IMG/VR virus record: IMGVR_UViG_3300012936_000014
Span: 1 to 59,089 of that record
Source of the DNA: a virus
Reading direction: 5' to 3' (one strand)
Length of the DNA: 59,089 nucleotides
The number at the start of each line of letters is the position of its first letter. The stretch's first letter is position 1. Below are positions 1-59,089 of the stretch, one piece after another. A program made the position numbers and the translations under genes. The notes under the pieces were generated by a model that worked only from the letters and a program-made list of their open reading frames with translations, had not been told where the DNA came from and did not search any database.

Positions 1-1060
1 CGCATCAGTAATACCATATCCACCAAGTGTGGTTGGTTTTCCTGTAAGGTCAGCAAACGCAACGGTTGTTAAATAATCTGTACCTGCCACTGCCGCTGAA
101 ATGTTTCCTGCACCGTCTGCTTTGACTATTCCTGTGATAGCACCAACAATTGGATCTGTTTCTGTAACTGTCAAACCTGTAACAGTTGCACCCGTAAAGT
201 CAACTTGTGTTCCGCTTGGGAAGTCAACACTAGTACCACTACTACCTATTGACACTAATGTTGTTTGTGTTGTACCAATGTTTACATTACCTGGTTGTAA
301 TGCTCCACTACCACCTGTAATATTTGCATCACCACCTATGCTGTTTATTTCAACAGCATCACCACCTGAGATTGCTAAATCATTGCCATCTGCAACACCT
401 GCTCCTACTGCCTCTGCTTCTAAACCAGTACCAGTCAAAGAACCGCCTGTTGTAAGTGCATCTGTTATTCCATAACCTGCAAGTGTAGTCGGTTTTCCTG
501 ATAATGAACCAAATGCTCCATCAAATCCTGTAATAGTAATATTGCCTTCTGCATTACTGGCTGTGGTAATACCTGTGCCGCCAAGTATTAGGAAACTTTC
601 ACCTTCACTAATAGTTCTAATAGTAGAGTCATCAGCACCTACACCAATGTTGGTAAATGCCGCTCCACCACCACCGCCTCCACTGATTGTGATATTGCCT
701 GAACCTAGAAGACTTTCTCCATTTACGGTTTTGATGTTTGTTCCGCTTACCAATGCTGATTGTGCATCAGTAATACCGTACCCTGATATTGTAGTTGGAG
801 TGCTTGTAATATTTGAAAATGCTATTGTAACACCAGTTAGAGCACTACCATCTATTGCTGGTAAAGCACCTGTAAGTGTTGTGGCGTTTAATGTGCCGTT
901 TACACTATCAACCAATACAGTAGAATCTGCGGCTACAACGTCTATTGATTGCGTTGAACCACTTTGTATTACAATACTTGATGTAGCATTTGTAATTGCA
1001 GTGTCAACTTGTGTTTGTGTGTATGCATCTGTAATGCCATATCCTGCAAGTGTAGTTGGG
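1..1060 (-). repeat. GYGITDA-type coding repeats in fibre gene
   Basis: Copies encoding P-T-T-(L/I)-x-GYGITDA lie near 2-30, 454-495, 762-800 and 1025-1060. A further copy lies in the separate fibre gene near 23966-24000. Spacing is irregular (roughly 260-450 bases), so this is a protein-level repeat and not a tandem DNA array. Confidence 0.75.
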
Positions 1061-1332
1061 GTGTTTGTTAAATTACTGTAATCAAGGCTTGCACTAATTG
1101 ATCCTGTAGCTGTAATATTACCTGTGATATTTAAATTACCAATACCTGTAATATCATTACCGCTGAGATCTAAATTACCACCAAGAGCGGGAGTTGTATC
1201 TGAACCTAGTGTAGTAGTAGTGCCTGTGTATACTTCATCAAAGTTGTCATTGATTTTGTCAAATGCTGAACGAAGGCTTTCACCGTCTCCTGTTAATTCA
1301 CCTGATCCAATGTTAATTGTTTGCTTTGCCAT
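1..1332 (-). CDS. Tail-fibre-like structural protein, 3' end cut by window edge
   Basis: The gene opens at ATG 1332 behind an AAGGTGG ribosome site and stays open for 444 codons to base 1, so its end lies outside the window. The N-terminus has the module NIGSGELTGDGESLRSAFDK, also found in the fibre genes at 20956 and 24498. The body is low-complexity Gly/Thr/Ser sequence with at least four copies of a GYGITDA-type repeat, typical of beta-rich phage fibres. It probably forms part of a tail fibre or baseplate appendage. The exact T4 counterpart cannot be assigned. Confidence 0.8.
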   Translation of the reverse strand, partial: MAKQTINIGSGELTGDGESLRSAFDKINDNFDEVYTGTTTTLGSDTTPALGGNLDLSGNDITGIGNLNITGNITATGSISASLDYSNLTNTPTTLAGYGITDAYTQTQVDTAITNATSSIVIQSGSTQSIDVVAADSTVLVDSVNGTLNATTLTGALPAIDGSALTGVTIAFSNITSTPTTISGYGITDAQSALVSGTNIKTVNGESLLGSGNITISGGGGGGAAFTNIGVGADDSTIRTISEGESFLILGGTGITTASNAEGNITITGFDGAFGSLSGKPTTLAGYGITDALTTGGSLTGTGLEAEAVGAGVADGNDLAISGGDAVEINSIGGDANITGGSGALQPGNVNIGTTQTTLVSIGSSGTSVDFPSGTQVDFTGATVTGLTVTETDPIVGAITGIVKADGAGNISAAVAGTDYLTTVAFADLTGKPTTLGGYGITDA

Positions 1333-1341
1333 TTTTCCACC

Positions 1342-1746
1342 TTAATGATTTAATTTTATACTAGTTACACTACCGTCAGTCCAATTAGAAATATATACTC
1401 GTACCCAAACAAAGTTACCTGTAAAATTATATGATTTACTAGAAGTTTCGTTTGCAGTGTATTCTAGTTTAGTAGAGGTGCTCATAACTAGTTTTCCAGT
1501 AGTATCAATAGTTTGTCCACTACCTAGTGCTATTGGAAAATAATCATCTGCTGTAGGATTAATAGCAAGAGTTCCTTGCAATTCTATATTGCCTAAAAAT
1601 CCATTTAGGTCAATTTGAAGTGTGTGTAATCCGTCACTACGTCCGTAGTATCCGTCACCTTTGAATTTTTCACCTGTATGGGTTTGTACGCTACTATCCC
1701 CTACATGTGTTTGATTTGATATAATTGTTTCACTATTGCTTGGCAT
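1342..1746 (-). CDS. Small virion-type protein, unknown function
   Basis: 134 aa if started at ATG 1746; a start at 1770 would add eight residues. I prefer 1746 because a late-type box GATAAATA ends exactly 5 nt upstream, although no Shine-Dalgarno is present. The product is rich in Thr, Ser, Asn and Gly with alternating hydrophobic residues, consistent with a beta-structured virion decoration or fibre-associated protein. A GFLGNIELQGTLAINP stretch stands out, but I do not recognise a named family. It lies directly upstream of the fibre gene at 1-1332. Confidence 0.65.
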   Translation of the reverse strand: MPSNSETIISNQTHVGDSSVQTHTGEKFKGDGYYGRSDGLHTLQIDLNGFLGNIELQGTLAINPTADDYFPIALGSGQTIDTTGKLVMSTSTKLEYTANETSSKSYNFTGNFVWVRVYISNWTDGSVTSIKLNH

Positions 1747-1750
1747 AGTA

Positions 1751-2410
1751 TTATTTATCAGAATTAGCATATGACACTAATTTGTCAATACGCTGAACTT
1801 TTCCGATAAACAAGTTCAATAGTTGTAGTATTTTGTCGTCTCTTACGAAAAAGTAGAATCCTCTACAAAACCCGTTATTTTCTATTGTTTCTAAGCACAC
1901 ACGCCCTGCTTTTGCTTTTCCTGGATTGTTCCTTATCCAACTTGCAAGATTGGCGTCTACTGTGCTATCTAAAGTAACCTTGTACAAATATTCAGGTTCT
2001 TCTTCTAGGACAATTACATTTTTTTCAAGTGTGGGTAAATTTTGGTTAGGTTCCCAAAACTCAAATGTAGATTTTATTTTTTCACTTATGTATTGAAGCC
2101 AATCATAATCATGTGAGTAAACCTGCATGTAAGGATTTTGTATACGAAGTTTATAATCATCTTGTTTTGAAAATTCAATATAAAGATCTCTAGCTTCAAG
2201 AAAGGTTTCAACTTCATATTTGTGTTCTTTTAGATAAGCTACTCTAATTAATGGCAATCCTTGATCATATTTTTGTTGTAGCCTATCTATTTCTTGTTTT
2301 GCAAAAGAAAGATTTTTGTCGCGAAAAATATGTCCTAGATTGTTTTTTAAAGTGACTTTATAAGGATATTGATCATAGAATAGTTTTGTAGTTTCAAACC
2401 TTTTCAACAA
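1751..2410 (-). CDS. Conserved-looking phage protein, unknown function
   Basis: 219 aa, soluble, rich in charged and aromatic residues, with no membrane segment and no motif I can assign. It starts inside the end of clpA (17-bp overlap), which implies translational coupling. It may therefore be made together with ClpA, but nothing in the sequence shows a direct functional link. Confidence 0.7.
   Translation of the reverse strand: MLKRFETTKLFYDQYPYKVTLKNNLGHIFRDKNLSFAKQEIDRLQQKYDQGLPLIRVAYLKEHKYEVETFLEARDLYIEFSKQDDYKLRIQNPYMQVYSHDYDWLQYISEKIKSTFEFWEPNQNLPTLEKNVIVLEEEPEYLYKVTLDSTVDANLASWIRNNPGKAKAGRVCLETIENNGFCRGFYFFVRDDKILQLLNLFIGKVQRIDKLVSYANSDK
1752..1759 (-). promoter_or_regulatory. Late-type promoter box GATAAATA
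   Basis: Matches the T4 late consensus core (TATAAATA) at seven of eight bases. It overlaps the stop of the upstream gene and sits 5 nt before ATG 1746, so the predicted transcript start is the A of the start codon. Confidence 0.5.
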
Positions 2411-4634
2411 CTTTTGTTCCTTTGGTTTCTAAAACAATTTCGCCTTTAGCAATATTTACATTTAATTTGCCACCGTCTTTAAGATCACCAAACAACAGTT
2501 CTCTAGCCAATTTACGTTTTATTTCTCTATCAATCACACGTTGTAAAGGTCTTGCACCCATTTTAGGATCAAATCCTTTTTCAACAAGGTAATCTAATGT
2601 TTCGTCACTTACAGTGATTTTTACATTTTTGTCTTTAACCATATCTTTAAGTTCAACTAGGAACTTGCCAACAATCTTCATCATAGTTTCTTTGCTAAGT
2701 TTTGCAAATGTTACAACACCATCTAGTCTGTTTCTAAATTCTGGAGCAAAGTATTTCTTCAGTGCACCGTCTTCATATTCTTTTTCGAAGTCTTCCATAA
2801 ACCCAATATTATTCTTCTCAGCCTCGGCAGCACCTAAGTTGGTTGTTAGGATAAGGATACAATTACGTGCATCAGCTTCTTTACCGTTTGACCCTGTGAC
2901 CTTACCATTGTCCATAATTTGTAACAATACTTGTGATACGTCTGGATGTGCTTTTTCAATCTCATCAAGTAGTAGAACACAATTAGGATTTTCTTGTAAA
3001 CGTTCAATAAGTAAGCCACCTTTTTCTTCATGTCCGACATAACCTGGAGGTGAACCTAAAAGTTTACTTACACTATGGCGTTCTTGATATTCACTCATAT
3101 CAAAGCGTACAAGTTTGACACCTAAGTTACTTGCAAGAGCTTTTGCAGTTTCTGTCTTACCTGTGCCTGTTGGACCCATAAACACAAATGCACCAATAGG
3201 TTTATCACTTGCTTTCAATCCTGCTTGACTTACAAGAATTTTATCGACAACATCTTCTACTGCTTTATCTTGGCCGTAAACTTGTCCTTTTATGTTGTGT
3301 TCTAGATTCGCAAGATTCTCAGTTTCCTTTTCAGCAACTTGTTCTGTTGGTAGGTTAACTGCTTTTGCTAATTCAAATTGAATATTACTTGCTGTAACAA
3401 CTTTCTTTTTTACTTCAGGCTGTAGATTAAATCTTGAACATGCTTGATCAATCAAATCAATTGCTTTGTCAGGAAGTTTTTTATCTGCTTGATATTTTAC
3501 ACTTAATTTAATTGCTTCATCGATTGCTTCTTGTGTAATTTCTGTCGCATGATAGTCTTCATAATATTTTTTAATACCATTTAGAATATCATTAGTTACT
3601 TCAGGTGACGGCTCATCAACTGTAACACGCTGGAATCGTCTCATTAATGCACGATCCTTTTCAAAATACTTGCGATACTCTTCCCAAGTGGTTGAAGCAA
3701 CAACTTTTAAATCACCTTTGGTAAGAGCAGGTTTCAACATATTTGCAAGGTCATTTGAACTGTTGCCTCCTCCTGCACCAGCACCGTTCATCATATGTGC
3801 TTCATCTACAAACATAATTGTTTTGCCTTGCTTTTTAAGGCCTGCTAATACAAGTTTGAAACGCTCTTCAAAATCACCTCTATATTTTGAACCAGCAAGC
3901 ATAGCACCTATATCAAGATTATATACCTTAAATTCTTTCAAAAATTCTGGAACATTGCCTTGCACTATATTGAAAGCCATACCTTCTGCAATAGCAGTCT
4001 TACCTACACCAGGATCGCCCACCAATAGCACATTATTTTTACTACGTCTACCTAATGCTAATGCAATGCTATCTAGTTCTTCTTCTCTTCCTATTACAGG
4101 ATCAATCTTATTACTTTTAACTTCTTCATTAAGATTTGTAGTGAAAGCTCGTAATGCACGTTGTGAAGCACCAGTCATTTCTTCGTCTTCAAATCCAGTT
4201 TCAAATTCTGCTTGTAGATATTCTGCAAATTTCTCTTTTACAATTCCTGACTTTTCCATAAAGTAATTTGCATGTGTTTTCTTTTCTGATAGAATAGATA
4301 ACGCAACATCGCTTAATTCGATGTTAGGACGCCCTGCAAACAAAACTTGTGTAAATGCTCTGTTCAAACAGCGTTCAACAGTTTGTGTTTTTTTTGGCTT
4401 GTACTTTGGATCTTCTATTTTGATATCATTCATCTCATTTTTTAAATGATGTTCTAAGTTGCTTTTCAAAAAGTCAACGTCTGCTCCGAATCCTTTACAA
4501 AGATTATAAAATGTTTCACTACATGTCATAGCAAACAACAGATGTTCTAGTGTTACGAACTCATGTCCTAACTTTTTTGCATCTTTTATGCTTTTATCAA
4601 ATACCAGTTGTAAATCTTTAGATGGTTCAACCAT
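2394..4634 (-). CDS. clpA: ClpA-like double-AAA+ unfoldase
   Basis: 746 aa, the usual ClpA length. The N-terminal Clp repeat domain covers about residues 1-150. The first AAA+ module has Walker A GDPGVGKT near residue 206 and Walker B FVDEAH. The second has GPTGTGKT near 487 and LLLDEIEKAH. An IGF tripeptide near residue 609 matches the position of the IGL/IGF loop that docks ClpA or ClpX onto ClpP, so this protein is expected to feed substrates to a ClpP, and one is encoded at 47532-48119. The order ClpA, deformylase, DnaJ in overlapping genes suggests a protein-quality operon. Degradation targets cannot be inferred. Confidence 0.95.
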   Translation of the reverse strand: MVEPSKDLQLVFDKSIKDAKKLGHEFVTLEHLLFAMTCSETFYNLCKGFGADVDFLKSNLEHHLKNEMNDIKIEDPKYKPKKTQTVERCLNRAFTQVLFAGRPNIELSDVALSILSEKKTHANYFMEKSGIVKEKFAEYLQAEFETGFEDEEMTGASQRALRAFTTNLNEEVKSNKIDPVIGREEELDSIALALGRRSKNNVLLVGDPGVGKTAIAEGMAFNIVQGNVPEFLKEFKVYNLDIGAMLAGSKYRGDFEERFKLVLAGLKKQGKTIMFVDEAHMMNGAGAGGGNSSNDLANMLKPALTKGDLKVVASTTWEEYRKYFEKDRALMRRFQRVTVDEPSPEVTNDILNGIKKYYEDYHATEITQEAIDEAIKLSVKYQADKKLPDKAIDLIDQACSRFNLQPEVKKKVVTASNIQFELAKAVNLPTEQVAEKETENLANLEHNIKGQVYGQDKAVEDVVDKILVSQAGLKASDKPIGAFVFMGPTGTGKTETAKALASNLGVKLVRFDMSEYQERHSVSKLLGSPPGYVGHEEKGGLLIERLQENPNCVLLLDEIEKAHPDVSQVLLQIMDNGKVTGSNGKEADARNCILILTTNLGAAEAEKNNIGFMEDFEKEYEDGALKKYFAPEFRNRLDGVVTFAKLSKETMMKIVGKFLVELKDMVKDKNVKITVSDETLDYLVEKGFDPKMGARPLQRVIDREIKRKLARELLFGDLKDGGKLNVNIAKGEIVLETKGTKVVEKV

Positions 4635-5124
4635 TAATTAATTTCCTTTGTTTTTTCTTTGCCATATCTAATTTCAGTCTAGACACTCTATCAGTAAATT
4701 CTATTCCTTGCAGATGATCATACTCATGAGCAAAACATCTTGCATCTATACCTGTAAACTCTAGTATACATTCTTTCTCATCAATGTCAAGAAATTTGGC
4801 AACCAAACTCTTGGGTCTTCTTATATTTAATACTAATCCTATATGACTTAAACACCCTTCTTTTGCAAGAATCGTGTCTTCACTAACTTCTAAAATAACT
4901 GGATTTACAACTGCAAAAGGTTTTGTAATTTCTGGATGTTCTAAAGGACGCATAACAAATATCTGTGCATCTAAACCGACTTGATTTGCAGATAATCCTA
5001 AACCATTTTTTGCCATCATAATTTGACACATTTCTCCTGAGATTGTTTTTACATCCATTTCGGAAAAGAAAAATGGTTTTACTTTTGTTTGTAACCAAGG
5101 ATCTGGGCTTTTAATAAGTTCCAT
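4627..5124 (-). CDS. def: Peptide deformylase
   Basis: 165 aa. It removes the N-formyl group from nascent proteins with a bound metal. All three family motifs are present: GLGLSANQVG near residue 42, EGCLS near 89, and HEYDHLQG near 134, whose Cys and two His ligate the metal and whose Glu is catalytic. At this length it keeps more C-terminal sequence than the shortest phage deformylases. It overlaps clpA by 8 bp and dnaJ by 14 bp, so the three are probably translated from one message. Confidence 0.95.
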   Translation of the reverse strand: MELIKSPDPWLQTKVKPFFFSEMDVKTISGEMCQIMMAKNGLGLSANQVGLDAQIFVMRPLEHPEITKPFAVVNPVILEVSEDTILAKEGCLSHIGLVLNIRRPKSLVAKFLDIDEKECILEFTGIDARCFAHEYDHLQGIEFTDRVSRLKLDMAKKKQRKLING

Positions 5125-5929
5125 CTTTAATACCTTTTATTTTAATTAGTTGAGCTTCTGTAAGTTCCGGCATCATTGTGTCAAGTTTTACATACACGTT
5201 ACCCTGCCGTCCTGTATTTACATCAGGCACTCCGTGTCCTGATATACTAAAAGTAGTTCCAGGTTTTGTGCCTTGCGGAATATGCAAACTAAATTTTCTT
5301 TCTGCTGGTGTTATAATTTCTAAATTTGTTCCTAGCATTAAATCAAAAATGTTAATCACTTTATTTGTGTATATATTGTTACCGTCTCTACGCCAGTTAC
5401 GATCTGGACGTACTTTTATTTTTACTATCAAATTACCTTTAGGCAATTGACTAATAGAGTCATCTCCTAATCCTGCATATCTAACATTTGCGCCATGATC
5501 GACACCTGGAGGAATATGTGCATCTAAAAATTCTTTTCGTCCGCTTGGAAGATTATACTGTATGCTTATAGGCGCACCAGTAAATACTTGTTTGAAATCT
5601 ATAGTATACACTACAGTCACGTCTTGATTTTTAGGTTGTCTACGGCCCTGTCCTCCGAATCCAAATTGTGCAAATATATCTTCAAAATTTGCGCCCATCC
5701 CTCCTTGGAATGGATTACCAGTGTTGAATTGGAATTGTGGTTGCGGATTATCGTATTGTTGTTTTTTGTTAGGATCTTTTAATGTATCGTATGCCTCATT
5801 TATACCTGCAAAAGTTGCATGATCACCGCCACGGTCAGGATGATGCTTTAATGCAAGTTTTTTATATGCTTTTTTAATTTCATCAGGAGAGGCATTCCGA
5901 GGCACGCCTAGACGTTCATAGTAATCCAT
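5111..5929 (-). CDS. DnaJ/CbpA-type J-domain co-chaperone
   Basis: 272 aa. The N-terminal J domain has the HPD motif near residues 31-33, which stimulates DnaK ATPase. It is followed by a Gly/Phe/Asn/Gln-rich linker and a C-terminal beta-sandwich substrate-binding region. No cysteine-rich zinc finger is present, so it resembles CbpA (type II) rather than canonical DnaJ. It presumably recruits the host DnaK. It is the first gene of the dnaJ-def-clpA run. Confidence 0.93.
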   Translation of the reverse strand: MDYYERLGVPRNASPDEIKKAYKKLALKHHPDRGGDHATFAGINEAYDTLKDPNKKQQYDNPQPQFQFNTGNPFQGGMGANFEDIFAQFGFGGQGRRQPKNQDVTVVYTIDFKQVFTGAPISIQYNLPSGRKEFLDAHIPPGVDHGANVRYAGLGDDSISQLPKGNLIVKIKVRPDRNWRRDGNNIYTNKVINIFDLMLGTNLEIITPAERKFSLHIPQGTKPGTTFSISGHGVPDVNTGRQGNVYVKLDTMMPELTEAQLIKIKGIKDGTY

Positions 5930-5946
5930 ACTATTACTTATTGTGT

Positions 5947-6324
5947 TTATTTTCTAGACTTGTCAGTTCCGGTATATAGTCCAAACCATGCCGCACCAGC
6001 ACCAACTACAATACTAATCAAACCTGATTGTTCCATTGTAGGGTCTGCTAAATTCATATACCAAATAACACATTTGTAAAGTAGTATAATGTACACTGTC
6101 AAGAATAGTCTCGGAAAAATTCTCCAAGCATCTACAGCTCGTGCCATGTGAATAACTTTAGCATACGGATTAGGACCTAAGTCTTTAACACTTGTATCAA
6201 CTTCTAAATCTAATTTAACTTTTTTAGTTGCACCTGTACTGCTGGCAGGTACTACAACTTCAGCATCTGCCTTTGGTGTTTCAACCTTTGCAGGTTCTAG
6301 ATCTTCAAGTTTTCTTCTTGGCAT
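5947..6324 (-). CDS. Membrane protein, holin candidate
   Basis: 125 aa. A charged N-terminal half of about 60 residues precedes two hydrophobic segments (near FLTVYIILLYKCVIWY and SGLISIVVGAGAAWFGLY) and a short basic tail. A GGAGGGC ribosome site precedes ATG 6324. It overlaps the upstream membrane gene by 20 bp and lies in the lysis cassette after the endolysin and spanins, which makes a holin role plausible but unproven. Confidence 0.75.
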   Translation of the reverse strand: MPRRKLEDLEPAKVETPKADAEVVVPASSTGATKKVKLDLEVDTSVKDLGPNPYAKVIHMARAVDAWRIFPRLFLTVYIILLYKCVIWYMNLADPTMEQSGLISIVVGAGAAWFGLYTGTDKSRK

Positions 6325-6601
6325 TTTTGCCCTCCAATTTTTCTAAACGTGCTTCAAGCTCGTCTATTTTAGATGTTATTTTGGGATATTTTACACGCCA
6401 AGCATTTGGATCATTTTGAAACCAAGTCCATCCCCAGCGTATGGCTAGATATTCTAATGTTGCGTCAAATTTATTTACTGCCCATATTGCCATTCTAGTA
6501 TCTTTAAACCAGAATAGGAATGCCGCACCAAATAAAGATCCTGCAAGAGCTGTGTATATCCACAGTCTATCAGACGCCATTCTTTCTATCATTTCCCACA
6601 T
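6305..6601 (-). CDS. Small membrane protein with C-terminal coiled coil
   Basis: 98 aa with one clear N-terminal transmembrane segment (about residues 15-33) and a Lys/Glu-rich heptad-like tail. The ribosome site GGGAGAG precedes the start. It sits between the o-spanin and the holin candidate, so it could be a holin, antiholin or other lysis accessory. No family recognised. Confidence 0.75.
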   Translation of the reverse strand: MWEMIERMASDRLWIYTALAGSLFGAAFLFWFKDTRMAIWAVNKFDATLEYLAIRWGWTWFQNDPNAWRVKYPKITSKIDELEARLEKLEGKNAKKKT

Positions 6602-6628
6602 AGTCTCTCCCTCATTAACTATGTGTAT

Positions 6629-7024
6629 TTATTTAGATTTGGTTTCTTCTTCTGGTTTCAAAGCGTCTTCGTAATATACGATTATTTCGTTTTGCTGTTC
6701 TAAGAATCTACGTAAGTCTGCTATATTTAAAGCAAGATTTTCATAGTCTTTCATTGATAAAACTACATAGGCAAGCTCGCCGTGTTCAGCAGTGAACTCT
6801 TTCACAAAGGCGTCATAGTTGTCTTTTGTAACAACGTATACCCTAGTATCAACTAGATCAACGGGTTTTGGTCGAGCTACTATCGGTACTGTTGTCTTCT
6901 CTATCTGTGTTACTATCTTCACTTCCGGTTCCGGAATCAGACTGCAACCAGTTAGGAAGAGGAGTGTCCCCGTCACCGCCAGTAACATCTTCAAGCTCGC
7001 GCCATAGTTTAGCTGTGGCACCAT
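6629..7024 (-). CDS. o-spanin-like outer-membrane lipoprotein
   Basis: 131 aa. A short leader and hydrophobic core end in the lipobox LTGCS, so Cys would be lipidated and anchored to the outer membrane; the remaining ~105 residues are periplasmic. The first 167 bp overlap the 3' part of the i-spanin gene in another frame, the classic Rz/Rz1-type arrangement. Together the pair would fuse inner and outer membranes at the last step of lysis. It is longer than lambda Rz1. Confidence 0.85.
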   Translation of the reverse strand: MVPQLNYGASLKMLLAVTGTLLFLTGCSLIPEPEVKIVTQIEKTTVPIVARPKPVDLVDTRVYVVTKDNYDAFVKEFTAEHGELAYVVLSMKDYENLALNIADLRRFLEQQNEIIVYYEDALKPEEETKSK

Positions 7025-7346
7025 TCATCCTTCCTTCTAAGTTTGCACTATCTCTTATAGCATCTTGAACTAGATCTAGTTCGCGTAATCTGTTACGCAA
7101 ACTATCTCCGTATTGTTCTGCTTTTTGCAAATCATTTTGCAATTTTTTTGTAAGTTCTGCACTTTTTATAGCATCAGCTTGCAATGTTGCAATGCTAGAT
7201 TCAGCTGTATCTACAGCAACTTCTAGTTTTGCATTATTCTCTTGCAAAACAGCAATACGTGCTTGTGTTTGTTTATAGTACCAACTACCAGCACCTGCCA
7301 TTGCAAGCATTAACATAAAAAATACAATTGCTAACTTTGCGCCCAT
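6858..7346 (-). CDS. i-spanin-like inner-membrane protein
   Basis: 162 aa. An N-terminal membrane segment (about residues 5-24) leads into a long heptad-rich coiled coil (about 30-110). The C-terminal 35 residues are Ser/Asp/Thr-rich, in the part that overlaps the o-spanin gene. Predicted to span the periplasm and bind the lipoprotein partner. ATG 7346 lies 5 nt after a GATAAATA late box that overlaps the endolysin stop codon, with no Shine-Dalgarno. Confidence 0.85.
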   Translation of the reverse strand: MGAKLAIVFFMLMLAMAGAGSWYYKQTQARIAVLQENNAKLEVAVDTAESSIATLQADAIKSAELTKKLQNDLQKAEQYGDSLRNRLRELDLVQDAIRDSANLEGRMNGATAKLWRELEDVTGGDGDTPLPNWLQSDSGTGSEDSNTDREDNSTDSSSTKTR

Positions 7347-7351
7347 GCTAC

Positions 7352-7359
7352 TATTTATC
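7352..7359 (-). promoter_or_regulatory. Late-type promoter box GATAAATA
   Basis: Box overlaps the endolysin stop codon and ends 5 nt before the i-spanin ATG, predicting a leaderless late transcript for the spanin pair. Confidence 0.5.
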
Positions 7360-8203
7360 CTAGCAACTTTCCCAATGTTTTAGGACCAACAATACCATCA
7401 GCAGTAAGTCCGTTTGAACTTTGCCACTCTTTTACAATACGTGCAGTGCCAGGTCCAAATATACCATCAGCAGGTGAAATATCAAGTTTTTCTTGTACTT
7501 CGGCTACTAATGGACCACGTGATCCTTGACGGATTGTTTGATTGTAATCTACTTCTGGTTCTTCGTAATCCCCACCTAATACATCCATAGCATGTAGGTA
7601 ATGTTTCTTACGATCATCTAATCCTATAGTTCCGCCATTGATACGTTTTGTTGCACCAACAACGTCCATTGCATCACACCATTTGTTAATATTATTAGTA
7701 TCCCAAAACCAACATGCTGAGTCTAATGCACCTTTCTTAGTGCGTACATAATCTACTGCTTCTTCTGCTGACATGTCCATTTCTTCTGCGAATTTTGTAT
7801 AGTTGTATCTACCGGTGAGTTGAAGAATGCCGCCACCACGGAATGTCCACCCGTCACCGGAATCTGTATCACCGTTGTCCATTCTGTTTGCGTAAATGAC
7901 ATTAGCAATTTTTTCAGGTTGTCTATGATATTCATTAGCATCTCTACCTGCCCTTCTAAAATATTTAGGAAATATAGTGTTTAGTGCTTTGGCGCTATAA
8001 TTTAAGTTTTCACTTAAAACTCTAAAGCCGCCGGACTCATGTCCACACTGTGCGATAAACATTGCAACACGTTCTATTGTATCAACTTCCCATAACGGAA
8101 GTATTTCTAGCATTGCATTATACCAATCTCGCCAGTCGTCTCTATGAATTAATTCTTCAGCCATCCAAGGTTCGAAATCAAATTTAAAATGTTCTTTAGC
8201 CAT
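7355..8203 (-). CDS. Endolysin: GH19-like lysozyme with peptidoglycan-binding domain
   Basis: 282 aa from ATG 8203, chosen because an AGGA ribosome site lies 8 nt upstream; an upstream start at 8248 has none. The catalytic domain (about residues 10-200) has the chitinase-19-type features QCGHESGGF, with a likely catalytic Glu, and GGGILQLTGRYNY. The C-terminal ~65 residues form a peptidoglycan-binding repeat (DGIFGPGTARIVKEWQ, ADGIVGPKTLGKLLG). No export signal is seen, so release through a holin is expected. Spanins and holin candidates follow. Confidence 0.92.
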   Translation of the reverse strand: MAKEHFKFDFEPWMAEELIHRDDWRDWYNAMLEILPLWEVDTIERVAMFIAQCGHESGGFRVLSENLNYSAKALNTIFPKYFRRAGRDANEYHRQPEKIANVIYANRMDNGDTDSGDGWTFRGGGILQLTGRYNYTKFAEEMDMSAEEAVDYVRTKKGALDSACWFWDTNNINKWCDAMDVVGATKRINGGTIGLDDRKKHYLHAMDVLGGDYEEPEVDYNQTIRQGSRGPLVAEVQEKLDISPADGIFGPGTARIVKEWQSSNGLTADGIVGPKTLGKLLG

Positions 8204-8348
8204 TATCAGTGTCCTTTTTTTCACATGCCTTACAGCGACAATGATCACATACCCTTATTTGATATGTGGCGCCATTGTAATCAGTTTCTAAACGATGATA
8301 CGGTCCCCCACAATGTGATTCATGTCCGCAATTTTGACAGTTGTACAT
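8196..8348 (-). CDS. 50-aa Cys-rich zinc-ribbon-like protein
   Basis: Starts MYNCQNCGHESHC and continues to a second cluster CDHCRCKAC. Eight residues (7 Cys plus His) are arranged as CxxC knuckles that could bind one or two zinc ions. The gene overlaps the endolysin start by 8 bp. ATG 8348 follows a late box AATAAATA by exactly 5 nt and has no Shine-Dalgarno. Function unknown; its position at the head of the lysis cassette may matter for regulation. Confidence 0.7.
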   Translation of the reverse strand: MYNCQNCGHESHCGGPYHRLETDYNGATYQIRVCDHCRCKACEKKDTDNG

Positions 8349-8353
8349 ATAGA

Positions 8354-8361
8354 TATTTATT
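8354..8361 (-). promoter_or_regulatory. Late-type promoter box AATAAATA
   Basis: Lies at the 3' end of the upstream gene and 5 nt before ATG 8348; a candidate start of late transcription into the endolysin and spanin genes. Confidence 0.5.
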
Positions 8362-9073
8362 ATATACGTTCTACAACAAGGGTATGACCTGAGTTGTCAA
8401 GAGTGAATTTATTACCATATTTCGTAATATTGTAATCTCCAAGATACTTAGAAAGGAATATTACTTCTGCAAAATCATTTGTGTTAAAAGATTCTGTGAT
8501 TCTATTAAGGACAGGAATAGTTTTTCCAAAGTCAATATATCTAAATTGTATAGCATCAGCATAGGGTTTTTTTACAGTGAGAACATTACCTTCCATCACA
8601 ACTTGATCAACATAACTTTTATTAAAGAAATTTTTGTAATTGTTCATCCTTGTTTCTTCAACCTTAACACCATAGTTATTAGGATCTGTTGGTACATGTT
8701 CTGCGAGGCTATCTAAAGATAAATCATGTCCGTCAAAACTTTTGTAATATCTAAAACGCCAATCATCTATGTCAGTGAGTTTTCCTACTCCGTCCATTAT
8801 TTCCATAATATTTTCATTACTTTGGCGGTTACGCTCTAGCTCTACAAATACTTTGTAAGTACCATCGGCTTGCTCTCCTGCTGTGACATCAGCATCTAGT
8901 ATAAAACTGTAGCCGCCTTCTAAAAACTTTACTAAATCATCTGCAGGTTCTTTGTTAGCAACACTAAAACTAAGAGTGACAATATTTTTATCATCTCCCA
9001 TTTTACTTGCATAAGAATCAATTTCAAAAACATTGTCTACCAGATTAGCAAGATCATTTTGTTGCAATCCCAT
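8360..9073 (-). CDS. Probable virion-associated protein, unknown function
   Basis: 237 aa, acidic and soluble, with no membrane segment or recognisable motif. It forms a TAATG overlap with the preceding gene (9073..9627) and shares its late promoter, so a role in the particle or its assembly is likely. No family assigned. Confidence 0.72.
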   Translation of the reverse strand: MGLQQNDLANLVDNVFEIDSYASKMGDDKNIVTLSFSVANKEPADDLVKFLEGGYSFILDADVTAGEQADGTYKVFVELERNRQSNENIMEIMDGVGKLTDIDDWRFRYYKSFDGHDLSLDSLAEHVPTDPNNYGVKVEETRMNNYKNFFNKSYVDQVVMEGNVLTVKKPYADAIQFRYIDFGKTIPVLNRITESFNTNDFAEVIFLSKYLGDYNITKYGNKFTLDNSGHTLVVERI

Positions 9074-9627
9074 TATACTAAACCTCCTGCTTCTGGTCCT
9101 GGTGTTGGCGCCGCCGCAGGTGCTCCTGGATCTGCTGGAGCCATTGCATCCGCCGCACCTTCTGCTGGTTGTCCTTCTGGTGCTACGTTAGGTGTAGGCT
9201 CTTCCATTTGTTCTCTTGTACCACTGTATATATCAGCTATTAGTTTTTTTGGCATTTTTATTTCTACAATCCAAACAGGATGTTTGTCTAATTTGCCTTT
9301 TTTAGTTCCTGGACGGATATCATCAGGCTCGCGTATTTTTCTTGGTTTTACAATATAATCTTTGCTAAAGTAAACTTTGCAATCATAGTCTAATAAACGC
9401 TTGCCACCCATTGGATCTGGCATATCTTTTCTAGGCCACATAAATTTACATGATACCCAATGCCTTTCAATATCAGGACCTTCGGCAAGTTCACCATCTT
9501 CCCAGTTTTTAAAGACATAGATATCAAGTTCGTCCAGAACTCTTTCAAAATCTTTTAGCACTTGGAATGCTGTATTACTATCGTATATACCTTCGATGTT
9601 TTTTACAACGTCATAAATGTCTTGCAT
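9073..9627 (-). CDS. Probable virion-associated protein with Pro/Ala tail
   Basis: 184 aa. An ordered N-terminal ~140 residues is followed by a tail made almost entirely of Pro, Ala, Gly and Glu (about 145-184), a likely flexible linker. It is preceded by late box GATAAATA and ribosome site AGGAAG, a well-formed late expression unit. No named family recognised. Confidence 0.75.
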   Translation of the reverse strand: MQDIYDVVKNIEGIYDSNTAFQVLKDFERVLDELDIYVFKNWEDGELAEGPDIERHWVSCKFMWPRKDMPDPMGGKRLLDYDCKVYFSKDYIVKPRKIREPDDIRPGTKKGKLDKHPVWIVEIKMPKKLIADIYSGTREQMEEPTPNVAPEGQPAEGAADAMAPADPGAPAAAPTPGPEAGGLV

Positions 9628-9650
9628 GTTTACTTCCTATAATACTAAGT

Positions 9651-9658
9651 TATTTATC
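9651..9658 (-). promoter_or_regulatory. Late-type promoter box GATAAATA
   Basis: Drives the minus-strand gene at 9627. There is room for a leader of about 18 nt containing AGGAAG, unlike the leaderless cases elsewhere. Confidence 0.6.
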
Positions 9659-9704
9659 CGGATTTGCGCCTTAATAAACATTTCTTACATTCTCTACAAT
9701 TGTA

Positions 9705-9713
9705 TGCTAAATA
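9705..9713 (+). promoter_or_regulatory. Plus-strand late-like box TGCTAAATA
   Basis: The same nonamer TGCTAAATA occurs upstream of plus-strand genes at 55081 and 57306, so it looks like a promoter variant used for plus-strand genes. The predicted start lies near 9719, at the base of the leader hairpin. Confidence 0.5.
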
Positions 9714-9717
9714 CATT

Positions 9718-9768
9718 GTAGGGCACTTGCCCAACAGGGCACAGGCTCTACTTACATAATCCATGTAA
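9718..9768 (+). promoter_or_regulatory. Structured phoH mRNA leader (two hairpins)
   Basis: Hairpin one pairs 9718-9724 (GTAGGGC) with 9745-9751 (GCTCTAC, one G-U) around an inner stem TGCCC/GGGCA at 9728-9741. Hairpin two pairs TTACAT (9752-9757) with ATGTAA (9763-9768) and ends directly against the GGAGG ribosome site at 9769. The arrangement could stabilise the mRNA or control ribosome access. Confidence 0.55.
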
Positions 9769-9780
9769 GGAGGACACTTA

Positions 9781-10497
9781 ATGGGTGCAAAAAAGAGAGC
9801 GGCTCGGTCGCATTCTAACTACAACAACGTTGTAAACATAAACACTTTTCAAAAAAAACAATCAGTCAATATAATTCCAAGAAATAAAAATCAAGAACAA
9901 TATGTAATTAAACTGCTTAACGAATCTAAGGACATAGTCTTTGGAATCGGCCCTGCAGGTACGGGAAAAACTCTGTTAGCGGTTCAAGTAGCAGTAAAGT
10001 TGTTCAAGGAAGGCAAAATTGATAAGATTATTGTAACAAGGCCCGCAGTTAGTGTGGACGAAGATTTAGGTTTTCTACCAGGTACATTAGAACAAAAAAT
10101 GGCACCTTGGACAAGACCTATATTTGATGTACTACGCGAATACTTTAATGCAAGAGAAATAGAAGGCATGATAGAAGAAGGCATTATAGAAATAGCACCA
10201 CTAGCATACATGCGAGGCAGAACATTCAAGCATAGCTTTATACTTGCGGATGAAATGCAAAACGCAACACAAAATCAAATGAAAATGTTATTGACACGTT
10301 TAGGCGAAGGATCAATGATGGCTGTAACAGGCGACCTAGCACAAGCTGATAGGCTCAAGGATAACGGTTTGATTGACTTTACAAAACTGTTAAGAAGCAA
10401 AAATACAAATCATTTGGACGTAGTCCACTTTACTCAAGGAGACATCGAAAGGCACGAGGCAGTAAAAGAAGTCCTCCAAGTCTATGGTGACGAATAA
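9781..10497 (+). CDS. phoH: PhoH-like P-loop ATPase
   Basis: 238 aa, the usual PhoH length in marine T4-like phages. Walker A GIGPAGTGKTLLA lies near residue 58 and an acidic Walker B-type FILADEMQN near 155. PhoH proteins are ATPases linked to phosphate stress or RNA metabolism; the role in phages is not settled. It is the only plus-strand gene in the first 32 kb. It has its own structured leader, a strong GGAGGAC ribosome site and a downstream hairpin shared with thyX. Confidence 0.95.
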   Translation: MGAKKRAARSHSNYNNVVNINTFQKKQSVNIIPRNKNQEQYVIKLLNESKDIVFGIGPAGTGKTLLAVQVAVKLFKEGKIDKIIVTRPAVSVDEDLGFLPGTLEQKMAPWTRPIFDVLREYFNAREIEGMIEEGIIEIAPLAYMRGRTFKHSFILADEMQNATQNQMKMLLTRLGEGSMMAVTGDLAQADRLKDNGLIDFTKLLRSKNTNHLDVVHFTQGDIERHEAVKEVLQVYGDE

Positions 10498-10499
10498 AG

Positions 10500-10520
10500 A
10501 AAGGGGCTTTATGCCCCTTT
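10500..10520. terminator. Bidirectional hairpin between phoH and thyX
   Basis: AAAGGGGC and GCCCCTTT form an 8-bp stem around a 5-nt loop between the convergent genes. Tails are short, with only TTT inside the stem end and no long T-run, so termination strength is uncertain. It includes the thyX stop codon. Confidence 0.65.
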
Positions 10521-11186
10521 CAATTCTTCTGCTAACGGAAAAATCTTAGCAATAACTTTTGCACATTCATGTGCAATTTCCATATGCTCTTTTTGTGTGC
10601 CATTAGCACCACGTAGTTCAATGTAATGAATCCAGCTACGCAAACTACCATTCATATACAATGTAGTCTTAGTAATACCTTCTGGTAATAATTTACGTGC
10701 CTGTTCTTTGGCAATACCCATTTTGATTGCACGGTCATATTCTTTTTTTGCAAGGTGTGCAATACGCATCTGTGCATGTAACCAATCTATTTGTAATTTT
10801 TTATCTTCTACTTCGATAGAATTTTGTCTATTCTTTTCATCTTGAAGTCTTGCTTCGCTGTAGATAAACATATCGCCTTGATCTTCAGGCTTTGCATATC
10901 TTTGAGAAAATTCTTGGAAAGCAAAACTTCTATGGCGCACAATTTGGTGTGCAATATCTCTTGTGGTAACTATTTCCATACAAGCGTTGACCATTTCTAA
11001 TGGGCTCCAATGAGCATGTTTAATTAAGTATTTCACAAGTTTTTCACTTGTTTCAGAATTCATTTGATTACTAGGATTTGAAACCCTTGCACAAAATGCT
11101 ACAAGATCTAAGAGATTTTTATCTCCCATTCCTTCGTTTATAAATTCTTCTGTTGGTGTAGTATAACTTACTAATCTAACGGCCAT
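10509..11186 (-). CDS. thyX: FAD-dependent thymidylate synthase
   Basis: 225 aa. ThyX makes dTMP from dUMP using methylene-tetrahydrofolate and NADPH via FAD. The signature RHR-x7-S-x-RY appears as RHRSFAFQEFSQRY near residue 87. Start ATG 11186 has ribosome site AAGGAG. It supplies thymidylate for phage DNA and lies downstream of a tiny coiled-coil gene that overlaps its start by 16 bp. Confidence 0.96.
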   Translation of the reverse strand: MAVRLVSYTTPTEEFINEGMGDKNLLDLVAFCARVSNPSNQMNSETSEKLVKYLIKHAHWSPLEMVNACMEIVTTRDIAHQIVRHRSFAFQEFSQRYAKPEDQGDMFIYSEARLQDEKNRQNSIEVEDKKLQIDWLHAQMRIAHLAKKEYDRAIKMGIAKEQARKLLPEGITKTTLYMNGSLRSWIHYIELRGANGTQKEHMEIAHECAKVIAKIFPLAEELKGA

Positions 11187-11347
11187 GGTGCTTCTCCTTT
11201 AAGTTCCTCTATTCGTCTTTTTAAGAATCCGATTGTTGTGTGTATGTGTCCTGTGTCATGTGGTTGCAACAGGGTTTTATAGTATTCAATTTCTTCTTGC
11301 AATACATCTATTCTTACAATATCATTTATTAATTTTTTGTTTTTCAT
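11171..11347 (-). CDS. 58-aa helical protein, unknown function
   Basis: Begins MKNKKLINDIVRIDVLQEE and ends in FLKRRIEELKGEAPWPLD, with a heptad-like pattern suggesting a short coiled coil. ATG 11347 overlaps the upstream stop as ATGA, and the end overlaps thyX by 16 bp, so it is tightly coupled on both sides. Small helical proteins of this sort are common in T4-like phages; function unknown. Confidence 0.7.
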   Translation of the reverse strand: MKNKKLINDIVRIDVLQEEIEYYKTLLQPHDTGHIHTTIGFLKRRIEELKGEAPWPLD

Positions 11348-11871
11348 ATCAAATTATAGTTCACTATACATCTAGGGTTATCAGTTGGAATGCCTGCGGC
11401 ATGAGGAATCAATCCATCAAAAATTACAGCCCTTCCTTTTTTAGGAGAGACTTTATCAATAATAGTTTCATAATCTTTTTCAAAAAATACTGTGTCGCCT
11501 TCGCTATTGTTAACATAGTAAATTAGGCTCTTGTGTGGAAAGTCTAAATCTACATGCGGAGAGTGATGTGTTTGTTTTGTACGATAAGGTAGTGTTAAAA
11601 ATATTCTTGCAAACAATATGTTTTGTAAACTTGGCATGACTGTTGTTGCAACTTTACTAAAATTTACAAGATGATTACTAGACTCTGCACTGCTTTTTAA
11701 AACATGTTTGAAACTTAATGGCTTTGAAGTTTCTGTAAATGCAGTTGGCTCATATTTGCATTTAAATTCTACGCTAGGTTCTACTTCAATATTATTTGTA
11801 TTACCTAGTGTAATTATTTCAAAATAATCCTGCAATTCCTTAGGTACACAATCATCTATTACTTCTATCAT
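11344..11871 (-). CDS. 2-oxoglutarate/Fe(II)-dependent oxygenase-like protein
   Basis: 175 aa. The double-stranded beta-helix iron site is visible: H-x-D in PHVDLD near residue 107 and a distal His in GLIPHAAG near 153, followed by an Arg (PRCIVNY) suited to bind 2-oxoglutarate. Such enzymes hydroxylate proteins, nucleic acids or small molecules; the substrate here is unknown. Two similar genes occur at 12181 and 56155. Confidence 0.82.
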   Translation of the reverse strand: MIEVIDDCVPKELQDYFEIITLGNTNNIEVEPSVEFKCKYEPTAFTETSKPLSFKHVLKSSAESSNHLVNFSKVATTVMPSLQNILFARIFLTLPYRTKQTHHSPHVDLDFPHKSLIYYVNNSEGDTVFFEKDYETIIDKVSPKKGRAVIFDGLIPHAAGIPTDNPRCIVNYNLI

Positions 11872-12233
11872 TAACCTGTCCTATGGATAATATGTAGTCC
11901 GTATGGACTTTGTATAGGCTCATCTAGCAAATCTCCTACTTCATGTATTAGACACGCATTATACAATTCTGGAGTAACACCATCATTGAGATCAAACCAT
12001 CCTAGGTCTCCATCTCTGTACCAGCTATGCTCACAAGCACTGTGCTCCTTAACTGCTTTTTCCCAACTTATTCTACCGTTTTTCAATTCTTTTATAATTT
12101 CTTTTGCTTCAAAAACTGCAAAAAACAATCCTCTACTATGAGTGCTGTTAATTGCTTCATCATAACTAAGCAAAATATGACTACATCGAACCTTTTTCAT
12201 GTGGTTGAGATTGAAGGTTTTCTCCAACACCAT
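11871..12233 (-). CDS. Parvulin-type peptidyl-prolyl isomerase
   Basis: 120 aa (109 if started at the internal ATG 12200, where the family domain begins). Parvulin hallmarks are SHILLSYDEA at the start, then GDLGWF near residue 80 and PYGLHIIHR at the C-terminus. It is a stand-alone domain without a signal peptide, so it would act in the cytoplasm on phage or host proteins. The upstream start is favoured by a GGAG ribosome site but lengthens the overlap with the previous gene to 53 bp. Confidence 0.85.
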   Translation of the reverse strand: MVLEKTFNLNHMKKVRCSHILLSYDEAINSTHSRGLFFAVFEAKEIIKELKNGRISWEKAVKEHSACEHSWYRDGDLGWFDLNDGVTPELYNACLIHEVGDLLDEPIQSPYGLHIIHRTG

Positions 12234-12855
12234 GCTCGTGATGCTCCTTTGATAAAATTATTGTGTCTTGATAGGTTCTACTATTAAATGCAAGTTGATC
12301 AATCATTGTACGATTTATATCTTTGTAACTGTGTACAGTAATTCCTATAGTAATTCTATCTTGTTCTTCCTCTACTGGAGGAACCATGTGAAACAACTCG
12401 CATGGAAATACATGTATGTGGCCTTTTTTGTTTTCTCTAACAATGCCTTTTTCGTTAAATGGTTTGTATGTTATACCAGGTTCGGTAGGTCCGTCAACAA
12501 ATATATTCGCACTAAAACTTTTACCCATACTGCCTTGGTGATTATGCCATTTTATACCTTGGCCTTTTCTATAAATGTTGACCCAACTTTGTACAGCAAT
12601 AGGCCATTCAAGTTGTTTATTCGTTTGCCACATAAAATCTGCAAACCTATCTGCAAAATGTGGGTGTGCCGCAAAAAAATTATATCTAAAATAATTGTTG
12701 GTTGTAACTACATCACCAAGTGCATGATTTTCTCTATGTTTATCGAATCCAAATTTTATTAATTCTTTCTCGACTTCATAGCAATAAGGTTTAATACTAT
12801 CACATTCTTCTTCTGTAAAGAAAGGTAATTCTAAAACGTTATCTTCAAATGGCAT
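12181..12855 (-). CDS. 2OG-Fe(II) oxygenase-like protein
   Basis: 224 aa. A jelly-roll core carries WHNHQGS near residue 104 (possible iron His), then FPCELFHMVPP near 150 (distal His) and ITIGITVHS. The pattern resembles the putative 2OG-Fe(II) oxygenases found in marine T4-like phages, but the usual H-x-D is replaced by H-x-H, so activity is not certain. It ends in a His/Gln-rich tail. It starts directly at the ferredoxin stop. Confidence 0.72.
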   Translation of the reverse strand: MPFEDNVLELPFFTEEECDSIKPYCYEVEKELIKFGFDKHRENHALGDVVTTNNYFRYNFFAAHPHFADRFADFMWQTNKQLEWPIAVQSWVNIYRKGQGIKWHNHQGSMGKSFSANIFVDGPTEPGITYKPFNEKGIVRENKKGHIHVFPCELFHMVPPVEEEQDRITIGITVHSYKDINRTMIDQLAFNSRTYQDTIILSKEHHEHGVGENLQSQPHEKGSM

Positions 12856-13208
12856 TAGTCACCCTTTCCAGGCTTTTCACTAAAATGTTCTTCGTATTTA
12901 TTGGGCACTCCGTTCCATTCTTCTGCATCTGGAGGGACATCTTCTGGCCTTGCTTCTGTAATGTTAGGCCAAATTTCAGAATACTTTCTGTTTATTTCTT
13001 CCCACTTTATTTCTTCCTCAGGTGAAAACATATTTCCTGGTAATATAGCATCTGCAGGACATTCGGGCTCGCACACTCCACAGTCAATACATTCGTCTGG
13101 ATTGATGACAAGCATATTTTCACCTTCGTAAAAACAATCAACTGGGCAAACTTCAACACAATCCATGTGTTTGCATTTTATGCAATTATCATTTACTAGA
13201 TATGTCAT
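12855..13208 (-). CDS. fdxA: 7Fe (3Fe-4S/4Fe-4S) ferredoxin, FdxA type
   Basis: 117 aa, full length for the FdxA/FdI family. Cluster ligands are in [14 protein letters not shown] (residues 9-22) and [12 protein letters not shown] (about 40-51). The C-terminal extension with [16 protein letters not shown] is also typical of FdxA, so the whole host-type protein has been kept. It is a low-potential electron carrier; a phage-encoded partner is not evident, though oxygenases flank it. Confidence 0.95.
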
Positions 13209-13211
13209 ATT

Positions 13212-13937
13212 CTACTCCATATATTGTTTTATTATTTTTTCTGCTAAAATTTTAGCATTTTCTTGTTGGCATACGGTGCTTAAATGCACACCATCTACAC
13301 AGACATGTTTTCTTAATCCATACTTCTCAATAAAGTAATCTCTTGCCCATTGATGTTTGTCAAACATTACCCAACAATCTCTGTCTTTCCATTGTTCTCG
13401 AATAAGATTTATTGTTTCACTTTGCACTTCATTAATGTTTTTATTTGCAGGATCTTTATAATTATGCATTTTCCACATGATCATATTTATATTCAGTGCA
13501 TTACATAATTGCACAGCCTGTAACATATTATGTCTAGTCCACCATTCAAGTCTAGGTGTATTATCAAGTTTTTCATTAATTTTTTTCTGCCATTTGTTTT
13601 GACTCATTAGAGTATGAGTATCTTTTGCTTTATTTCTCTCCCATGCAGTATCTATCTTATTTAATTTTCTATACCATTCATCATTTCTATATCGACCACT
13701 CTTCAAACTACGGTCTTCAATATATTCTATCAGACAATGGGTAATTTTATAATTATGCCATAGATATAAAATTGTGTTTAAATATTTCTCACTTCCGTGT
13801 CCGCCTTGTGCCGCATTGTATACAGGAATATCTGGCAAACATTCTTTGACATCTTCTTCAAAGAAGCGAGTCTTAGCTCCATATGGCATTGGATGATCGC
13901 CTGTGCTATAACTACTCCCAACAATGCCTAAAATCAT
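13212..13937 (-). CDS. SGNH/GDSL-like hydrolase
   Basis: 241 aa. A Rossmann-like start VGSSYSTG supplies a candidate nucleophile Ser, NAAQGGHGS a candidate oxyanion Gly/Asn region, and DGVHLS near the C-terminus the Asp and His of an SGNH triad. The mid-region is rich in Trp, Lys and Asn. It might act on surface glycan or lipid esters. Similarity is motif-level only. Confidence 0.6.
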   Translation of the reverse strand: MILGIVGSSYSTGDHPMPYGAKTRFFEEDVKECLPDIPVYNAAQGGHGSEKYLNTILYLWHNYKITHCLIEYIEDRSLKSGRYRNDEWYRKLNKIDTAWERNKAKDTHTLMSQNKWQKKINEKLDNTPRLEWWTRHNMLQAVQLCNALNINMIMWKMHNYKDPANKNINEVQSETINLIREQWKDRDCWVMFDKHQWARDYFIEKYGLRKHVCVDGVHLSTVCQQENAKILAEKIIKQYME

Positions 13938-14848
13938 AGTCTGGCTAACCTAATAAGTGTTGCCGCAAGATTAATTTCTGCATCAGCTACTAATGCGTGA
14001 TCTACTAGTCCTTGTTTAATAATAAGAACTGCTTGATCTTGTTTTTCTTCGTCACCAAACAATTCTATGTTGTCATAGAGCCAGCGATAAATTTCTTCCA
14101 TTTCTTCTGGACGGACTGCACCACACAAAAGTTTACGTGCATCATTTATTTTTCCTGCTTTGAACAACTCGACCATATCAAGTTTCCAGTCGCTTTCGCC
14201 TGTGTCACCTTCATTTGGTCTTAGTAAACTGTTGTCTTGTACATTCATTTGTACAGTATTGATACATTTACGTAAGTCTGGATATGTTGCTTTTACATAT
14301 GTATCTAGTATGTCAAGATCTGGAGTGACACCTTCATTGATAAGAATTTCAGCGACACGAGCAGTAAACTCTGTTTGATCGATCTTGGCAATATGAAAGC
14401 CTTGGCACCTACTATGCAAAGCTGGAATAATCCTGTTAGGATAATTACAAGTAAGAATAAAACGGGCCGTTGTATGATATTCTTCCATAACACCACGAAG
14501 TGCGGCCTGTGCATTTGGGGATAAGTAATCTGCCTCATCTAGTAATACAACCTTAAATTCTCCAAAAGGAATCATTTGTACAAAATTTACAATTTTGTCT
14601 CGTACATCATCAACACTGTTTGTTCTACTTGCGTTGATTTCTAAAATATCTAAGTCGCTGACTTCTAGCTCGTTGAACAACAGTTTTGCTAAAGTCGTCT
14701 TTCCAATGCCAGCATTTCCAGAGAATAACAAGTGTGGAATAGTTTTGTCTTTTATCCATGTCTTTACCTGCTTGCGTTGTGCTTCGTCTCTAAATACATA
14801 TCCATCTACTGTCTTAGGACGATACTTTTCTACCCATAACTCTTTCAT
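13934..14848 (-). CDS. Sliding-clamp loader ATPase subunit (T4 gp44-like)
   Basis: 304 aa AAA+ protein. Walker A GNAGIGKTTLAK near residue 45, Walker B LDEADYLSP near 101 and the clamp-loader SRC motif (HSRCQGF) near 149 are intact. It would load the phage sliding clamp for DNA replication together with a gp62-type subunit not in this window. It is the first gene behind a strong early promoter and overlaps the next gene in an ATGA fashion. Confidence 0.94.
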   Translation of the reverse strand: MKELWVEKYRPKTVDGYVFRDEAQRKQVKTWIKDKTIPHLLFSGNAGIGKTTLAKLLFNELEVSDLDILEINASRTNSVDDVRDKIVNFVQMIPFGEFKVVLLDEADYLSPNAQAALRGVMEEYHTTARFILTCNYPNRIIPALHSRCQGFHIAKIDQTEFTARVAEILINEGVTPDLDILDTYVKATYPDLRKCINTVQMNVQDNSLLRPNEGDTGESDWKLDMVELFKAGKINDARKLLCGAVRPEEMEEIYRWLYDNIELFGDEEKQDQAVLIIKQGLVDHALVADAEINLAATLIRLARL

Positions 14849-14889
14849 TCTATAACTCCTGCCAAAAGAAAACTCCTATCATGTTATAC

Positions 14890-14918
14890 ATTATAACGCA
14901 TAACCTAATAGGAGTCAA
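14890..14918 (-). promoter_or_regulatory. Early sigma70-like promoter
   Basis: TTGACT, 17-bp spacer, TATAAT: nearly perfect consensus. It is followed by a ~35-nt leader with two GGAG elements before the clamp-loader ATG 14848. Confidence 0.8.
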
Positions 14919-14927
14919 GTAGTTTTT

Positions 14928-15599
14928 TTATTCTCTGTTGCCTAATAGATGTAAAAGCATTTGGAATAAATTGATAAAGTTTAAGTATAAACTTATTGCA
15001 AATTGGATTCCGTAACGTGGATCTCCGCCATGGCTGTTATAGATATTTTTTGCATTTTGTGTGTCCCACGCAGTCAACCCTGTAAAGATAAAAACACCTA
15101 AAATACTAATTGTGAACATTAGAGCTGAACTTGCCATAAACAAATTTACTATACTTGCAATGATAATACCAATCAAGCCCATAAACAAGAAATGTCCAAA
15201 ACCAGTCAAGTCACGCTTCGTGGTATAACCCCATATACTTGCACCAGCAAATGTAGCCGATGTGATAAAAAATACTTGTGTTATGCTGTATGCTGTATAT
15301 ACAGCAAATATAGGTGCAAGTCCTACTCCCATAACAGCAGTAAATGCATAATAAAATGTTCTTAATTTATCATATGACCAATTTCGTCCTGCAAACGAAT
15401 ACCAAAGGATCATTCCTAGAGGAGCTAAAGCAAAAAGCCAATGTGCGCCTGCTATTGCAAAAAACATTCCTGTTGAATATACCAACCATGCAACAATACC
15501 ACTTACAGCTAATCCTGCCGCAGTGTGATTGTACATGTTAAGCATAAATTCACGCAAACCTAAATCATATTGTTCACGTGCTTCTGTTATAGTACTCAT
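14928..15599 (-). CDS. BI-1/YccA-family membrane protein
   Basis: 223 aa with about seven hydrophobic segments and the typical C-terminal part FTGLTAWDTQNAKNIY. The Bax-inhibitor-1/YccA family comprises calcium-leak channels and inhibitors of the FtsH protease. Here it could block host membrane-protein degradation or protect membrane integrity during infection; that is inference. It looks like a complete host-type gene and overlaps mazG by one base (TAATG-like junction). Confidence 0.9.
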   Translation of the reverse strand: MSTITEAREQYDLGLREFMLNMYNHTAAGLAVSGIVAWLVYSTGMFFAIAGAHWLFALAPLGMILWYSFAGRNWSYDKLRTFYYAFTAVMGVGLAPIFAVYTAYSITQVFFITSATFAGASIWGYTTKRDLTGFGHFLFMGLIGIIIASIVNLFMASSALMFTISILGVFIFTGLTAWDTQNAKNIYNSHGGDPRYGIQFAISLYLNFINLFQMLLHLLGNRE

Positions 15600-16003
15600 T
15601 ATAAATCTCCTTCTTTTCTATTTTCACTGTAAAATACATCAAATTCGCCACCCGGATAACGTGCCTTCAATTTATTTACATTTTCCGCAACTACATCGTT
15701 AGGGTCCAAACCAAGAGCACGGCAACTATTAATCCAATACCACATAATATCACCAAGTTCTCGTTTGCAATGAAATACAGTTTCATCGTCCATTGGTTTA
15801 CCTTGGAAGATACACTTCTTAACAATTTCTGCAAATTCTCCTCCTTCACTTGCAATACCAATTGCACCTGTCATTAGTAGTGCAGGGTTACATTTTTCAC
15901 TCATCTCAACCATACGGTGATGCATATGTGCAACAGTATTACTTTGGTCAGATGTTACTTCTTGTACAAAATCCATGTACGAATTTAGATCTACTTTACT
16001 CAA
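15599..16003 (-). CDS. MazG-like NTP pyrophosphohydrolase
   Basis: 134 aa with the all-alpha NTP-PPase motifs EGGEF near residue 51 and ELGD near 83, which bind Mg. It starts at TTG 16003, supported by an AGAGGA ribosome site. Phage MazG proteins clear nucleotides or alarmones; the substrate here is unknown. It sits between the co-chaperonin and BI-1 genes. Confidence 0.88.
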   Translation of the reverse strand: MSKVDLNSYMDFVQEVTSDQSNTVAHMHHRMVEMSEKCNPALLMTGAIGIASEGGEFAEIVKKCIFQGKPMDDETVFHCKRELGDIMWYWINSCRALGLDPNDVVAENVNKLKARYPGGEFDVFYSENRKEGDL

Positions 16004-16011
16004 TTTATCCT

Positions 16012-16419
16012 CTATACATTTACAAATGATGATGGATCAACAGTTGCATGTTCACCATCGCTATATTCAGCACCAATACGTAGTCCTGTTTCAGGTTGTT
16101 CATCACTCCAAGCAAGAATACTTTCTGTTTCAACCATTCTAACTTCAAGGTCCTCATTTTCTTGTTCTAAAAGAACACTTCTTGTCCATCTTCCGTGCTC
16201 TATTAACACCCAATCTCCTACATCGTATGGATCGTTGTTCTGCGGACCTTTAGCATAAATTTTACCCCAACGAGGGTATATGCCTCTTGTCTGTCCGTCA
16301 TCGCTTGAAATAATTAAACCTCCAGCTGTTTTCTGTTCTCCAAAATCCATGTGTGTAACTAATACACGGTTTCCGATTGCAGAAATACTGCCTTGCAATT
16401 TTTTATAATGTACGCTCAT
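16012..16419 (-). CDS. GroES-like co-chaperonin (T4 gp31-type)
   Basis: 135 aa. GNRVLV at the start, a mobile-loop-like segment QKTAGGLIISS that would contact GroEL, and DVGDWVLIEHGRW near residue 68 match the GroES fold. T4 gp31 replaces host GroES to fold the major capsid protein, and this is the likely role. The C-terminal ~35 residues are an acidic extension not seen in host GroES. Ribosome site GAGGA. Confidence 0.88.
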   Translation of the reverse strand: MSVHYKKLQGSISAIGNRVLVTHMDFGEQKTAGGLIISSDDGQTRGIYPRWGKIYAKGPQNNDPYDVGDWVLIEHGRWTRSVLLEQENEDLEVRMVETESILAWSDEQPETGLRIGAEYSDGEHATVDPSSFVNV

Positions 16420-16420
16420 A

Positions 16421-16720
16421 TTATCCTCGTTTTACAAAATTACCGTCTGCATCTTCTACCCAGTCGTCGGTCAAATCTTTTTCATGCTGACCAACTGGCT
16501 TTTCTTCTTTTACACCTGGATTAGAAGCATAATACTCTTTCATAATATCTTCACGTTTACGAATAATTTGTCCTCCAGGACCTAGTTCGTCTCCGCGAGC
16601 ATTTACTCGAGCATTTCCTACTGCGACAGTAAGTTCATTTTTTTGACGTAACATGTCCATATCTACAATTTTTCCGTTTGCACTTTTATAGACTTTACGT
16701 CCTGTCTGTTTCATTGGCAT
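16421..16720 (-). CDS. Small phage protein, unknown function
   Basis: 99 aa, highly charged, probably partly disordered, with a basic N-terminus (MPMKQTGRKVYKSANGKIVD) and an acidic C-terminus. AGGAGG ribosome site. No motif recognised; it is adjacent to the co-chaperonin gene, which may hint at an assembly role. Confidence 0.72.
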   Translation of the reverse strand: MPMKQTGRKVYKSANGKIVDMDMLRQKNELTVAVGNARVNARGDELGPGGQIIRKREDIMKEYYASNPGVKEEKPVGQHEKDLTDDWVEDADGNFVKRG

Positions 16721-16744
16721 AATTATACCTCCTGTTTATGTTAC

Positions 16745-17269
16745 TTATCTTAAGAACTCTCTCCAATCCAGGCCATATTGGATTGAATTTATTTTGTGTA
16801 CGCCGATCAAATACAATACATAACTTGCTACACTTGATCCTCTTCCTACACCCCATACAATTTTGTTTTCTCGCATGAAATCTACAAGATAGATCATATA
16901 ACGCAATAGATCAAACATTCCTCTGCGTTGAAACTCTGCTAGTTCTTCATTCACTCTGTGAAAGGGTTCGTCATCACCTTCGCATAAACTATACAAATGT
17001 GCAACAACATCTAGTTCTTTGTATTCATCAGGCATAAACCATTCGCTTTGGCAAACACCGTCAAATGTCTTTTGATCTACATCTAGTGGAACATATTTTT
17101 GCAATGGATCCATACCTTGTTCTTTCATTGCACTATTGAATTTATCTACATCATCACTTGGATCGCACAGAACTATATGGCACTTGTCTGCATGACCACT
17201 GTAAATCATATCAATCAAGTCCTGATTAGAAAATCTGGGTATACCTAAAGAGTCTGTTTTCATAAGCAT
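16745..17269 (-). CDS. DnaE-like fragment (bacterial Pol III alpha palm edge)
   Basis: 174 aa. The last ~75 residues match the palm region of bacterial DNA polymerase III alpha: a helix ending FMRENKI, then VGRGSSVASYVLYLIG and YGLDWREFLR, equivalent to the GRGSGAGSLVAY...FERFL block. The protein stops exactly before the catalytic PDFDxD segment, so it cannot polymerise DNA alone. The N-terminal ~95 residues are less clear. It has its own early promoter and keeps an open frame, so it is probably a functional repurposed piece. ATG 17269 lies 6 nt after the -10 hexamer. Confidence 0.8.
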   Translation of the reverse strand: MLMKTDSLGIPRFSNQDLIDMIYSGHADKCHIVLCDPSDDVDKFNSAMKEQGMDPLQKYVPLDVDQKTFDGVCQSEWFMPDEYKELDVVAHLYSLCEGDDEPFHRVNEELAEFQRRGMFDLLRYMIYLVDFMRENKIVWGVGRGSSVASYVLYLIGVHKINSIQYGLDWREFLR

Positions 17270-17275
17270 ATGTGT

Positions 17276-17304
17276 ATATTAACTGATGTTAATAAGATTG
17301 TCAA
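17276..17304 (-). promoter_or_regulatory. Early promoter, leaderless geometry
   Basis: TTGACA, 17 bp, TAATAT, then ACACAT and ATG. The start codon's A falls at the expected +1. It overlaps the 3' end of the upstream gene. Confidence 0.75.
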
Positions 17305-17515
17305 GAGAATTATTATCGTCGTTGTTATTATTTTGCACCAAACTTTTGGCTCTTCTTGCTTTTGCTTCTTCTCTAAACATTTGTAATACAGCGCCAACCT
17401 GTTGTTGTAACGCAGGATTTTTTGCAAGAAAGTATTTTCGAGAAAGTTCTTGCACTTTATCTTCTACTTCATTATCTGAAAGGTCTTCAAAACTATCCAC
17501 TAAAGGATTAAACAT
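17279..17515 (-). CDS. Small helical phage protein, unknown function
   Basis: 78 aa. It begins MFNPLVDSFEDLSDNEVEDK, has a central amphipathic helix rich in Gln/Ala/Arg, and ends in an Asn/Asp-rich tail. The start overlaps the stop of the upstream structural gene by one base. Probably late-expressed with the structural genes; no family named. Confidence 0.72.
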   Translation of the reverse strand: MFNPLVDSFEDLSDNEVEDKVQELSRKYFLAKNPALQQQVGAVLQMFREEAKARRAKSLVQNNNNDDNNSLDNLINIS

Positions 17516-18072
17516 TAGTCAAACACACCGTGATATTGAGCAAAAACAGTAATGCCATCATTAATTGTCCAAAAATCTACAATAGTAGGATTGGTTTGAC
17601 TCTCTACTGTAAAAGTTGAAGGCCAATTTGCATCAGTTTTAAACGATCCGCCGCCAGCTGAAGCCCAAACAATTGTTCTAGCAGTACCATCACTAGTAAT
17701 TTGCAATCTCATTTTTCCTAACTTAGCACTTGCAGGAAAGTCTGCTAAAGTAAGAGTTACGTTTGCACCAACTTGAATAGTTTGGTAATGGCCAAATTCC
17801 CAACTGATGTTTTGGTTTGCAGTAACGTTTCCATATGCATAAACTGTTTCAGTATTTTTTTGAAATTCTGCTTCTTTAATTATGCTTCCGTTAAAATCAT
17901 TCTCAGCATTAAGTTTTGCTGTGTCATTTTGTAGTGTTGTGATTTCATCTCTAGCCGCTTCTAAGGCTGTTTTAGTAACACTAAAATTAGTGCGAAAGCC
18001 TTGGCTATCATTATCTTGTCCTGCAACAGGGTATTCAGCGTTGAAACCTGTTGTTGTAATTGTACTGGCCAT
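17515..18072 (-). CDS. Fibre/virion protein with helical attachment module
   Basis: 185 aa. The N-terminal part (AGQDNDSQGFRTNFSVTK, then AARDEITTLQ) is a trimerisation or attachment-like helix. The rest is beta-rich and aromatic, ending in AQYHGVFD. Preceded by a GATAAATA late box and an AGGAG ribosome site. Likely a short fibre or decoration protein of the tail. Confidence 0.75.
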   Translation of the reverse strand: MASTITTTGFNAEYPVAGQDNDSQGFRTNFSVTKTALEAARDEITTLQNDTAKLNAENDFNGSIIKEAEFQKNTETVYAYGNVTANQNISWEFGHYQTIQVGANVTLTLADFPASAKLGKMRLQITSDGTARTIVWASAGGGSFKTDANWPSTFTVESQTNPTIVDFWTINDGITVFAQYHGVFD

Positions 18073-18092
18073 ATTTTATTTCTCCTGCATTA

Positions 18093-18100
18093 TATTTATC
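18093..18100 (-). promoter_or_regulatory. Late-type promoter box GATAAATA
   Basis: Upstream of the 18072 gene with a normal ~20-nt leader containing GCAGGAGA. Confidence 0.6.
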
Positions 18101-18104
18101 TTTG

Positions 18105-20936
18105 TTACACGTTGTATTCGTAGTTTGCGAATAGTATGTATTGATCCTGAGACACACCAGTTGTAGCATCAATAGTCATTCTATCAATGTCTAAGTCATA
18201 TACACTAAAATCTATATTTCTTAGTTTTAGTGTGTTAGAAATAATAGCACTTGTTCCTGGCTTGCAATAACACAAAGGAATAGCGTTTACTATTCCTAGT
18301 TCTGCTATCTGACCTGGTTGACTACTACGCATCCATAGGGGCATAAAATTCTTTTCAGTCTCGCCTACGCTTCTAATATTATCTCTAAGGTGTGTAAGAT
18401 TACTGTTATATCTTGTTCTATCATAATCTCCGTCGACTGTAATTGCACTAAGATCTACAGTTATTGTATTTTCAGGATCTGGTCTAAGTTTCCTGCTCTT
18501 AAGTAAACCAGGAGTAAACGGCACATCATATGTTAATCCGTCTCTATTTTCAACCAATAATTTATTTGATATATTTTGTGGTATCTCATTTGTAGTTACA
18601 TTTATTTTTTTTAAGAAAACACTTTCTCTTGTAGTAATCTTCAAATCATCTGCAAATTTTATTTGTTTTAGCCCGTCTTCTCTAGTACCTAAAGGAAGTT
18701 TGTAAAATTCACTATCATAAAATTCGTCATCACTTGTGTACTTAGTGCTATTGACTAAAACTTTTTCCATGTTTGCAATTTTAATTTGTTTTTTTGTTTT
18801 CTTTTGTTTTTTACTTTGTGCTGGATCTAAAACTTCTAAATATACAACTTCATAGACTATATCTCTTGTGCCTGGTGTAAGAGCAACAGCAGTTTTGATT
18901 TCTCCAAATACATATTGCTTACGCTTAATGTTTTGCGAAATAGCCGCAACATAATTATTAATTGCTTTTGTTTCTATACCAGGATACAATAACATTTTCA
19001 TTGTAGTTTGCAAACCAAAGTTAGGATCGTTTGGTCTATACAAATAAGAAGGTGGAAAAATATTACTATCATTAATTAAGTCTGCAAACATTCTGCGCTT
19101 TTCAGTAGTCATTAATGGATTCATATAGATATTACTATATTGTTTATCATCTGGATCACTAAGAGTAATACTAAATTCTCTATCAATCGCACTAAAGCCA
19201 AACTTATCTTGTGCTGTAATTGTAAACTTATAAGTTCTATCTAATCTTGTTTCATTCTGATCAAATTTTGTTGTTTGTGAATCAAATACTGTCAGTCCAG
19301 GACTTTCTGTATTGCCAAAACTTCTAACTTTACCAATTATTTCGCCTTCAAGAGATAAAACAAGCCCAGGCGGTAAATTACCAGTTTTTACTGTGTAAAA
19401 TAATGTACCACTAGGTATTGTAGTTGTTGCTTTTACGCTCAATGTGCTTATATAGTTTGCACTAAATTCACCTAAATTACTAGGTGTTATCCAAGCAATA
19501 GTGCTATCAACTTCGCCTAATAAATTAATTGTAAATGTTTTTTCGCTTGTTGCTATCTCTTTTTCAACTAATGTTATTGTTCCTAAATCAATACTAGTTG
19601 CTTTGGGAATCGAATCAAGTAAAGGTGTGGCTAAATTTAAAACATCGTATTCAGTGCTTTGCGATGTTTGAACATTAAGTACTTGATAGGTCCTACCAAG
19701 AAATGTAAACTCTCTACCAGGAACCTTTGACACATACGTGGTATCAAATTTATTAACTTTAAGTTGGCTTAGTCCTGAGGCTGTGCCTTCATATGCATAT
19801 TTTAATAATTGTATTCTATCTGCGTCATATCCTATACGTTGTGCCGCTACTGTAAATTTATATTCTTTTGTTACTGCTGGTTGATAAGGAACTCTACCTG
19901 CAATTTCTCCTGTGGTGACATCTAAACTTAAACCAGGTGGTAGTATACTAGGAGTGCCATCACTATTTGTTGCTTTAAGATAGTAACTTAAGACGCCGCT
20001 TAGTGTGTTAGGATCTATAACATCTAATACTAGTGTAACGTAATTATTTGCTCTTCTAAAACCAAAGTTAGCAGGAGTTAGCCAAATCGGCACTCTGATA
20101 TGTGTTATATCAGCTGTGAATATACCTGTGCCTATTTGCATAATTGTATTATCAGCTCTAAGGAAATCGTCTCCTACAACATACAATCTAAATGTACGAG
20201 TAGTAGTTGTATCTCCGTCACTTGCTGTAACTCTAAATTGGTAATAACGATTTAGTTTTTTAGGTGATTTAGTAGGAGTGCTGAGATCATATATAGTTGT
20301 ATCATAAAAGAAACTATCAAAACCGTTGTTATCCGGTACACTCCAATCGTAACCAGTCTGTAAATCTTTATCATAACCTACGCCTGTTTCATCGTACTTT
20401 CCTGTACTACTTGCAAGCTCTATTGCCCGTATTGGATCAACTATTCCAACCAGTCTACCATCAGTAGTTAATTTTATACCTGGAGGAAGTTCTCCTCCTT
20501 GACTTCCTATAAAATACTCAATCTGTTGTCCTGCTTCTACATCACTATCTAAAACTTCTAATTGAAAATCTACAGGCGCACTATCTAATATAAAGTAGGT
20601 ATTATTGTTACCAGCCGCAAGTAAGTCTTCAGGAGTAACCCATACAGGATTATCTGGACCTTGAACTGCTATTTTAAAAGTTCTATCATTGATGCGATTG
20701 TTTAGTGCCGCACGTAAAACAAATGTGAATTCAGTATCTCTTGCAACTTCTCTTGGTGTGCCTCTAAGTTGTATTCCGTCTAAATAAATTCCCGGAGGTA
20801 ATTTTCCACTTATTAGAGAAACAGTTGCACTTGTCTCACTTAACGGTAAAGTAAAAGGGGATATAGTTACTTGCTCTTGCAAAGTAAGAAGTGTTTCACC
20901 TGAATTCTTTGTCCAGTAATTTACTGCCTCGAACAT
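18105..20936 (-). CDS. Large structural protein with putative Ig-like repeats
   Basis: 943 aa. At least four copies of a LPPGxxLxxxGxIxG motif (ELPPGIKL, ILPPGLSLD, NLPPGLVLS and a first copy near KLPPGIYLD) are each followed by a beta strand ending FTVxA. This is the pattern of the putative Ig/cadherin-like (He_PIG-type) domains. The C-terminal third (about 620-943) lacks the repeat and contains a Lys-rich stretch. Probably an extended tail or baseplate appendage. AAGGAGT ribosome site at the start. Confidence 0.8.
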   Translation of the reverse strand: MFEAVNYWTKNSGETLLTLQEQVTISPFTLPLSETSATVSLISGKLPPGIYLDGIQLRGTPREVARDTEFTFVLRAALNNRINDRTFKIAVQGPDNPVWVTPEDLLAAGNNNTYFILDSAPVDFQLEVLDSDVEAGQQIEYFIGSQGGELPPGIKLTTDGRLVGIVDPIRAIELASSTGKYDETGVGYDKDLQTGYDWSVPDNNGFDSFFYDTTIYDLSTPTKSPKKLNRYYQFRVTASDGDTTTTRTFRLYVVGDDFLRADNTIMQIGTGIFTADITHIRVPIWLTPANFGFRRANNYVTLVLDVIDPNTLSGVLSYYLKATNSDGTPSILPPGLSLDVTTGEIAGRVPYQPAVTKEYKFTVAAQRIGYDADRIQLLKYAYEGTASGLSQLKVNKFDTTYVSKVPGREFTFLGRTYQVLNVQTSQSTEYDVLNLATPLLDSIPKATSIDLGTITLVEKEIATSEKTFTINLLGEVDSTIAWITPSNLGEFSANYISTLSVKATTTIPSGTLFYTVKTGNLPPGLVLSLEGEIIGKVRSFGNTESPGLTVFDSQTTKFDQNETRLDRTYKFTITAQDKFGFSAIDREFSITLSDPDDKQYSNIYMNPLMTTEKRRMFADLINDSNIFPPSYLYRPNDPNFGLQTTMKMLLYPGIETKAINNYVAAISQNIKRKQYVFGEIKTAVALTPGTRDIVYEVVYLEVLDPAQSKKQKKTKKQIKIANMEKVLVNSTKYTSDDEFYDSEFYKLPLGTREDGLKQIKFADDLKITTRESVFLKKINVTTNEIPQNISNKLLVENRDGLTYDVPFTPGLLKSRKLRPDPENTITVDLSAITVDGDYDRTRYNSNLTHLRDNIRSVGETEKNFMPLWMRSSQPGQIAELGIVNAIPLCYCKPGTSAIISNTLKLRNIDFSVYDLDIDRMTIDATTGVSQDQYILFANYEYNV

Positions 20937-20955
20937 AGCTACTCCTTAAATATCA

Positions 20956-21654
20956 TTATACAATTGATCCAAAATCAGATGAAAACGAACCAGGTGCTGT
21001 AACTGTGCCATAATTAAGATTAATTGTTGCAACTAGATAATTTAATCCTGATGTTGTATTGATGATAATATCTCCAAAATCAAAACCTAAGACATTTGCA
21101 AGTTGCGAATACAGTGTTGTGATACTAATACCATCAACAGTGCCTGTCAATGGACCTTGGAATGAACTTGCAACAACAGTTCCTAAGTTTGTTGCGTTAA
21201 ATCCGCCACCGTCAAGGTTGCCTCCTAGCTGTGGGGATGTATCGCTTTGCACAAGTCCATTTGAATCTACAGAAACAGTAATAGTATTGCTTAGTGCAGT
21301 TGTGTTTATGTTTTGTCCACCTTGTACAATAAGCGTTCTATTTGCTCCAGCTATTGCTCCATTACCACTTGTTCCTTGTAGATTTATTGTTCCTGGATTG
21401 CTAATAGTTATTGTATTTGAATCTGCTGTAAGTGTAACGTTATCACCTGCAACTAGGCTTTTTAATCCTAGTACACCATTTTCTTTTGAATAAAATATTC
21501 CCTCTCCGCCACCTAGGTTTTGTGCGGTTGCTTGGCTTTGCACTCTTGCATCAAGGTTATCAAAGTTATTATTTACTTTTACAAATGCCTGGCGAAGATC
21601 ATCACCAGTGCCATCGTTTGCAAGTGTTCCTACATTAATTCTTGTTATTGCCAT
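20956..21654 (-). CDS. Tail-fibre-like protein with shared N-terminal module
   Basis: 232 aa. N-terminus RINVGTLANDGTGDDLRQAF followed by KVNNNFDNLD matches the module in the fibres at 1-1332 and 24498-32744. The remainder is Gly/Thr/Asn-rich beta sequence, likely a trimeric fibre shaft. AAGGAAA ribosome site. It lies directly downstream of the subtilisin-like protease gene. Confidence 0.8.
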   Translation of the reverse strand: MAITRINVGTLANDGTGDDLRQAFVKVNNNFDNLDARVQSQATAQNLGGGEGIFYSKENGVLGLKSLVAGDNVTLTADSNTITISNPGTINLQGTSGNGAIAGANRTLIVQGGQNINTTALSNTITVSVDSNGLVQSDTSPQLGGNLDGGGFNATNLGTVVASSFQGPLTGTVDGISITTLYSQLANVLGFDFGDIIINTTSGLNYLVATINLNYGTVTAPGSFSSDFGSIV

Positions 21655-21656
21655 GA

Positions 21657-23234
21657 CTATTTCCTTATATTGTATTTACCAGATAAATTATTTACAAAAG
21701 GTGTAGCTTTTGCATATCTCTGCACCAACACTCTTCTAGGACCGCCCATTGCATTATCTGTACTACCATAACCTGTCAATGTGCCTGCAGGCATTGTGGC
21801 TACTGAATCGTTGTGTATCATTGTTCTTAATTCTACAGGTGATATCCCCGGATTTGCTTGTAAATATAAAGCACCTACTCCACAAACTTGTGGGCTTGCC
21901 ATACTAGTTCCGTTTATATTGCATTGCCTAAAATTACTGTCTCCCCAGTAGGGTGCATCTCCTTTATTATTTGTGTTACTTGTGCAACTAGTAATTTCAT
22001 CTCCTGCGGCGTAAATGTCTACTCCTGGTCCTGTACTGCTGAAGCCGACTTTTCGATCACCTGTTGCATTCTCACTTAAAAGACAGCCTACCATAAATGC
22101 TTCTGTGCTAAATGGTGAACTTCCCCTATGATAGTTAACATCTACACCTGCTCTATTGAAACTGTTATTATAGTCATCTCCGCCACTAATGTCAACTTTA
22201 AAACTATTATTACCAGCGGCTATACAAACATGCACACCTTCATCAATTAATTCTTCCACATCAGTATCAACGCTTGCAACACGATAAGGAGCTCTGTATC
22301 CATTTATTGTAAGGTAAGGATATAATCCGTATGTATTTCTCATATGTGCATTTGGACTTGTACTAAAACTAGAGTCATTACCGCTGTTATAAGTTACTCC
22401 TCTATAGGTTATACTAGCAAGACTGCTTGCCGGATAACTATATCCCCAACTTGCATTTATAATAGTTGGTCGCTTTCTGCCAGTTATAGGATCTATTGGT
22501 TTGTTTCTATGCCATAGTTTAATAACATCAAATACATCGTTAATTGAAATACCAGTGCCACTATCACCTGTTCCTTCTAATCCATTTACCTTCACTGCAT
22601 ATATTTGTGCATTCCTAGCCCAGCCAAATGTTTTTCCAACCGCTGTGCCTGCAACATGTGTTCCGTGGCCATCTGTATCTCGATAATGATTTACATTTTG
22701 TGTACCCGACAATCCACTAGCTGTGTACCAGTCTATTTGTTTTACACGACTAACACCATTTGCATCTTGAAACTCAGGATGGTCAACTTGTAATCCGCTA
22801 TCTTGTATAACTACATCAACACCTGTTCCATCTAAAATATAATTGTATGTTCCAGATAAACTAGGATACCAGGCCACTGTTTCTTCTGTGATATTATGTC
22901 TATGTTTACCCCAGTCATAGTATTGTCCGCTATCGGATGTGCCTTTGTAAAAGGTGACATTCTCACTTGCGTTATATCCAATTTCTAGATTGCTATCTTG
23001 ATCTGGAGGAATTGCAACGTCTAAAACTCTTGAATCGTTTTTTAAAATATCTGCTTCTGCATCTGTAATAGCATAGTGTGTATTCCGTTGTGATCCTGGT
23101 CTAGCGTTTGCAACATCTACAGTTCTGTTAGGAATATTACCTGCACCTGTCGATGCAATCATTTCTTGATTAAATTGTGTGTAGTCTACACCTTTGTTTA
23201 GAGTAACAATATATTCTCTTTCACTCATAGTCAC
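21657..23234 (-). CDS. Subtilisin-like serine protease (S8 family)
   Basis: 525 aa. The complete catalytic triad is visible: Asp in VVIQDSGLQVDHPEF (about residue 143), His in DGHGTHVAG (about 189), and Ser in NGTSMASPQVCG (about 450). An N-terminal ~120 residues may be a propeptide or attachment region. No signal peptide is evident. It lies between fibre genes and is probably late-expressed, so it could mature structural proteins or ride on the virion to cut host surface protein. AAGGAGT ribosome site. Confidence 0.93.
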   Translation of the reverse strand: MTMSEREYIVTLNKGVDYTQFNQEMIASTGAGNIPNRTVDVANARPGSQRNTHYAITDAEADILKNDSRVLDVAIPPDQDSNLEIGYNASENVTFYKGTSDSGQYYDWGKHRHNITEETVAWYPSLSGTYNYILDGTGVDVVIQDSGLQVDHPEFQDANGVSRVKQIDWYTASGLSGTQNVNHYRDTDGHGTHVAGTAVGKTFGWARNAQIYAVKVNGLEGTGDSGTGISINDVFDVIKLWHRNKPIDPITGRKRPTIINASWGYSYPASSLASITYRGVTYNSGNDSSFSTSPNAHMRNTYGLYPYLTINGYRAPYRVASVDTDVEELIDEGVHVCIAAGNNSFKVDISGGDDYNNSFNRAGVDVNYHRGSSPFSTEAFMVGCLLSENATGDRKVGFSSTGPGVDIYAAGDEITSCTSNTNNKGDAPYWGDSNFRQCNINGTSMASPQVCGVGALYLQANPGISPVELRTMIHNDSVATMPAGTLTGYGSTDNAMGGPRRVLVQRYAKATPFVNNLSGKYNIRK

Positions 23235-23237
23235 TCC

Positions 23238-24356
23238 TTAGTGTAAATCTACCCATGCACCGTTTGCATATCCTTGAAATTTATTTGTTGTAGTATTGTA
23301 TATCATATCACCATTTACTGACGATAATGCATCTCTTTCTGTTGTTGTAAAACTTGCTTGATTAATTGGACCCCTGGCAATGTTTATTCTATCAACAGCA
23401 CTTAATGTAATAGTGCTATTACTGGTTAGCGTTGGTGAACCAGTAGCTGATGTAGATTGGAAGTTATCAGCATACACTGTATTTGTACATCTAATATCAT
23501 TCTCTACAACTAAATCACTATTTATTGTGACAGCAGGTGTTATTGTAATTGTAGAACTATCATTAGTATCAATAGTACTACCTGTAAATGTCACTGCTCC
23601 TGTACTACTTGCTACTCCTGTAAGATTACTTCCGTCTCCGTATATAGCTCCTGCAAAATACGCATCCTTAAATCTTACAGCATTACTACCTAGGTCCCAA
23701 GTATTATGTTGATTCGCATTAGGAACAATGTTACCTCTTACAGTTCCGTCTAAATTGACAGCATTCAATATACCATCAATCATTACAGTTGAATCTTGGG
23801 CAAACACACTTCCTACTAAGTCACCGCTATTGTTTACATCAACAGTGATGGCACCACTCTGTAACTGTGTTAGTGTAACATATCCTGCATCATTTACAAG
23901 ACCTGATACATTTCCTCCTGGTTGCAATGCTGTAGTTGCAAGTGTTCCTTGAGCGGAAGTCGCCGCATCTGTAATACCATATCCTACAAGTGTGGTTGGT
24001 TTGTTAGTTACATCCGATGCAAAGTCAACAGTTGTCAGATAGCCTGCATTGTTATTAAGTAGACTAACGTTATCTCCGGGAACTAACACATTCAAGTCGT
24101 CAGTAAATTCACTTAATGCTGTAGGCTTACTTACTAAATCACTGTATAAGCCACTTGTGGCGACAGCGGCAAGACTTGTACCGCCTACAGTTGCACCTGA
24201 GATATTAAGTTGCCCTGCTGTAATAGTACCTGTTGCTGTTATATCTACTACACCAGTTATACTGTTTCCAGTTAATTTTAAATTATCACCGTTTGGTATT
24301 TCTTTAATTTTGTTGTTGTCGGTAGTATCTACTACTAAGGGAAATCTATCAGCCAT
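23238..24356 (-). CDS. Tail-fibre protein
   Basis: 372 aa. Beta-rich repeats include a VGYGITDAATSAQGTLAT copy, related to the fibre at 1-1332. The C-terminus ends MIYNTTTNKFQGYANGAWVD, a common tip motif in phage fibres. A late box AATAAATA at 24375 and a GAGGACA ribosome site precede it, inside the small upstream gene. Confidence 0.82.
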   Translation of the reverse strand: MADRFPLVVDTTDNNKIKEIPNGDNLKLTGNSITGVVDITATGTITAGQLNISGATVGGTSLAAVATSGLYSDLVSKPTALSEFTDDLNVLVPGDNVSLLNNNAGYLTTVDFASDVTNKPTTLVGYGITDAATSAQGTLATTALQPGGNVSGLVNDAGYVTLTQLQSGAITVDVNNSGDLVGSVFAQDSTVMIDGILNAVNLDGTVRGNIVPNANQHNTWDLGSNAVRFKDAYFAGAIYGDGSNLTGVASSTGAVTFTGSTIDTNDSSTITITPAVTINSDLVVENDIRCTNTVYADNFQSTSATGSPTLTSNSTITLSAVDRINIARGPINQASFTTTERDALSSVNGDMIYNTTTNKFQGYANGAWVDLH

Positions 24357-24498
24357 TTCTGTCCTCGCTACTTGTATTTATTTGCTTTGGTTCTATCACT
24401 ATCATTGTGTTCTTTCCGTTAGGGTAAACAACGACTCGTTTAGTTTTATCTTCCTGCACAATCGGCTTAAGGTCTTTTGCATTTTTTATTTCAGCCAT
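24349..24498 (-). CDS. 49-aa protein, unknown function
   Basis: Begins MAEIKNAKDLKPIVQEDKTK, with a beta-hairpin-like RVVVYPNGKNTMIVIEP. It overlaps the stop of the giant fibre gene (TGATG) and the start of the next fibre gene by 8 bp. Such coupling on both sides supports real translation. Perhaps a fibre chaperone or connector; unproven. Confidence 0.65.
   Translation of the reverse strand: MAEIKNAKDLKPIVQEDKTKRVVVYPNGKNTMIVIEPKQINTSSEDRNG
24375..24382 (-). promoter_or_regulatory. Late-type promoter box AATAAATA
   Basis: Lies within the 49-aa gene and gives an ~13-18 nt leader to the fibre gene at 24356. Confidence 0.5.
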
Positions 24499-27400
24499 CA
24501 TACTCTTCCTACCACAACTTCAACTATGCCGCGTTCAGTATCTTCCTTTGTACCTACAGCTTTACCAATTACTTGTCCTACTCCAGGATTGTTGTCTACC
24601 ATACCGTAGCCTGGTATTGCACTTGCTACAATCATATCACCTTTTGCAACAGCACCAATTACATTTACAGGTACTCTTCCTTGTAGTGCAACCAGTGTTT
24701 TAATTCCTGGACAATCTTGATTCATTGTATAAGCACTTTGATCACTTACTACACCTGCAACTCTAGTATCACCTTTTGTATTAGTTGTAGTAACTTCTTT
24801 ATCACCACCAAACACTAATACAGTGCCTACTTCGTATTCAACATCACCTTCATAATATTCTGCTAAGTCAGCGTATGTTGCTTCAAAACGTGAGTTCGTT
24901 GCTAGGCTCCATCTACCTGTAATAGTACCTGTGGTTGTTGCATCGCCTGTACTCAATCCTCTTACACCACTTAGTGTTTGTGTACTAGGATTGTATGTGA
25001 AGTGTGCATTATCAGTATCTATATATTGTCTTTGGTAACCTGTACCATTTGCTGTACTAAATGTAACCTGGTATGCGACATTATCGTTCTTTTCATCAAT
25101 ATTGATATTATCACTGTTATCAATAGTTCCAGTTATTTGACCAGTTACAGTCATTGTATCATTAACATTCACTGTACCTGAGCCTTGAGCACTAATTGTT
25201 AAATCAGTATTTGCGGTTAAACTTCTTAGATCATCTGTTTCCATACCAGTAGATGTTACTCTACCTTTTACACCGTCTGAAACAAAAGTTACTACACCTG
25301 CACCACCGAATGTGTTAAATCCTGTGTTGCTACCTAAACCAATACCTGTGCTTGCGGCACCTAGTTCATTTGCCGCTTCAATAAATGAAGTTTGTATCCA
25401 ACGTGATCGTACAGCAGATGTTTCTTCGGTAGTGCCTGCTCCACCAGTTGATCCGTATGGTGAGTTCTTTTGGTATTCGCTTTCTGTGTAGTCGCTTATA
25501 TCACCAACTTTAACAACACCGCCTGTTTTGAGAGTTGGTTTTGTTGTACCTTGGGCAGTTAGTATGTTTCCACCTTCTGGTGTTGTAAACAATAAATTGT
25601 TTGAGTTTTCAGCAAGAACAGTATTAGTAGCACTACCACCAATTATTAGACTGGTCATTTGTAGACTACCGTCGTCTCTACGTTTTGCTATACTTGTATT
25701 TTCATTATTGTAGGCAATTTCACTTGAACTATAGACGCCTGCTCCTGTTTTGATTAGAGCTTGGCCAGGATCATTTACAGGATTACCATATGGCAATACT
25801 GCTCCAAAGTCTCCGTCTGCAAGACCTAATCCTTTATCAACTATATTTGCATATGTGTCAATTTCAGGACTTCCTGTTCCTGCTGTGGTTCTACCGAATG
25901 CTTGGTATTGTGCCAACTGTGGTAAGTCATCTAAATCAACATCATTACCTTTCAGTGTGACCCAGCCATCTGTAACTGTAAAGTCATCTGAGTCAAATGC
26001 CGCAACACCTAGTGTGGCTTGTTTTGCTTGTTCGTCACCTGTTGGCGCCGCAGCCGCTGAAGTTGCCTTGTTCATGTTCAGCTTACTTTGTGATATTGCA
26101 AGAGTCGTAAATTCTGTATTATCAACTGGAGCATGAACGTCAGCATTAATAATACTATCTGCTTTTATTTGCAGATCCCATTCAGTATTTGTAGTACCTC
26201 TTGTTACTGTAAGTTCAATATCACTTGCTGTGCTTTCTACTGCATTTACAATCTCATCAATTGGTGGCTCAAGTATTAAACTTGAAACACTTGGACTTGT
26301 TTGTTGTACGCTTCCTGTACTTGTAAAATCCGTTGCGCCTGGTGTATATGTTAGTATGGTTACGTTTGAATCTCTGACTTTATCAAATCTTGATTCTCTT
26401 GCAATAAGTGTACCTGTAGCACCACCAACACCAGTTATCTCTTTGTTTGCACTTGCAGGATCAAATAGTGTTCCTGATTCTGTTTCTACAACAATTTTTC
26501 TTACACCGGAGTAGGTCAATAATTGTTTAGTTAAGTTTGCCTGTGAAGGTGTACTCTTAGTAGTATTTCTAAGATCTTCAAATTCATCATATGCTGATAC
26601 TGCTTCATCCATAAAGATTTTTGAAACTGCATCTTGGTCATCAGTAGGATCTTGAAGGTTCCTAATTTGGTTTGAACCTAGGTCCATGTTTGATTCCATT
26701 CCAGTTGAACCATTAAGTGCCATAAATCCTGGATTAAATCTGTTTGAACCTGTCAATTGTGCTGTGCCGTTATGTCCTAAACGTCTGCTTACATAGTTTG
26801 CAATAGCTTTTTCTGTAGGAACTGCTGTATCTGATAAGTCTGTGAATAATTCATCGTTTGAGAATTCATCAATTGTAACACCATCTTTAAATCCTAATGA
26901 TGCCGCACGTGAAATACCAACTTCACCAGCAAATGTAATACTTCCTGTAGACTGGTCAACAACAAAATACTTACCTACACGGAAGAATCCGTCATTGTCA
27001 GAGCTAATAAAGAACACTCTACCTTTTCGTCTTTCCCAAACCTGTGATTTAGTTGCTGTGTCCGCGTCAGTGTATGCACCAGCTTTGGCTTCTGCTCCGC
27101 CTATAGGTTCACCTAGTAGAACATTAGGATAGTTACTTGTGTTAAATCCGCCAGTACCTATTTCTGTAAAGTCGTGTCCTGTCGCTCTAAGCAACGAAAT
27201 AGCAATTGTAATTTCAGCTGTTGTACCATTTATAAGACCAGCATATACATTTCTTGAAGTGTCGTTTATAGCACCAATATCATTGTTAGTGTTGCCAGTA
27301 ACATCATTTGCTGTAATTGCAGATACTCTTATAAAATACACACTATCTGATTTTATCCATGTACCACTTGGTCCTGTGTAAGCTGTGAAAGTTGAACTAT

Positions 27401-30400
27401 TTGTAGGAGTTGTTAGTGCTTGATCTTCAAATAGTTCATAGGTATTAGCAGTAACATTACCAACAAATTTTGTAGTCCCGTTTAGCTCTGTTGTTCCTAA
27501 AATGTCTTTGAATATTACACTTTGTCCATTTATTAATGGGTGTCCATTTGATGTTACAGTTGTTGTAACACCAATTGTAATATCTTGAATATTGCCTTTT
27601 GTCAGTGCATCATATTCTAAAACTCTCAATGTTCTAGAACCGTATGTGAATATCATACCTCCTGTCCAACCAGGATCACTTGGATTTAACACTGTTTGAT
27701 TGCTTGCATCAGTTGCATCTTGTTGTATTCTGATTGCATCTTTATCACTTAGTGCTACTACTGACAGATATGTATCAGTTGTGTTTGCACCCATTTGACC
27801 GCCACCTAGTGGAGCGGATGTAGTTCTCGAAGCAGGATCTAGTTCAATTTCTACATAATCAAAGTCAGTATCAAACACTGCTTTAATTTGGTTTGAAGGC
27901 AGTGCAAAATTTTGATCATCTTGAATACTAAATGATGTGCTTCTATAGGTTACTGTATCACTTTCATCAAAGTTTACAGCCGTGCTTGGGCGTTCTGTAA
28001 TATCTTGAGAGTTTACTCCTGTGAAAATTAAATTTTCACCATGTCTATATTCTATAATACTGTCGTGTGCAAGATTTTCTTGAATGTCTGGGAAGAAATC
28101 GTTATTTGATCCTGCCTCCTGGATAGTCATTCTATATATTTCGTTGTTGAATGTACCAGCTGTATTTTGCCAGACAGCACTTACTTTTACTGTAAGGTCA
28201 TTGGTGCCATCAGCACCACCTATATCTGCACCACTTATAGTAATTTCATCATTTACAGCATGACCTTGACCACTATTCCCAATTGTTATTGTTGGTACAC
28301 CCGAAGCCATAGTGACACTTAATTGGAAACCGGTACCTGATCCTGTTGTGCTTTTTTGATCAACGTATTTAAATATACCACTGCCAGCCGGAGGAGTTCC
28401 TGTGAATCCGTTACCTCCGCCAAATGTGCTATCTAGTGTATTAACCCCAGTTGCGACTGGAGCACCATCTACACCTACTACACCGTCATTGTTTGGTGTA
28501 GATAAATTTTGGATATTACTGATTTGATAATTCAAAGGTCCTGCTGTCGGATGTGTAATATATATCCTTGCATTTTTCAAAGGTCTTTCTCTGAAATCGT
28601 ATGCTGTAATGCTAGTATCACCAAGAGCATTTGTAAATGTGTTGTAAGTAAAGGCTTTAATACTTTGTACAGTATCTCTTGTAAGAGTAACCTGATCTGG
28701 AATTTCGTTTGGATCCGCACCTTCAGCAACTAGACCAAAGTTACCATAACCGTTCGAACCGTTAAGTGATCTAATCTCTGAACCGTTAGCCGCATAGTAT
28801 GCCGCATGTGTGTAGTATGTAAACATACTAACCATCTCAGAGAACGCACCATTGTTAGTTACAAGCCCGTATCCTAAATCGTTAATTTGTGTAAAGTCGT
28901 TACCTAGTATACTTCTGTTACCTGCTGTCTGAAGATAAATGTCTTGAATAACATCGTTTACATCGTGGTTTACATCTCCAGGAGCATCTGTTCCAACTTT
29001 ATTGTAGCCATTTGTAAAATTAGATTTTGGATCAAGGTATAAAACTGCTTTACCTGTGCCACTATCATAATTTGAAATTGCGTTTATCTGATAACGTATG
29101 CCTTCAAAATAGAAAGGTGCTGGTAATTGTGGTATACGTAATTTTAATCCTTGTGGTTCGCCGGCGACATCCAAACTTTCAACAGCAATAGTAAATGCAT
29201 CAAGAGTAACAGAACCACCACTGACTCCAACTGCTGTTGAATTACCACTGTTTGCAAGTATTCGCATAGGTATGTTACCAGTATATGCATCAACATACAT
29301 ACCACCTCTAAATGCTTTTTTATTTAAGGACTGTGAAAAACTTGTTGCTGTTTGAATATATGGTGATTTAGTTAACACTTGTCCTTCTGGGTCAAGCACA
29401 CACATAAATCCACCGTGACCTTGTACAGTTACGTTACGCACAATAGTAGCATCGTCCATCAAAAACACATCCATTTGATCGTTTCTTAAAGGTGGGTTCC
29501 AAGTGCTAGGATTTTCTAAAGGATATTGTACAATATCAATCAATTGGCCTACAAGTGCAACAGCACTAACTACTTCTACCCATTTTGTAGGTGTTAATAT
29601 AGTGTTGTTTGTTCCTGGTTCCGGTACTTCATCTGTCGCTGAACTAGTGTGCGTGTTCAAAGCTCTATAATATCTTGCGGACCCACCAGTTCCTCTTACA
29701 ACAAAGTCGCCTTGCCTATATGTTCTGTTAGCAGACCATGTCGGCTCAACATCTCCTACTGTGACATCAGGATCAAAATTAGTGCCTACATTCTTTGTAG
29801 GAGCAGTACCTCTAAGCAATGATGAAATTAATGTACTGATATGGCCAATTGCATCAGCTGTCTGAGTCTCTTGACCTGCGACTGCGCCGCTATAATACTC
29901 TCCCTGATTTTCTAGAGCAAATTCTTTACCGCCTGCTAAAAGGTCTTTTATAAGACCATCTACAATAATTCCTGTATCACGTCTACATTTTTGCTCATTG
30001 TATGTGAATCCTGGTGAAGGATAATTTGTGTTGACATAAAAAATAACTTCGTCTTGTATAAATTCTTTATTGCTTTTAATAACATTAGCGGCTGATTTGT
30101 ACAAACCTAAATTATTTACATCACCACCTATTTGTATTCTCTTGGTATTATCGGTTAGGTAATGGAATCCAAAGTATCCTGTCAATGTGCCTTCTTGATT
30201 AAAAAACGGTGTACCAGTGGTGTGCAGAGTGATGCCGTCAAATTCTGTATCTCTATAGAAGTATGTTTGCGCCCATTTACTTTGAGACACACGTTGCTTA
30301 GGCTTGACTAATACTCTTCTAAATTCATCACCTTTTAATGATACGTTATTAGGTAATCTTATAGGATAATCTTCTTCATAAATACCTGTCTCGACACGTA

Positions 30401-32744
30401 TTAGAACTTGTTTTGCTTTTACAAAGTTACCCATTTCTAGTTCTTCGCCAGGAGCCTGTGTTGAATTATCTTGTGTTGCATCAAATTCTTTTGGCTCAAG
30501 TAATTGCATAAAGAAAGTCGTAGCATTTGTATTTTGTGTGAAAGTTATGATTCTGCCTAATGCACCTGAACGTTTACCACGTATTACTTTACCTGGTAGT
30601 GCATCAACGTTGTCTGGATTGGTCTGATCAATAAACCCGCTAGTGTTGTTATCTACAGTCAAGAAGTACCTGCTTCCAAACACTATGTCTGCACCTGACT
30701 CAATTCCATTTTCGATAATGTTGTTAATAAGGTTTATATTGTTGGTAATTGAACTAGGTGCATTAGGTTCTGCTCCTCCAATATTTCCGTCCCATACTTG
30801 TGTGCCAGTTCTATCAGGTTGAAACTTAGTTTGATATCTTAACCCTATTTTACCTGCTGAAGCATATATTCCAAATGTAGAGTTATCAAAAGGAGTTGTC
30901 AAGTCTTCATCTGCAAAGAGTTCTGCTGTTGTTGCATCGATAACTTTTACAAATGCAAATTGCCCATTTATTTGAGTTTGTCCTAGCACATCAAAAAATT
31001 CAATAATATTTTTATCTGCCAATCCGTGTGCAGTTTGTGTTTGTACTTGTGCCGGATTAGTTCCATCAAATTGTGTAAGACCATTGTTATTTGCAAGCAG
31101 ATCTTTTTGGCGATATCTTGTGTTCTGCAAGATTGATTCTGTTATTAATTCTCCAAGGAATGTAAATGAAGCCTTACTTTGTGTGAGCTGAGTAGTAATT
31201 GCAATTCTACCACTAACACTAGAATAATATCTTTCACCGGCTGTTCTTGACATACTGTTTGCAGTTGTGCCTCTGTTTACATCAATACGTAGACTATCAA
31301 TAATTAATCCTAAGTCTCTCCTACAAGTTGCATCGTTGTATACAAAATCTGGAAAACTGTACTGTATAAATGCACTAGTCTCTGCTATCAAATAGTCTTT
31401 GTTTAATTGCAATGTTGCATTTGTAATAGGTGAAGCTGGGTTTTCTACACCTTGAGTATCTACTATACAATCTGTAGTTACTCCTCCAGATGTATGAGCT
31501 AAGGTCTGCATGTAAGGTCCTGGCTCTTCAGGTGCAGTTTTAATTAATTCTTCTGCTCTACGTGCCGCGGCATTGATTGTTCTAAAAGCATATGTAGGAG
31601 ATGTACCTTCTTTACCGTTAGGCACACCTTGCATTGTGTCGTCACCTATTGTGCTTACATGTAAAACTTCAGGTGAACTATACGCAGTGTTATCAACGTA
31701 GTATTTTGTTGCCGCTTGTAAATCTTCTTCTCCATTAGGTGCACCGTCTCCTGACAAGTCTCCTGGATGATCGTGAAGGAATAGAGCACCTTCCATTGTG
31801 TCGCCTTGTCTGCGAGTTATGCTTTCACGAGGCATACCAACATCAGCTAGGAAGTTACCAGCTAGTGTACTATCAAATCCTGCATCAGTGATTTTGTGTG
31901 TATCATTAGCGCCAATAGTATGAGTTACTGCTATTTTGTTGTTATTTGCTTCGTCTTTATTTTCAGTTCTTGCTTGTTCTGCTGTTGCGTAAAGTGCTAA
32001 TTTGTCTTCACTTACAAATCTAATGAAATAAGTAGTTCCAGATGTAAGTGCGGCTGGATCAGTATCCTCAGCTTGGAAGATAAAAGCTGTGCCGTTTACA
32101 CCGCTGTCATATCCATGTCCTGCTATAAACAAATCCCCATCTATATATTGGGTGATAGTTTTTTCATATTGACTAGTATTGTCAGGCTCTGGTGCAATTC
32201 GTATAGGTAATCCACTTGTGATATATCTTCTATCTGCATATCCTCTTGTAATCACAAGATCGTCAATAGTATATGATGTATCTCTGTTAGGTTGTGAATT
32301 CAGTGCAGTAGCTGCCGATTCTGATATAGCAACGCCTGCAATAGCAAAGTTACCAGCATTTAAGTGTGAACCTAATGTTGGAGAAGTTTTATCATCAACA
32401 ATAGCACTAAAAGATGTTGTAAGAATAATCTTACCTGGAATACTTACAGCGTCTACTTTAACACTTCCGTCTAGTTTATAATCAGGATCTGAAGGAGCAA
32501 GATCGTTATTACTTCCGATGTCACTGTAAATAATAGCAGTTCCGGTGCTATTTGTAGTAATTAGTTTACCAGCTTCAATTTCGTCTGGAGTATCACCTAA
32601 TGTTGTAAATCCAATTTGGCCACCTTGACCAAATACTGCGTAAAGTTCTTGGAAATTTTCATTTACTTTACGAAACGATTCTCTAATACTATCGCCGGTG
32701 CCGTCATTACCTTCAACACCAATGTTTACGTCTTGTTTTGCCAT
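24498..32744 (-). CDS. Giant fibre/structural protein (2748 aa)
   Basis: The N-terminal module VNIGVEGNDGTGDSIRESF is shared with other fibres here. Near residue 360 starts a block LHVSTIGDDTMQGV then SPTYAFRTINAA, typical of right-handed beta-helix or pectate-lyase-like fibres. Two distant segments repeat: a CRRD(L/T)G(L/I)I(I/V)D motif near residues 465 and 912, and an (I/V)-F-(F/K)-D-(V/I)-LG-(Q/T)-T-(Q/E)-(I/L)-NG block near 580 and 1740. The C-terminus carries ATYADLAEYYEGD and a GDMIVAS region as in self-chaperoning fibre tips. Probably the main long fibre or baseplate spike. GGAG ribosome site. Confidence 0.85.
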   Translation of the reverse strand: MAKQDVNIGVEGNDGTGDSIRESFRKVNENFQELYAVFGQGGQIGFTTLGDTPDEIEAGKLITTNSTGTAIIYSDIGSNNDLAPSDPDYKLDGSVKVDAVSIPGKIILTTSFSAIVDDKTSPTLGSHLNAGNFAIAGVAISESAATALNSQPNRDTSYTIDDLVITRGYADRRYITSGLPIRIAPEPDNTSQYEKTITQYIDGDLFIAGHGYDSGVNGTAFIFQAEDTDPAALTSGTTYFIRFVSEDKLALYATAEQARTENKDEANNNKIAVTHTIGANDTHKITDAGFDSTLAGNFLADVGMPRESITRRQGDTMEGALFLHDHPGDLSGDGAPNGEEDLQAATKYYVDNTAYSSPEVLHVSTIGDDTMQGVPNGKEGTSPTYAFRTINAAARRAEELIKTAPEEPGPYMQTLAHTSGGVTTDCIVDTQGVENPASPITNATLQLNKDYLIAETSAFIQYSFPDFVYNDATCRRDLGLIIDSLRIDVNRGTTANSMSRTAGERYYSSVSGRIAITTQLTQSKASFTFLGELITESILQNTRYRQKDLLANNNGLTQFDGTNPAQVQTQTAHGLADKNIIEFFDVLGQTQINGQFAFVKVIDATTAELFADEDLTTPFDNSTFGIYASAGKIGLRYQTKFQPDRTGTQVWDGNIGGAEPNAPSSITNNINLINNIIENGIESGADIVFGSRYFLTVDNNTSGFIDQTNPDNVDALPGKVIRGKRSGALGRIITFTQNTNATTFFMQLLEPKEFDATQDNSTQAPGEELEMGNFVKAKQVLIRVETGIYEEDYPIRLPNNVSLKGDEFRRVLVKPKQRVSQSKWAQTYFYRDTEFDGITLHTTGTPFFNQEGTLTGYFGFHYLTDNTKRIQIGGDVNNLGLYKSAANVIKSNKEFIQDEVIFYVNTNYPSPGFTYNEQKCRRDTGIIVDGLIKDLLAGGKEFALENQGEYYSGAVAGQETQTADAIGHISTLISSLLRGTAPTKNVGTNFDPDVTVGDVEPTWSANRTYRQGDFVVRGTGGSARYYRALNTHTSSATDEVPEPGTNNTILTPTKWVEVVSAVALVGQLIDIVQYPLENPSTWNPPLRNDQMDVFLMDDATIVRNVTVQGHGGFMCVLDPEGQVLTKSPYIQTATSFSQSLNKKAFRGGMYVDAYTGNIPMRILANSGNSTAVGVSGGSVTLDAFTIAVESLDVAGEPQGLKLRIPQLPAPFYFEGIRYQINAISNYDSGTGKAVLYLDPKSNFTNGYNKVGTDAPGDVNHDVNDVIQDIYLQTAGNRSILGNDFTQINDLGYGLVTNNGAFSEMVSMFTYYTHAAYYAANGSEIRSLNGSNGYGNFGLVAEGADPNEIPDQVTLTRDTVQSIKAFTYNTFTNALGDTSITAYDFRERPLKNARIYITHPTAGPLNYQISNIQNLSTPNNDGVVGVDGAPVATGVNTLDSTFGGGNGFTGTPPAGSGIFKYVDQKSTTGSGTGFQLSVTMASGVPTITIGNSGQGHAVNDEITISGADIGGADGTNDLTVKVSAVWQNTAGTFNNEIYRMTIQEAGSNNDFFPDIQENLAHDSIIEYRHGENLIFTGVNSQDITERPSTAVNFDESDTVTYRSTSFSIQDDQNFALPSNQIKAVFDTDFDYVEIELDPASRTTSAPLGGGQMGANTTDTYLSVVALSDKDAIRIQQDATDASNQTVLNPSDPGWTGGMIFTYGSRTLRVLEYDALTKGNIQDITIGVTTTVTSNGHPLINGQSVIFKDILGTTELNGTTKFVGNVTANTYELFEDQALTTPTNSSTFTAYTGPSGTWIKSDSVYFIRVSAITANDVTGNTNNDIGAINDTSRNVYAGLINGTTAEITIAISLLRATGHDFTEIGTGGFNTSNYPNVLLGEPIGGAEAKAGAYTDADTATKSQVWERRKGRVFFISSDNDGFFRVGKYFVVDQSTGSITFAGEVGISRAASLGFKDGVTIDEFSNDELFTDLSDTAVPTEKAIANYVSRRLGHNGTAQLTGSNRFNPGFMALNGSTGMESNMDLGSNQIRNLQDPTDDQDAVSKIFMDEAVSAYDEFEDLRNTTKSTPSQANLTKQLLTYSGVRKIVVETESGTLFDPASANKEITGVGGATGTLIARESRFDKVRDSNVTILTYTPGATDFTSTGSVQQTSPSVSSLILEPPIDEIVNAVESTASDIELTVTRGTTNTEWDLQIKADSIINADVHAPVDNTEFTTLAISQSKLNMNKATSAAAAPTGDEQAKQATLGVAAFDSDDFTVTDGWVTLKGNDVDLDDLPQLAQYQAFGRTTAGTGSPEIDTYANIVDKGLGLADGDFGAVLPYGNPVNDPGQALIKTGAGVYSSSEIAYNNENTSIAKRRDDGSLQMTSLIIGGSATNTVLAENSNNLLFTTPEGGNILTAQGTTKPTLKTGGVVKVGDISDYTESEYQKNSPYGSTGGAGTTEETSAVRSRWIQTSFIEAANELGAASTGIGLGSNTGFNTFGGAGVVTFVSDGVKGRVTSTGMETDDLRSLTANTDLTISAQGSGTVNVNDTMTVTGQITGTIDNSDNINIDEKNDNVAYQVTFSTANGTGYQRQYIDTDNAHFTYNPSTQTLSGVRGLSTGDATTTGTITGRWSLATNSRFEATYADLAEYYEGDVEYEVGTVLVFGGDKEVTTTNTKGDTRVAGVVSDQSAYTMNQDCPGIKTLVALQGRVPVNVIGAVAKGDMIVASAIPGYGMVDNNPGVGQVIGKAVGTKEDTERGIVEVVVGRV

Positions 32745-32784
32745 ATTATTTGCTCCAAAATAGGTAGATTACCATTGCTAAACA

Positions 32785-32792
32785 TATTTATC
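32785..32792 (-). promoter_or_regulatory. Late-type promoter box GATAAATA
   Basis: Directs minus-strand transcription into the giant fibre gene with a ~35-nt leader. Confidence 0.6.
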
Positions 32793-32812
32793 AATTGATT
32801 TTATAATCTTAA

Positions 32813-32820
32813 TGTAAATA
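32813..32820 (+). promoter_or_regulatory. Late-like box TGTAAATA before plus-strand gene
   Basis: Ends 4 nt before ATG 32825; no Shine-Dalgarno is visible, so the transcript may be leaderless or nearly so. A TATAAT at 32802 with a weak upstream -35 is an alternative. Confidence 0.35.
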
Positions 32821-32824
32821 CAGT

Positions 32825-33112
32825 ATGTTTTTAAAAGAATATACTTTGAAAAAGATACATAAGCGGTTAAGCAAAAACGGAAAGGTTCACAAATATTATA
32901 GAGATAGCACGATCGTTGTGCTTAGATGTGATGCTTGTGATACAGAGTTCGAAAGGTCCCGCGGATCAATGGATCCTAAAAGACTTAATAACAATTATTT
33001 CCATGTATGTGGTAATTGTGATGCTAAAGTATTTGCACAAAAGAAGGGTGTCGAAAAGAAACAAATATGGGATATGCCTGCTAGTTTAGATATTCCTATT
33101 GGAAAGCTCTAA
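32825..33112 (+). CDS. Zinc-ribbon-like small protein
   Basis: 95 aa. LRCDACDTEFERSRGSMD (Cys pair near residue 35) and VCGNCDAKVFAQKKGV (Cys pair near 62) form a four-Cys zinc site within a basic protein. It could bind nucleic acid; related sequences occur near HNH or homing proteins, but no nuclease motif is seen here. It is isolated on the plus strand and its stop overlaps the iscA-like stop by 4 bp. Confidence 0.78.
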   Translation: MFLKEYTLKKIHKRLSKNGKVHKYYRDSTIVVLRCDACDTEFERSRGSMDPKRLNNNYFHVCGNCDAKVFAQKKGVEKKQIWDMPASLDIPIGKL

Positions 33113-33393
33113 ACAGCAAAACTTTCTCCACATCCGCAACTTGCAGTTGCATTAGGATTTACAACTTTAAGGTAGGAACCACCTAGTTCTTCTACGTAAT
33201 CTACAGTACAGCCAAACACAAACATTTCAGCCATTGGATCTAACCATAGATTCTCTACAGTAGGATCTTTGTCTGTTACACCCCATTCGTATTGAAAGCC
33301 TGAACAACCACCACCCTTTACAGATAATGATACATTAGGCTTTCCTACTTTTGCTAGATAATCTTTAGCACGTTCTGTAACAGTGAGAACCAT
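33109..33393 (-). CDS. IscA/HesB-family iron-sulfur carrier
   Basis: 94 aa. The three conserved cysteines are present: one in GGGCSGFQYEW near residue 30 and two in the C-terminal SCGCGESF. These proteins carry Fe-S clusters or iron to target proteins. It could supply phage or host Fe-S proteins such as the ferredoxin at 12855. Its ATG follows the upstream stop directly. Confidence 0.93.
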   Translation of the reverse strand: MVLTVTERAKDYLAKVGKPNVSLSVKGGGCSGFQYEWGVTDKDPTVENLWLDPMAEMFVFGCTVDYVEELGGSYLKVVNPNATASCGCGESFAV

Positions 33394-33395
33394 TA

Positions 33396-33560
33396 TTAAT
33401 CTTTCTTCCAGATAGTCCAGGCACCATATGCTATTGCAAGTCCTGCCGCAATTTTAGCAAGAGGTGCTAAAAATAAAACCATTAATCCTAAAGCAATTAA
33501 AGCCGCTCCATCCCAAGATGTGCGTTCTTTTACTCTTGAGTTAATCCATTTTTTAAGCAT
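33396..33560 (-). CDS. 54-aa membrane protein
   Basis: Starts MLKKWINSRVKERTSWDGAA and then has one or two hydrophobic segments (LIALGLMVLFLAPL and IAAGLAIAYGAWTIW). A strong AAGGAG ribosome site stands 7 nt before ATG 33560. Unknown function. Confidence 0.75.
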   Translation of the reverse strand: MLKKWINSRVKERTSWDGAALIALGLMVLFLAPLAKIAAGLAIAYGAWTIWKKD

Positions 33561-33738
33561 ATTTTTCTCCTTTTCCTGTCACAGCGCCTTGTGTTTTCAT
33601 AGACTTTGTTTGAACCTTGACTGACGGAGATGGTTTTATAGGAACTTGCGTTCTTTTATTTGCGCCATAACCAATTTTGTCAGGTCTTGGGCTTGTAATA
33701 ATATCTATTTTTAAATCTTTGCCGCTATCAATGTACAT
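33553..33738 (-). CDS. 61-aa basic protein, unknown function
   Basis: Lys/Pro/Ser-rich and probably disordered, without cysteines or membrane segment. AAGGAG ribosome site; overlaps the next gene by 8 bp and abuts the previous stop. No family recognised. Confidence 0.65.
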   Translation of the reverse strand: MYIDSGKDLKIDIITSPRPDKIGYGANKRTQVPIKPSPSVKVQTKSMKTQGAVTGKGEKYA

Positions 33739-34031
33739 TACTTACTCCTTACAAAAGTATTTAAACTTTCTAGTGTTTTGCTTTGTCTGGAGACTGTTCT
33801 TTCAAGAACGTTTATAGCCGCTCTTTGTTTTCTAATCTGGTCTTCTAAACTTTGCACATATCGGAAGCTAGGCAATTGCTGTTCTGCACCGTCTTCGCTT
33901 ACCATAACTATGTGATCAACTCCTTGTCCTTTTAATCCACCAGTAACTCTGTTAGGATTTTTATCAGATGATGATTGGGTCTGGTCCGGTTGCGTAGGCT
34001 TTCTGCCGTACATTTTGTTTAGATAACTCAT
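33738..34031 (-). CDS. Small coiled-coil phage protein
   Basis: 97 aa from ATG 34031 (GGAGAA ribosome site). An N-terminal Gln/Ser/Pro-rich segment precedes a C-terminal heptad region (SLEDQIRKQRAAINVLERTV). A late box CATAAATA sits upstream with good spacing, inside the 3' end of uvdE. Possibly a virion or assembly protein. Confidence 0.7.
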   Translation of the reverse strand: MSYLNKMYGRKPTQPDQTQSSSDKNPNRVTGGLKGQGVDHIVMVSEDGAEQQLPSFRYVQSLEDQIRKQRAAINVLERTVSRQSKTLESLNTFVRSK

Positions 34032-35094
34032 AATTGTTCTCCGTATAGTATTTATGCAGGGCAATACTTGCTAGATTTTTTGCTTTGCTTTCTACCATTA
34101 TATCTGCATAGTCTAAGAATGACAATGCCCAGTCATTCACAGCTGAATTCCACATGTAATCGCTGTGCGCTCGCAGTTTTGCTTTCTTGTATTCACCTGC
34201 AAGCAATATGTCCATGTCAGGCTGTACATCTGTAGGGTGTCCTACAAGTAAATCTTCACGTGAAACGCTGTAGTGTATGACAGGACGTACACCACGCCAA
34301 CTATCTATTATACGAAGAAACCTATCGTCATCTGGTTGTATGTATTCGCCTGAGTTGACCCAATGATGATGTATGTCTAGCACCAAAGCGAGATCGTCTG
34401 CAAGTTCGAGACTCGCTTCGATTCCCCATTTGTTTTCGTCGTTTTCGATAGTAATACAGTTTCTTGCTTCTGGCGAGAGACGTTTAAGTGCGTCTTTGAT
34501 ACCGGCTGGACCTTTACGGCCTGATATGTGGACATTGCACTTGAAATCCTGAAACTCTTTACCATATCCCATCCACCTCGCTACATCTATGTGATATTCA
34601 AATTCTTCGATTGATCTTTCGACAATCTCGGGGTTGTCGCTTGCAAGTACAGTAAATTGGCCGGGGTGCATCGATAATCGGACATCGAGGGCTCTTGCCG
34701 TTTCGCCGACTGGTGCGAATTGTTTTTCGCAGTAGTCACGTACATGAGGCAAGCGCCAGTAATAACTCCAAGTAGGCTCGGTATAAACAGGAAGCACATC
34801 GCTACCCAATCGGACCATTCTAAGCTCTGGAGGAAGACTTCCCACATACTCAATCAACCTTTTGTATGACGCAATGTTGTGAGTCATAATATCCCACAAG
34901 CGTTCTTCAGCAACATCTCGTGTCTGTCTGTTTAGCCACGCTACTGTTGTGCTACGAGTATTTAGCGGCCTCTGTATTTCTTCTAATAATTTCTTCTTTT
35001 GCGTTTGATCAGGGTGCATATACTTACATGCAAAACCTATACGCTTTTGTTGTGATTTCAAATAATCACCTGCTGTTGTAAATTTCAAATCCAT
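33964..35094 (-). CDS. UV damage endonuclease (UvdE/UvsE family)
   Basis: 376 aa. A TIM-barrel nuclease that nicks DNA 5' of UV photoproducts. Family features include IGFACKYMHP at the N-terminus, VRLGSDVLP near residue 97, LSMHPGQFTVL near 142, ENDENKWG near 220 and LDIHHHWVN near 240 with metal-binding residues. Start ATG 35094 lies 6 nt after the -10 hexamer; ATG 35100 is the alternative. The last 68 bp overlap a late gene. It would allow repair of sunlight damage. Confidence 0.92.
   Translation of the reverse strand: MDLKFTTAGDYLKSQQKRIGFACKYMHPDQTQKKKLLEEIQRPLNTRSTTVAWLNRQTRDVAEERLWDIMTHNIASYKRLIEYVGSLPPELRMVRLGSDVLPVYTEPTWSYYWRLPHVRDYCEKQFAPVGETARALDVRLSMHPGQFTVLASDNPEIVERSIEEFEYHIDVARWMGYGKEFQDFKCNVHISGRKGPAGIKDALKRLSPEARNCITIENDENKWGIEASLELADDLALVLDIHHHWVNSGEYIQPDDDRFLRIIDSWRGVRPVIHYSVSREDLLVGHPTDVQPDMDILLAGEYKKAKLRAHSDYMWNSAVNDWALSFLDYADIMVESKAKNLASIALHKYYTENNYELSKQNVRQKAYATGPDPIII
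34049..34056 (-). promoter_or_regulatory. Late-type promoter box CATAAATA
   Basis: Followed by CTATA, which also matches the extended T4 late consensus; the leader contains GGAGAA. It lets the 34031 gene be expressed late although it overlaps an early gene. Confidence 0.65.
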
Positions 35095-35100
35095 ACTCAT

Positions 35101-35129
35101 AATATACTATCTTTATAACCAGTTGTCAA
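35101..35129 (-). promoter_or_regulatory. Early promoter, leaderless geometry
   Basis: TTGACA, 17 bp, TATATT, then six bases and ATG 35094. It overlaps the end of the glycosyltransferase gene. Confidence 0.75.
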
Positions 35130-35931
35130 CCACCCATGGATCTTCACAGTTGGCAGGATTAGGATCACCATGGAATACACATACACAGGTTTCTGGTCTA
35201 GGAATGACATCTTCAATATTTTGCATCCTTCTATTGCCTTTGGTTCCACCAGGTGCAAATTGCCTATCTTTTCGTATTTCCCATTTCCAACTCATAATCC
35301 ATTCGTCTGGAAACAGCCTCGCAGGCTTTCCTTGCCTCACTGCTTCATCATACAAATAGTCTTGATCGCCAAAAAACTGTCCTTGAATTGCTTTAGGATC
35401 TGCAGAATATTTACTCCATAAAAAATCTAATTGACCAGTATAAAATTTTATAATACTGCTATTATATTTTTGCCAACCAGGACGAAAAACTCTAGTGAAG
35501 TCTCTTATTGTGCACCAATGTCCGGGTTGGAATACAAAGAGTCTATCAATATTACCTGCTATTACAACATCCAAGTCCATATAAACTATTGTACCTTTTA
35601 TAGGCAAATCTTTAGAATACATATAAGGTTTGCACCACCAACCTTGAAGATTACTAGGTATAGGAATTACAATTATATTATCATTTAAACCTGTAGCATC
35701 TTCAGTCATACAAGCAAATTTAAAATTAAGTGTGCAATTACGTTTACACATCCTGTAAAGACGATTTACATATTCTGATGAATATTTTGTGCCATGTTTC
35801 AAACACAACACAAAATATTCGTTTTCAGTCTCAGGAATATGTAGACGTTTTGTTTCTTTTTCTCTACGTCTTTGCTCTCTTATGCGATGCCATTCAGCTT
35901 TAGTGTATATTTCTTTTTCAATCTTTGCCAT
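35113..35931 (-). CDS. Glycosyltransferase-like protein (GT-A fold)
   Basis: 272 aa from ATG 35931, which overlaps the queD end by 14 bp; a longer start at 36039 lacks a ribosome site. YMDLDVV near residue 120 is a DxD-type metal/sugar-nucleotide motif. GDQDYLYDEAV near 195 and FHGDPNP near the C-terminus fit the GT8-like layout. The N-terminus is a basic helix. The acceptor is unknown; modified DNA base, fibre or host surface sugar are all possible. Confidence 0.72.
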   Translation of the reverse strand: MAKIEKEIYTKAEWHRIREQRRREKETKRLHIPETENEYFVLCLKHGTKYSSEYVNRLYRMCKRNCTLNFKFACMTEDATGLNDNIIVIPIPSNLQGWWCKPYMYSKDLPIKGTIVYMDLDVVIAGNIDRLFVFQPGHWCTIRDFTRVFRPGWQKYNSSIIKFYTGQLDFLWSKYSADPKAIQGQFFGDQDYLYDEAVRQGKPARLFPDEWIMSWKWEIRKDRQFAPGGTKGNRRMQNIEDVIPRPETCVCVFHGDPNPANCEDPWVVDNWL

Positions 35932-36403
35932 CTGCAAAAGACACCTTCTGAATTTCAAATGGTGTATAAATTGCACTGTTAGCACCATGCTCAGCACATT
36001 CTGCTGATTCGCACCAACAACGATTATCAGTAGCTTCACGTACTAAATTATCTGCAAATCGCCAGGCATGTTCCGCAAATTTTTCTGCACCTACACCATC
36101 AAATTGTCGTATCTCTGCAAGACCTTTTGACTCAAGTAATAACAAATCATCTTTCATAGGATCATCTTTGTCTATACAAAGTTTATGATCAAATGAATCT
36201 TCAAGCCAGGCTTTGAGTGGTTTCAAACCGCCAAAGTCTACTGCCCAGTTTTTATTATCTAAAGTAGAACAACCAAATGTAAATTTAAATTGCAAACTAT
36301 ATCCATGTAGTAGATGACAGTGTGAATGATCTGCGTTAGGTTGACGGAACACCGCTGATAGTCCGATGTTGTGTCCGTATGTTTTTGTACTGTAATAAGC
36401 CAT
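35918..36403 (-). CDS. queD: QueD-like 6-carboxytetrahydropterin synthase
   Basis: 161 aa. The zinc triad is seen as HSHCHLLHGY near residues 26-35 (two His) with a further His upstream. VDFGGLKPL near 74 and DHKLCID near 92 are also family motifs. QueD makes the second intermediate of the 7-deazaguanine pathway (queuosine, archaeosine or phage deaza-DNA). The protein is longer than E. coli QueD, with an internal Cys-rich insert near residue 130. GGAGATA ribosome site and an early promoter. Confidence 0.9.
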   Translation of the reverse strand: MAYYSTKTYGHNIGLSAVFRQPNADHSHCHLLHGYSLQFKFTFGCSTLDNKNWAVDFGGLKPLKAWLEDSFDHKLCIDKDDPMKDDLLLLESKGLAEIRQFDGVGAEKFAEHAWRFADNLVREATDNRCWCESAECAEHGANSAIYTPFEIQKVSFADGKD

Positions 36404-36465
36404 ATTATCTCCTATATAATAATGGCGGCAGAATTAGAAGGGTTGACGCCAAGTCCTATTGTGTT

Positions 36466-36494
36466 ATATTACATGAAATTACTTATCTTGTCAA
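36466..36494 (-). promoter_or_regulatory. Early sigma70-like promoter
   Basis: TTGACA, 17 bp, TAATAT; ~55-nt leader to queD. It overlaps the 3' end of the upstream gene. Confidence 0.75.
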
Positions 36495-37035
36495 GTGAAA
36501 CATTTGGATAATTCCAGGATTCTGGTAAAATCCATTCATCATTATATATTGTAAATTTGTGTGTAGGAAAACATTTGAATACCATTCCTATTTGATGTAT
36601 CCAATATCTTGGATCAACAGCATGTTTATTTTCTGCATCATACCCTTTTGTGCCTTTATAAATGTTATTGACTGTTTTAGTTTTGCTATGTAAATCAAAA
36701 CCAAGCATTTGTATATCATATGACAACGTACATCCTAATAATACTGCATAAGGTCCGCTACCCCACTGAAAAGGTTCATCCCATCTTTGGGTACCATGAT
36801 AAGGTAGATCAGGTACAATTTCTACATCCTGAAATTGTCCAACCCAATCTTTCCTTGTATATATTATTCCCTTGAAATTATTTTCTTGTGCGTCTTTAAC
36901 CATGCGCCTATCAACACACACTAAATAATCTACAGCAAAATCTCTGTGTATGGCATTACATCCTACCACCACATCTCGGCATTGACTTATGTCAACTCCG
37001 ATTCTACTTTCACCGTTACCAATTATCCTTGTCAT
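36469..37035 (-). CDS. Rossmann-like protein, possible glycan-transfer enzyme
   Basis: 188 aa. RIIGNGESRIGVDI and VVGCNAIHRDF at the start followed by YLVCVDRRMV resemble the nucleotide-binding start of DUF115/sialyltransferase-like (GT42-type) proteins. The match is weak and motif-level only. It overlaps the previous gene by 20 bp and precedes queD and the GT-A enzyme. Confidence 0.5.
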   Translation of the reverse strand: MTRIIGNGESRIGVDISQCRDVVVGCNAIHRDFAVDYLVCVDRRMVKDAQENNFKGIIYTRKDWVGQFQDVEIVPDLPYHGTQRWDEPFQWGSGPYAVLLGCTLSYDIQMLGFDLHSKTKTVNNIYKGTKGYDAENKHAVDPRYWIHQIGMVFKCFPTHKFTIYNDEWILPESWNYPNVSLDKISNFM

Positions 37036-37315
37036 TTTTAAACATCTTTTTTGTTTCGCGGATTTCTTTAAGTACTTCTTTGAATGTTAGTTCATTTGCT
37101 TTCTGGTAGGCGAAAATCACTTTAATTTTATCAACACACCACCACCACCAAAATACACTTACTAATAAGAATACGGTAATTATACCACATATTACATCAG
37201 CTTTCCAGTCAGTACCTAATATTTCTGAACTAATTAAAAGGAAAACCGCTACGAACGGTAATGTCCATGCGGCATATTTCCACCATTTTACTTGCCTTTT
37301 TATTTTTTCCCACAT
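37016..37315 (-). CDS. Small membrane protein
   Basis: 99 aa from ATG 37315, chosen for its strong AAGGAGG ribosome site. Two hydrophobic segments (about residues 14-33 and 42-62, with a WWWW run) are followed by a charged cytoplasmic helix. Function unknown. Confidence 0.75.
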   Translation of the reverse strand: MWEKIKRQVKWWKYAAWTLPFVAVFLLISSEILGTDWKADVICGIITVFLLVSVFWWWWCVDKIKVIFAYQKANELTFKEVLKEIRETKKMFKNDKDNW

Positions 37316-37370
37316 ATGTTTGCCTCCTTGCCTTTTAGCAAGAGTATTTACTCTCTGTCTTTTCATTATT

Positions 37371-38483
37371 TTATGATGCTATTTGGCCGAAAGGTTTCCA
37401 TTCACCTGGCGTTCCTTCTCGGACACATATCCAACCAACATAGCCTGTTGGTTTAGGTGAGGTGTTCCAAACAATATCACCAACTCTGTAAGATCCTTCT
37501 GTTGGTGTGTTTGATCCTACTTGCATTTTTTTGCCTTGCATTTTTATAGGACCGGCTGTGGTAATATCAGCATCTTCGCTAAAGTTACTAACATTTATAC
37601 CTAGTTTTCCTTGCACACTTACTTTGTTGTGCATTGTGATTGAGCCACTGTCTTCAATATGTATTCTTGTGGCATTATCTGTGATAATTTTTAATTCACT
37701 AGTTGTCCAAGTACCAAGTTTGAAAGTACCAACATCATTATGATCTACAACAAACTCGTGTTCTAACGATCCTATGCTTAATGCGCCATTTGGATTGTCG
37801 TGACCTATACCAAAACGCATTGTCTCACTATCATAATAAATGAAGTTGTCTAATGTAACATCACCTTCTACTGATAGATTTTGTAGTGTTCCTACTGTTG
37901 TCAAAGAACTTTCAGTAACTTCTTGTCCTAGTGATGTGCTTGAAAGCACAGGTCTATTAGCAATTCTAAAACTTTGATTTTTATGTAGGTCAATGCTGTT
38001 GCTACTAAACAACCTATCGCCTTGCATAGTAAATTGTCTTGTATTACCTTCTCCTGACCAAATTAATCCCTTGTTACTTACACTACCGCCTTCTGCACGG
38101 AATTCTAAATTGCTAGTTGTTTCGTTTCTTATATCAGCAACTACTTCATCTACATGTAATTTTGTAGCATGTACTTCTCCGGCAACAGTCAAATCACCAC
38201 CAACTGAAAGTGCATTAGGTATATTGCTAACATGAGCTGTGTTTACAGTAATACCTTCGTTTGTAACTTGTAGTACAAAATCACTTGCAGTGTCTTTAAT
38301 TCCAGCACTGCTGAATTGTGCTATTCTACCACCTTGTATTTTATTTCCAGATAGACTCCTATCAAGAATGTTGTTTACATCCGGTGCTTTCAAAGGGTTA
38401 TTCGCAATGGCTTCTATTGCTGAAGATACAGCAGTAAATCCATTTCGCATTTCTAATAGTTTTTGATCGATTGGTTTGCTCAT
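37371..38483 (-). CDS. Fibre/virion structural protein
   Basis: 370 aa from ATG 38483, which lies 5 nt after a GATAAATA box; a TTG at 38498 would add five residues and has a closer AAGG. A helical N-terminus precedes Val/Gly/Thr/Ser-rich beta repeats (ALSVGGDLTVAGEVHATKLH, ITMHNKVSVQGKLGI), typical of fibre shafts. It ends in a compact domain with a WNTSPKPTGYVGWICV segment. Late structural gene in an otherwise early region. Confidence 0.75.
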   Translation of the reverse strand: MSKPIDQKLLEMRNGFTAVSSAIEAIANNPLKAPDVNNILDRSLSGNKIQGGRIAQFSSAGIKDTASDFVLQVTNEGITVNTAHVSNIPNALSVGGDLTVAGEVHATKLHVDEVVADIRNETTSNLEFRAEGGSVSNKGLIWSGEGNTRQFTMQGDRLFSSNSIDLHKNQSFRIANRPVLSSTSLGQEVTESSLTTVGTLQNLSVEGDVTLDNFIYYDSETMRFGIGHDNPNGALSIGSLEHEFVVDHNDVGTFKLGTWTTSELKIITDNATRIHIEDSGSITMHNKVSVQGKLGINVSNFSEDADITTAGPIKMQGKKMQVGSNTPTEGSYRVGDIVWNTSPKPTGYVGWICVREGTPGEWKPFGQIAS

Positions 38484-38488
38484 GTAAG

Positions 38489-38496
38489 TATTTATC
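38489..38496 (-). promoter_or_regulatory. Late-type promoter box GATAAATA
   Basis: 5 nt before ATG 38483; it overlaps the stop of the upstream gene. Confidence 0.5.
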
Positions 38497-39787
38497 AAGA
38501 AACCTTGAGTAGGATGGTTTCAGGATTTATTCTTCCATTTAGCTTTGTATCTGTAGTAGGTATCTCTTCGATAAATTTACGTAATTTTACCTTGCCTGCA
38601 TCTTTGAACTGTTTAAGTTGTTCAGGTGGTTTCCTAAGTGTTTTCTGTATACTAAGTTTTTCGTCAAATCCTTGTATAGTTGTGCCTTTTACACTTAGTC
38701 CACTTCCGTCTCTTTGCATACCTTTAGGATCTATATTGCTTGCAACATATTTGCCAATTTTTCTATTTTTTACATTGAATACCCAAAGCTCACTTGCACC
38801 AATTATTTGTGCAGGATCAATACTTGCAAGTTTGTATTTGTCGTCTACTTTTAGATATTTTAATTTTGCTACTAGTTTATCAGCACTATAAACTTTTGGC
38901 TTACGAGGTTTACGTGTTGCTTTTGCACTATCAATAACAAAGTCTAGTGCGGCAATAAGTTCACCTATAGCAATCCTGTAGTTTTTAATATCTGCTTTTT
39001 TAATATGTGCATAACCTTCTTTTAATTGTGCCCATTGATCAGCTTCAAACTCGCTCATTTTTTTTAGTTGTCCTGCTGTTGGCATTCGTTCTAATTCATT
39101 ATAGTCTACTAAAGCATCTACATAAAACGTTTTCAATTTGCGAGCATGGGCTTGAGTTACACCTTTGTCTGCAAAGTGTTTTTTGAAGTCGAACCCTTTC
39201 GGGTCAAATGACTTTGGGTCAACTAACCAACCTTCTAACCAATCTTCAATTGCTTCGCTTTGTATGTATGCTTGGTCACGTATACGCTCTTGTATAGTAG
39301 GTACATATACATCTTTCTTTGCCTTTTCTTCTTTTTGTTTGACTTCTACAACTTTGCTACCAACTTGAATTGCACGTTCAATGCGTTCTTTAAGAAACTT
39401 TGTGGCGGGTTGTGTAGTACCCATTGTGCCTGGAAGACTTTCCCAGTATTCTGCTTCTTTAGGATTGTAGTCTGGCATACCGTCTAACAGTTGCTTTGCA
39501 ACAATAGCGGCAGTTATACTTAATTCATAAGTAGGTGCGGCCTTAGCATGTTTAATTTGTTCTTTTGTATAGCCGTTGTCAGCCATCCATTTGTATGTGT
39601 GTGGATACAAATCTGTTGCTTTATAGTTTTCATAATAAAAAGAACGACTTGCATCACGAAATCTATGATACTTTTGACCATCCCAATCTTGCCAACCGTC
39701 CCAACTAGGTGCTTTAAGTTTATCACCTCGCCTTACTCTTGGCGCTCCTCTGACAACTTTCTTCTTTGTTCGTTTTGGTAATGCCAT
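38495..39787 (-). CDS. Unrecognised 430-aa basic protein
   Basis: Start ATG 39787 is supported by an AGGAGAG ribosome site. Lys/Arg-rich N-terminus (MALPKRTKKKVVRGAPRVRR), long helical middle, and a C-terminal region with short beta strands. No catalytic motif found. The early promoter and basic charge suggest a nucleic-acid-related or host-takeover role, but this is inference. Confidence 0.75.
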   Translation of the reverse strand: MALPKRTKKKVVRGAPRVRRGDKLKAPSWDGWQDWDGQKYHRFRDASRSFYYENYKATDLYPHTYKWMADNGYTKEQIKHAKAAPTYELSITAAIVAKQLLDGMPDYNPKEAEYWESLPGTMGTTQPATKFLKERIERAIQVGSKVVEVKQKEEKAKKDVYVPTIQERIRDQAYIQSEAIEDWLEGWLVDPKSFDPKGFDFKKHFADKGVTQAHARKLKTFYVDALVDYNELERMPTAGQLKKMSEFEADQWAQLKEGYAHIKKADIKNYRIAIGELIAALDFVIDSAKATRKPRKPKVYSADKLVAKLKYLKVDDKYKLASIDPAQIIGASELWVFNVKNRKIGKYVASNIDPKGMQRDGSGLSVKGTTIQGFDEKLSIQKTLRKPPEQLKQFKDAGKVKLRKFIEEIPTTDTKLNGRINPETILLKVS

Positions 39788-39811
39788 TGTACTCTCCTGA
39801 TTGTTTATAGC

Positions 39812-39840
39812 AGTATATAGCAAAGGTTGTATTGTGTCAA
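39812..39840 (-). promoter_or_regulatory. Early sigma70-like promoter
   Basis: TTGACA, 17 bp, TATACT; short leader with AGGAGAG to ATG 39787. Confidence 0.75.
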
Positions 39841-39850
39841 GAAAAAATGA

Positions 39851-39937
39851 CTAGATAATGCCTATCCAGTGTGTGCAATCATCGCATGGATCGTCAACGT
39901 GGGTTGCTTGCCACATCAATATTTCCTCTCTAGTCAT
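39851..39937 (-). CDS. 28-aa CxxC micro-protein
   Basis: MTREEILMWQATHVDDPCDD followed by CTHWIGII. It overlaps the upstream stop as TAATG; an internal ATG with AGAGGA upstream would give 21 residues. The CxxC motif and coupling suggest a real micro-protein; no family known. Confidence 0.45.
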   Translation of the reverse strand: MTREEILMWQATHVDDPCDDCTHWIGII

Positions 39938-40125
39938 TAGTGAAGGTCAGGATCTCTACCAAGACCTTTTACTGTATAAATTCGTTCTTCTTGAATTTCG
40001 TATGTCTCGGTAGGATTTTGCTCTTTGAGAAAGCCAACTACAGTTTTTGCATGTTCTTCGTCTGGTAGATTGCTTTCAATAACGTTATTGCGAGAATCCA
40101 CAATATGATATTTAAATGTAGCCAT
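39937..40125 (-). CDS. 62-aa protein, unknown function
   Basis: Compact alpha/beta-looking protein (MATFKYHIVDSRNNVIESNL). No Shine-Dalgarno; ATTAAATA ends 4 nt before ATG 40125, another possible leaderless start. Function unknown. Confidence 0.6.
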   Translation of the reverse strand: MATFKYHIVDSRNNVIESNLPDEEHAKTVVGFLKEQNPTETYEIQEERIYTVKGLGRDPDLH

Positions 40126-40171
40126 CAGTTATTTAATAGACTAAACATTACAATAAACTATGCTGATAATA

Positions 40172-40447
40172 CTAACCTTCTTTTTCGAGGTCCCAATACA
40201 CTTTATTAGGTGGTGACGCAGGGCTATGCTTACGAACATTAGAAAAAACCTTCCAAGTTGCAAACACCATTGTGATCAAAAGTATATGACCAATAATGCT
40301 ATATCCTATAAACAACAATTCAGCTGTATATATTCCAAACGCAACACACCAGAAAGATGCTAGTATAATACTAATCATAAATTTATATTCTGGTGGCGAT
40401 TCTCTTAATCCATTTTTATTAGGATTTAAAATATCAAATAGTATCAT
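40172..40447 (-). CDS. Two-segment membrane protein (paralogue A)
   Basis: 91 aa with two transmembrane helices (about residues 24-45 and 48-68). The core LASFWCVAFGIY followed by G-x-S-x3-H aligns without gaps to the protein at 43493-43852 over ~45 residues, so the two are diverged copies. GGAGAT ribosome site. Role unknown. Confidence 0.75.
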   Translation of the reverse strand: MILFDILNPNKNGLRESPPEYKFMISIILASFWCVAFGIYTAELLFIGYSIIGHILLITMVFATWKVFSNVRKHSPASPPNKVYWDLEKEG

Positions 40448-40525
40448 TTAGAAATCTCCTTCAATACCATTAATGGTGTAAGTTTTTCCTTTGAACCCAC
40501 TATCCATTTTTTCTTTGTCAGACAT
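40448..40525 (-). CDS. Possible 25-aa ORF
   Basis: MSDKEKMDSGFKGKTYTING in the ~105-bp gap after the ligase gene. A GAAGGA lies directly against the ATG, which is poor spacing. It might be a real micro-protein or just the tail of a longer frame overlapping the ligase end. Confidence 0.3.
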   Translation of the reverse strand: MSDKEKMDSGFKGKTYTINGIEGDF

Positions 40526-40553
40526 TCCTTCGCCATCAATTCTTTGTTTGTGA

Positions 40554-41876
40554 TTAAATTTTTTCTCCTGCTTCAAATCCTCGGAAGGTTTTGAATCTTG
40601 GGAACCTGAGACTATACGTTTCAGAATCTTGAGACTTCGTTCTAGCATCTGCTCTTATCTCAACTAGCTGACCAACGAGACTATCACGTTCAGTCCAGTA
40701 CTCATCACGTTGAGCATCAGTGAAGCCGCTCCCACAGTTAAGGCGATAATTGTATCCATCGTCTTCTCCTTCTACAATAATGGCACCTAATCTTCCTTCA
40801 TTACGGCCTGTGCCTTCTTCAACCGCAACAACACTTAATGTAATCTCAATAAACGGTTTTGCCTTTAACCAACTATGCGTTCTTTTGCACTCATAAGGTG
40901 CATCTACATCTTTGATCATTACACCTTCGTAACCACCGTCTACAGCCGCTTTATTAAGCTCTATAAAGCGTTCTTGACCTTCAGCAGTACTTAGATCTAC
41001 ATCTTCCCATTCAAGTGCTTGTACGTGCTGTAAAACGCTTTCATTCTGTTCTACCCAAGCCTTAACTGCCTGACTTCTAAATGACTGTGGTTTGTCCCAA
41101 ATACCTTTTTGGAAGTCTGCTAGTGGACACATATCAAACAAGTGTAAGACTGCGTCATCTGACTGCTTGCCATCCTTACGATGCACCTGCTTCATAAGGT
41201 CTTGGAAGTTAGCACTCATTACTTCGCCATCTAATACAAGATCATATGGCGCAGGCTTTTGTGCAATCACTTCTTCAATCTCTGCAATAATGTGGCCAAA
41301 GTTATGAAACTGCTTACCGTTACGTGAAAACATTTCTACTTTGTCGCCACGGATGATTGTAATAACACGAACACCATCAAGTTTAATTTCAATCTGTTTC
41401 TTACCTACCATTTTCTTTTCATGGTTAGCACTATCATGTGCAAGTGGACAAGTAAACACAGGAATAGCATATTGCGGAAACTTTTTAGCAATCTTATTCA
41501 CTGTCTTTTCTGATACACCACAACGTAGATCTTTAATTAAAATACGTCTGTAAAACATATTCCATTGTTCTGTAGTTGCCACACTCATTGCAAGTTCAAT
41601 TGCATCACGTGCCGCATGTCCTGTAAGCTCTCTATTTATAAGCTGATTTGCTAGTGTTTTAAAATTATCCCAGGATAGTCCTTGTCCTGTCAGTACATCT
41701 GTACGTTCTGGTACTTGCTTTACACCAAATGTTACAAGCGGATCCAGTGCCATCTTGACACCTTCAAAAAATTCATCTAAGCCCTCAGTCATAGCTTCTT
41801 CTATCACTGCTTCTTTTGCAAGTCTAGAATTATCTGCCTCTAGTTTTTCAATTATTGTTTGTGGTTGTGTTCTCAT
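40554..41876 (-). CDS. ATP-dependent DNA ligase (T4 gp30-like)
   Basis: 440 aa. Nucleotidyltransferase motif I is EIKLDGVR near residue 160, with the Lys that takes AMP. LVLDGEVM near 218, GYEGVMIKD near 318 and SWLKAKPFIEI near 340 are motifs III, IV and V. The C-terminal OB domain follows. An N-terminal helical domain of ~135 residues is present as in T4 ligase. It seals nicks in replication and repair. It has its own early promoter just below the tRNA-Cys gene. Confidence 0.94.
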   Translation of the reverse strand: MRTQPQTIIEKLEADNSRLAKEAVIEEAMTEGLDEFFEGVKMALDPLVTFGVKQVPERTDVLTGQGLSWDNFKTLANQLINRELTGHAARDAIELAMSVATTEQWNMFYRRILIKDLRCGVSEKTVNKIAKKFPQYAIPVFTCPLAHDSANHEKKMVGKKQIEIKLDGVRVITIIRGDKVEMFSRNGKQFHNFGHIIAEIEEVIAQKPAPYDLVLDGEVMSANFQDLMKQVHRKDGKQSDDAVLHLFDMCPLADFQKGIWDKPQSFRSQAVKAWVEQNESVLQHVQALEWEDVDLSTAEGQERFIELNKAAVDGGYEGVMIKDVDAPYECKRTHSWLKAKPFIEITLSVVAVEEGTGRNEGRLGAIIVEGEDDGYNYRLNCGSGFTDAQRDEYWTERDSLVGQLVEIRADARTKSQDSETYSLRFPRFKTFRGFEAGEKI

Positions 41877-41907
41877 AGTTGCCTCTCTTCATTGCCTAAT
41901 TTTATAC

Positions 41908-41935
41908 ATTATAACACAATATACTTATATGTCAA
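41908..41935 (-). promoter_or_regulatory. Early sigma70-like promoter
   Basis: TTGACA, 16 bp, TATAAT. It lies 8 nt beyond the tRNA-Cys 3' end, so the ligase does not depend on read-through from the tRNA unit. Confidence 0.8.
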
Positions 41936-41942
41936 CCGAAAT

Positions 41943-42016
41943 TGGACACCTAGGAGGGAATCGAACCCCCATACACGGAGTTGCAGTCCGTTGCATAGCC
42001 ATTCTGCCACTAGGTG
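41943..42016 (-). tRNA. tRNA-Cys(GCA)
   Basis: 74 nt cloverleaf with 7-bp acceptor CACCTAG/CTAGGTG, anticodon loop containing GCA, T-loop TTCGATT, U73 as expected for Cys, and an encoded CCA. It is separated by one base from tRNA-Trp and is the second gene of the attenuator-controlled unit. Confidence 0.95.
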
Positions 42017-42017
42017 T

Positions 42018-42091
42018 TGGCATCGGTGCAGGGAGTCGAACCCCGGCTTTCAGTTTTGGAGACTGACGTGCTACCGTAACACTTCACCGAC
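42018..42091 (-). tRNA. tRNA-Trp(CCA)
   Basis: 74 nt, acceptor GTCGGTG/CACCGAT with one G-U, anticodon CCA, discriminator G73 and encoded CCA. Its 5' end follows immediately after the T-run of the leader terminator. Confidence 0.95.
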
Positions 42092-42126
42092 AAAAAAAGC
42101 CCCTAACAAATTAATGCTAGGGGCTT
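42092..42126 (-). terminator. Intrinsic terminator (attenuator) before tRNA-Trp
   Basis: 11-bp stem AAGCCCCTAGC/GTTAGGGGCTT with one G-U pair, an 8-nt AT loop, and a run of T from 42098 to 42092. It ends at the first base of tRNA-Trp, so the tRNAs can only be made if it fails to form. Confidence 0.85.
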
Positions 42127-42168
42127 GTTGACGTCTTTTTAAAATTCACGTCAAGACATACCCCTAAC
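42116..42168 (-). promoter_or_regulatory. Antiterminator RNA structure (alternative to terminator)
   Basis: GTTAGGGG at 42168-42161 is identical to the 3' arm of the terminator (42107-42100). It can therefore pair with the CCCCTA(GC) arm at 42123-42116, which would prevent the terminator. A 7-bp hairpin TTGACGT/ACGTCAA at 42154-42128 sits between and would stack inside the antiterminator. The leader-peptide stop codon lies within GTTAGGGG. Confidence 0.7.
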
Positions 42169-42211
42169 TCGGAGGCCAACAAGTAATGTTTGTTGTGTTA
42201 GTCTTGATCAT
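42164..42211 (-). CDS. 15-aa Cys-Trp leader peptide
   Basis: MIKTNTTNITCWPPS, with ribosome site AAGGA 8 nt before ATG 42211. Adjacent TGT and TGG codons (42181-42176) stand four codons before the stop, and the next genes are tRNA-Trp and tRNA-Cys. This is the layout of a ribosome-sensing attenuator such as trpL, but directed at tRNA genes. The peptide itself probably has no other function. Confidence 0.75.
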   Translation of the reverse strand: MIKTNTTNITCWPPS

Positions 42212-42240
42212 GTAAATATTCCTTCTTTGTTTATAATACT

Positions 42241-42269
42241 AATATAGTACATCTATTTATGAAAGTCAA
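42241..42269 (-). promoter_or_regulatory. Early promoter of the leader/tRNA unit
   Basis: TTGACT, 17 bp, TATATT. The spacer also contains CATAAATA (42261-42254), so the unit might be read by late polymerase as well. Confidence 0.8.
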
Positions 42270-42287
42270 CCTTTTTTGGCAAAAAAT

Positions 42288-42388
42288 TGGCTCTGGGGGA
42301 AGGACTCGAACCTCCACGCTAAATATATTGCAGTACATTTGGCACACGAGAAACAATCGTGCGTGTCTACCATTTCCACCACCCCAGA
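42288..42388 (-). tRNA. Atypical class II tRNA with GUU anticodon
   Basis: 101 nt. Acceptor TCTGGGG/CCCCAGA, G73 and encoded CCA, T-arm GGAGG/CCTTC with TTCGAGT loop, and a Leu/Ser-like D-arm with GGTAGACAC. The anticodon stem CACGA/TCGTG has loop TTGTTTC, so positions 34-36 read GUU (Asn codons). A 29-nt variable region folds into a long arm (AAATGTA/TATATTT). Normal tRNA-Asn is class I, and U37 is very rare. It starts 5 nt after the stop of the synthetase-like gene. It may be a defective gene or a specialised tRNA. Confidence 0.8.
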
Positions 42389-42392
42389 TCGG

Positions 42393-43238
42393 TTATGCCG
42401 CTATCTTTTTACTTTGTTCTAAAAGATCTAAAGCGGCAATCATTCTTGTCATTCCTATTCCGCCGCCAACTCTTTCAAAGAAGTCGAACTCTAAAAACTT
42501 TTCAAGTTCTGCTTCAACTCTATCTTTGCCAAATAGTTCGTATAATAGATTACTGTAAGCACCATTAGTAATAGTATGAAATGTGTTTCTCATTTGATCT
42601 ACATCAGTTGAACGCTCTGCAGATCCTATTGTTTCCATTCCACCTAGTATCACATCTATTTTCTTACTGCTATCGCCATCGTCATTTCTGCTCATATTCC
42701 AAAAAGGTGATGTCATTTCAGGAAAGTCTGTGATCATTGCAGTATCAAATTGTTCATACATTTTAGTTTCATGCTCTGCTTCTAGTTCGTCACTTGCACT
42801 CAATTCAAAATGTGTTTGCCATTGTCTGTAAGTTTTTTCTGTAGGTTTTGTAAAACCTAGGTATTCAACTAATTCATACTCCATCTTTTTAAGATCGTTT
42901 ATGTCACCTGGCATTTCAAATTCAAACATTGGAAATATTATATCGTGTCTGCCTGGTATAGCATTAGGCTCTTGTCTGTAAGATGTGCTGACACAAAAAA
43001 AGCCCTTTGCATCGGGCTGTGAAAGTAATTCATGTTCTAACCACATTTGGCCTGTTTGCGGCAACGGCCACACTTGGCCTGCGTAATTGTATGTTGCTAC
43101 ATTGAATGGGTCTTCACATGCGGCAAGTATACTTAATCTATTTTGTGTATGTACTTCTTGGAAACCTTTGTCCAAAAAAAATGACCTTAAAAGGCCAACT
43201 GTTTTAGTAAATTTACTTGGGTTTATGAGTTGTGTCAT
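42393..43238 (-). CDS. Class II aminoacyl-tRNA synthetase-like core (Asp/Asn type)
   Basis: 281 aa. Motif 2-like STSYRQEPN near residue 85, then RHDIIFPMFEFEMPG, match the class IIb active site. GSAERSTDV near 208 corresponds to the Asp/Asn-type amino-acid-binding region, and VGGGIGMTRMIAA near 260 is motif 3. The N-terminal OB anticodon-binding domain of AspRS, AsnRS and LysRS is missing, so it resembles AsnA, EpmA or other stand-alone cores. It could charge the adjoining tRNA, modify a protein, or make asparagine. AAGGAAAA ribosome site. Confidence 0.82.
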   Translation of the reverse strand: MTQLINPSKFTKTVGLLRSFFLDKGFQEVHTQNRLSILAACEDPFNVATYNYAGQVWPLPQTGQMWLEHELLSQPDAKGFFCVSTSYRQEPNAIPGRHDIIFPMFEFEMPGDINDLKKMEYELVEYLGFTKPTEKTYRQWQTHFELSASDELEAEHETKMYEQFDTAMITDFPEMTSPFWNMSRNDDGDSSKKIDVILGGMETIGSAERSTDVDQMRNTFHTITNGAYSNLLYELFGKDRVEAELEKFLEFDFFERVGGGIGMTRMIAALDLLEQSKKIAA

Positions 43239-43266
43239 TTCTTTTTCCTTTTCTGAATTTCAACCT

Positions 43267-43296
43267 AAAAAAAATTTGCTCAAAAAAAATTTGAGC
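43267..43296 (-). terminator. Hairpin terminator upstream of synthetase-like gene
   Basis: 7-bp stem GCTCAAA/TTTGAGC followed by AAATTTTTTTT on the minus strand. Weak stem but strong T-run; it lies between the zinc-ribbon gene and the synthetase-like gene. Confidence 0.6.
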
Positions 43297-43312
43297 TTAT
43301 TCTTAAATCAGT

Positions 43313-43477
43313 TTATTTATCATTTTCCTTGTCCGCCCTGCCTTTTTCTCCACAGTGCGGACAATGGAAGGTAAATCTTTCTATGCACATCCGGTCCTCC
43401 ATAGTTGCGTATGTAAACCAGTTGCTACACTTTTTGCATGTTAGGTGCCATATGATTTCTTTTACGGCTTTGAACAT
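43313..43477 (-). CDS. 54-aa zinc-ribbon protein
   Basis: Two CxxC pairs (LTCKKCSNWF and FHCPHCGEKG) separated by 21 residues form a typical zinc ribbon. GATAAATA lies 8 nt before ATG 43477. Probably binds nucleic acid or protein; function unknown. Confidence 0.7.
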   Translation of the reverse strand: MFKAVKEIIWHLTCKKCSNWFTYATMEDRMCIERFTFHCPHCGEKGRADKENDK

Positions 43478-43485
43478 CTTGTGAG

Positions 43486-43493
43486 TATTTATC
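43486..43493 (-). promoter_or_regulatory. Late-type promoter box GATAAATA
   Basis: Precedes the zinc-ribbon gene with only 8 nt between box and ATG. Confidence 0.5.
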
Positions 43494-43852
43494 TACTCGT
43501 GTTCTCCACCTGGATCTTCTTTAGGTAACTTTACTCTTTTCCCATCAATCCACATGTAGCCTCTGTTTCGACTAGGAGTGCTTGTGGGAAATTCTGTAAA
43601 AAATGTAGGCTTATTTTTCGCTAGTTCAAATGTACCTACTGTTATTGCAATAGCACCAAGTAATGCTACGTGAGCAACAGCACTTATACCAAAAACCCAA
43701 AAACTACCTACGTAAAAACTGAACACGATACACCACATCCAAGCAAGTACCTGCAATACCATGTGTCTGGCTTGAAGATCTGGAATATGCCTTAGCGGAT
43801 TTACTTCTGCATTCATTACACTGTTCCAACTAGTATAAACAAATTCTCTCAT
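43493..43852 (-). CDS. Two-segment membrane protein (paralogue B)
   Basis: 119 aa. The two membrane helices contain LAWMWCIVFSFY then G-x-S-x3-H, matching the protein at 40172-40447. The C-terminal tail is longer (Arg/Lys/Pro-rich, ending EDPGGEHE). GGGAGAT ribosome site. Confidence 0.75.
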   Translation of the reverse strand: MREFVYTSWNSVMNAEVNPLRHIPDLQARHMVLQVLAWMWCIVFSFYVGSFWVFGISAVAHVALLGAIAITVGTFELAKNKPTFFTEFPTSTPSRNRGYMWIDGKRVKLPKEDPGGEHE

Positions 43853-43854
43853 TT

Positions 43855-44028
43855 TTATCTCCCAAAAAATTTTCTTGCAGTATTGATAGGATTTTTTAAA
43901 CCTTCATAAGTTTCATCAATAAATCCTATATGTTTACTTAGTTTAACATCAAGTCTATCAATTGTCGACTGTAATTTGTCTACTTTATCAATCAATTTTT
44001 TCAATTTCTTTTCTAACTCTTTATCCAT
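43855..44028 (-). CDS. 57-aa coiled-coil protein
   Basis: MDKELEKKLKKLIDKVDKLQ continues with heptads to residue 40 and ends NTARKFFGR. A longer open frame from 44121 would read through tRNA-Leu and is not real. Function unknown. Confidence 0.65.
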   Translation of the reverse strand: MDKELEKKLKKLIDKVDKLQSTIDRLDVKLSKHIGFIDETYEGLKNPINTARKFFGR

Positions 44029-44043
44029 TGTCTCGCTCTGTGT

Positions 44044-44127
44044 TGGTGCCCATGGAGGGACTCGAACCCCCACGCCGTAAGCACAGGTACCTAAAACCTG
44101 CGTGTCTACCAATTTCACCACATGGGC
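44044..44127 (-). tRNA. tRNA-Leu(UAG)
   Basis: 84 nt class II tRNA with acceptor GCCCATG/CATGGGC, anticodon TAG in loop TTTAGGT, short variable arm, A73 and encoded CCA. Decodes CUN. Its 5' base overlaps the upstream stop codon by one nucleotide. Confidence 0.95.
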
Positions 44128-44315
44128 TATGTAGAAGTTGAACCAATTGGTTTACATTCATATCTTACAGTATCCCAATCACCGTCTGTTGGAAGTTCAG
44201 TGTAAACTTTTAGCATCTTATCACATTCTGTTTTAGAATCAAACCATTGTATGTCTTGATCAAGACAAGTTGATCCTAAACATACGGTTAACAAAATGTG
44301 CCAAATCACTTCCAT
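44127..44315 (-). CDS. Small secreted-type protein, 4 Cys
   Basis: 62 aa. A short hydrophobic leader (VIWHILLTVCLG) could act as a signal peptide, and four Cys could form two disulfides. AGGAAGT ribosome site and an early promoter close upstream. Unknown function. Confidence 0.7.
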   Translation of the reverse strand: MEVIWHILLTVCLGSTCLDQDIQWFDSKTECDKMLKVYTELPTDGDWDTVRYECKPIGSTST

Positions 44316-44336
44316 ATTACTTCCTATTATTTACGT

Positions 44337-44365
44337 ACTATAACACCTTTTTATTATTGTGTCAA
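44337..44365 (-). promoter_or_regulatory. Early sigma70-like promoter
   Basis: TTGACA, 17 bp, TATAGT; drives the 44315 gene and probably tRNA-Leu and the genes below it. Confidence 0.78.
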
Positions 44366-44875
44366 GTATTTTTTTTTGGTCATCCTATATGTCATAAAAG
44401 TTCTTTCTTTTCCATGTTCATGTAATTTAAGTGTTTCATCATACACATGGGTGAATCCAAGTTTTTCAGTTGCACGTTGATTACGTTTGTTATCATGCGT
44501 CATATGAATATGCACGTTGTCATAATATTTAAATGCATGGTCTATTAATAAAAAACGGAAACTGTGATTGTATGTTCCTCCCCAATATTGTCTACCTAAA
44601 AAAGTACTGCCCATATAAAGTCTATCCTGCACAGTATAATATCTTGTTGTGCCTATCTGCGTGTTATTATTATTTTCAAGTATACAAAAACTTTTTCCTG
44701 TACTAAGTAAATGATTAAAAAATCTAGTAAACGGTTTTAATTCATACCTGTTTTTGGCAGGCATGCCTTCCCATATAAGCGGGTCTTTGGCTACAGCATA
44801 GAGAGGCCAATAATCGTCTTGCACCAATGGCCTTACTGTTACTAAATCATTTTTAAGTGTTGGTTGAAAATTCAT
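44354..44875 (-). CDS. GNAT-family N-acetyltransferase (RimJ/L-like)
   Basis: 173 aa. VTVRPLVQDDYWPLY at the start, a central strand with GTTRYYTV, then GGTYNHSFRFLLIDHAF and NQRATEKLGFTHVYDE fit the RimJ/RimL layout. It would acetylate a protein N-terminus or small molecule. It overlaps the QueC-like gene by 23 bp. Confidence 0.8.
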   Translation of the reverse strand: MNFQPTLKNDLVTVRPLVQDDYWPLYAVAKDPLIWEGMPAKNRYELKPFTRFFNHLLSTGKSFCILENNNNTQIGTTRYYTVQDRLYMGSTFLGRQYWGGTYNHSFRFLLIDHAFKYYDNVHIHMTHDNKRNQRATEKLGFTHVYDETLKLHEHGKERTFMTYRMTKKKYLTQ

Positions 44876-46532
44876 TTATTGCCCATTCACGTTCTTCGCA
44901 CCACCAACATTTACCACATGCGGGGTCACTTACTTCGCAACTAAAACTAACATCTAAGAGTTCTTCTATACACATACTGTGATACAATGCTATAACAACA
45001 CTTTTATCTATGTTGTAAAATGGTCTTAGGGTTTTTTTATCTCCCCCTTTAGTTAAATCTTTATCACGTCTAGTATCACGTTCATTGTCACTGTCAAACT
45101 TTACTGGAGGATTTGAAGTCATACCATTTAACCATGTGTCTATATCATGTTTTCTTTCTATTTCTTTTTTAATCTGTCTGCGTTCTGCTTCTATATTATC
45201 TTCACTAACAGTTCTAATATAATGAGTGTTAATTTGATCAGGATAGTATTGTTGTATCCAATCTACTACTGCTTTAGCATAAGGTAATTGATGCCTTCTG
45301 CTAGTCCTATCTATTGTTAAAAGAACACACTCGTGCCCTGCCTGACACAGCATGTATAGTAATAACGCACTATCGGCACCTCCACTTATTGACACACCTA
45401 CCTTTTTAGGCACCTGTAACAGTATTTTCTGTATGTAATCATTTTTCCATAATCTATCTCTACTGTTTTCGCTTGCTACTTCCTTTAACACTTCAGAGGC
45501 AGATATACCATTGTATTGTTGTAAACAATGATCACCTCCATAACAAATAGTATCACCAGGTATACTGCTAATAAACTGCTTGGCATTTTTCCAACTAGCA
45601 TTGCTGTCTTTTAGCAAGTTTCCCGGCATACGTTTTAGGGCACCGTTCCACCATATCACTCCATTGCCTGTTGTGTTTTTGAAAATAGGCTTCATATCAT
45701 CTGGATCAGTAATGTTTACTCTATGAAAGTGATGTTGTAGTTTTTGATATGAACGCCAATGATCTAACCATCCATCGCCAAATTCATTTTGAAGTGCGTC
45801 CCACACTATCCTCTTGGTTTTTCCTTTGCTAGAAAATTGACTACGATTAAAAAGACCTATAGTAGGAAATTTTTCATTTACATGATCTATCCAAGCACCT
45901 AATTTTTTACCATCCCAATTTTCAATAGTATATTTTCTAACCTGTAAACTTGGTTTACTAATATCTATGTGATGCACTACAGTATCTTTATGATAACCAT
46001 GATATTGTAGCAAACTGTTAATAAAAAATCCACTACTTACTGTCATTGCCCAGTCAACAGGACCTGTTTTATTGCCATGCACTGGCAACTCATTGTGTAC
46101 TAGATATGACATATTGCTGTCGTCTATCAAATTTTTTACAACAGCAGTGTGACCTGTTAAGAAATTTTGTTCGGTATCGCTTGGGATATAATCAACTGTT
46201 CTATCGAGAGTTAAATTTTGCTCTCCTGTGCCTTTAGGTTGCCATACTCGAACAGTGGGTAGAATATATGTCCATTCATAGTTTTCTAAATTTGGAGCAA
46301 CGTGTCTTTCGTATGTTCCCCATAGAAAAAGTGTACCTGCTTCTATAAGGAGTACACTGCTATAGTGTTCAAAGTGACTTTGTACAAATTTATCAACTAC
46401 ATAGTAGTCCATAGAATCTGAACTATATCTACTAGATACACTGAAATCTATGCTTAGTTGACTGTAATTATTCGCTATCAGGTTATACCATTTATTTCCT
46501 GTACTAATAATAATTACTGCCTTAGAAGCCAT
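44853..46532 (-). CDS. PP-loop ATPase with QueC-like zinc tail, fused to unknown domain
   Basis: 559 aa. An N-terminal ~360-residue region has no recognisable motif but is aromatic-rich. The C-terminal ~190 residues hold the PP-loop SISGGADSALLLY near residue 385 and a closing zinc motif SDPACGKCWWCEERE as in QueC. QueC forms preQ0 from the QueD/QueE pathway product. With queD at 35918 this suggests a deazaguanine pathway. The fusion is unusual; QueE and a transferase are not in the window. AAGGAAA ribosome site. Confidence 0.75.
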   Translation of the reverse strand: MASKAVIIISTGNKWYNLIANNYSQLSIDFSVSSRYSSDSMDYYVVDKFVQSHFEHYSSVLLIEAGTLFLWGTYERHVAPNLENYEWTYILPTVRVWQPKGTGEQNLTLDRTVDYIPSDTEQNFLTGHTAVVKNLIDDSNMSYLVHNELPVHGNKTGPVDWAMTVSSGFFINSLLQYHGYHKDTVVHHIDISKPSLQVRKYTIENWDGKKLGAWIDHVNEKFPTIGLFNRSQFSSKGKTKRIVWDALQNEFGDGWLDHWRSYQKLQHHFHRVNITDPDDMKPIFKNTTGNGVIWWNGALKRMPGNLLKDSNASWKNAKQFISSIPGDTICYGGDHCLQQYNGISASEVLKEVASENSRDRLWKNDYIQKILLQVPKKVGVSISGGADSALLLYMLCQAGHECVLLTIDRTSRRHQLPYAKAVVDWIQQYYPDQINTHYIRTVSEDNIEAERRQIKKEIERKHDIDTWLNGMTSNPPVKFDSDNERDTRRDKDLTKGGDKKTLRPFYNIDKSVVIALYHSMCIEELLDVSFSCEVSDPACGKCWWCEEREWAINEFSTNT

Positions 46533-46550
46533 ACATTTTTCCTTGTAAAA

Positions 46551-46626
<76 letters not shown>

Positions 46627-46648
46627 ATTATCTATTTACTCCAAAAAA

Positions 46649-46722
46649 TGGAGCGGCATATCGGATTCGAACCGATGACAAGAGCTTGGAAGGCTCGCAT
46701 GTTACCACTACACCAATGCCGC
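46649..46722 (-). tRNA. tRNA-Gly(UCC)
   Basis: 74 nt, acceptor GCGGCAT/ATGCCGC, anticodon TCC in loop CTTCCAA, U73, encoded CCA. One base from tRNA-Ser. Confidence 0.94.
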
Positions 46723-46723
46723 T

Positions 46724-46812
46724 TGGCGGAGGATGTGGGAGTCGAACCCACTCAACGCTATAAACGTTGTACGGATTAGCAATCCGCTGCCTTACCGTCC
46801 GGCCCATCCTCC
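46724..46812 (-). tRNA. tRNA-Ser(GCU)
   Basis: 89 nt class II tRNA with acceptor GGAGGAT/ATCCTCC, anticodon GCT in loop TTGCTAA, variable arm ACAACGTTTATAGCGTTG, G73 and encoded CCA. Confidence 0.95.
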
Positions 46813-46818
46813 TAAGAT

Positions 46819-47256
46819 TTATTTTACAAAGTTAACTTTGTATTGCTTGCCGTCTAAGTAAAATGTAATAGTGCTATGACTATAAACAGTTTCTTGTGAT
46901 TCTTCATATCTAGTTTCAGTTTGGCAAACTCTTTTTGTACCACCTGTTGCCTTACTATTATTATGGCCTATGATACCTCCAAGTAGAGCGCCAACAGCAC
47001 CGCCATTATCAACATTCTTGGTAACATTGTTTCCAATAATTCCGCCGATAATTGCACCTTTAAGTGCATCGCCTGTTTTATCTCCGCTTACAGAAACATC
47101 TCTACAAATTTCTACTGAGTAAGGCTGTTGATTAATAACAGTCTTATAACTATCAGTAACATTACCAGAGACACTATCCATAGCTAGTGCAGGATGGCAA
47201 CCTACTAAGATGGCACCAACTAGAGTACCTAAAATTTTAGTCTTCATTTCCTTCAT
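46819..47256 (-). CDS. Glycine-zipper surface protein (17-kDa-antigen-like)
   Basis: 145 aa from ATG 47256 (GGAGGAG upstream; ATG 47247 also possible). A signal-like start ([16 protein letters not shown]) ends near HPALA. Glycine-zipper segments KGAIIGGIIGN and VGALLGGIIGHN follow (about residues 70-105). This is the layout of Rickettsia-type 17-kDa antigens and related alphaproteobacterial envelope proteins. It could insert in the host envelope; role unknown. Confidence 0.8.
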   Translation of the reverse strand: MKEMKTKILGTLVGAILVGCHPALAMDSVSGNVTDSYKTVINQQPYSVEICRDVSVSGDKTGDALKGAIIGGIIGNNVTKNVDNGGAVGALLGGIIGHNNSKATGGTKRVCQTETRYEESQETVYSHSTITFYLDGKQYKVNFVK

Positions 47257-47566
47257 CTCCTCCGTTCCCATAAGGAACAATTCTTATTGACTTTACTCTA
47301 TCATATCTAAAGCTACGAAAGCCTTTTGATTCAAGAGCCCATACTGCAATAACCTTGTCATTTTTTTGCGTAGTTTCTTTTTTAGGATCTGGAAAGAAAC
47401 TTTCAATTAATGTACAAGGCATTACACGTTCATCACCATCCAACTTTGTGAATGTGACTTCGACTACTTCTTTACGAAGTAATTCAATTAAATCCTGTCT
47501 TGTAGGAATACCTTTAAGAGCCGCTACTGTATCAGCGACTGGTGACGACTTTGTCTGCAAGTCCAT
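47237..47566 (-). CDS. SH3/Sm-like small phage protein (WYL_2-type)
   Basis: 109 aa. A helical start followed by [20 protein letters not shown] and later [18 protein letters not shown] resembles the Sm-like/WYL_2 (DUF2693) fold of phage proteins that may bind nucleic acids. It overlaps clpP by 35 bp. Assignment is motif-level. Confidence 0.6.
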
Positions 47567-48119
47567 ATTCTACTGCCTCCTCTGCACTCATAAATGTATC
47601 TCGGTCCATGTCTTTTTCAAAGTCCTCAAAAGTTTTACCTGCTGAGTTATGTTTTACATAAAGCTCGGTCAACATAGTTTTCATTTTAGTTATTTCTTTG
47701 TATTGAATTTCAATATCACTTTGCTTGCCACCTGCACCACCACTTGGCTGGTGGATCATTGTTCTACTATACGGAAGGACAACTCGCTTACCAGGAGCAC
47801 CTGCTTGGGCTAAGAAACTGCCCATTGAACATGCTTGTCCTAGTACAATAGTTCTTACGGCTGGTTTAATAAACTGCATAGTATCGTATATAGCCATTCC
47901 GGCAGTAATTACGCCGCCAGGTGAATTTATATAAAGGTTAATATCCTTTTCAGGATTTTCACTTTCTAAAAACAACATCTGTGCAACAATTAAATTTGCT
48001 GTTACATCTTCAACTGGACCGTTAAGCATTACTATTCTATCTTTCAACAAACGTGAATAGATATCGTATGAACGCTCTCCACGTGATTCCTGCTCAACTA
48101 CCATAGGTACTAAAGGCAT
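47532..48119 (-). CDS. clpP: ClpP protease
   Basis: 195 aa, close to full bacterial length. The triad is complete: Ser in GQACSMGSF (about residue 97), His in TMIHQPSGG (about 122) and Asp in KDMDRDTFM (about 171). Tetradecamer-forming heptamer contacts look intact (MYVKHN-like helix). With the phage ClpA at 2394 it could form a complete phage Clp protease, or mix with host ClpP. GGAGGAG ribosome site. Confidence 0.95.
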
Positions 48120-48283
48120 TATAACTCCTCCGCAATTCCAAGGAATTCAGCAACAAGGAATCCGCTTGCTAACCAGAATACATGTCCTGTGTATAATGTT
48201 AATACACAGCCTGCGATACGAACTGCACTTTTTACCATGCTAATGTAAAAATGTTTCTTTGAAACATCTACTGGCTCAGCCAT
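48119..48283 (-). CDS. 54-aa membrane protein
   Basis: [20 protein letters not shown] then hydrophobic segments [21 protein letters not shown]. It ends with TAATG into clpP, so it is coupled with it. GGAGGTG ribosome site. Function unknown; could tether ClpP activity near the membrane, but this is speculation. Confidence 0.7.
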
Positions 48284-48476
48284 TCTTCACCTCCGCTAAC
48301 GGTTCAACAGAACTAGTATCAATCCAATCACTGCCGTTTCCTTGAAAAGTTCTTGTTGTTGTTTCTTTACGCAACATACCGTTTTTTACACGATATGTAA
48401 TAAACTCTTGTTTCACAACACCTGTAGTGTCTGCTTCAAACGCACCTATAAGTGGTCCATCTAACTTACTGTTCAT
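48276..48476 (-). CDS. 66-aa protein, unknown function
   Basis: Beta-rich and polar; overlaps neighbours by 8 and 4 bp in a compact run of small genes. No motif recognised. Confidence 0.65.
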   Translation of the reverse strand: MNSKLDGPLIGAFEADTTGVVKQEFITYRVKNGMLRKETTTRTFQGNGSDWIDTSSVEPLAEVKNG

Positions 48477-48700
48477 TTTCTTCCTTCCTTTAATACAAAA
48501 CTGTCTGGCCCTGGCGTTGTAAATTCCATTCCAAATGCACTACCTACATATACACGACCATTAAATTTCATATGTATTTTGTTTGTAGCCATGTAAATGT
48601 CCATAGATTGTTTTACTTTAAAATTATCAACTTCAGCTTCAACAATTTTATCGTTATTTGTGCATGTAACCATACACACTTTATCAAATATTTCTTTCAT
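48473..48700 (-). CDS. 75-aa protein, unknown function
   Basis: Beta-rich sequence (IYMATNKIHMKFNGRVYVGS) ending in a basic tail, with ATGA-type overlaps on both sides. No family recognised. Confidence 0.65.
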   Translation of the reverse strand: MKEIFDKVCMVTCTNNDKIVEAEVDNFKVKQSMDIYMATNKIHMKFNGRVYVGSAFGMEFTTPGPDSFVLKEGRK

Positions 48701-48915
48701 TTCGCTCCTAACAGTTTTAAATTTAATACAAAGTTCTCTACCATTAGTTTAACACATATTGCTTTCAGTGTCAATACATTATCGTCCATTTCTGCAACAT
48801 GCATTGCCATCAAACGAAATGCTTCTTTTTCGCTTATGTTTAGTTGACCCCAATCAATAGGGTCAACTGTTTCACAATCTTCTGCAAGTTCTGCAAGTAG
48901 TTTCCAGTCCTGCAT
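48697..48915 (-). CDS. 72-aa helical protein, unknown function
   Basis: Acidic N-terminus and amphipathic helices (RLMAMHVAEMDDN, KAICVKLMVENFVLNLKLLG). GAGGAG ribosome region; it starts directly at the phosphoesterase stop. Confidence 0.65.
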   Translation of the reverse strand: MQDWKLLAELAEDCETVDPIDWGQLNISEKEAFRLMAMHVAEMDDNVLTLKAICVKLMVENFVLNLKLLGAK

Positions 48916-49424
48916 TACAACTCCTCAATGTTTAAAGGAGTGTAATTGATCTGTTCTACACATACACACTTGTATGGGCCTTCTGGAGAAGGATTACTAT
49001 GGATGTGTCCATGTACGTTTAACAAATCTTCTGCGTCAAACCTATGCGTTTCAGCAAGTGTAGTTGAATGCAAAGGCGTATGCGAAAAGATAAAGTTGTC
49101 CATTTGAATCCATAACTGCATGTCCTTGAAGAACGGTGCAAGAAATTTTGGATTATCATGGTTACCTAAAACAAGTCTTTTCTTACCAGGTAATTTTGAA
49201 AAGTTCGCAGTCAACCAATCAACCTTGTTCTCTCCGAAAAGAACATCTCCGCAGTGTATCACCGTGTCGTTTGGTTTCACAGTGCTTACCCAGTTATCCA
49301 TCATACATTCGTTCATTTGATCTACACTATCAAATGTTCTAGGAGGTTTTCCAGCATAATCTTTGAAGGTAAGGATAGCCGCATGATTGAAATGCGTATC
49401 GCTAATTACGAATGTATCTGCCAT
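48915..49424 (-). CDS. Calcineurin-like metallophosphoesterase
   Basis: 169 aa. All five motif blocks are visible: ISDTH near residue 8, HCGDV near 58, LGNHDN near 85, FSHTPL near 109 and NVHGHIHS near 132. They bind two metals and hydrolyse phosphoesters or cyclic nucleotides. If it acts on cAMP it could balance the cyclase at the window end, but no evidence favours that substrate. Confidence 0.9.
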   Translation of the reverse strand: MADTFVISDTHFNHAAILTFKDYAGKPPRTFDSVDQMNECMMDNWVSTVKPNDTVIHCGDVLFGENKVDWLTANFSKLPGKKRLVLGNHDNPKFLAPFFKDMQLWIQMDNFIFSHTPLHSTTLAETHRFDAEDLLNVHGHIHSNPSPEGPYKCVCVEQINYTPLNIEEL

Positions 49425-49458
49425 GGTATTACCTATGAGTGTGTTAATTATGTGTATA

Positions 49459-49487
49459 ATTATTACATATATGTGTTAGAAAGTCAA
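49459..49487 (-). promoter_or_regulatory. Early sigma70-like promoter
   Basis: TTGACT, 17 bp, AATAAT (or TAATAA with 16 bp); drives the phosphoesterase run. Confidence 0.7.
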
Positions 49488-49490
49488 CCT

Positions 49491-49724
49491 TTATTGGTTA
49501 ACAAATTTAGGCCATTGTGCGGCAAAACTATCTGCGTCAAGTTTATATTCAAACAAGAAAGTATCTTCATAAACATCTGTATATTCTGATATATTCCATT
49601 GATGCTTAAACATTTGCACTTTGCAGTATTCTTTGCCCTGTGTTCTTAAATCGCTATGTAATCTTACTCTGTATGCATTAGGTTCCCAACGCTTTTTATA
49701 CTCAAAAATTTCAATAGGTGTCAA
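49491..49724 (-). CDS. 77-aa protein, TTG start
   Basis: The TTG at 49724 overlaps the upstream stop as TTGA and has GGAGGAAA 8-9 nt upstream, favouring it over an ATG at 49772 that would give a 52-bp overlap. The protein is basic and aromatic. Unknown function. Confidence 0.62.
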   Translation of the reverse strand: MTPIEIFEYKKRWEPNAYRVRLHSDLRTQGKEYCKVQMFKHQWNISEYTDVYEDTFLFEYKLDADSFAAQWPKFVNQ

Positions 49725-49912
49725 TGTATAGTTTCCTCCTCTGTAACATTGATCCCAAAATATTGAATACACATTTCAACTATTGCATCAGGAACTTCGT
49801 CTTCATCTTTGCCATCAGGAATAAACAATCCTTTTAATTCTCCTTTAGCACTTATAATAAGTCCCCAATCATCGTCTTCTAGTGATTCGTCGAATGTAAT
49901 CTTTGTCGTCAT
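49721..49912 (-). CDS. 63-aa acidic protein, unknown function
   Basis: Asp/Glu-rich (MTTKITFDESLEDDDWGLII), possibly a DNA mimic or regulator by charge alone; no motif. Confidence 0.65.
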   Translation of the reverse strand: MTTKITFDESLEDDDWGLIISAKGELKGLFIPDGKDEDEVPDAIVEMCIQYFGINVTEEETIH

Positions 49913-49927
49913 AGATTTGCTCCTCTT

Positions 49928-50533
49928 CTATGATGTTACTTCGTCTTCTGCTACTTTTTTACTTATCATCTTATGGATTCCTGGATTTACTTCAAGAGCA
50001 TGAGGCATCATCTCATGTCTGATATAGTTACGTCTAAATCCAGTATCGTCATTGCTAGGGTCAATTAGATAAGGAACATTATGCACATGAGCCCAAAGCT
50101 CAAAGTCACGTTTCCTTGTCTTCCTAAAAGGACGAACAATGTGATTACGTCTGTATGGAATAATTTTTGGATTACCATGCAGACTGCTAAACAACCAAGT
50201 TTCTACACAATCATCTAAATGATGACAAGTAACAACAGGAAAGTCTTTTACCTTTTCTAAAAAACTGTATCTTTTTTCTCTCCACCAATCTTCTCTGCTA
50301 CGTCCCGGAGGAGTAGTACCTTTTACTGCGTGGGTGAGGTACTCAAGATCATTTTGTCTACAATATTTTACAACAAAGGCATGTGCTTCTTCGGCATGAC
50401 CTGTACCATGATTAACATGCAGGACCACTACTTCGTGATTCCTTTTAAGAAAATCCAGTGCGGCCATACTATCCACACCACCACTTACAGCCACACCGAT
50501 CTTACGTGGCAATTTGCCTTGCAACTTAATCAT
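49928..50533 (-). CDS. TilS-like PP-loop tRNA-lysidine synthetase domain
   Basis: 201 aa. PP-loop VAVSGGVDSMAALDF near residue 16, TCHHLDDCVETWLFSSLHG near 103 and SNDDTGFRRNYIRHEMMP near 165 are TilS hallmarks. TilS converts C34 of tRNA-Ile2(CAU) to lysidine so that it reads AUA. Only the N-terminal catalytic domain is kept; C-terminal tRNA-binding domains are absent, as in short TilS forms. No tRNA-Ile2 gene is seen in the window. It overlaps the next gene by one base. Confidence 0.85.
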   Translation of the reverse strand: MIKLQGKLPRKIGVAVSGGVDSMAALDFLKRNHEVVVLHVNHGTGHAEEAHAFVVKYCRQNDLEYLTHAVKGTTPPGRSREDWWREKRYSFLEKVKDFPVVTCHHLDDCVETWLFSSLHGNPKIIPYRRNHIVRPFRKTRKRDFELWAHVHNVPYLIDPSNDDTGFRRNYIRHEMMPHALEVNPGIHKMISKKVAEDEVTS

Positions 50534-51243
50534 TAAACTTTAAACAACTTTACGTAGTTAAGACGTGTTTCGTTCGCACTAAACAACTTGTTCTTTGTTT
50601 GTGATTTGACTTTGGCTTGGACACGTTTCATAGCACCTACTTCGTGTTCAAACTTGTTCATAAAACTCACTAGGTTACCATCCATGACAGCGACATAGTT
50701 GTATGATTCCCATTGTGAACTGTAACGCTTATCTAGGATTTTAATTACGCCTTCTACTTTGTCTTTTTCCTTACCTAAATATTGGCTGTCTCTGTATTCT
50801 ACACGAATCTCTTTCTTCAGTCCTGTTTCGTGTTTATCACGCACAACAAACTCAGGAAGAAATGCAACACGCCCTAAATTATTAACTGGCACAGTATCAT
50901 TCGCAACACTTTCAATCATGTCTTTTTTGAATTCGTCCAAGTCACCCAATCCAAGCATTACATAACGCTTCATCCATTTGTTAATCTCAGATGCTTGTTC
51001 ATAATCTTGCTCTGTAGGCATAAACATGACAAAGTCAGCATCAACATATTGTTGTGCTTTGGTAGCAAAATGAAACTTTACCATTTCCTTGTTAGAATGT
51101 TCTGTGGCTTTATCTTCTGAGTACCTTTGTGTATGCTTTTGGTATCCGTTACGAATACGATGCGCGGCACATGCTACTGCAAGTGCTTCTTGGGTAGGTA
51201 CAGTCTTAAGTGGAAGTGTATCTTTTGAAGTAAATGTCATCAT
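50533..51243 (-). CDS. Unrecognised 236-aa protein
   Basis: Lys-rich, helical N-terminal half, with an HN-rich loop and beta strands near the C-terminus. No catalytic motif identified. First gene behind an early promoter and coupled to the TilS-like gene. Confidence 0.72.
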   Translation of the reverse strand: MMTFTSKDTLPLKTVPTQEALAVACAAHRIRNGYQKHTQRYSEDKATEHSNKEMVKFHFATKAQQYVDADFVMFMPTEQDYEQASEINKWMKRYVMLGLGDLDEFKKDMIESVANDTVPVNNLGRVAFLPEFVVRDKHETGLKKEIRVEYRDSQYLGKEKDKVEGVIKILDKRYSSQWESYNYVAVMDGNLVSFMNKFEHEVGAMKRVQAKVKSQTKNKLFSANETRLNYVKLFKV

Positions 51244-51276
51244 CGTGTTGCCTCTCTATGCCTAATTATTAAAATA

Positions 51277-51305
51277 ACTATAACATCAACTATAATAGAT
51301 GTCAA
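51277..51305 (-). promoter_or_regulatory. Early sigma70-like promoter
   Basis: TTGACA, 17 bp, TATAGT, overlapping the end of the HNH gene; a ~30-nt leader with AGAGAGG precedes ATG 51243. Confidence 0.75.
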
Positions 51306-51747
51306 TCATTCCTTTGTAAAAAGTATCCAATTCTTCTTTTGAACCCATATCGCTTTTAAATTGGTTTGCTTTTCTACACACAATAACATAATTTGAAATT
51401 TCATCTTTGCCGCCCATAGACCTAGCAATCTTATGATCTACTGTCGGTTGAAAGAATCCATCATAGTTATCAATGTTAGGATTTGTAACTTTGTTACGTC
51501 CTCGTCCATAGTCTAACGGTGTGCCAAAAATAGGACAAACATCCGGAGCAATTTTTGCAAGCTCAAATGGATCGCCTTCCCATTTTACAGTATGAGCCCA
51601 AATTAATTTTAAGAATTGATCTTGCTTGGTAGATTTCTTAAACATTTCAAAAAATGTGCCGTATGTGCTTGCATCATCTTGAGGATGAAATCTACGTGAG
51701 GAGAGAGCCCTAAGGCCCTCTTCTCTAATTTTTACTAAGTCTGCCAT
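51286..51747 (-). CDS. HNH endonuclease-like protein
   Basis: 153 aa. The core CPIFGTPLDYGRGRN near residue 75 is followed by TVDHKIARSMGG (candidate catalytic H) and ISNYVIVCRKANQFKSDM, the order seen in HNH proteins. The usual second Cys pair is incomplete, so metal binding may differ. It might be a homing-type or restriction-like nuclease, or an anti-host factor. It is coupled to the 484-aa gene. Confidence 0.72.
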   Translation of the reverse strand: MADLVKIREEGLRALSSRRFHPQDDASTYGTFFEMFKKSTKQDQFLKLIWAHTVKWEGDPFELAKIAPDVCPIFGTPLDYGRGRNKVTNPNIDNYDGFFQPTVDHKIARSMGGKDEISNYVIVCRKANQFKSDMGSKEELDTFYKGMIDIYYS

Positions 51748-53202
51748 TTACATAAACTCCGCAAACTTATCTTCTTCATGCTTCTGTGCTTTGTTGTTGA
51801 AAGCATCTACATCAATGATACTAGTATACTCAGCAACTTTACCATTTGTATCTGTATACACATAGGGCATATCGATAGTAAAATCTAAGCCACCTTTTTC
51901 AACCACAGGCAACATAATGTCGTAACCTTTTTGTTTGCCTGGTTGTGCTTGAATATGAGCTTCTCTATTATCCACAAGCGATTTGATAGCGGCCGCAATC
52001 ATAAGTCCTCGATTGCTACCAGAAGTAAAGCGATGATCTTTCCACTCTGTGTATTTGCCTGATTTGGTCTTTTCAGGATATTGAGCTCTAATACCTTTGA
52101 GTACATCTGACCATACCTTACTACTTGAACTCCAACGTTCACTCATTACTTGACCAATCTTAATTAGCAAGTCATCAGTAACAGCCTTCTTGGGCATTTG
52201 TGAAAACAATTCTGTCAGTCCCCAAACAGGTGCATGATCAACTGCGGAAAAGTGCCAAGCATTGCGTACACATTTAAGAGCCATTTCAAATGCAAATCTA
52301 TTTGAGTAGTTGTCTTTGCAAAATTCTTTGAAATGTTTTTGCATATGAGCAGTGTGTTTTGTCTCTCCTGCACCTGGCGTTGCACTTTCTGGCACAGGAG
52401 TAATGTTTACATTATCAAACACACGCATAAGATTGTATGCAGGTTGATCTTCTAATTTTACATCAAGTCCTGCTTGAAGCATTGCTCTTGCACGATTATT
52501 ACGAACTTTTACAAAGTCGTAATCTGTAATCGGCACAACATCTGCATTACATGCCAAGAACTGATTGAAGTCAATGTAGGGCATGTCTTTCATACTAAAG
52601 CCTACAATAAGTGTTTTTACTCCGTGTAGTGCTAGAGCCATAGAACCTTGCATACCGTCATTTAGGAACACACGTTCTTCGTCTGATGCATAACGTCCTT
52701 TTGCACCAAACACTAGACTGCTGTCAAAGTTCATTGCAATCTCAAACATACGCCACAAGTAAATAACTCGTTGTGCTTTCATATTCATAGCAACAAGTGT
52801 TTGGTCTACAGCCAACCCATTCATAACTGCTTCATCTAAATTGTATGATTGCAGTTGTACACCGTAAAGTACAGGCTTACCTGTTTCTGGATCGATAATT
52901 GCATGTAGTGCATCTAAGGCCATTTTAAATGCAGTAACAAAGTCTACTGTACCCATTGACTCTAAGTTAAGGGCACCTTTGCTAACATTTAGATTAGGCA
53001 CATTTGCACGTTTGATTAATGAAAGTTTTCTTTGATAATCTTCAGGTTCAAGAAATTTAATAGGTGTCCTTTGTTCTTCCGGACCAAAGAAGATTGAAAG
53101 GTCTTCTCCATAAGCGGATTTAATGCTATCAGCATATCCGAAGTTAATTGATTTTTTCCAGTTGTCTACATAGTTGAATAGACTTACATATGGTTCACGC
53201 AT
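51748..53202 (-). CDS. Unrecognised 484-aa protein
   Basis: Large soluble protein with GMQGSMALALHGVKTLIVGF near residue 193 and a Lys/Ser-rich C-terminal third. No motif for a known enzyme. Early promoter and adjacency to the HNH-like gene suggest a DNA-related or host-takeover function; inference only. Confidence 0.75.
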   Translation of the reverse strand: MREPYVSLFNYVDNWKKSINFGYADSIKSAYGEDLSIFFGPEEQRTPIKFLEPEDYQRKLSLIKRANVPNLNVSKGALNLESMGTVDFVTAFKMALDALHAIIDPETGKPVLYGVQLQSYNLDEAVMNGLAVDQTLVAMNMKAQRVIYLWRMFEIAMNFDSSLVFGAKGRYASDEERVFLNDGMQGSMALALHGVKTLIVGFSMKDMPYIDFNQFLACNADVVPITDYDFVKVRNNRARAMLQAGLDVKLEDQPAYNLMRVFDNVNITPVPESATPGAGETKHTAHMQKHFKEFCKDNYSNRFAFEMALKCVRNAWHFSAVDHAPVWGLTELFSQMPKKAVTDDLLIKIGQVMSERWSSSSKVWSDVLKGIRAQYPEKTKSGKYTEWKDHRFTSGSNRGLMIAAAIKSLVDNREAHIQAQPGKQKGYDIMLPVVEKGGLDFTIDMPYVYTDTNGKVAEYTSIIDVDAFNNKAQKHEEDKFAEFM

Positions 53203-53298
53203 TTGTATACTCCTTTAGCGTTTCAAATTATAGGAACGTTTCTATGTTCCATATACAACAGGCTCATCACTATTGACTTTTTGCCTCATTGTAGTTGT

Positions 53299-53327
53299 AG
53301 TATATAATCTTTGAATCTAAATGTCAA
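53299..53327 (-). promoter_or_regulatory. Early sigma70-like promoter
   Basis: TTGACA, 17 bp, TATACT. The ~90-nt leader to ATG 53202 contains a GGAAC/GTTCC hairpin and AAAGGAG near the start. Confidence 0.75.
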
Positions 53328-54370
53328 CTAAAAAGTTGTTCGAAAGTATTGTTTGCTTGTTCCATCGCACCGTAATCTGTTGCTTCGTGTACTTCTCGTG
53401 GTACAAACAAACGATCCATATACTTTTTAATCTGCTTGTGTTTCATTCCAATATCTTGTCCAAACCACATACCTCTTTGATCTGCATTTGCGGCACGTCT
53501 TACTGCACTTACACAAACATAATCATATTTTGCCATGTAATCATACAAGTCCTGCGGATCATATCCAAACAATTGACATTGCTTAGGAACTATTTCAACT
53601 TGCACACTAGGACGACAACGTTCGATTGTGTCTTTTGCACCTTGCATTACAAGTAGTTCACTTCCTTCAACATCAATTTTTATACAATCTACATCTTGAA
53701 AATTATAACTATCAATTGTTCTTGCAGGTACAGGAACTAAATTTTGACTTTCTCTTAATTTAATATTTTCACTGTCTAATACAACATGATTATGACCGCC
53801 ATGATCCGTATGATCTAAAATATCAATTGTACCTTCGTTACGATTAGTTGCGGCAACTTCGTGTACAGTTATATCAGCAACTACATTCATAGGTTGTTGC
53901 ACACCTTTGTATGTGTACCAGCCTGATGTTGCCGATTCATCTCTGTATAGATCACCTTCAACATCTGTGCCTTTCCAATACACACCTTTTAATTGTTGTT
54001 GCTTTGCAATGTCAATATTTGCTTTCAACATTTTTAGTGTAGTCGGCGTTGGCTCAAAAGATTCAACATTCTCTGCCCACTCACTATACGCAATTGTGTT
54101 GTTGCCTACATTTGCGCCAACATCTACAATACGTTTTGCATTAGGATATATTGTACGGATCAATCTTGAGTTGTTGCCTTGATAGTATACGTTATTGCCA
54201 CTGAAACGTGGTCCTTGTAAATTATCATGTGCTAACAGCCAGTAGCATCTACCGAACTTGTTAACAACAAGTCTAAACAAAGGATCATCATATAATCCAC
54301 TTGTTTCGTTAAATCCAAAATTTTCTAAGAATTGTTCTGCTGATATTTCAGCTGTGATTTTTTGCGGCAT
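53324..54370 (-). CDS. FkbM-family methyltransferase
   Basis: 348 aa. SAM-binding motif I is IVDVGANVGNNT near residue 98, followed by ESFEPTPTTLKML, and CIKIDVEGSELLVMQGA near 228 is the FkbM C-terminal hallmark. It is probably an O- or N-methyltransferase acting on sugars or lipids. GGAGAAA ribosome site. It could modify phage or host surface glycans. Confidence 0.9.
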   Translation of the reverse strand: MPQKITAEISAEQFLENFGFNETSGLYDDPLFRLVVNKFGRCYWLLAHDNLQGPRFSGNNVYYQGNNSRLIRTIYPNAKRIVDVGANVGNNTIAYSEWAENVESFEPTPTTLKMLKANIDIAKQQQLKGVYWKGTDVEGDLYRDESATSGWYTYKGVQQPMNVVADITVHEVAATNRNEGTIDILDHTDHGGHNHVVLDSENIKLRESQNLVPVPARTIDSYNFQDVDCIKIDVEGSELLVMQGAKDTIERCRPSVQVEIVPKQCQLFGYDPQDLYDYMAKYDYVCVSAVRRAANADQRGMWFGQDIGMKHKQIKKYMDRLFVPREVHEATDYGAMEQANNTFEQLFS

Positions 54371-54405
54371 GTTATTTCTCCTATAACCAATTTTCGCTTA
54401 TATTT

Positions 54406-54843
54406 TTACTTATCTTGTGTCCAGGCTTTGTCGCCTAGTTTGTGGTGTTCAGCCCATCTGATAAACAAACCTACTTCTCTACCATGAGCTTCAATTTCCC
54501 AAGGCTGATCCCAGTATGAAACTTTGTCTGGGGAATAGGTTTTGCCTAACCAATCATAATCCTCTTTAAGTTCTTTTCGAGCATATTGTTTGACATGTAC
54601 CATTTCATGGGCTACAGTTGTAAGAAGCTTTCTTAATGATAAATTTTTATCTATTTCTAGTTCAAAGAATCTAGTTGAATCACTCAGGCAATAACCATAA
54701 GCATCATCTTTAATATCTTTAAGGGTTACTGTAATATCTAGAGTAGACATACGTGGCATAAGCATGTCGATACAATAGTTAACCATTGACTCAACATACT
54801 CTCTTTGACGTGGCTTTCCGCCTATAACTTCTACATAGTTCAT
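54406..54843 (-). CDS. SprT-like zinc metalloprotease
   Basis: 145 aa. HEMVHVKQYARKEL near residue 81 (HExxH) and WEIEAHGRE near 118 (third ligand region) are the zinc site. SprT-like proteins cleave DNA-crosslinked or other proteins. ATG 54843 lies 6 nt after the -10 hexamer of its early promoter, with no Shine-Dalgarno. Confidence 0.82.
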   Translation of the reverse strand: MNYVEVIGGKPRQREYVESMVNYCIDMLMPRMSTLDITVTLKDIKDDAYGYCLSDSTRFFELEIDKNLSLRKLLTTVAHEMVHVKQYARKELKEDYDWLGKTYSPDKVSYWDQPWEIEAHGREVGLFIRWAEHHKLGDKAWTQDK

Positions 54844-54849
54844 AATACT

Positions 54850-54878
54850 ATAATAGTATCATTGCATAAAGTTGTCAA
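54850..54878 (-). promoter_or_regulatory. Early promoter, leaderless geometry
   Basis: TTGACA, 17 bp, TATTAT, then AGTATT and ATG 54843. Confidence 0.72.
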
Positions 54879-54895
54879 CTAAAATGGTAAAATTG

Positions 54896-55069
54896 TTATT
54901 CTTTGACTTCTTCTATGATTATTGTACCTTGATCGCCCCATTTTACTCTGATTTTGGTGCCTTCTTTCCAGCCCTGAGCTTCCATTATTTCTTCTGGAAT
55001 CTTCATTAAAACCTGCTTTTCATCACCAGGAATGTCCTCAAAAATGTCTTCAACCTTGTATTCGATCAT
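54896..55069 (-). CDS. AbrB-like small DNA-binding protein
   Basis: 57 aa. QVLMKIPEEIMEAQGWKEG followed by TKIRVKWGDQGTIIIEEV matches the AbrB/SpoVT swapped-hairpin fold (antitoxin or regulator type). GGAGTAA ribosome site. A perfect TATAAATA late box is 18 nt upstream. It may repress divergent genes. Confidence 0.75.
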   Translation of the reverse strand: MIEYKVEDIFEDIPGDEKQVLMKIPEEIMEAQGWKEGTKIRVKWGDQGTIIIEEVKE

Positions 55070-55080
55070 GTTTACTCCTA

Positions 55081-55095
55081 TGCTAAATATTTATA
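55081..55095. promoter_or_regulatory. Overlapping divergent late promoters (palindromic)
   Basis: TGCTAAATA on the plus strand (55081-55089) and TATAAATA on the minus strand (55095-55088) share the palindrome TAAATATTTA. They point at ATG 55095 (plus, 5 nt away) and at the AbrB-like gene (minus). Confidence 0.6.
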
Positions 55096-55502
55096 TGCAG
55101 GACGCTTATACCAGTGCCTTTTACGGTATAATACGCGATACTCAAGATAAGCATGGATATGAATTACCAGAACATCTTGAGGCATATATCGTTATGCTTC
55201 TTGCACACCATGTTGATCGTCCTAATTTTGAACCTACCACAAGTTTTGCTGAACAATACCTACAACTCAGTTCCCGTATGAATGCAAAAACACTAGGTGA
55301 CACTTGTCTTTTTGTAACAGGTGTGTTTCCAAATTATAGAAAGATGAAAAGATCATATTATCAATCTATCGGAATAGGGTCTTACAATAGTATGAGCGGC
55401 GAACTATTTGAACAGCTCGCCACGCATTTTAATTTTCTAGGTGATTTTATAGATCTTAGTCTACGTTCTTCCAAACGTGAACTGAATAACCTTTTCCGTT
55501 AG
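55095..55502 (+). CDS. 135-aa protein, unknown function
   Basis: MQDAYTSAFYGIIRDTQDKH, then helical, ending LRSSKRELNNLFR. An RSYYQSIGIGSYNSMS segment stands out. ATG 55095 is chosen over 55032 because it is 5 nt after TGCTAAATA. The 3' end overlaps the opposing gene by 47 bp. Confidence 0.7.
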   Translation: MQDAYTSAFYGIIRDTQDKHGYELPEHLEAYIVMLLAHHVDRPNFEPTTSFAEQYLQLSSRMNAKTLGDTCLFVTGVFPNYRKMKRSYYQSIGIGSYNSMSGELFEQLATHFNFLGDFIDLSLRSSKRELNNLFR

Positions 55503-56154
55503 TGTCGCCACCACTATTATCAATTTCAACTCCGTCATATTCAATCGAAGAAATTGTATCGTCTCCATTTAGATATTCCGAAGTATAAATTTTTAGTTTC
55601 TTAGGATCGAATTCTCCTACAGTCTCTATTACACCGTCAAAGAACCCTCCTTTTTCTGCACTCCAAAATTGTAGCACATACTCGGGCTCATCAACTTCAT
55701 CAACACCCATATCTAAATCAACTTCGTTGTCATCTACCCATTCTGATAAATCTTCGCTACCAACTACCTCTGCAACATAAGATGAGTTATAATCATAGCT
55801 GTCTACCTCATCAATAGAAATATTTGCACTAGAATAATCAACACCCCATTGGTGTGTAAATCCTGTAGGTGATTCAAACCAAGGTCGAGGACCATCTTCA
55901 TCGTTAAGAAATTTCATAGATTCATCCAGTTCAGATATATGTTCGAAATCAAAATCTTCGTCTTCTGCACTTACGCAATAGTTTACTACATCACCATCGC
56001 CATTTTCTTCAATTTGATTATTCCAAAATTCATATTGATCTTTTGTAAGACTTAGGTATTCTGCTTCACCACCGTATCCGCTGATTGAAATACGATAAAA
56101 CCTTGGTCCTTTGATAGTTTCTACTAGCTCTTGTTTTTCTTCTGAAGTTGCCAT
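55456..56154 (-). CDS. 232-aa strongly acidic protein
   Basis: Asp/Glu- and Tyr-rich throughout (e.g. DFDFEHISELDES and EVDSYDYNSSYVAEV). It could be a DNA mimic or a virion protein. No motif recognised. Confidence 0.7.
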   Translation of the reverse strand: MATSEEKQELVETIKGPRFYRISISGYGGEAEYLSLTKDQYEFWNNQIEENGDGDVVNYCVSAEDEDFDFEHISELDESMKFLNDEDGPRPWFESPTGFTHQWGVDYSSANISIDEVDSYDYNSSYVAEVVGSEDLSEWVDDNEVDLDMGVDEVDEPEYVLQFWSAEKGGFFDGVIETVGEFDPKKLKIYTSEYLNGDDTISSIEYDGVEIDNSGGDTNGKGYSVHVWKNVD

Positions 56155-56697
56155 TTATATCTCCATATCGGCTGCCACAATAAAACGATCTTTTTTACTT
56201 GACAGTATTCCTGGCCTATGCCACGTTTTACCCGGAAAGATTATCCAATTGCCTACTCGCATTTCAGCAAAATACTTTCCACCATTATCTACTCCGCCCG
56301 GAGCAAATTCTGTACCTGATGTGCTTACATCTACTGTATCATCAGGCTTATTCAAATAATAGACACCACTGACAACTAAGTTTTGTTCTCTTACATGTTG
56401 ATGCCAGTAAGTGTCTCTATTTTCTTGAGTATCTAGATTGGTCATATATCCCCAACTCTTAATACTTTTGATCTGAGCTTCCTTGCCCATAAATGCAAAG
56501 CACGACCAAATAAAACTCATTTTTAAATTGATCCAATGATCTGAATTCAAACCAAATATGTTTATATTAGTTTGATAGGGAGGACTGTTATGCCAAAACT
56601 TTCCTGCTTTGACAGTGTTTTCAATATCTCGAATCATACATTGCCGAGATTGCTCGGGAATCAAACTTGTCCAATCATAACACTCGTGTATCTGCAT
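56155..56697 (-). CDS. 2OG-Fe(II) oxygenase-like protein
   Basis: 180 aa. WHQHVREQN near residue 103, VSGVYYLNKPDD near 110 and WIIFPGKTWHRPG near 150 (distal His), then RFIVAADMEI, follow the double-stranded beta-helix order of putative 2OG-Fe(II) oxygenases. It starts directly at the peroxiredoxin stop. Substrate unknown. Confidence 0.75.
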   Translation of the reverse strand: MQIHECYDWTSLIPEQSRQCMIRDIENTVKAGKFWHNSPPYQTNINIFGLNSDHWINLKMSFIWSCFAFMGKEAQIKSIKSWGYMTNLDTQENRDTYWHQHVREQNLVVSGVYYLNKPDDTVDVSTSGTEFAPGGVDNGGKYFAEMRVGNWIIFPGKTWHRPGILSSKKDRFIVAADMEI

Positions 56698-57230
56698 TAC
56701 GCACCGTTTAGATATGCAACACAGTTTTCAGGGGTAGTTTGCTCATAAGGATCATCATCTGATCCTTCATTGTTGATTCCTGGCTCCTGCCACCATTTTT
56801 CAACAACACCGTCATTTAAGATACACATGTATCTCCATGAACGCATACCAAATCCTAAATGGTTCTTGCCAATTAGCATACCCATAAAACGTGTAAAGTT
56901 TCCTGATCCATCTGGAATTACTTTTACGTTTTTGATATCTTGGGCTTTTGCCCATGCATTCATTACAAATGCATCGTTTACAGAAATACAGTAAACTTCG
57001 TCGATATCTTGATTACGGATTGCATCATAATTTTTTTCAAATCCTGGTAGTTGATATGTAGAGCAAGTAGGTGTAAATGCACCCGGCAAACTAAACAACA
57101 CTACACGTTTACCTTTGAATAAACTATCGCTAGTTACATCCTGCCAGCGAAATGGGTTAGGACCATCTATACTTTCGTCTCTAACCCTTGTGCGAAAAGT
57201 CACACATGGAGGTCTTAAACCTTCAATCAT
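56697..57230 (-). CDS. Prx5-type peroxiredoxin
   Basis: 177 aa. The peroxidatic site is FSLPGAFTPTCS near residue 55 with Cys. Further family motifs are DEVYCISVNDAFVMNAWAK near 80 and a central RSWRYMCILNDG near 133. It would reduce peroxides during infection, using glutathione or thioredoxin. GGAG ribosome site and early promoter. Confidence 0.92.
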   Translation of the reverse strand: MIEGLRPPCVTFRTRVRDESIDGPNPFRWQDVTSDSLFKGKRVVLFSLPGAFTPTCSTYQLPGFEKNYDAIRNQDIDEVYCISVNDAFVMNAWAKAQDIKNVKVIPDGSGNFTRFMGMLIGKNHLGFGMRSWRYMCILNDGVVEKWWQEPGINNEGSDDDPYEQTTPENCVAYLNGA

Positions 57231-57256
57231 AATATTAGTCTCCTAAGTTATTTTTT

Positions 57257-57285
57257 ATATTAGCAAATTTTTGTGAGAAAGTCAA
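57257..57285 (-). promoter_or_regulatory. Early sigma70-like promoter
   Basis: TTGACT, 17 bp, TAATAT; drives the peroxiredoxin-oxygenase pair. Confidence 0.78.
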
Positions 57286-57305
57286 CCTAAATATACCAAG
57301 TTAAT

Positions 57306-57314
57306 TGCTAAATA
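57306..57314 (+). promoter_or_regulatory. Plus-strand late-like box TGCTAAATA
   Basis: Same nonamer as before phoH; the leader contains GTGAGGGCG before ATG 57347. Confidence 0.5.
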
Positions 57315-57346
57315 CTTATAAGCAGAGCGTGAGGGCGTTTTGAAAT

Positions 57347-57625
57347 ATGGACTTTTTATCTTTTATAGGAGAAGTGGGCTTTCCTATTGCGGGGGCGATA
57401 GCCGCAGGCTTCTTCGTATTTACAACACTTAAATTTATCCTAAGCAGTGTCACGGGTTCAGTGAACGGTTTAAAAAACATTATAGGTGCTTTAGATAATA
57501 GAGTCCAAACAATGAATAATGATCTAGTTAAAATAGATGCATTACTTAGTTATGTCCTCAACACAAGACCAAACATAGATCGACTAGCTGCCAATGAAGG
57601 CAAGGAGGATGCACGACGTGACTAG
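57347..57625 (+). CDS. Membrane/coiled-coil protein, tandem copy 1
   Basis: 92 aa. One N-terminal membrane segment (GFPIAGAIAAGFFVFTTLKF) and a coiled tail NNDLVKIDALLSYVL. The next gene is a diverged copy. A holin-like or scaffold role is possible. Confidence 0.72.
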   Translation: MDFLSFIGEVGFPIAGAIAAGFFVFTTLKFILSSVTGSVNGLKNIIGALDNRVQTMNNDLVKIDALLSYVLNTRPNIDRLAANEGKEDARRD

Positions 57626-57950
57626 TGAATTAGCTACAGCTATCAAAGACTTTGGATTTCCAATAGTCGCGGCATGTGGATTAGGCTATTTTGTTTTTTA
57701 TGTTTGGAAATGGGTAACCACAGAAATACAACCTGTCATTGGTGAAGCAAGCTCTACACTAATTAAATTAGTTGATAGAGTACGAATGCTTGACAACGAT
57801 ATGATTAGATTAAATATGAAGTTGTCAATGGTGTTAGAATATAGAGCTAAACTGAATCCCCAAAGACAAAATGAATTACAAAGATTAGTTGACGAATATA
57901 AGTCACAAAACGAGCAATTTAATAGTACAGGGGAAAAAGATGCAAAATAA
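57618..57950 (+). CDS. Membrane/coiled-coil protein, tandem copy 2
   Basis: 110 aa from GTG 57618, which has AAGGAGG 9 nt upstream; ATG 57609 is the alternative. GFPIVAACGLGYFVFYVWKW and LDNDMIRLNMKLSMVL align with copy 1. It overlaps copy 1 by 8 bp. Confidence 0.72.
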   Translation: MTSELATAIKDFGFPIVAACGLGYFVFYVWKWVTTEIQPVIGEASSTLIKLVDRVRMLDNDMIRLNMKLSMVLEYRAKLNPQRQNELQRLVDEYKSQNEQFNSTGEKDAK

Positions 57951-58119
57951 AAACTTTGTTAAATCCTATGCTGGCATCATTAAGGATCCAAAAGGGCAAA
58001 AAATATTAGAAAGAAATTTTCATTTTTTTAAGTTGAAATCTTCAGAGGAAAAAATGCGTGTAATCAAACGTAATTTTGGCGTCAATGTTTACATACCGGA
58101 GAATGAAGATGCAGGGTGA
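57940..58119 (+). CDS. 59-aa basic protein, unknown function
   Basis: MQNKNFVKSYAGIIKDPKGQ from ATG 57940 with AGGGGA upstream. Lys/Arg-rich; overlaps both neighbours. Confidence 0.65.
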   Translation: MQNKNFVKSYAGIIKDPKGQKILERNFHFFKLKSSEEKMRVIKRNFGVNVYIPENEDAG

Positions 58120-58234
58120 AGAAAGAACATGTAAAAAATGTGGACACGGTTGCCACTGCTATCAACCAACTTGTGAGGAGTGTGTAAATGACGTCTGCAC
58201 AGGATGTGACTGCGAAAAGCCCAATTCCAATTGA
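58109..58234 (+). CDS. 41-aa protein with nine cysteines
   Basis: MQGEERTCKKCGHGCHCYQP, then more CxxC units to the end. GGAG 7 nt before ATG 58109. The Cys spacing (CxxCxxxCxC, CxxC, CxxCxC) suggests metal clusters or zinc; function unknown. It overlaps the next gene by 47 bp in another frame. Confidence 0.65.
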   Translation: MQGEERTCKKCGHGCHCYQPTCEECVNDVCTGCDCEKPNSN

Positions 58235-58352
58235 GCATTACGTAGAAAAAATTAAGGAGCACGAAGCTCGTCGTGCAAGTTGGAACGAGCGCATGGAATA
58301 TTGGAGAAATTATCGTGAACAAATGGAGTTCATGGCTAGACAGCCAAAATGA
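58188..58352 (+). CDS. 54-aa charged helical protein
   Basis: MTSAQDVTAKSPIPIEHYVE followed by a Glu/Arg/Trp-rich helix. GAGGAG 8 nt before ATG 58188. It overlaps genes on both sides. Confidence 0.6.
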   Translation: MTSAQDVTAKSPIPIEHYVEKIKEHEARRASWNERMEYWRNYREQMEFMARQPK

Positions 58353-58467
58353 TGCAACTAGGGCGTACTTTGAAACGCAAATGAAAAATGATAATCCGAT
58401 TATCTATATGAGTATGGGTATTGGTTTCTTGTTTGGGTTTATTGTCGGCGCATTAGTTTTGCTTTAA
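58315..58467 (+). CDS. 50-aa membrane protein, GTG start
   Basis: GTG 58315 has GGAG 8 nt upstream. A soluble start (NKWSSWLDSQNDATRAYFET) precedes a C-terminal membrane helix (IGFLFGFIVGALVLL). It overlaps the upstream gene by 38 bp and the opposing gene by 29 bp. Confidence 0.58.
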   Translation: MNKWSSWLDSQNDATRAYFETQMKNDNPIIYMSMGIGFLFGFIVGALVLL

Positions 58468-58639
58468 TATCACTAAGTCCAGGTTCTTCTTTTTTAATGT
58501 TAGGTGCCGGCGGAGCCTTATGACCTAACTTCATTTGCATTGCACTGATCCGTAGACGTATATTTTGCACACGTTCTTCTATAGTTGTACAAGCCGCATA
58601 TCCTTTAGCTAAACTGTCTAATCTTTCTTCTAGTGTCAT
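58439..58639 (-). CDS. 66-aa helical protein, unknown function
   Basis: MTLEERLDSLAKGYAACTTI from ATG 58639, which overlaps the cyclase stop as ATGA. Basic C-terminus. Coupled to the cyclase, so possibly a partner. Confidence 0.62.
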   Translation of the reverse strand: MTLEERLDSLAKGYAACTTIEERVQNIRLRISAMQMKLGHKAPPAPNIKKEEPGLSDIKAKLMRRQ

Positions 58640-59089
58640 TTTGTTGCCGCCACAAATACACCATTCCAATCTTTGGGTAGATCTTGTGTCTTCATATATT
58701 CACAACGTTCAATCCACATATTATAATAACCTTCTAACTTGTGATCAAAGTGTCCTTTAAGCATATTGCATTTTACAATAGCGTCATCAAATCGTTGAGC
58801 TTGATAATCTTCATGCATTTGTGTATGTTTCTTTTGTGCAGATGCCCACGCAGGACCTACATCGTCTAGCACAGTATAAATTGCAAGACCTACACTCTTT
58901 CCTTTTACTTGCAAATCATCAACTTTTAAATAAAAGAAATCATCTTTGGTTGCTTCATAAGTGTTTTCGCCTACTAACAGTAAGCAACCATATTCCTTAC
59001 ATTTAGATTCAATACGTGCCGCTGTACTTACAGCATCCCCGAGAACATCATAACTATGTCTGGCTGTTGACCCCATTTCACCAAGATAG
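58636..59089 (-). CDS. Class III adenylate/guanylate cyclase, C-terminal part
   Basis: The 5' end is outside the window; 150 residues are visible. GSTARHSYDVLGDAVSTAAR near 59075 matches the cyclase catalytic block (DxxGDxVNxxAR), with Ser at the usual Asn. LVGENTYEATKDD and QVKGKSVGLAIYTVL follow as in the family. The C-terminal tail with CNMLKGHFDHKLEGYYNM and DLPKDWNGVF resembles the region after the cyclase domain in CHASE2-type alphaproteobacterial cyclases. It would make cAMP, or be a degenerate regulator. Confidence 0.85.
   Translation of the reverse strand, partial: YLGEMGSTARHSYDVLGDAVSTAARIESKCKEYGCLLLVGENTYEATKDDFFYLKVDDLQVKGKSVGLAIYTVLDDVGPAWASAQKKHTQMHEDYQAQRFDDAIVKCNMLKGHFDHKLEGYYNMWIERCEYMKTQDLPKDWNGVFVAATK

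Follow-up and report, generated by a model that had tools for sequence, protein, structure and literature searches.

A stand-alone relative of the class II aminoacyl-tRNA synthetases and the class II tRNA encoded directly 3' of its gene form a dedicated pair in phages, and the link between the protein, here named X, and pyrimidine synthesis is well supported by the genes that surround it in phages and in cells. The pair probably starts a previously undescribed, possibly tRNA-dependent route to pyrimidine nucleotides and does not serve ordinary protein synthesis. We assign a probability of about 50% to the reading that X and the tRNA together open a pyrimidine pathway encoded by phages, with X activating asparagine and the tRNA serving as carrier or co-substrate. 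The substrate, product and chemistry of X, and the part of the tRNA in the reaction, are what we infer from these data.

The pair in the window and in related phages

The window is the whole stretch of viral DNA that was analysed, 59,089 nt in length. The features needed here are the following:

42393–43238, minus strand: gene for X, a class IIb synthetase-like core of 281 aa (PF00152, AF2 model, Foldseek, residue comparison)
42288–42388, minus strand: class II tRNA with anticodon GUU, 101 nt including the encoded CCA, with U1–A72 and G73 (RF00005, structural parse, covariation)
42352–42354, minus strand: anticodon G34 U35 U36, found in all 148 adjacent homologues
42351, minus strand: U37 of the tRNA (structural parse)
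42316–42344, minus strand: long variable arm of 29 nt (homologue range 12–38 nt)
40554–41876, minus strand: ATP-dependent DNA ligase, used as a synteny anchor (PF01068, 4.8e-22)

The only significant domain in X is PF00152 (class II D, K and N; E = 8e-17), and the AlphaFold model (pLDDT 94.5) comprises the catalytic core only. With its 281 aa, the protein starts at the motif 1 helix, and the N-terminal anticodon-binding OB domain is absent by both domain search and model. A first, sequence-only reading of the window had described exactly such a stand-alone class II core without an anticodon-binding domain, a description that the domain match and the core-only model confirm.

The Foldseek search returned as the best match for X an AsnRS with bound Asn-adenylate (1x54; E 3.3e-17). 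The pocket of X contains E68 and R209, together with R88, E90 and H98 of motif 2 and R265 of motif 3. E68 and R209 are found in 61 of 61 X family members and in 11 of 11 AsnRS, whereas AspRS has K/Q at these positions. The Lys of AspRS is missing from X, and the residue comparison classifies the pocket as Asn-specific. Judged by these residues, X keeps the amino-acid pocket of AsnRS.

The tRNA begins 4 nt after the stop codon of X. It was missed by ARAGORN and by a fast whole-window scan. In a local RF00005 search, the Infernal-type check that had been proposed for it, it scores 42.8 bits (cutoff 29), and this score and a structural parse uphold the earlier description of a 101-nt class II tRNA with GUU, U37, G73 and an encoded CCA. 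The anticodon loop reads UUGUUUC. The D arm is similar to the one in the tRNA-Leu(TAG) at 44044–44127 of the same window, and the sequence suggests a tRNA-Leu-like body joined to a tRNA-Asn-like acceptor end and discriminator. Of the Leu/Ser-like body claimed at first, the Leu-like character of the D arm therefore stands, with the acceptor end and discriminator now described as tRNA-Asn-like.

Among 148 distinct tRNAs adjacent to X, U1–A72 and G73 are invariant (148/148). GUU is equally constant (148/148), an anticodon that the tRNA finder required, and X loci whose downstream sequence is long enough showed no other anticodon. Position 37 carries U in 124 of these tRNAs, A in another 17 and C in the other 7; G is never seen there, and the base is a pyrimidine in 131/148. 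U33 is missing from 8/148. The odd U37 is thus not peculiar to the window copy. A pyrimidine at position 37 and a lost U33 are poor features for the decoding of AAY codons. The conserved positions correspond to the tRNA-Asn identity set, while those that serve efficient decoding drift, and the option that the tRNA is used for something other than decoding gains real support from this pattern.

The variable arm of the homologues spans 12–38 nt, outside the short variable loop that defines class I, and this range argues against a length-specific reading of the arm. In 26 diverse homologues, 99.7% of the stem cells are paired and 17 of 23 stem pairs carry two-sided compensatory changes, which places the tRNA fold beyond chance. 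The intact structure and the covariation rule out a tRNA pseudogene.

Several other minus-strand features of the window were recorded. The region between the GUU tRNA and the tRNA-Trp/tRNA-Cys genes (42092–42287) contains, besides a promoter-like TTGACT...TATATT, an ORF of 15 codons (MIKTNTTNITCWPPS) in which Cys and Trp codons stand side by side. A strong terminator hairpin (−20.8 kcal/mol, z −5.1) lies at 42092–42150. By its sequence, this region looks like an attenuator leader of the tRNA-Trp and tRNA-Cys genes that follow it; no leader of this type turned up in relatives in a crude motif search. Positions 44853–46532 encode a protein of 559 aa that has a QueC/PP-loop domain at its C terminus and is adjoined by a GNAT gene, and positions 49928–50533 a TilS-like PP-loop ATPase (PF01171, 1.6e-31), a possible phage tRNA-modifying enzyme.

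Relatives of X occur in more than 598 viral stretches. A class II GUU tRNA lies beside or just after X at 76 of the 80 best X loci and at 74 of 80 loci with a P-SSM7-type X. Most tRNA-less exceptions among these loci are contig ends, and the phage loci L019 and L024/L025 truly have X without the tRNA. A DNA pattern built on the tRNA only, with no protein information, retrieved 107 new phage loci. In 91 of them the gene just upstream, in the same orientation, is X; of the remaining 16, most are cut off by contig ends. This near-complete co-occurrence and adjacency bears out the dedicated pair that had been proposed. No third gene accompanies the pair consistently. The most frequent neighbour is found in 30 of 265 loci, which speaks against an anticodon-binding domain supplied in trans by a conserved third gene. 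That the tRNA is nearly always present, intact and close to X, while no other neighbour is conserved, implies a functional need for it.

The same pair is found in three cultured Prochlorococcus phages, P-SSM7, P-SSM2 and P-SSM5, whose records name its members 'tRNA ligase' and 'tRNA-Asn', and in P-SSM2 the tRNA of the pair is the only tRNA. X corresponds to PHROG 29758, annotated as 'unknown function'. Two huge uncultured phages (L085 and L086; LR756501 and LR756508) encode a divergent X (48% and 44%) and ordinary tRNA-Asn genes, with no class II tRNA. Phage tRNA-like elements whose anticodon loop reads CTTATAC and whose variable region has 24 nt were also observed at three loci (L003, 3666–3759; L009, 7364–7457; L020, 1407–1500).

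Pyrimidine genes around X in phages and cells

In phages, X and the tRNA occur in several arrays with genes for the last steps of UMP synthesis: DHODH-X-tRNA-OPRT (L613, L614 and L621), X-tRNA-OMPDC-DHODH (L646 and L647), DHODH-X-tRNA (L627–L632), OPRT-X-tRNA (L271) and X-tRNA-pyrE (L185, L350 and L533). The identities of the array genes are backed by Pfam, and two different OPRT-like families are represented. In L647, the tRNA sits between X and pyrF, with gaps of 6 nt and 15 nt, respectively; the pyrF profile for the phage scans had been rebuilt to exclude a bifunctional protein. When the search was reversed, 23 of 79 phage loci for the small OPRT-like gene and 12 of 44 for the DHODH-like gene had X no more than 10 kb away. 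The canonical pyrE query had a low yield (1/79) because cyanophages hold pyrE and X far apart. X is present anywhere on the contig in 18 of 49 DHODH/OPRT phage contigs, many such contigs being without it, and pyr genes are absent from the fetched flank in most phage X loci.

Two of these phage loci, L613 and L614, share with the window a colinear segment that starts at X, includes the tRNA and extends to the DNA ligase; the ligase is 83% identical, and nucleotide blocks are 77–79% identical. Their order is DHODH – X – tRNA – OPRT-like – DNA ligase. No DHODH, OPRT or OMPDC gene was found in the 59 kb of the window, itself possibly a fragment; judging from the colinear loci, DHODH and OPRT may have been lost from the copy of the window lineage or may never have been there.

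Among the named cyanophages in INPHARED (50,697 phage records), X is present only in P-SSM2, P-SSM5 and P-SSM7, which are exactly those with a close pyrE. The denominator for this match is at least 441 related T4-like records, defined by gp23 at 60% identity or more. The distance from X to pyrE in the three phages ranges from 17 to more than 100 kb, and the match has modest statistical weight since it concerns three isolates in two genera only.

A GTDB scan identified 105 cellular relatives of X, most of those listed being 50–60% identical, in CPR bacteria, Dependentiae, Chlamydiae, Midichloriaceae, Pasteurella atlantica, gammaproteobacteria and DPANN archaea. Cellular X has no adjoining tRNA of this kind, and no class II GUU tRNA was seen in the examined cellular X genomes except on virus-like contigs. 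Searches for a copy hidden elsewhere in these genomes gave tRNA-Leu as the best matches. The tRNA is thus not strictly required by every X, since cellular X and the phages L019 and L024/L025 lack a dedicated one. The sequence-only reading had counted persistence of the protein without the tRNA against the pairing; such persistence is seen in cells and in a few viruses, and not in the phage clade.

By a strict count, homologues of pyrD, pyrE or pyrF lie within 3.5 kb of X in 20 of 77 cellular loci, where about 2 would be expected, and two or more pyr genes lie within this distance in 13 of 77. The strict count for PyrD is 12/77; a looser count of 23/77 is too high, as Dus-like proteins from CPR bacteria were part of the underlying cluster. 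The gene order is X-pyrE-pyrF in gammaproteobacteria, X-pyrF-PRTase-DHODH-prs in Midichloriaceae and X-pyrF-PRTase in P. atlantica.

The enzymes of the first steps are missing from most of the X genomes tested. ATCase falls below the cutoff in 20 of 22 X genomes and is present in 14 of 14 controls, which were chosen without phylogenetic matching. The corresponding counts are 20/22 and 11/14 for DHOase, which rest on the pyrC_multi model with the E. coli-type PyrC model left out, and 19/22 and 14/14 for the CPSase large subunit (CarB). Two X genomes (G013 and G021) keep ATCase and DHOase. In the complete P. atlantica chromosome, read piecewise, no DHOase or CPSase signature was found; its sole transcarbamylase is OTCase-like, and it has two ordinary tRNA-Asn genes. 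Genome reduction also removes carAB, pyrB and pyrC, and such losses occur in scavenging bacteria, so operon linkage outweighs the missing first steps as evidence.

In two CPR bacteria (L111, 1634–3934; L117, 2844–3935), an argininosuccinate-lyase-like gene (PF00206) directly precedes X, and in L111 an amidohydrolase gene lies between pyrE and the lyase-like gene. The lyase-like gene and the amidohydrolase are possible further parts of a cellular pathway.

Alternative readings and the placement of X

Each of the alternative explanations that we considered leaves part of the data unexplained. It is unlikely that the pair provides an orthogonal supply of asparagine, in which X would charge the phage tRNA so that Asn codons remain readable despite cleavage of host tRNA-Asn by defence nucleases, while the Leu-like body and altered loop evade the nuclease. 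The AsnRS-like pocket of X and the retention of GUU and of tRNA-Asn acceptor identity agree with this, as does P-SSM2 with its single tRNA, and phage tRNAs have been reported to escape anticodon nucleases via loop mutations (PMC10264068; also cited, PMC11555353). Left unexplained are the placement of X in pyr operons of both cells and phages and its matched distribution with pyrE. Moreover, the variation at positions 37 and 33 is poorly suited to AAY decoding, and cellular X has no private tRNA. The simple orthogonal charging pair suggested by the sequence-only reading therefore survives as a dedicated pair, but it does not account for the pyrimidine-gene context.

We regard it as slightly less likely still that X alone is a tRNA-independent enzyme of the pyrimidine pathway, activating asparagine or carbamoyl-aspartate, with the phage tRNA as an accessory, for example in asparagine sensing or regulation or as a decoy. 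The occurrence of X without a dedicated tRNA in cells, and in the L019 and L024/L025 phages, fits this proposal; a tRNA that stays near-universal, intact and tightly spaced across diverse gene contexts in phages does not.

The family searches and the tree place X outside the known groups. Against the AsnRS models TIGR00457 and PRK03932, X scores 35.1 bits where the cutoff is 414, and the EpmA and GenX models give weak matches to some X members (best E 0.011 and 0.0015), short of membership. In the tree, X forms a single clade (SH-aLRT 100) apart from AsnRS, AspRS, LysRS, EpmA and two AS-AR-like proteins, which stood for the archaeal asparagine synthetase A family (AS-AR) in place of reference sequences above its cutoff. 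Residues Q32, R34, P44, N181, K193, R240, E244 and R256 are invariant in X only. By these sequence comparisons, X is a new clade outside AsnRS, AspRS, LysRS and EpmA. An enzyme of the EpmA or AsnA type is ruled out by the failed family cutoffs and the separate clade, and the grouping with either that the sequence-only reading had held against the pairing was not observed. It is accordingly improbable that X is an AS-AR-type asparagine synthetase and its pyr context a matter of general aspartate/asparagine metabolism: both have a synthetase-like core without an anticodon domain and the QxYLE motif is common to X and the AS-AR-like sequences, but X reaches 22.7 bits against the 389-bit cutoff of the archaeal family, the two form separate, well-supported clades on long branches, and neither the tRNA nor the missing CPSase, ATCase and DHOase would be explained.

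Proposed route and comparison with known systems

For the preferred reading, X and the tRNA as the entry module of a pyrimidine pathway, we tentatively propose a specific chemistry, with somewhat less confidence than the reading itself. An AsnRS-descended enzyme would convert Asn-tRNA or Asn-AMP and bicarbonate into dihydroorotate, replacing CarAB, PyrB and PyrC, with a dedicated class II tRNA-Asn as a non-decoding carrier in marine phages and with host tRNA-Asn, or no tRNA, in reduced bacteria and archaea. Of the ring atoms of dihydroorotate, asparagine lacks only C2, and this, together with the Asn pocket of X, motivates the scheme. X would activate asparagine at the α-carboxyl as Asn-AMP or Asn-tRNA at the expense of ATP, and CO2 would be taken up on the α-amine of the activated asparagine to give an N-carboxy intermediate. 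The side-chain amide nitrogen could then attack the N-carboxy carbon, closing the ring to yield dihydroorotate or a close precursor, which DHODH, OPRT and OMP decarboxylase, as host or phage copies, would convert to UMP. Such a route would bypass carbamoyl-phosphate synthetase, ATCase and DHOase. Cellular X might use the cell's own tRNA-Asn or none, whereas phages would rely on the dedicated tRNA as carrier; with U37 and a loose position 33 it would be a poor decoder, which would keep Asn-tRNA away from translation.

X, having no domain for anticodon binding, does not account for the invariant GUU, which would require another enzyme to read it, for example host AsnRS or AspRS. Host asparagine-charging enzymes read GUU and G73, and the invariance of the anticodon suggests that they may also act on the phage tRNA.

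Carbamoyl phosphate and aspartate are considered the essentially universal starting materials of de novo pyrimidine synthesis. If the proposal is true, a relative of the aminoacyl-tRNA synthetases would open a new route to a core metabolite, and tRNA would have one of its rare roles beyond translation. Such a route might account for UMP synthesis in reduced bacteria and archaea that have pyrD, pyrE and pyrF but no first steps, as well as the frequency of the pair in ocean phages. The anonymous PHROG 29758, the 'tRNA ligase' of cyanophages, becomes a testable enzyme, with P-SSM2 and P-SSM7 available as cultured phages.

A literature search with few subscription journals and no bioRxiv returned no account of the pairing or of a pyrimidine role; an earlier description elsewhere is possible. 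The 'tRNA ligase' T4-GC 194 and the tRNA-Asn of P-SSM2 and P-SSM7 are the same pair as X and its tRNA. In the accessible part of a 2010 cyanophage survey, T4-GC 194 is listed as a sporadic host-type gene, with no description there of the pairing, the class II body or a pyrimidine link (PMC3037559).

X shares with AsnRS (Pyrococcus horikoshii, 1x54) the class IIb catalytic fold, motifs 2 and 3, and E68 and R209, but differs in lacking the OB domain, in its identity of about 20%, and in its separate clade, pyr-operon context and X-only invariant residues. Archaeal asparagine synthetase A (AS-AR, PRK06462) is likewise a stand-alone AsnRS/AspRS-like core, whereas X fails the cutoff of that family and forms its own clade; we know of no tRNA partner for AS-AR. 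In tetrapyrrole synthesis by GluTR, an aminoacyl-tRNA is the activated intermediate of a small-molecule biosynthesis. The likeness to X is one of concept only, as enzyme class, amino acid and pathway differ, and we claim no homology. Compared with the canonical pyrimidine pathway (CarAB, PyrB, PyrC, PyrD, PyrE and PyrF), the X-linked genes are homologues of PyrD, PyrE and PyrF, whereas X lies where CarAB, PyrB and PyrC would be expected, which are missing in most X genomes tested.
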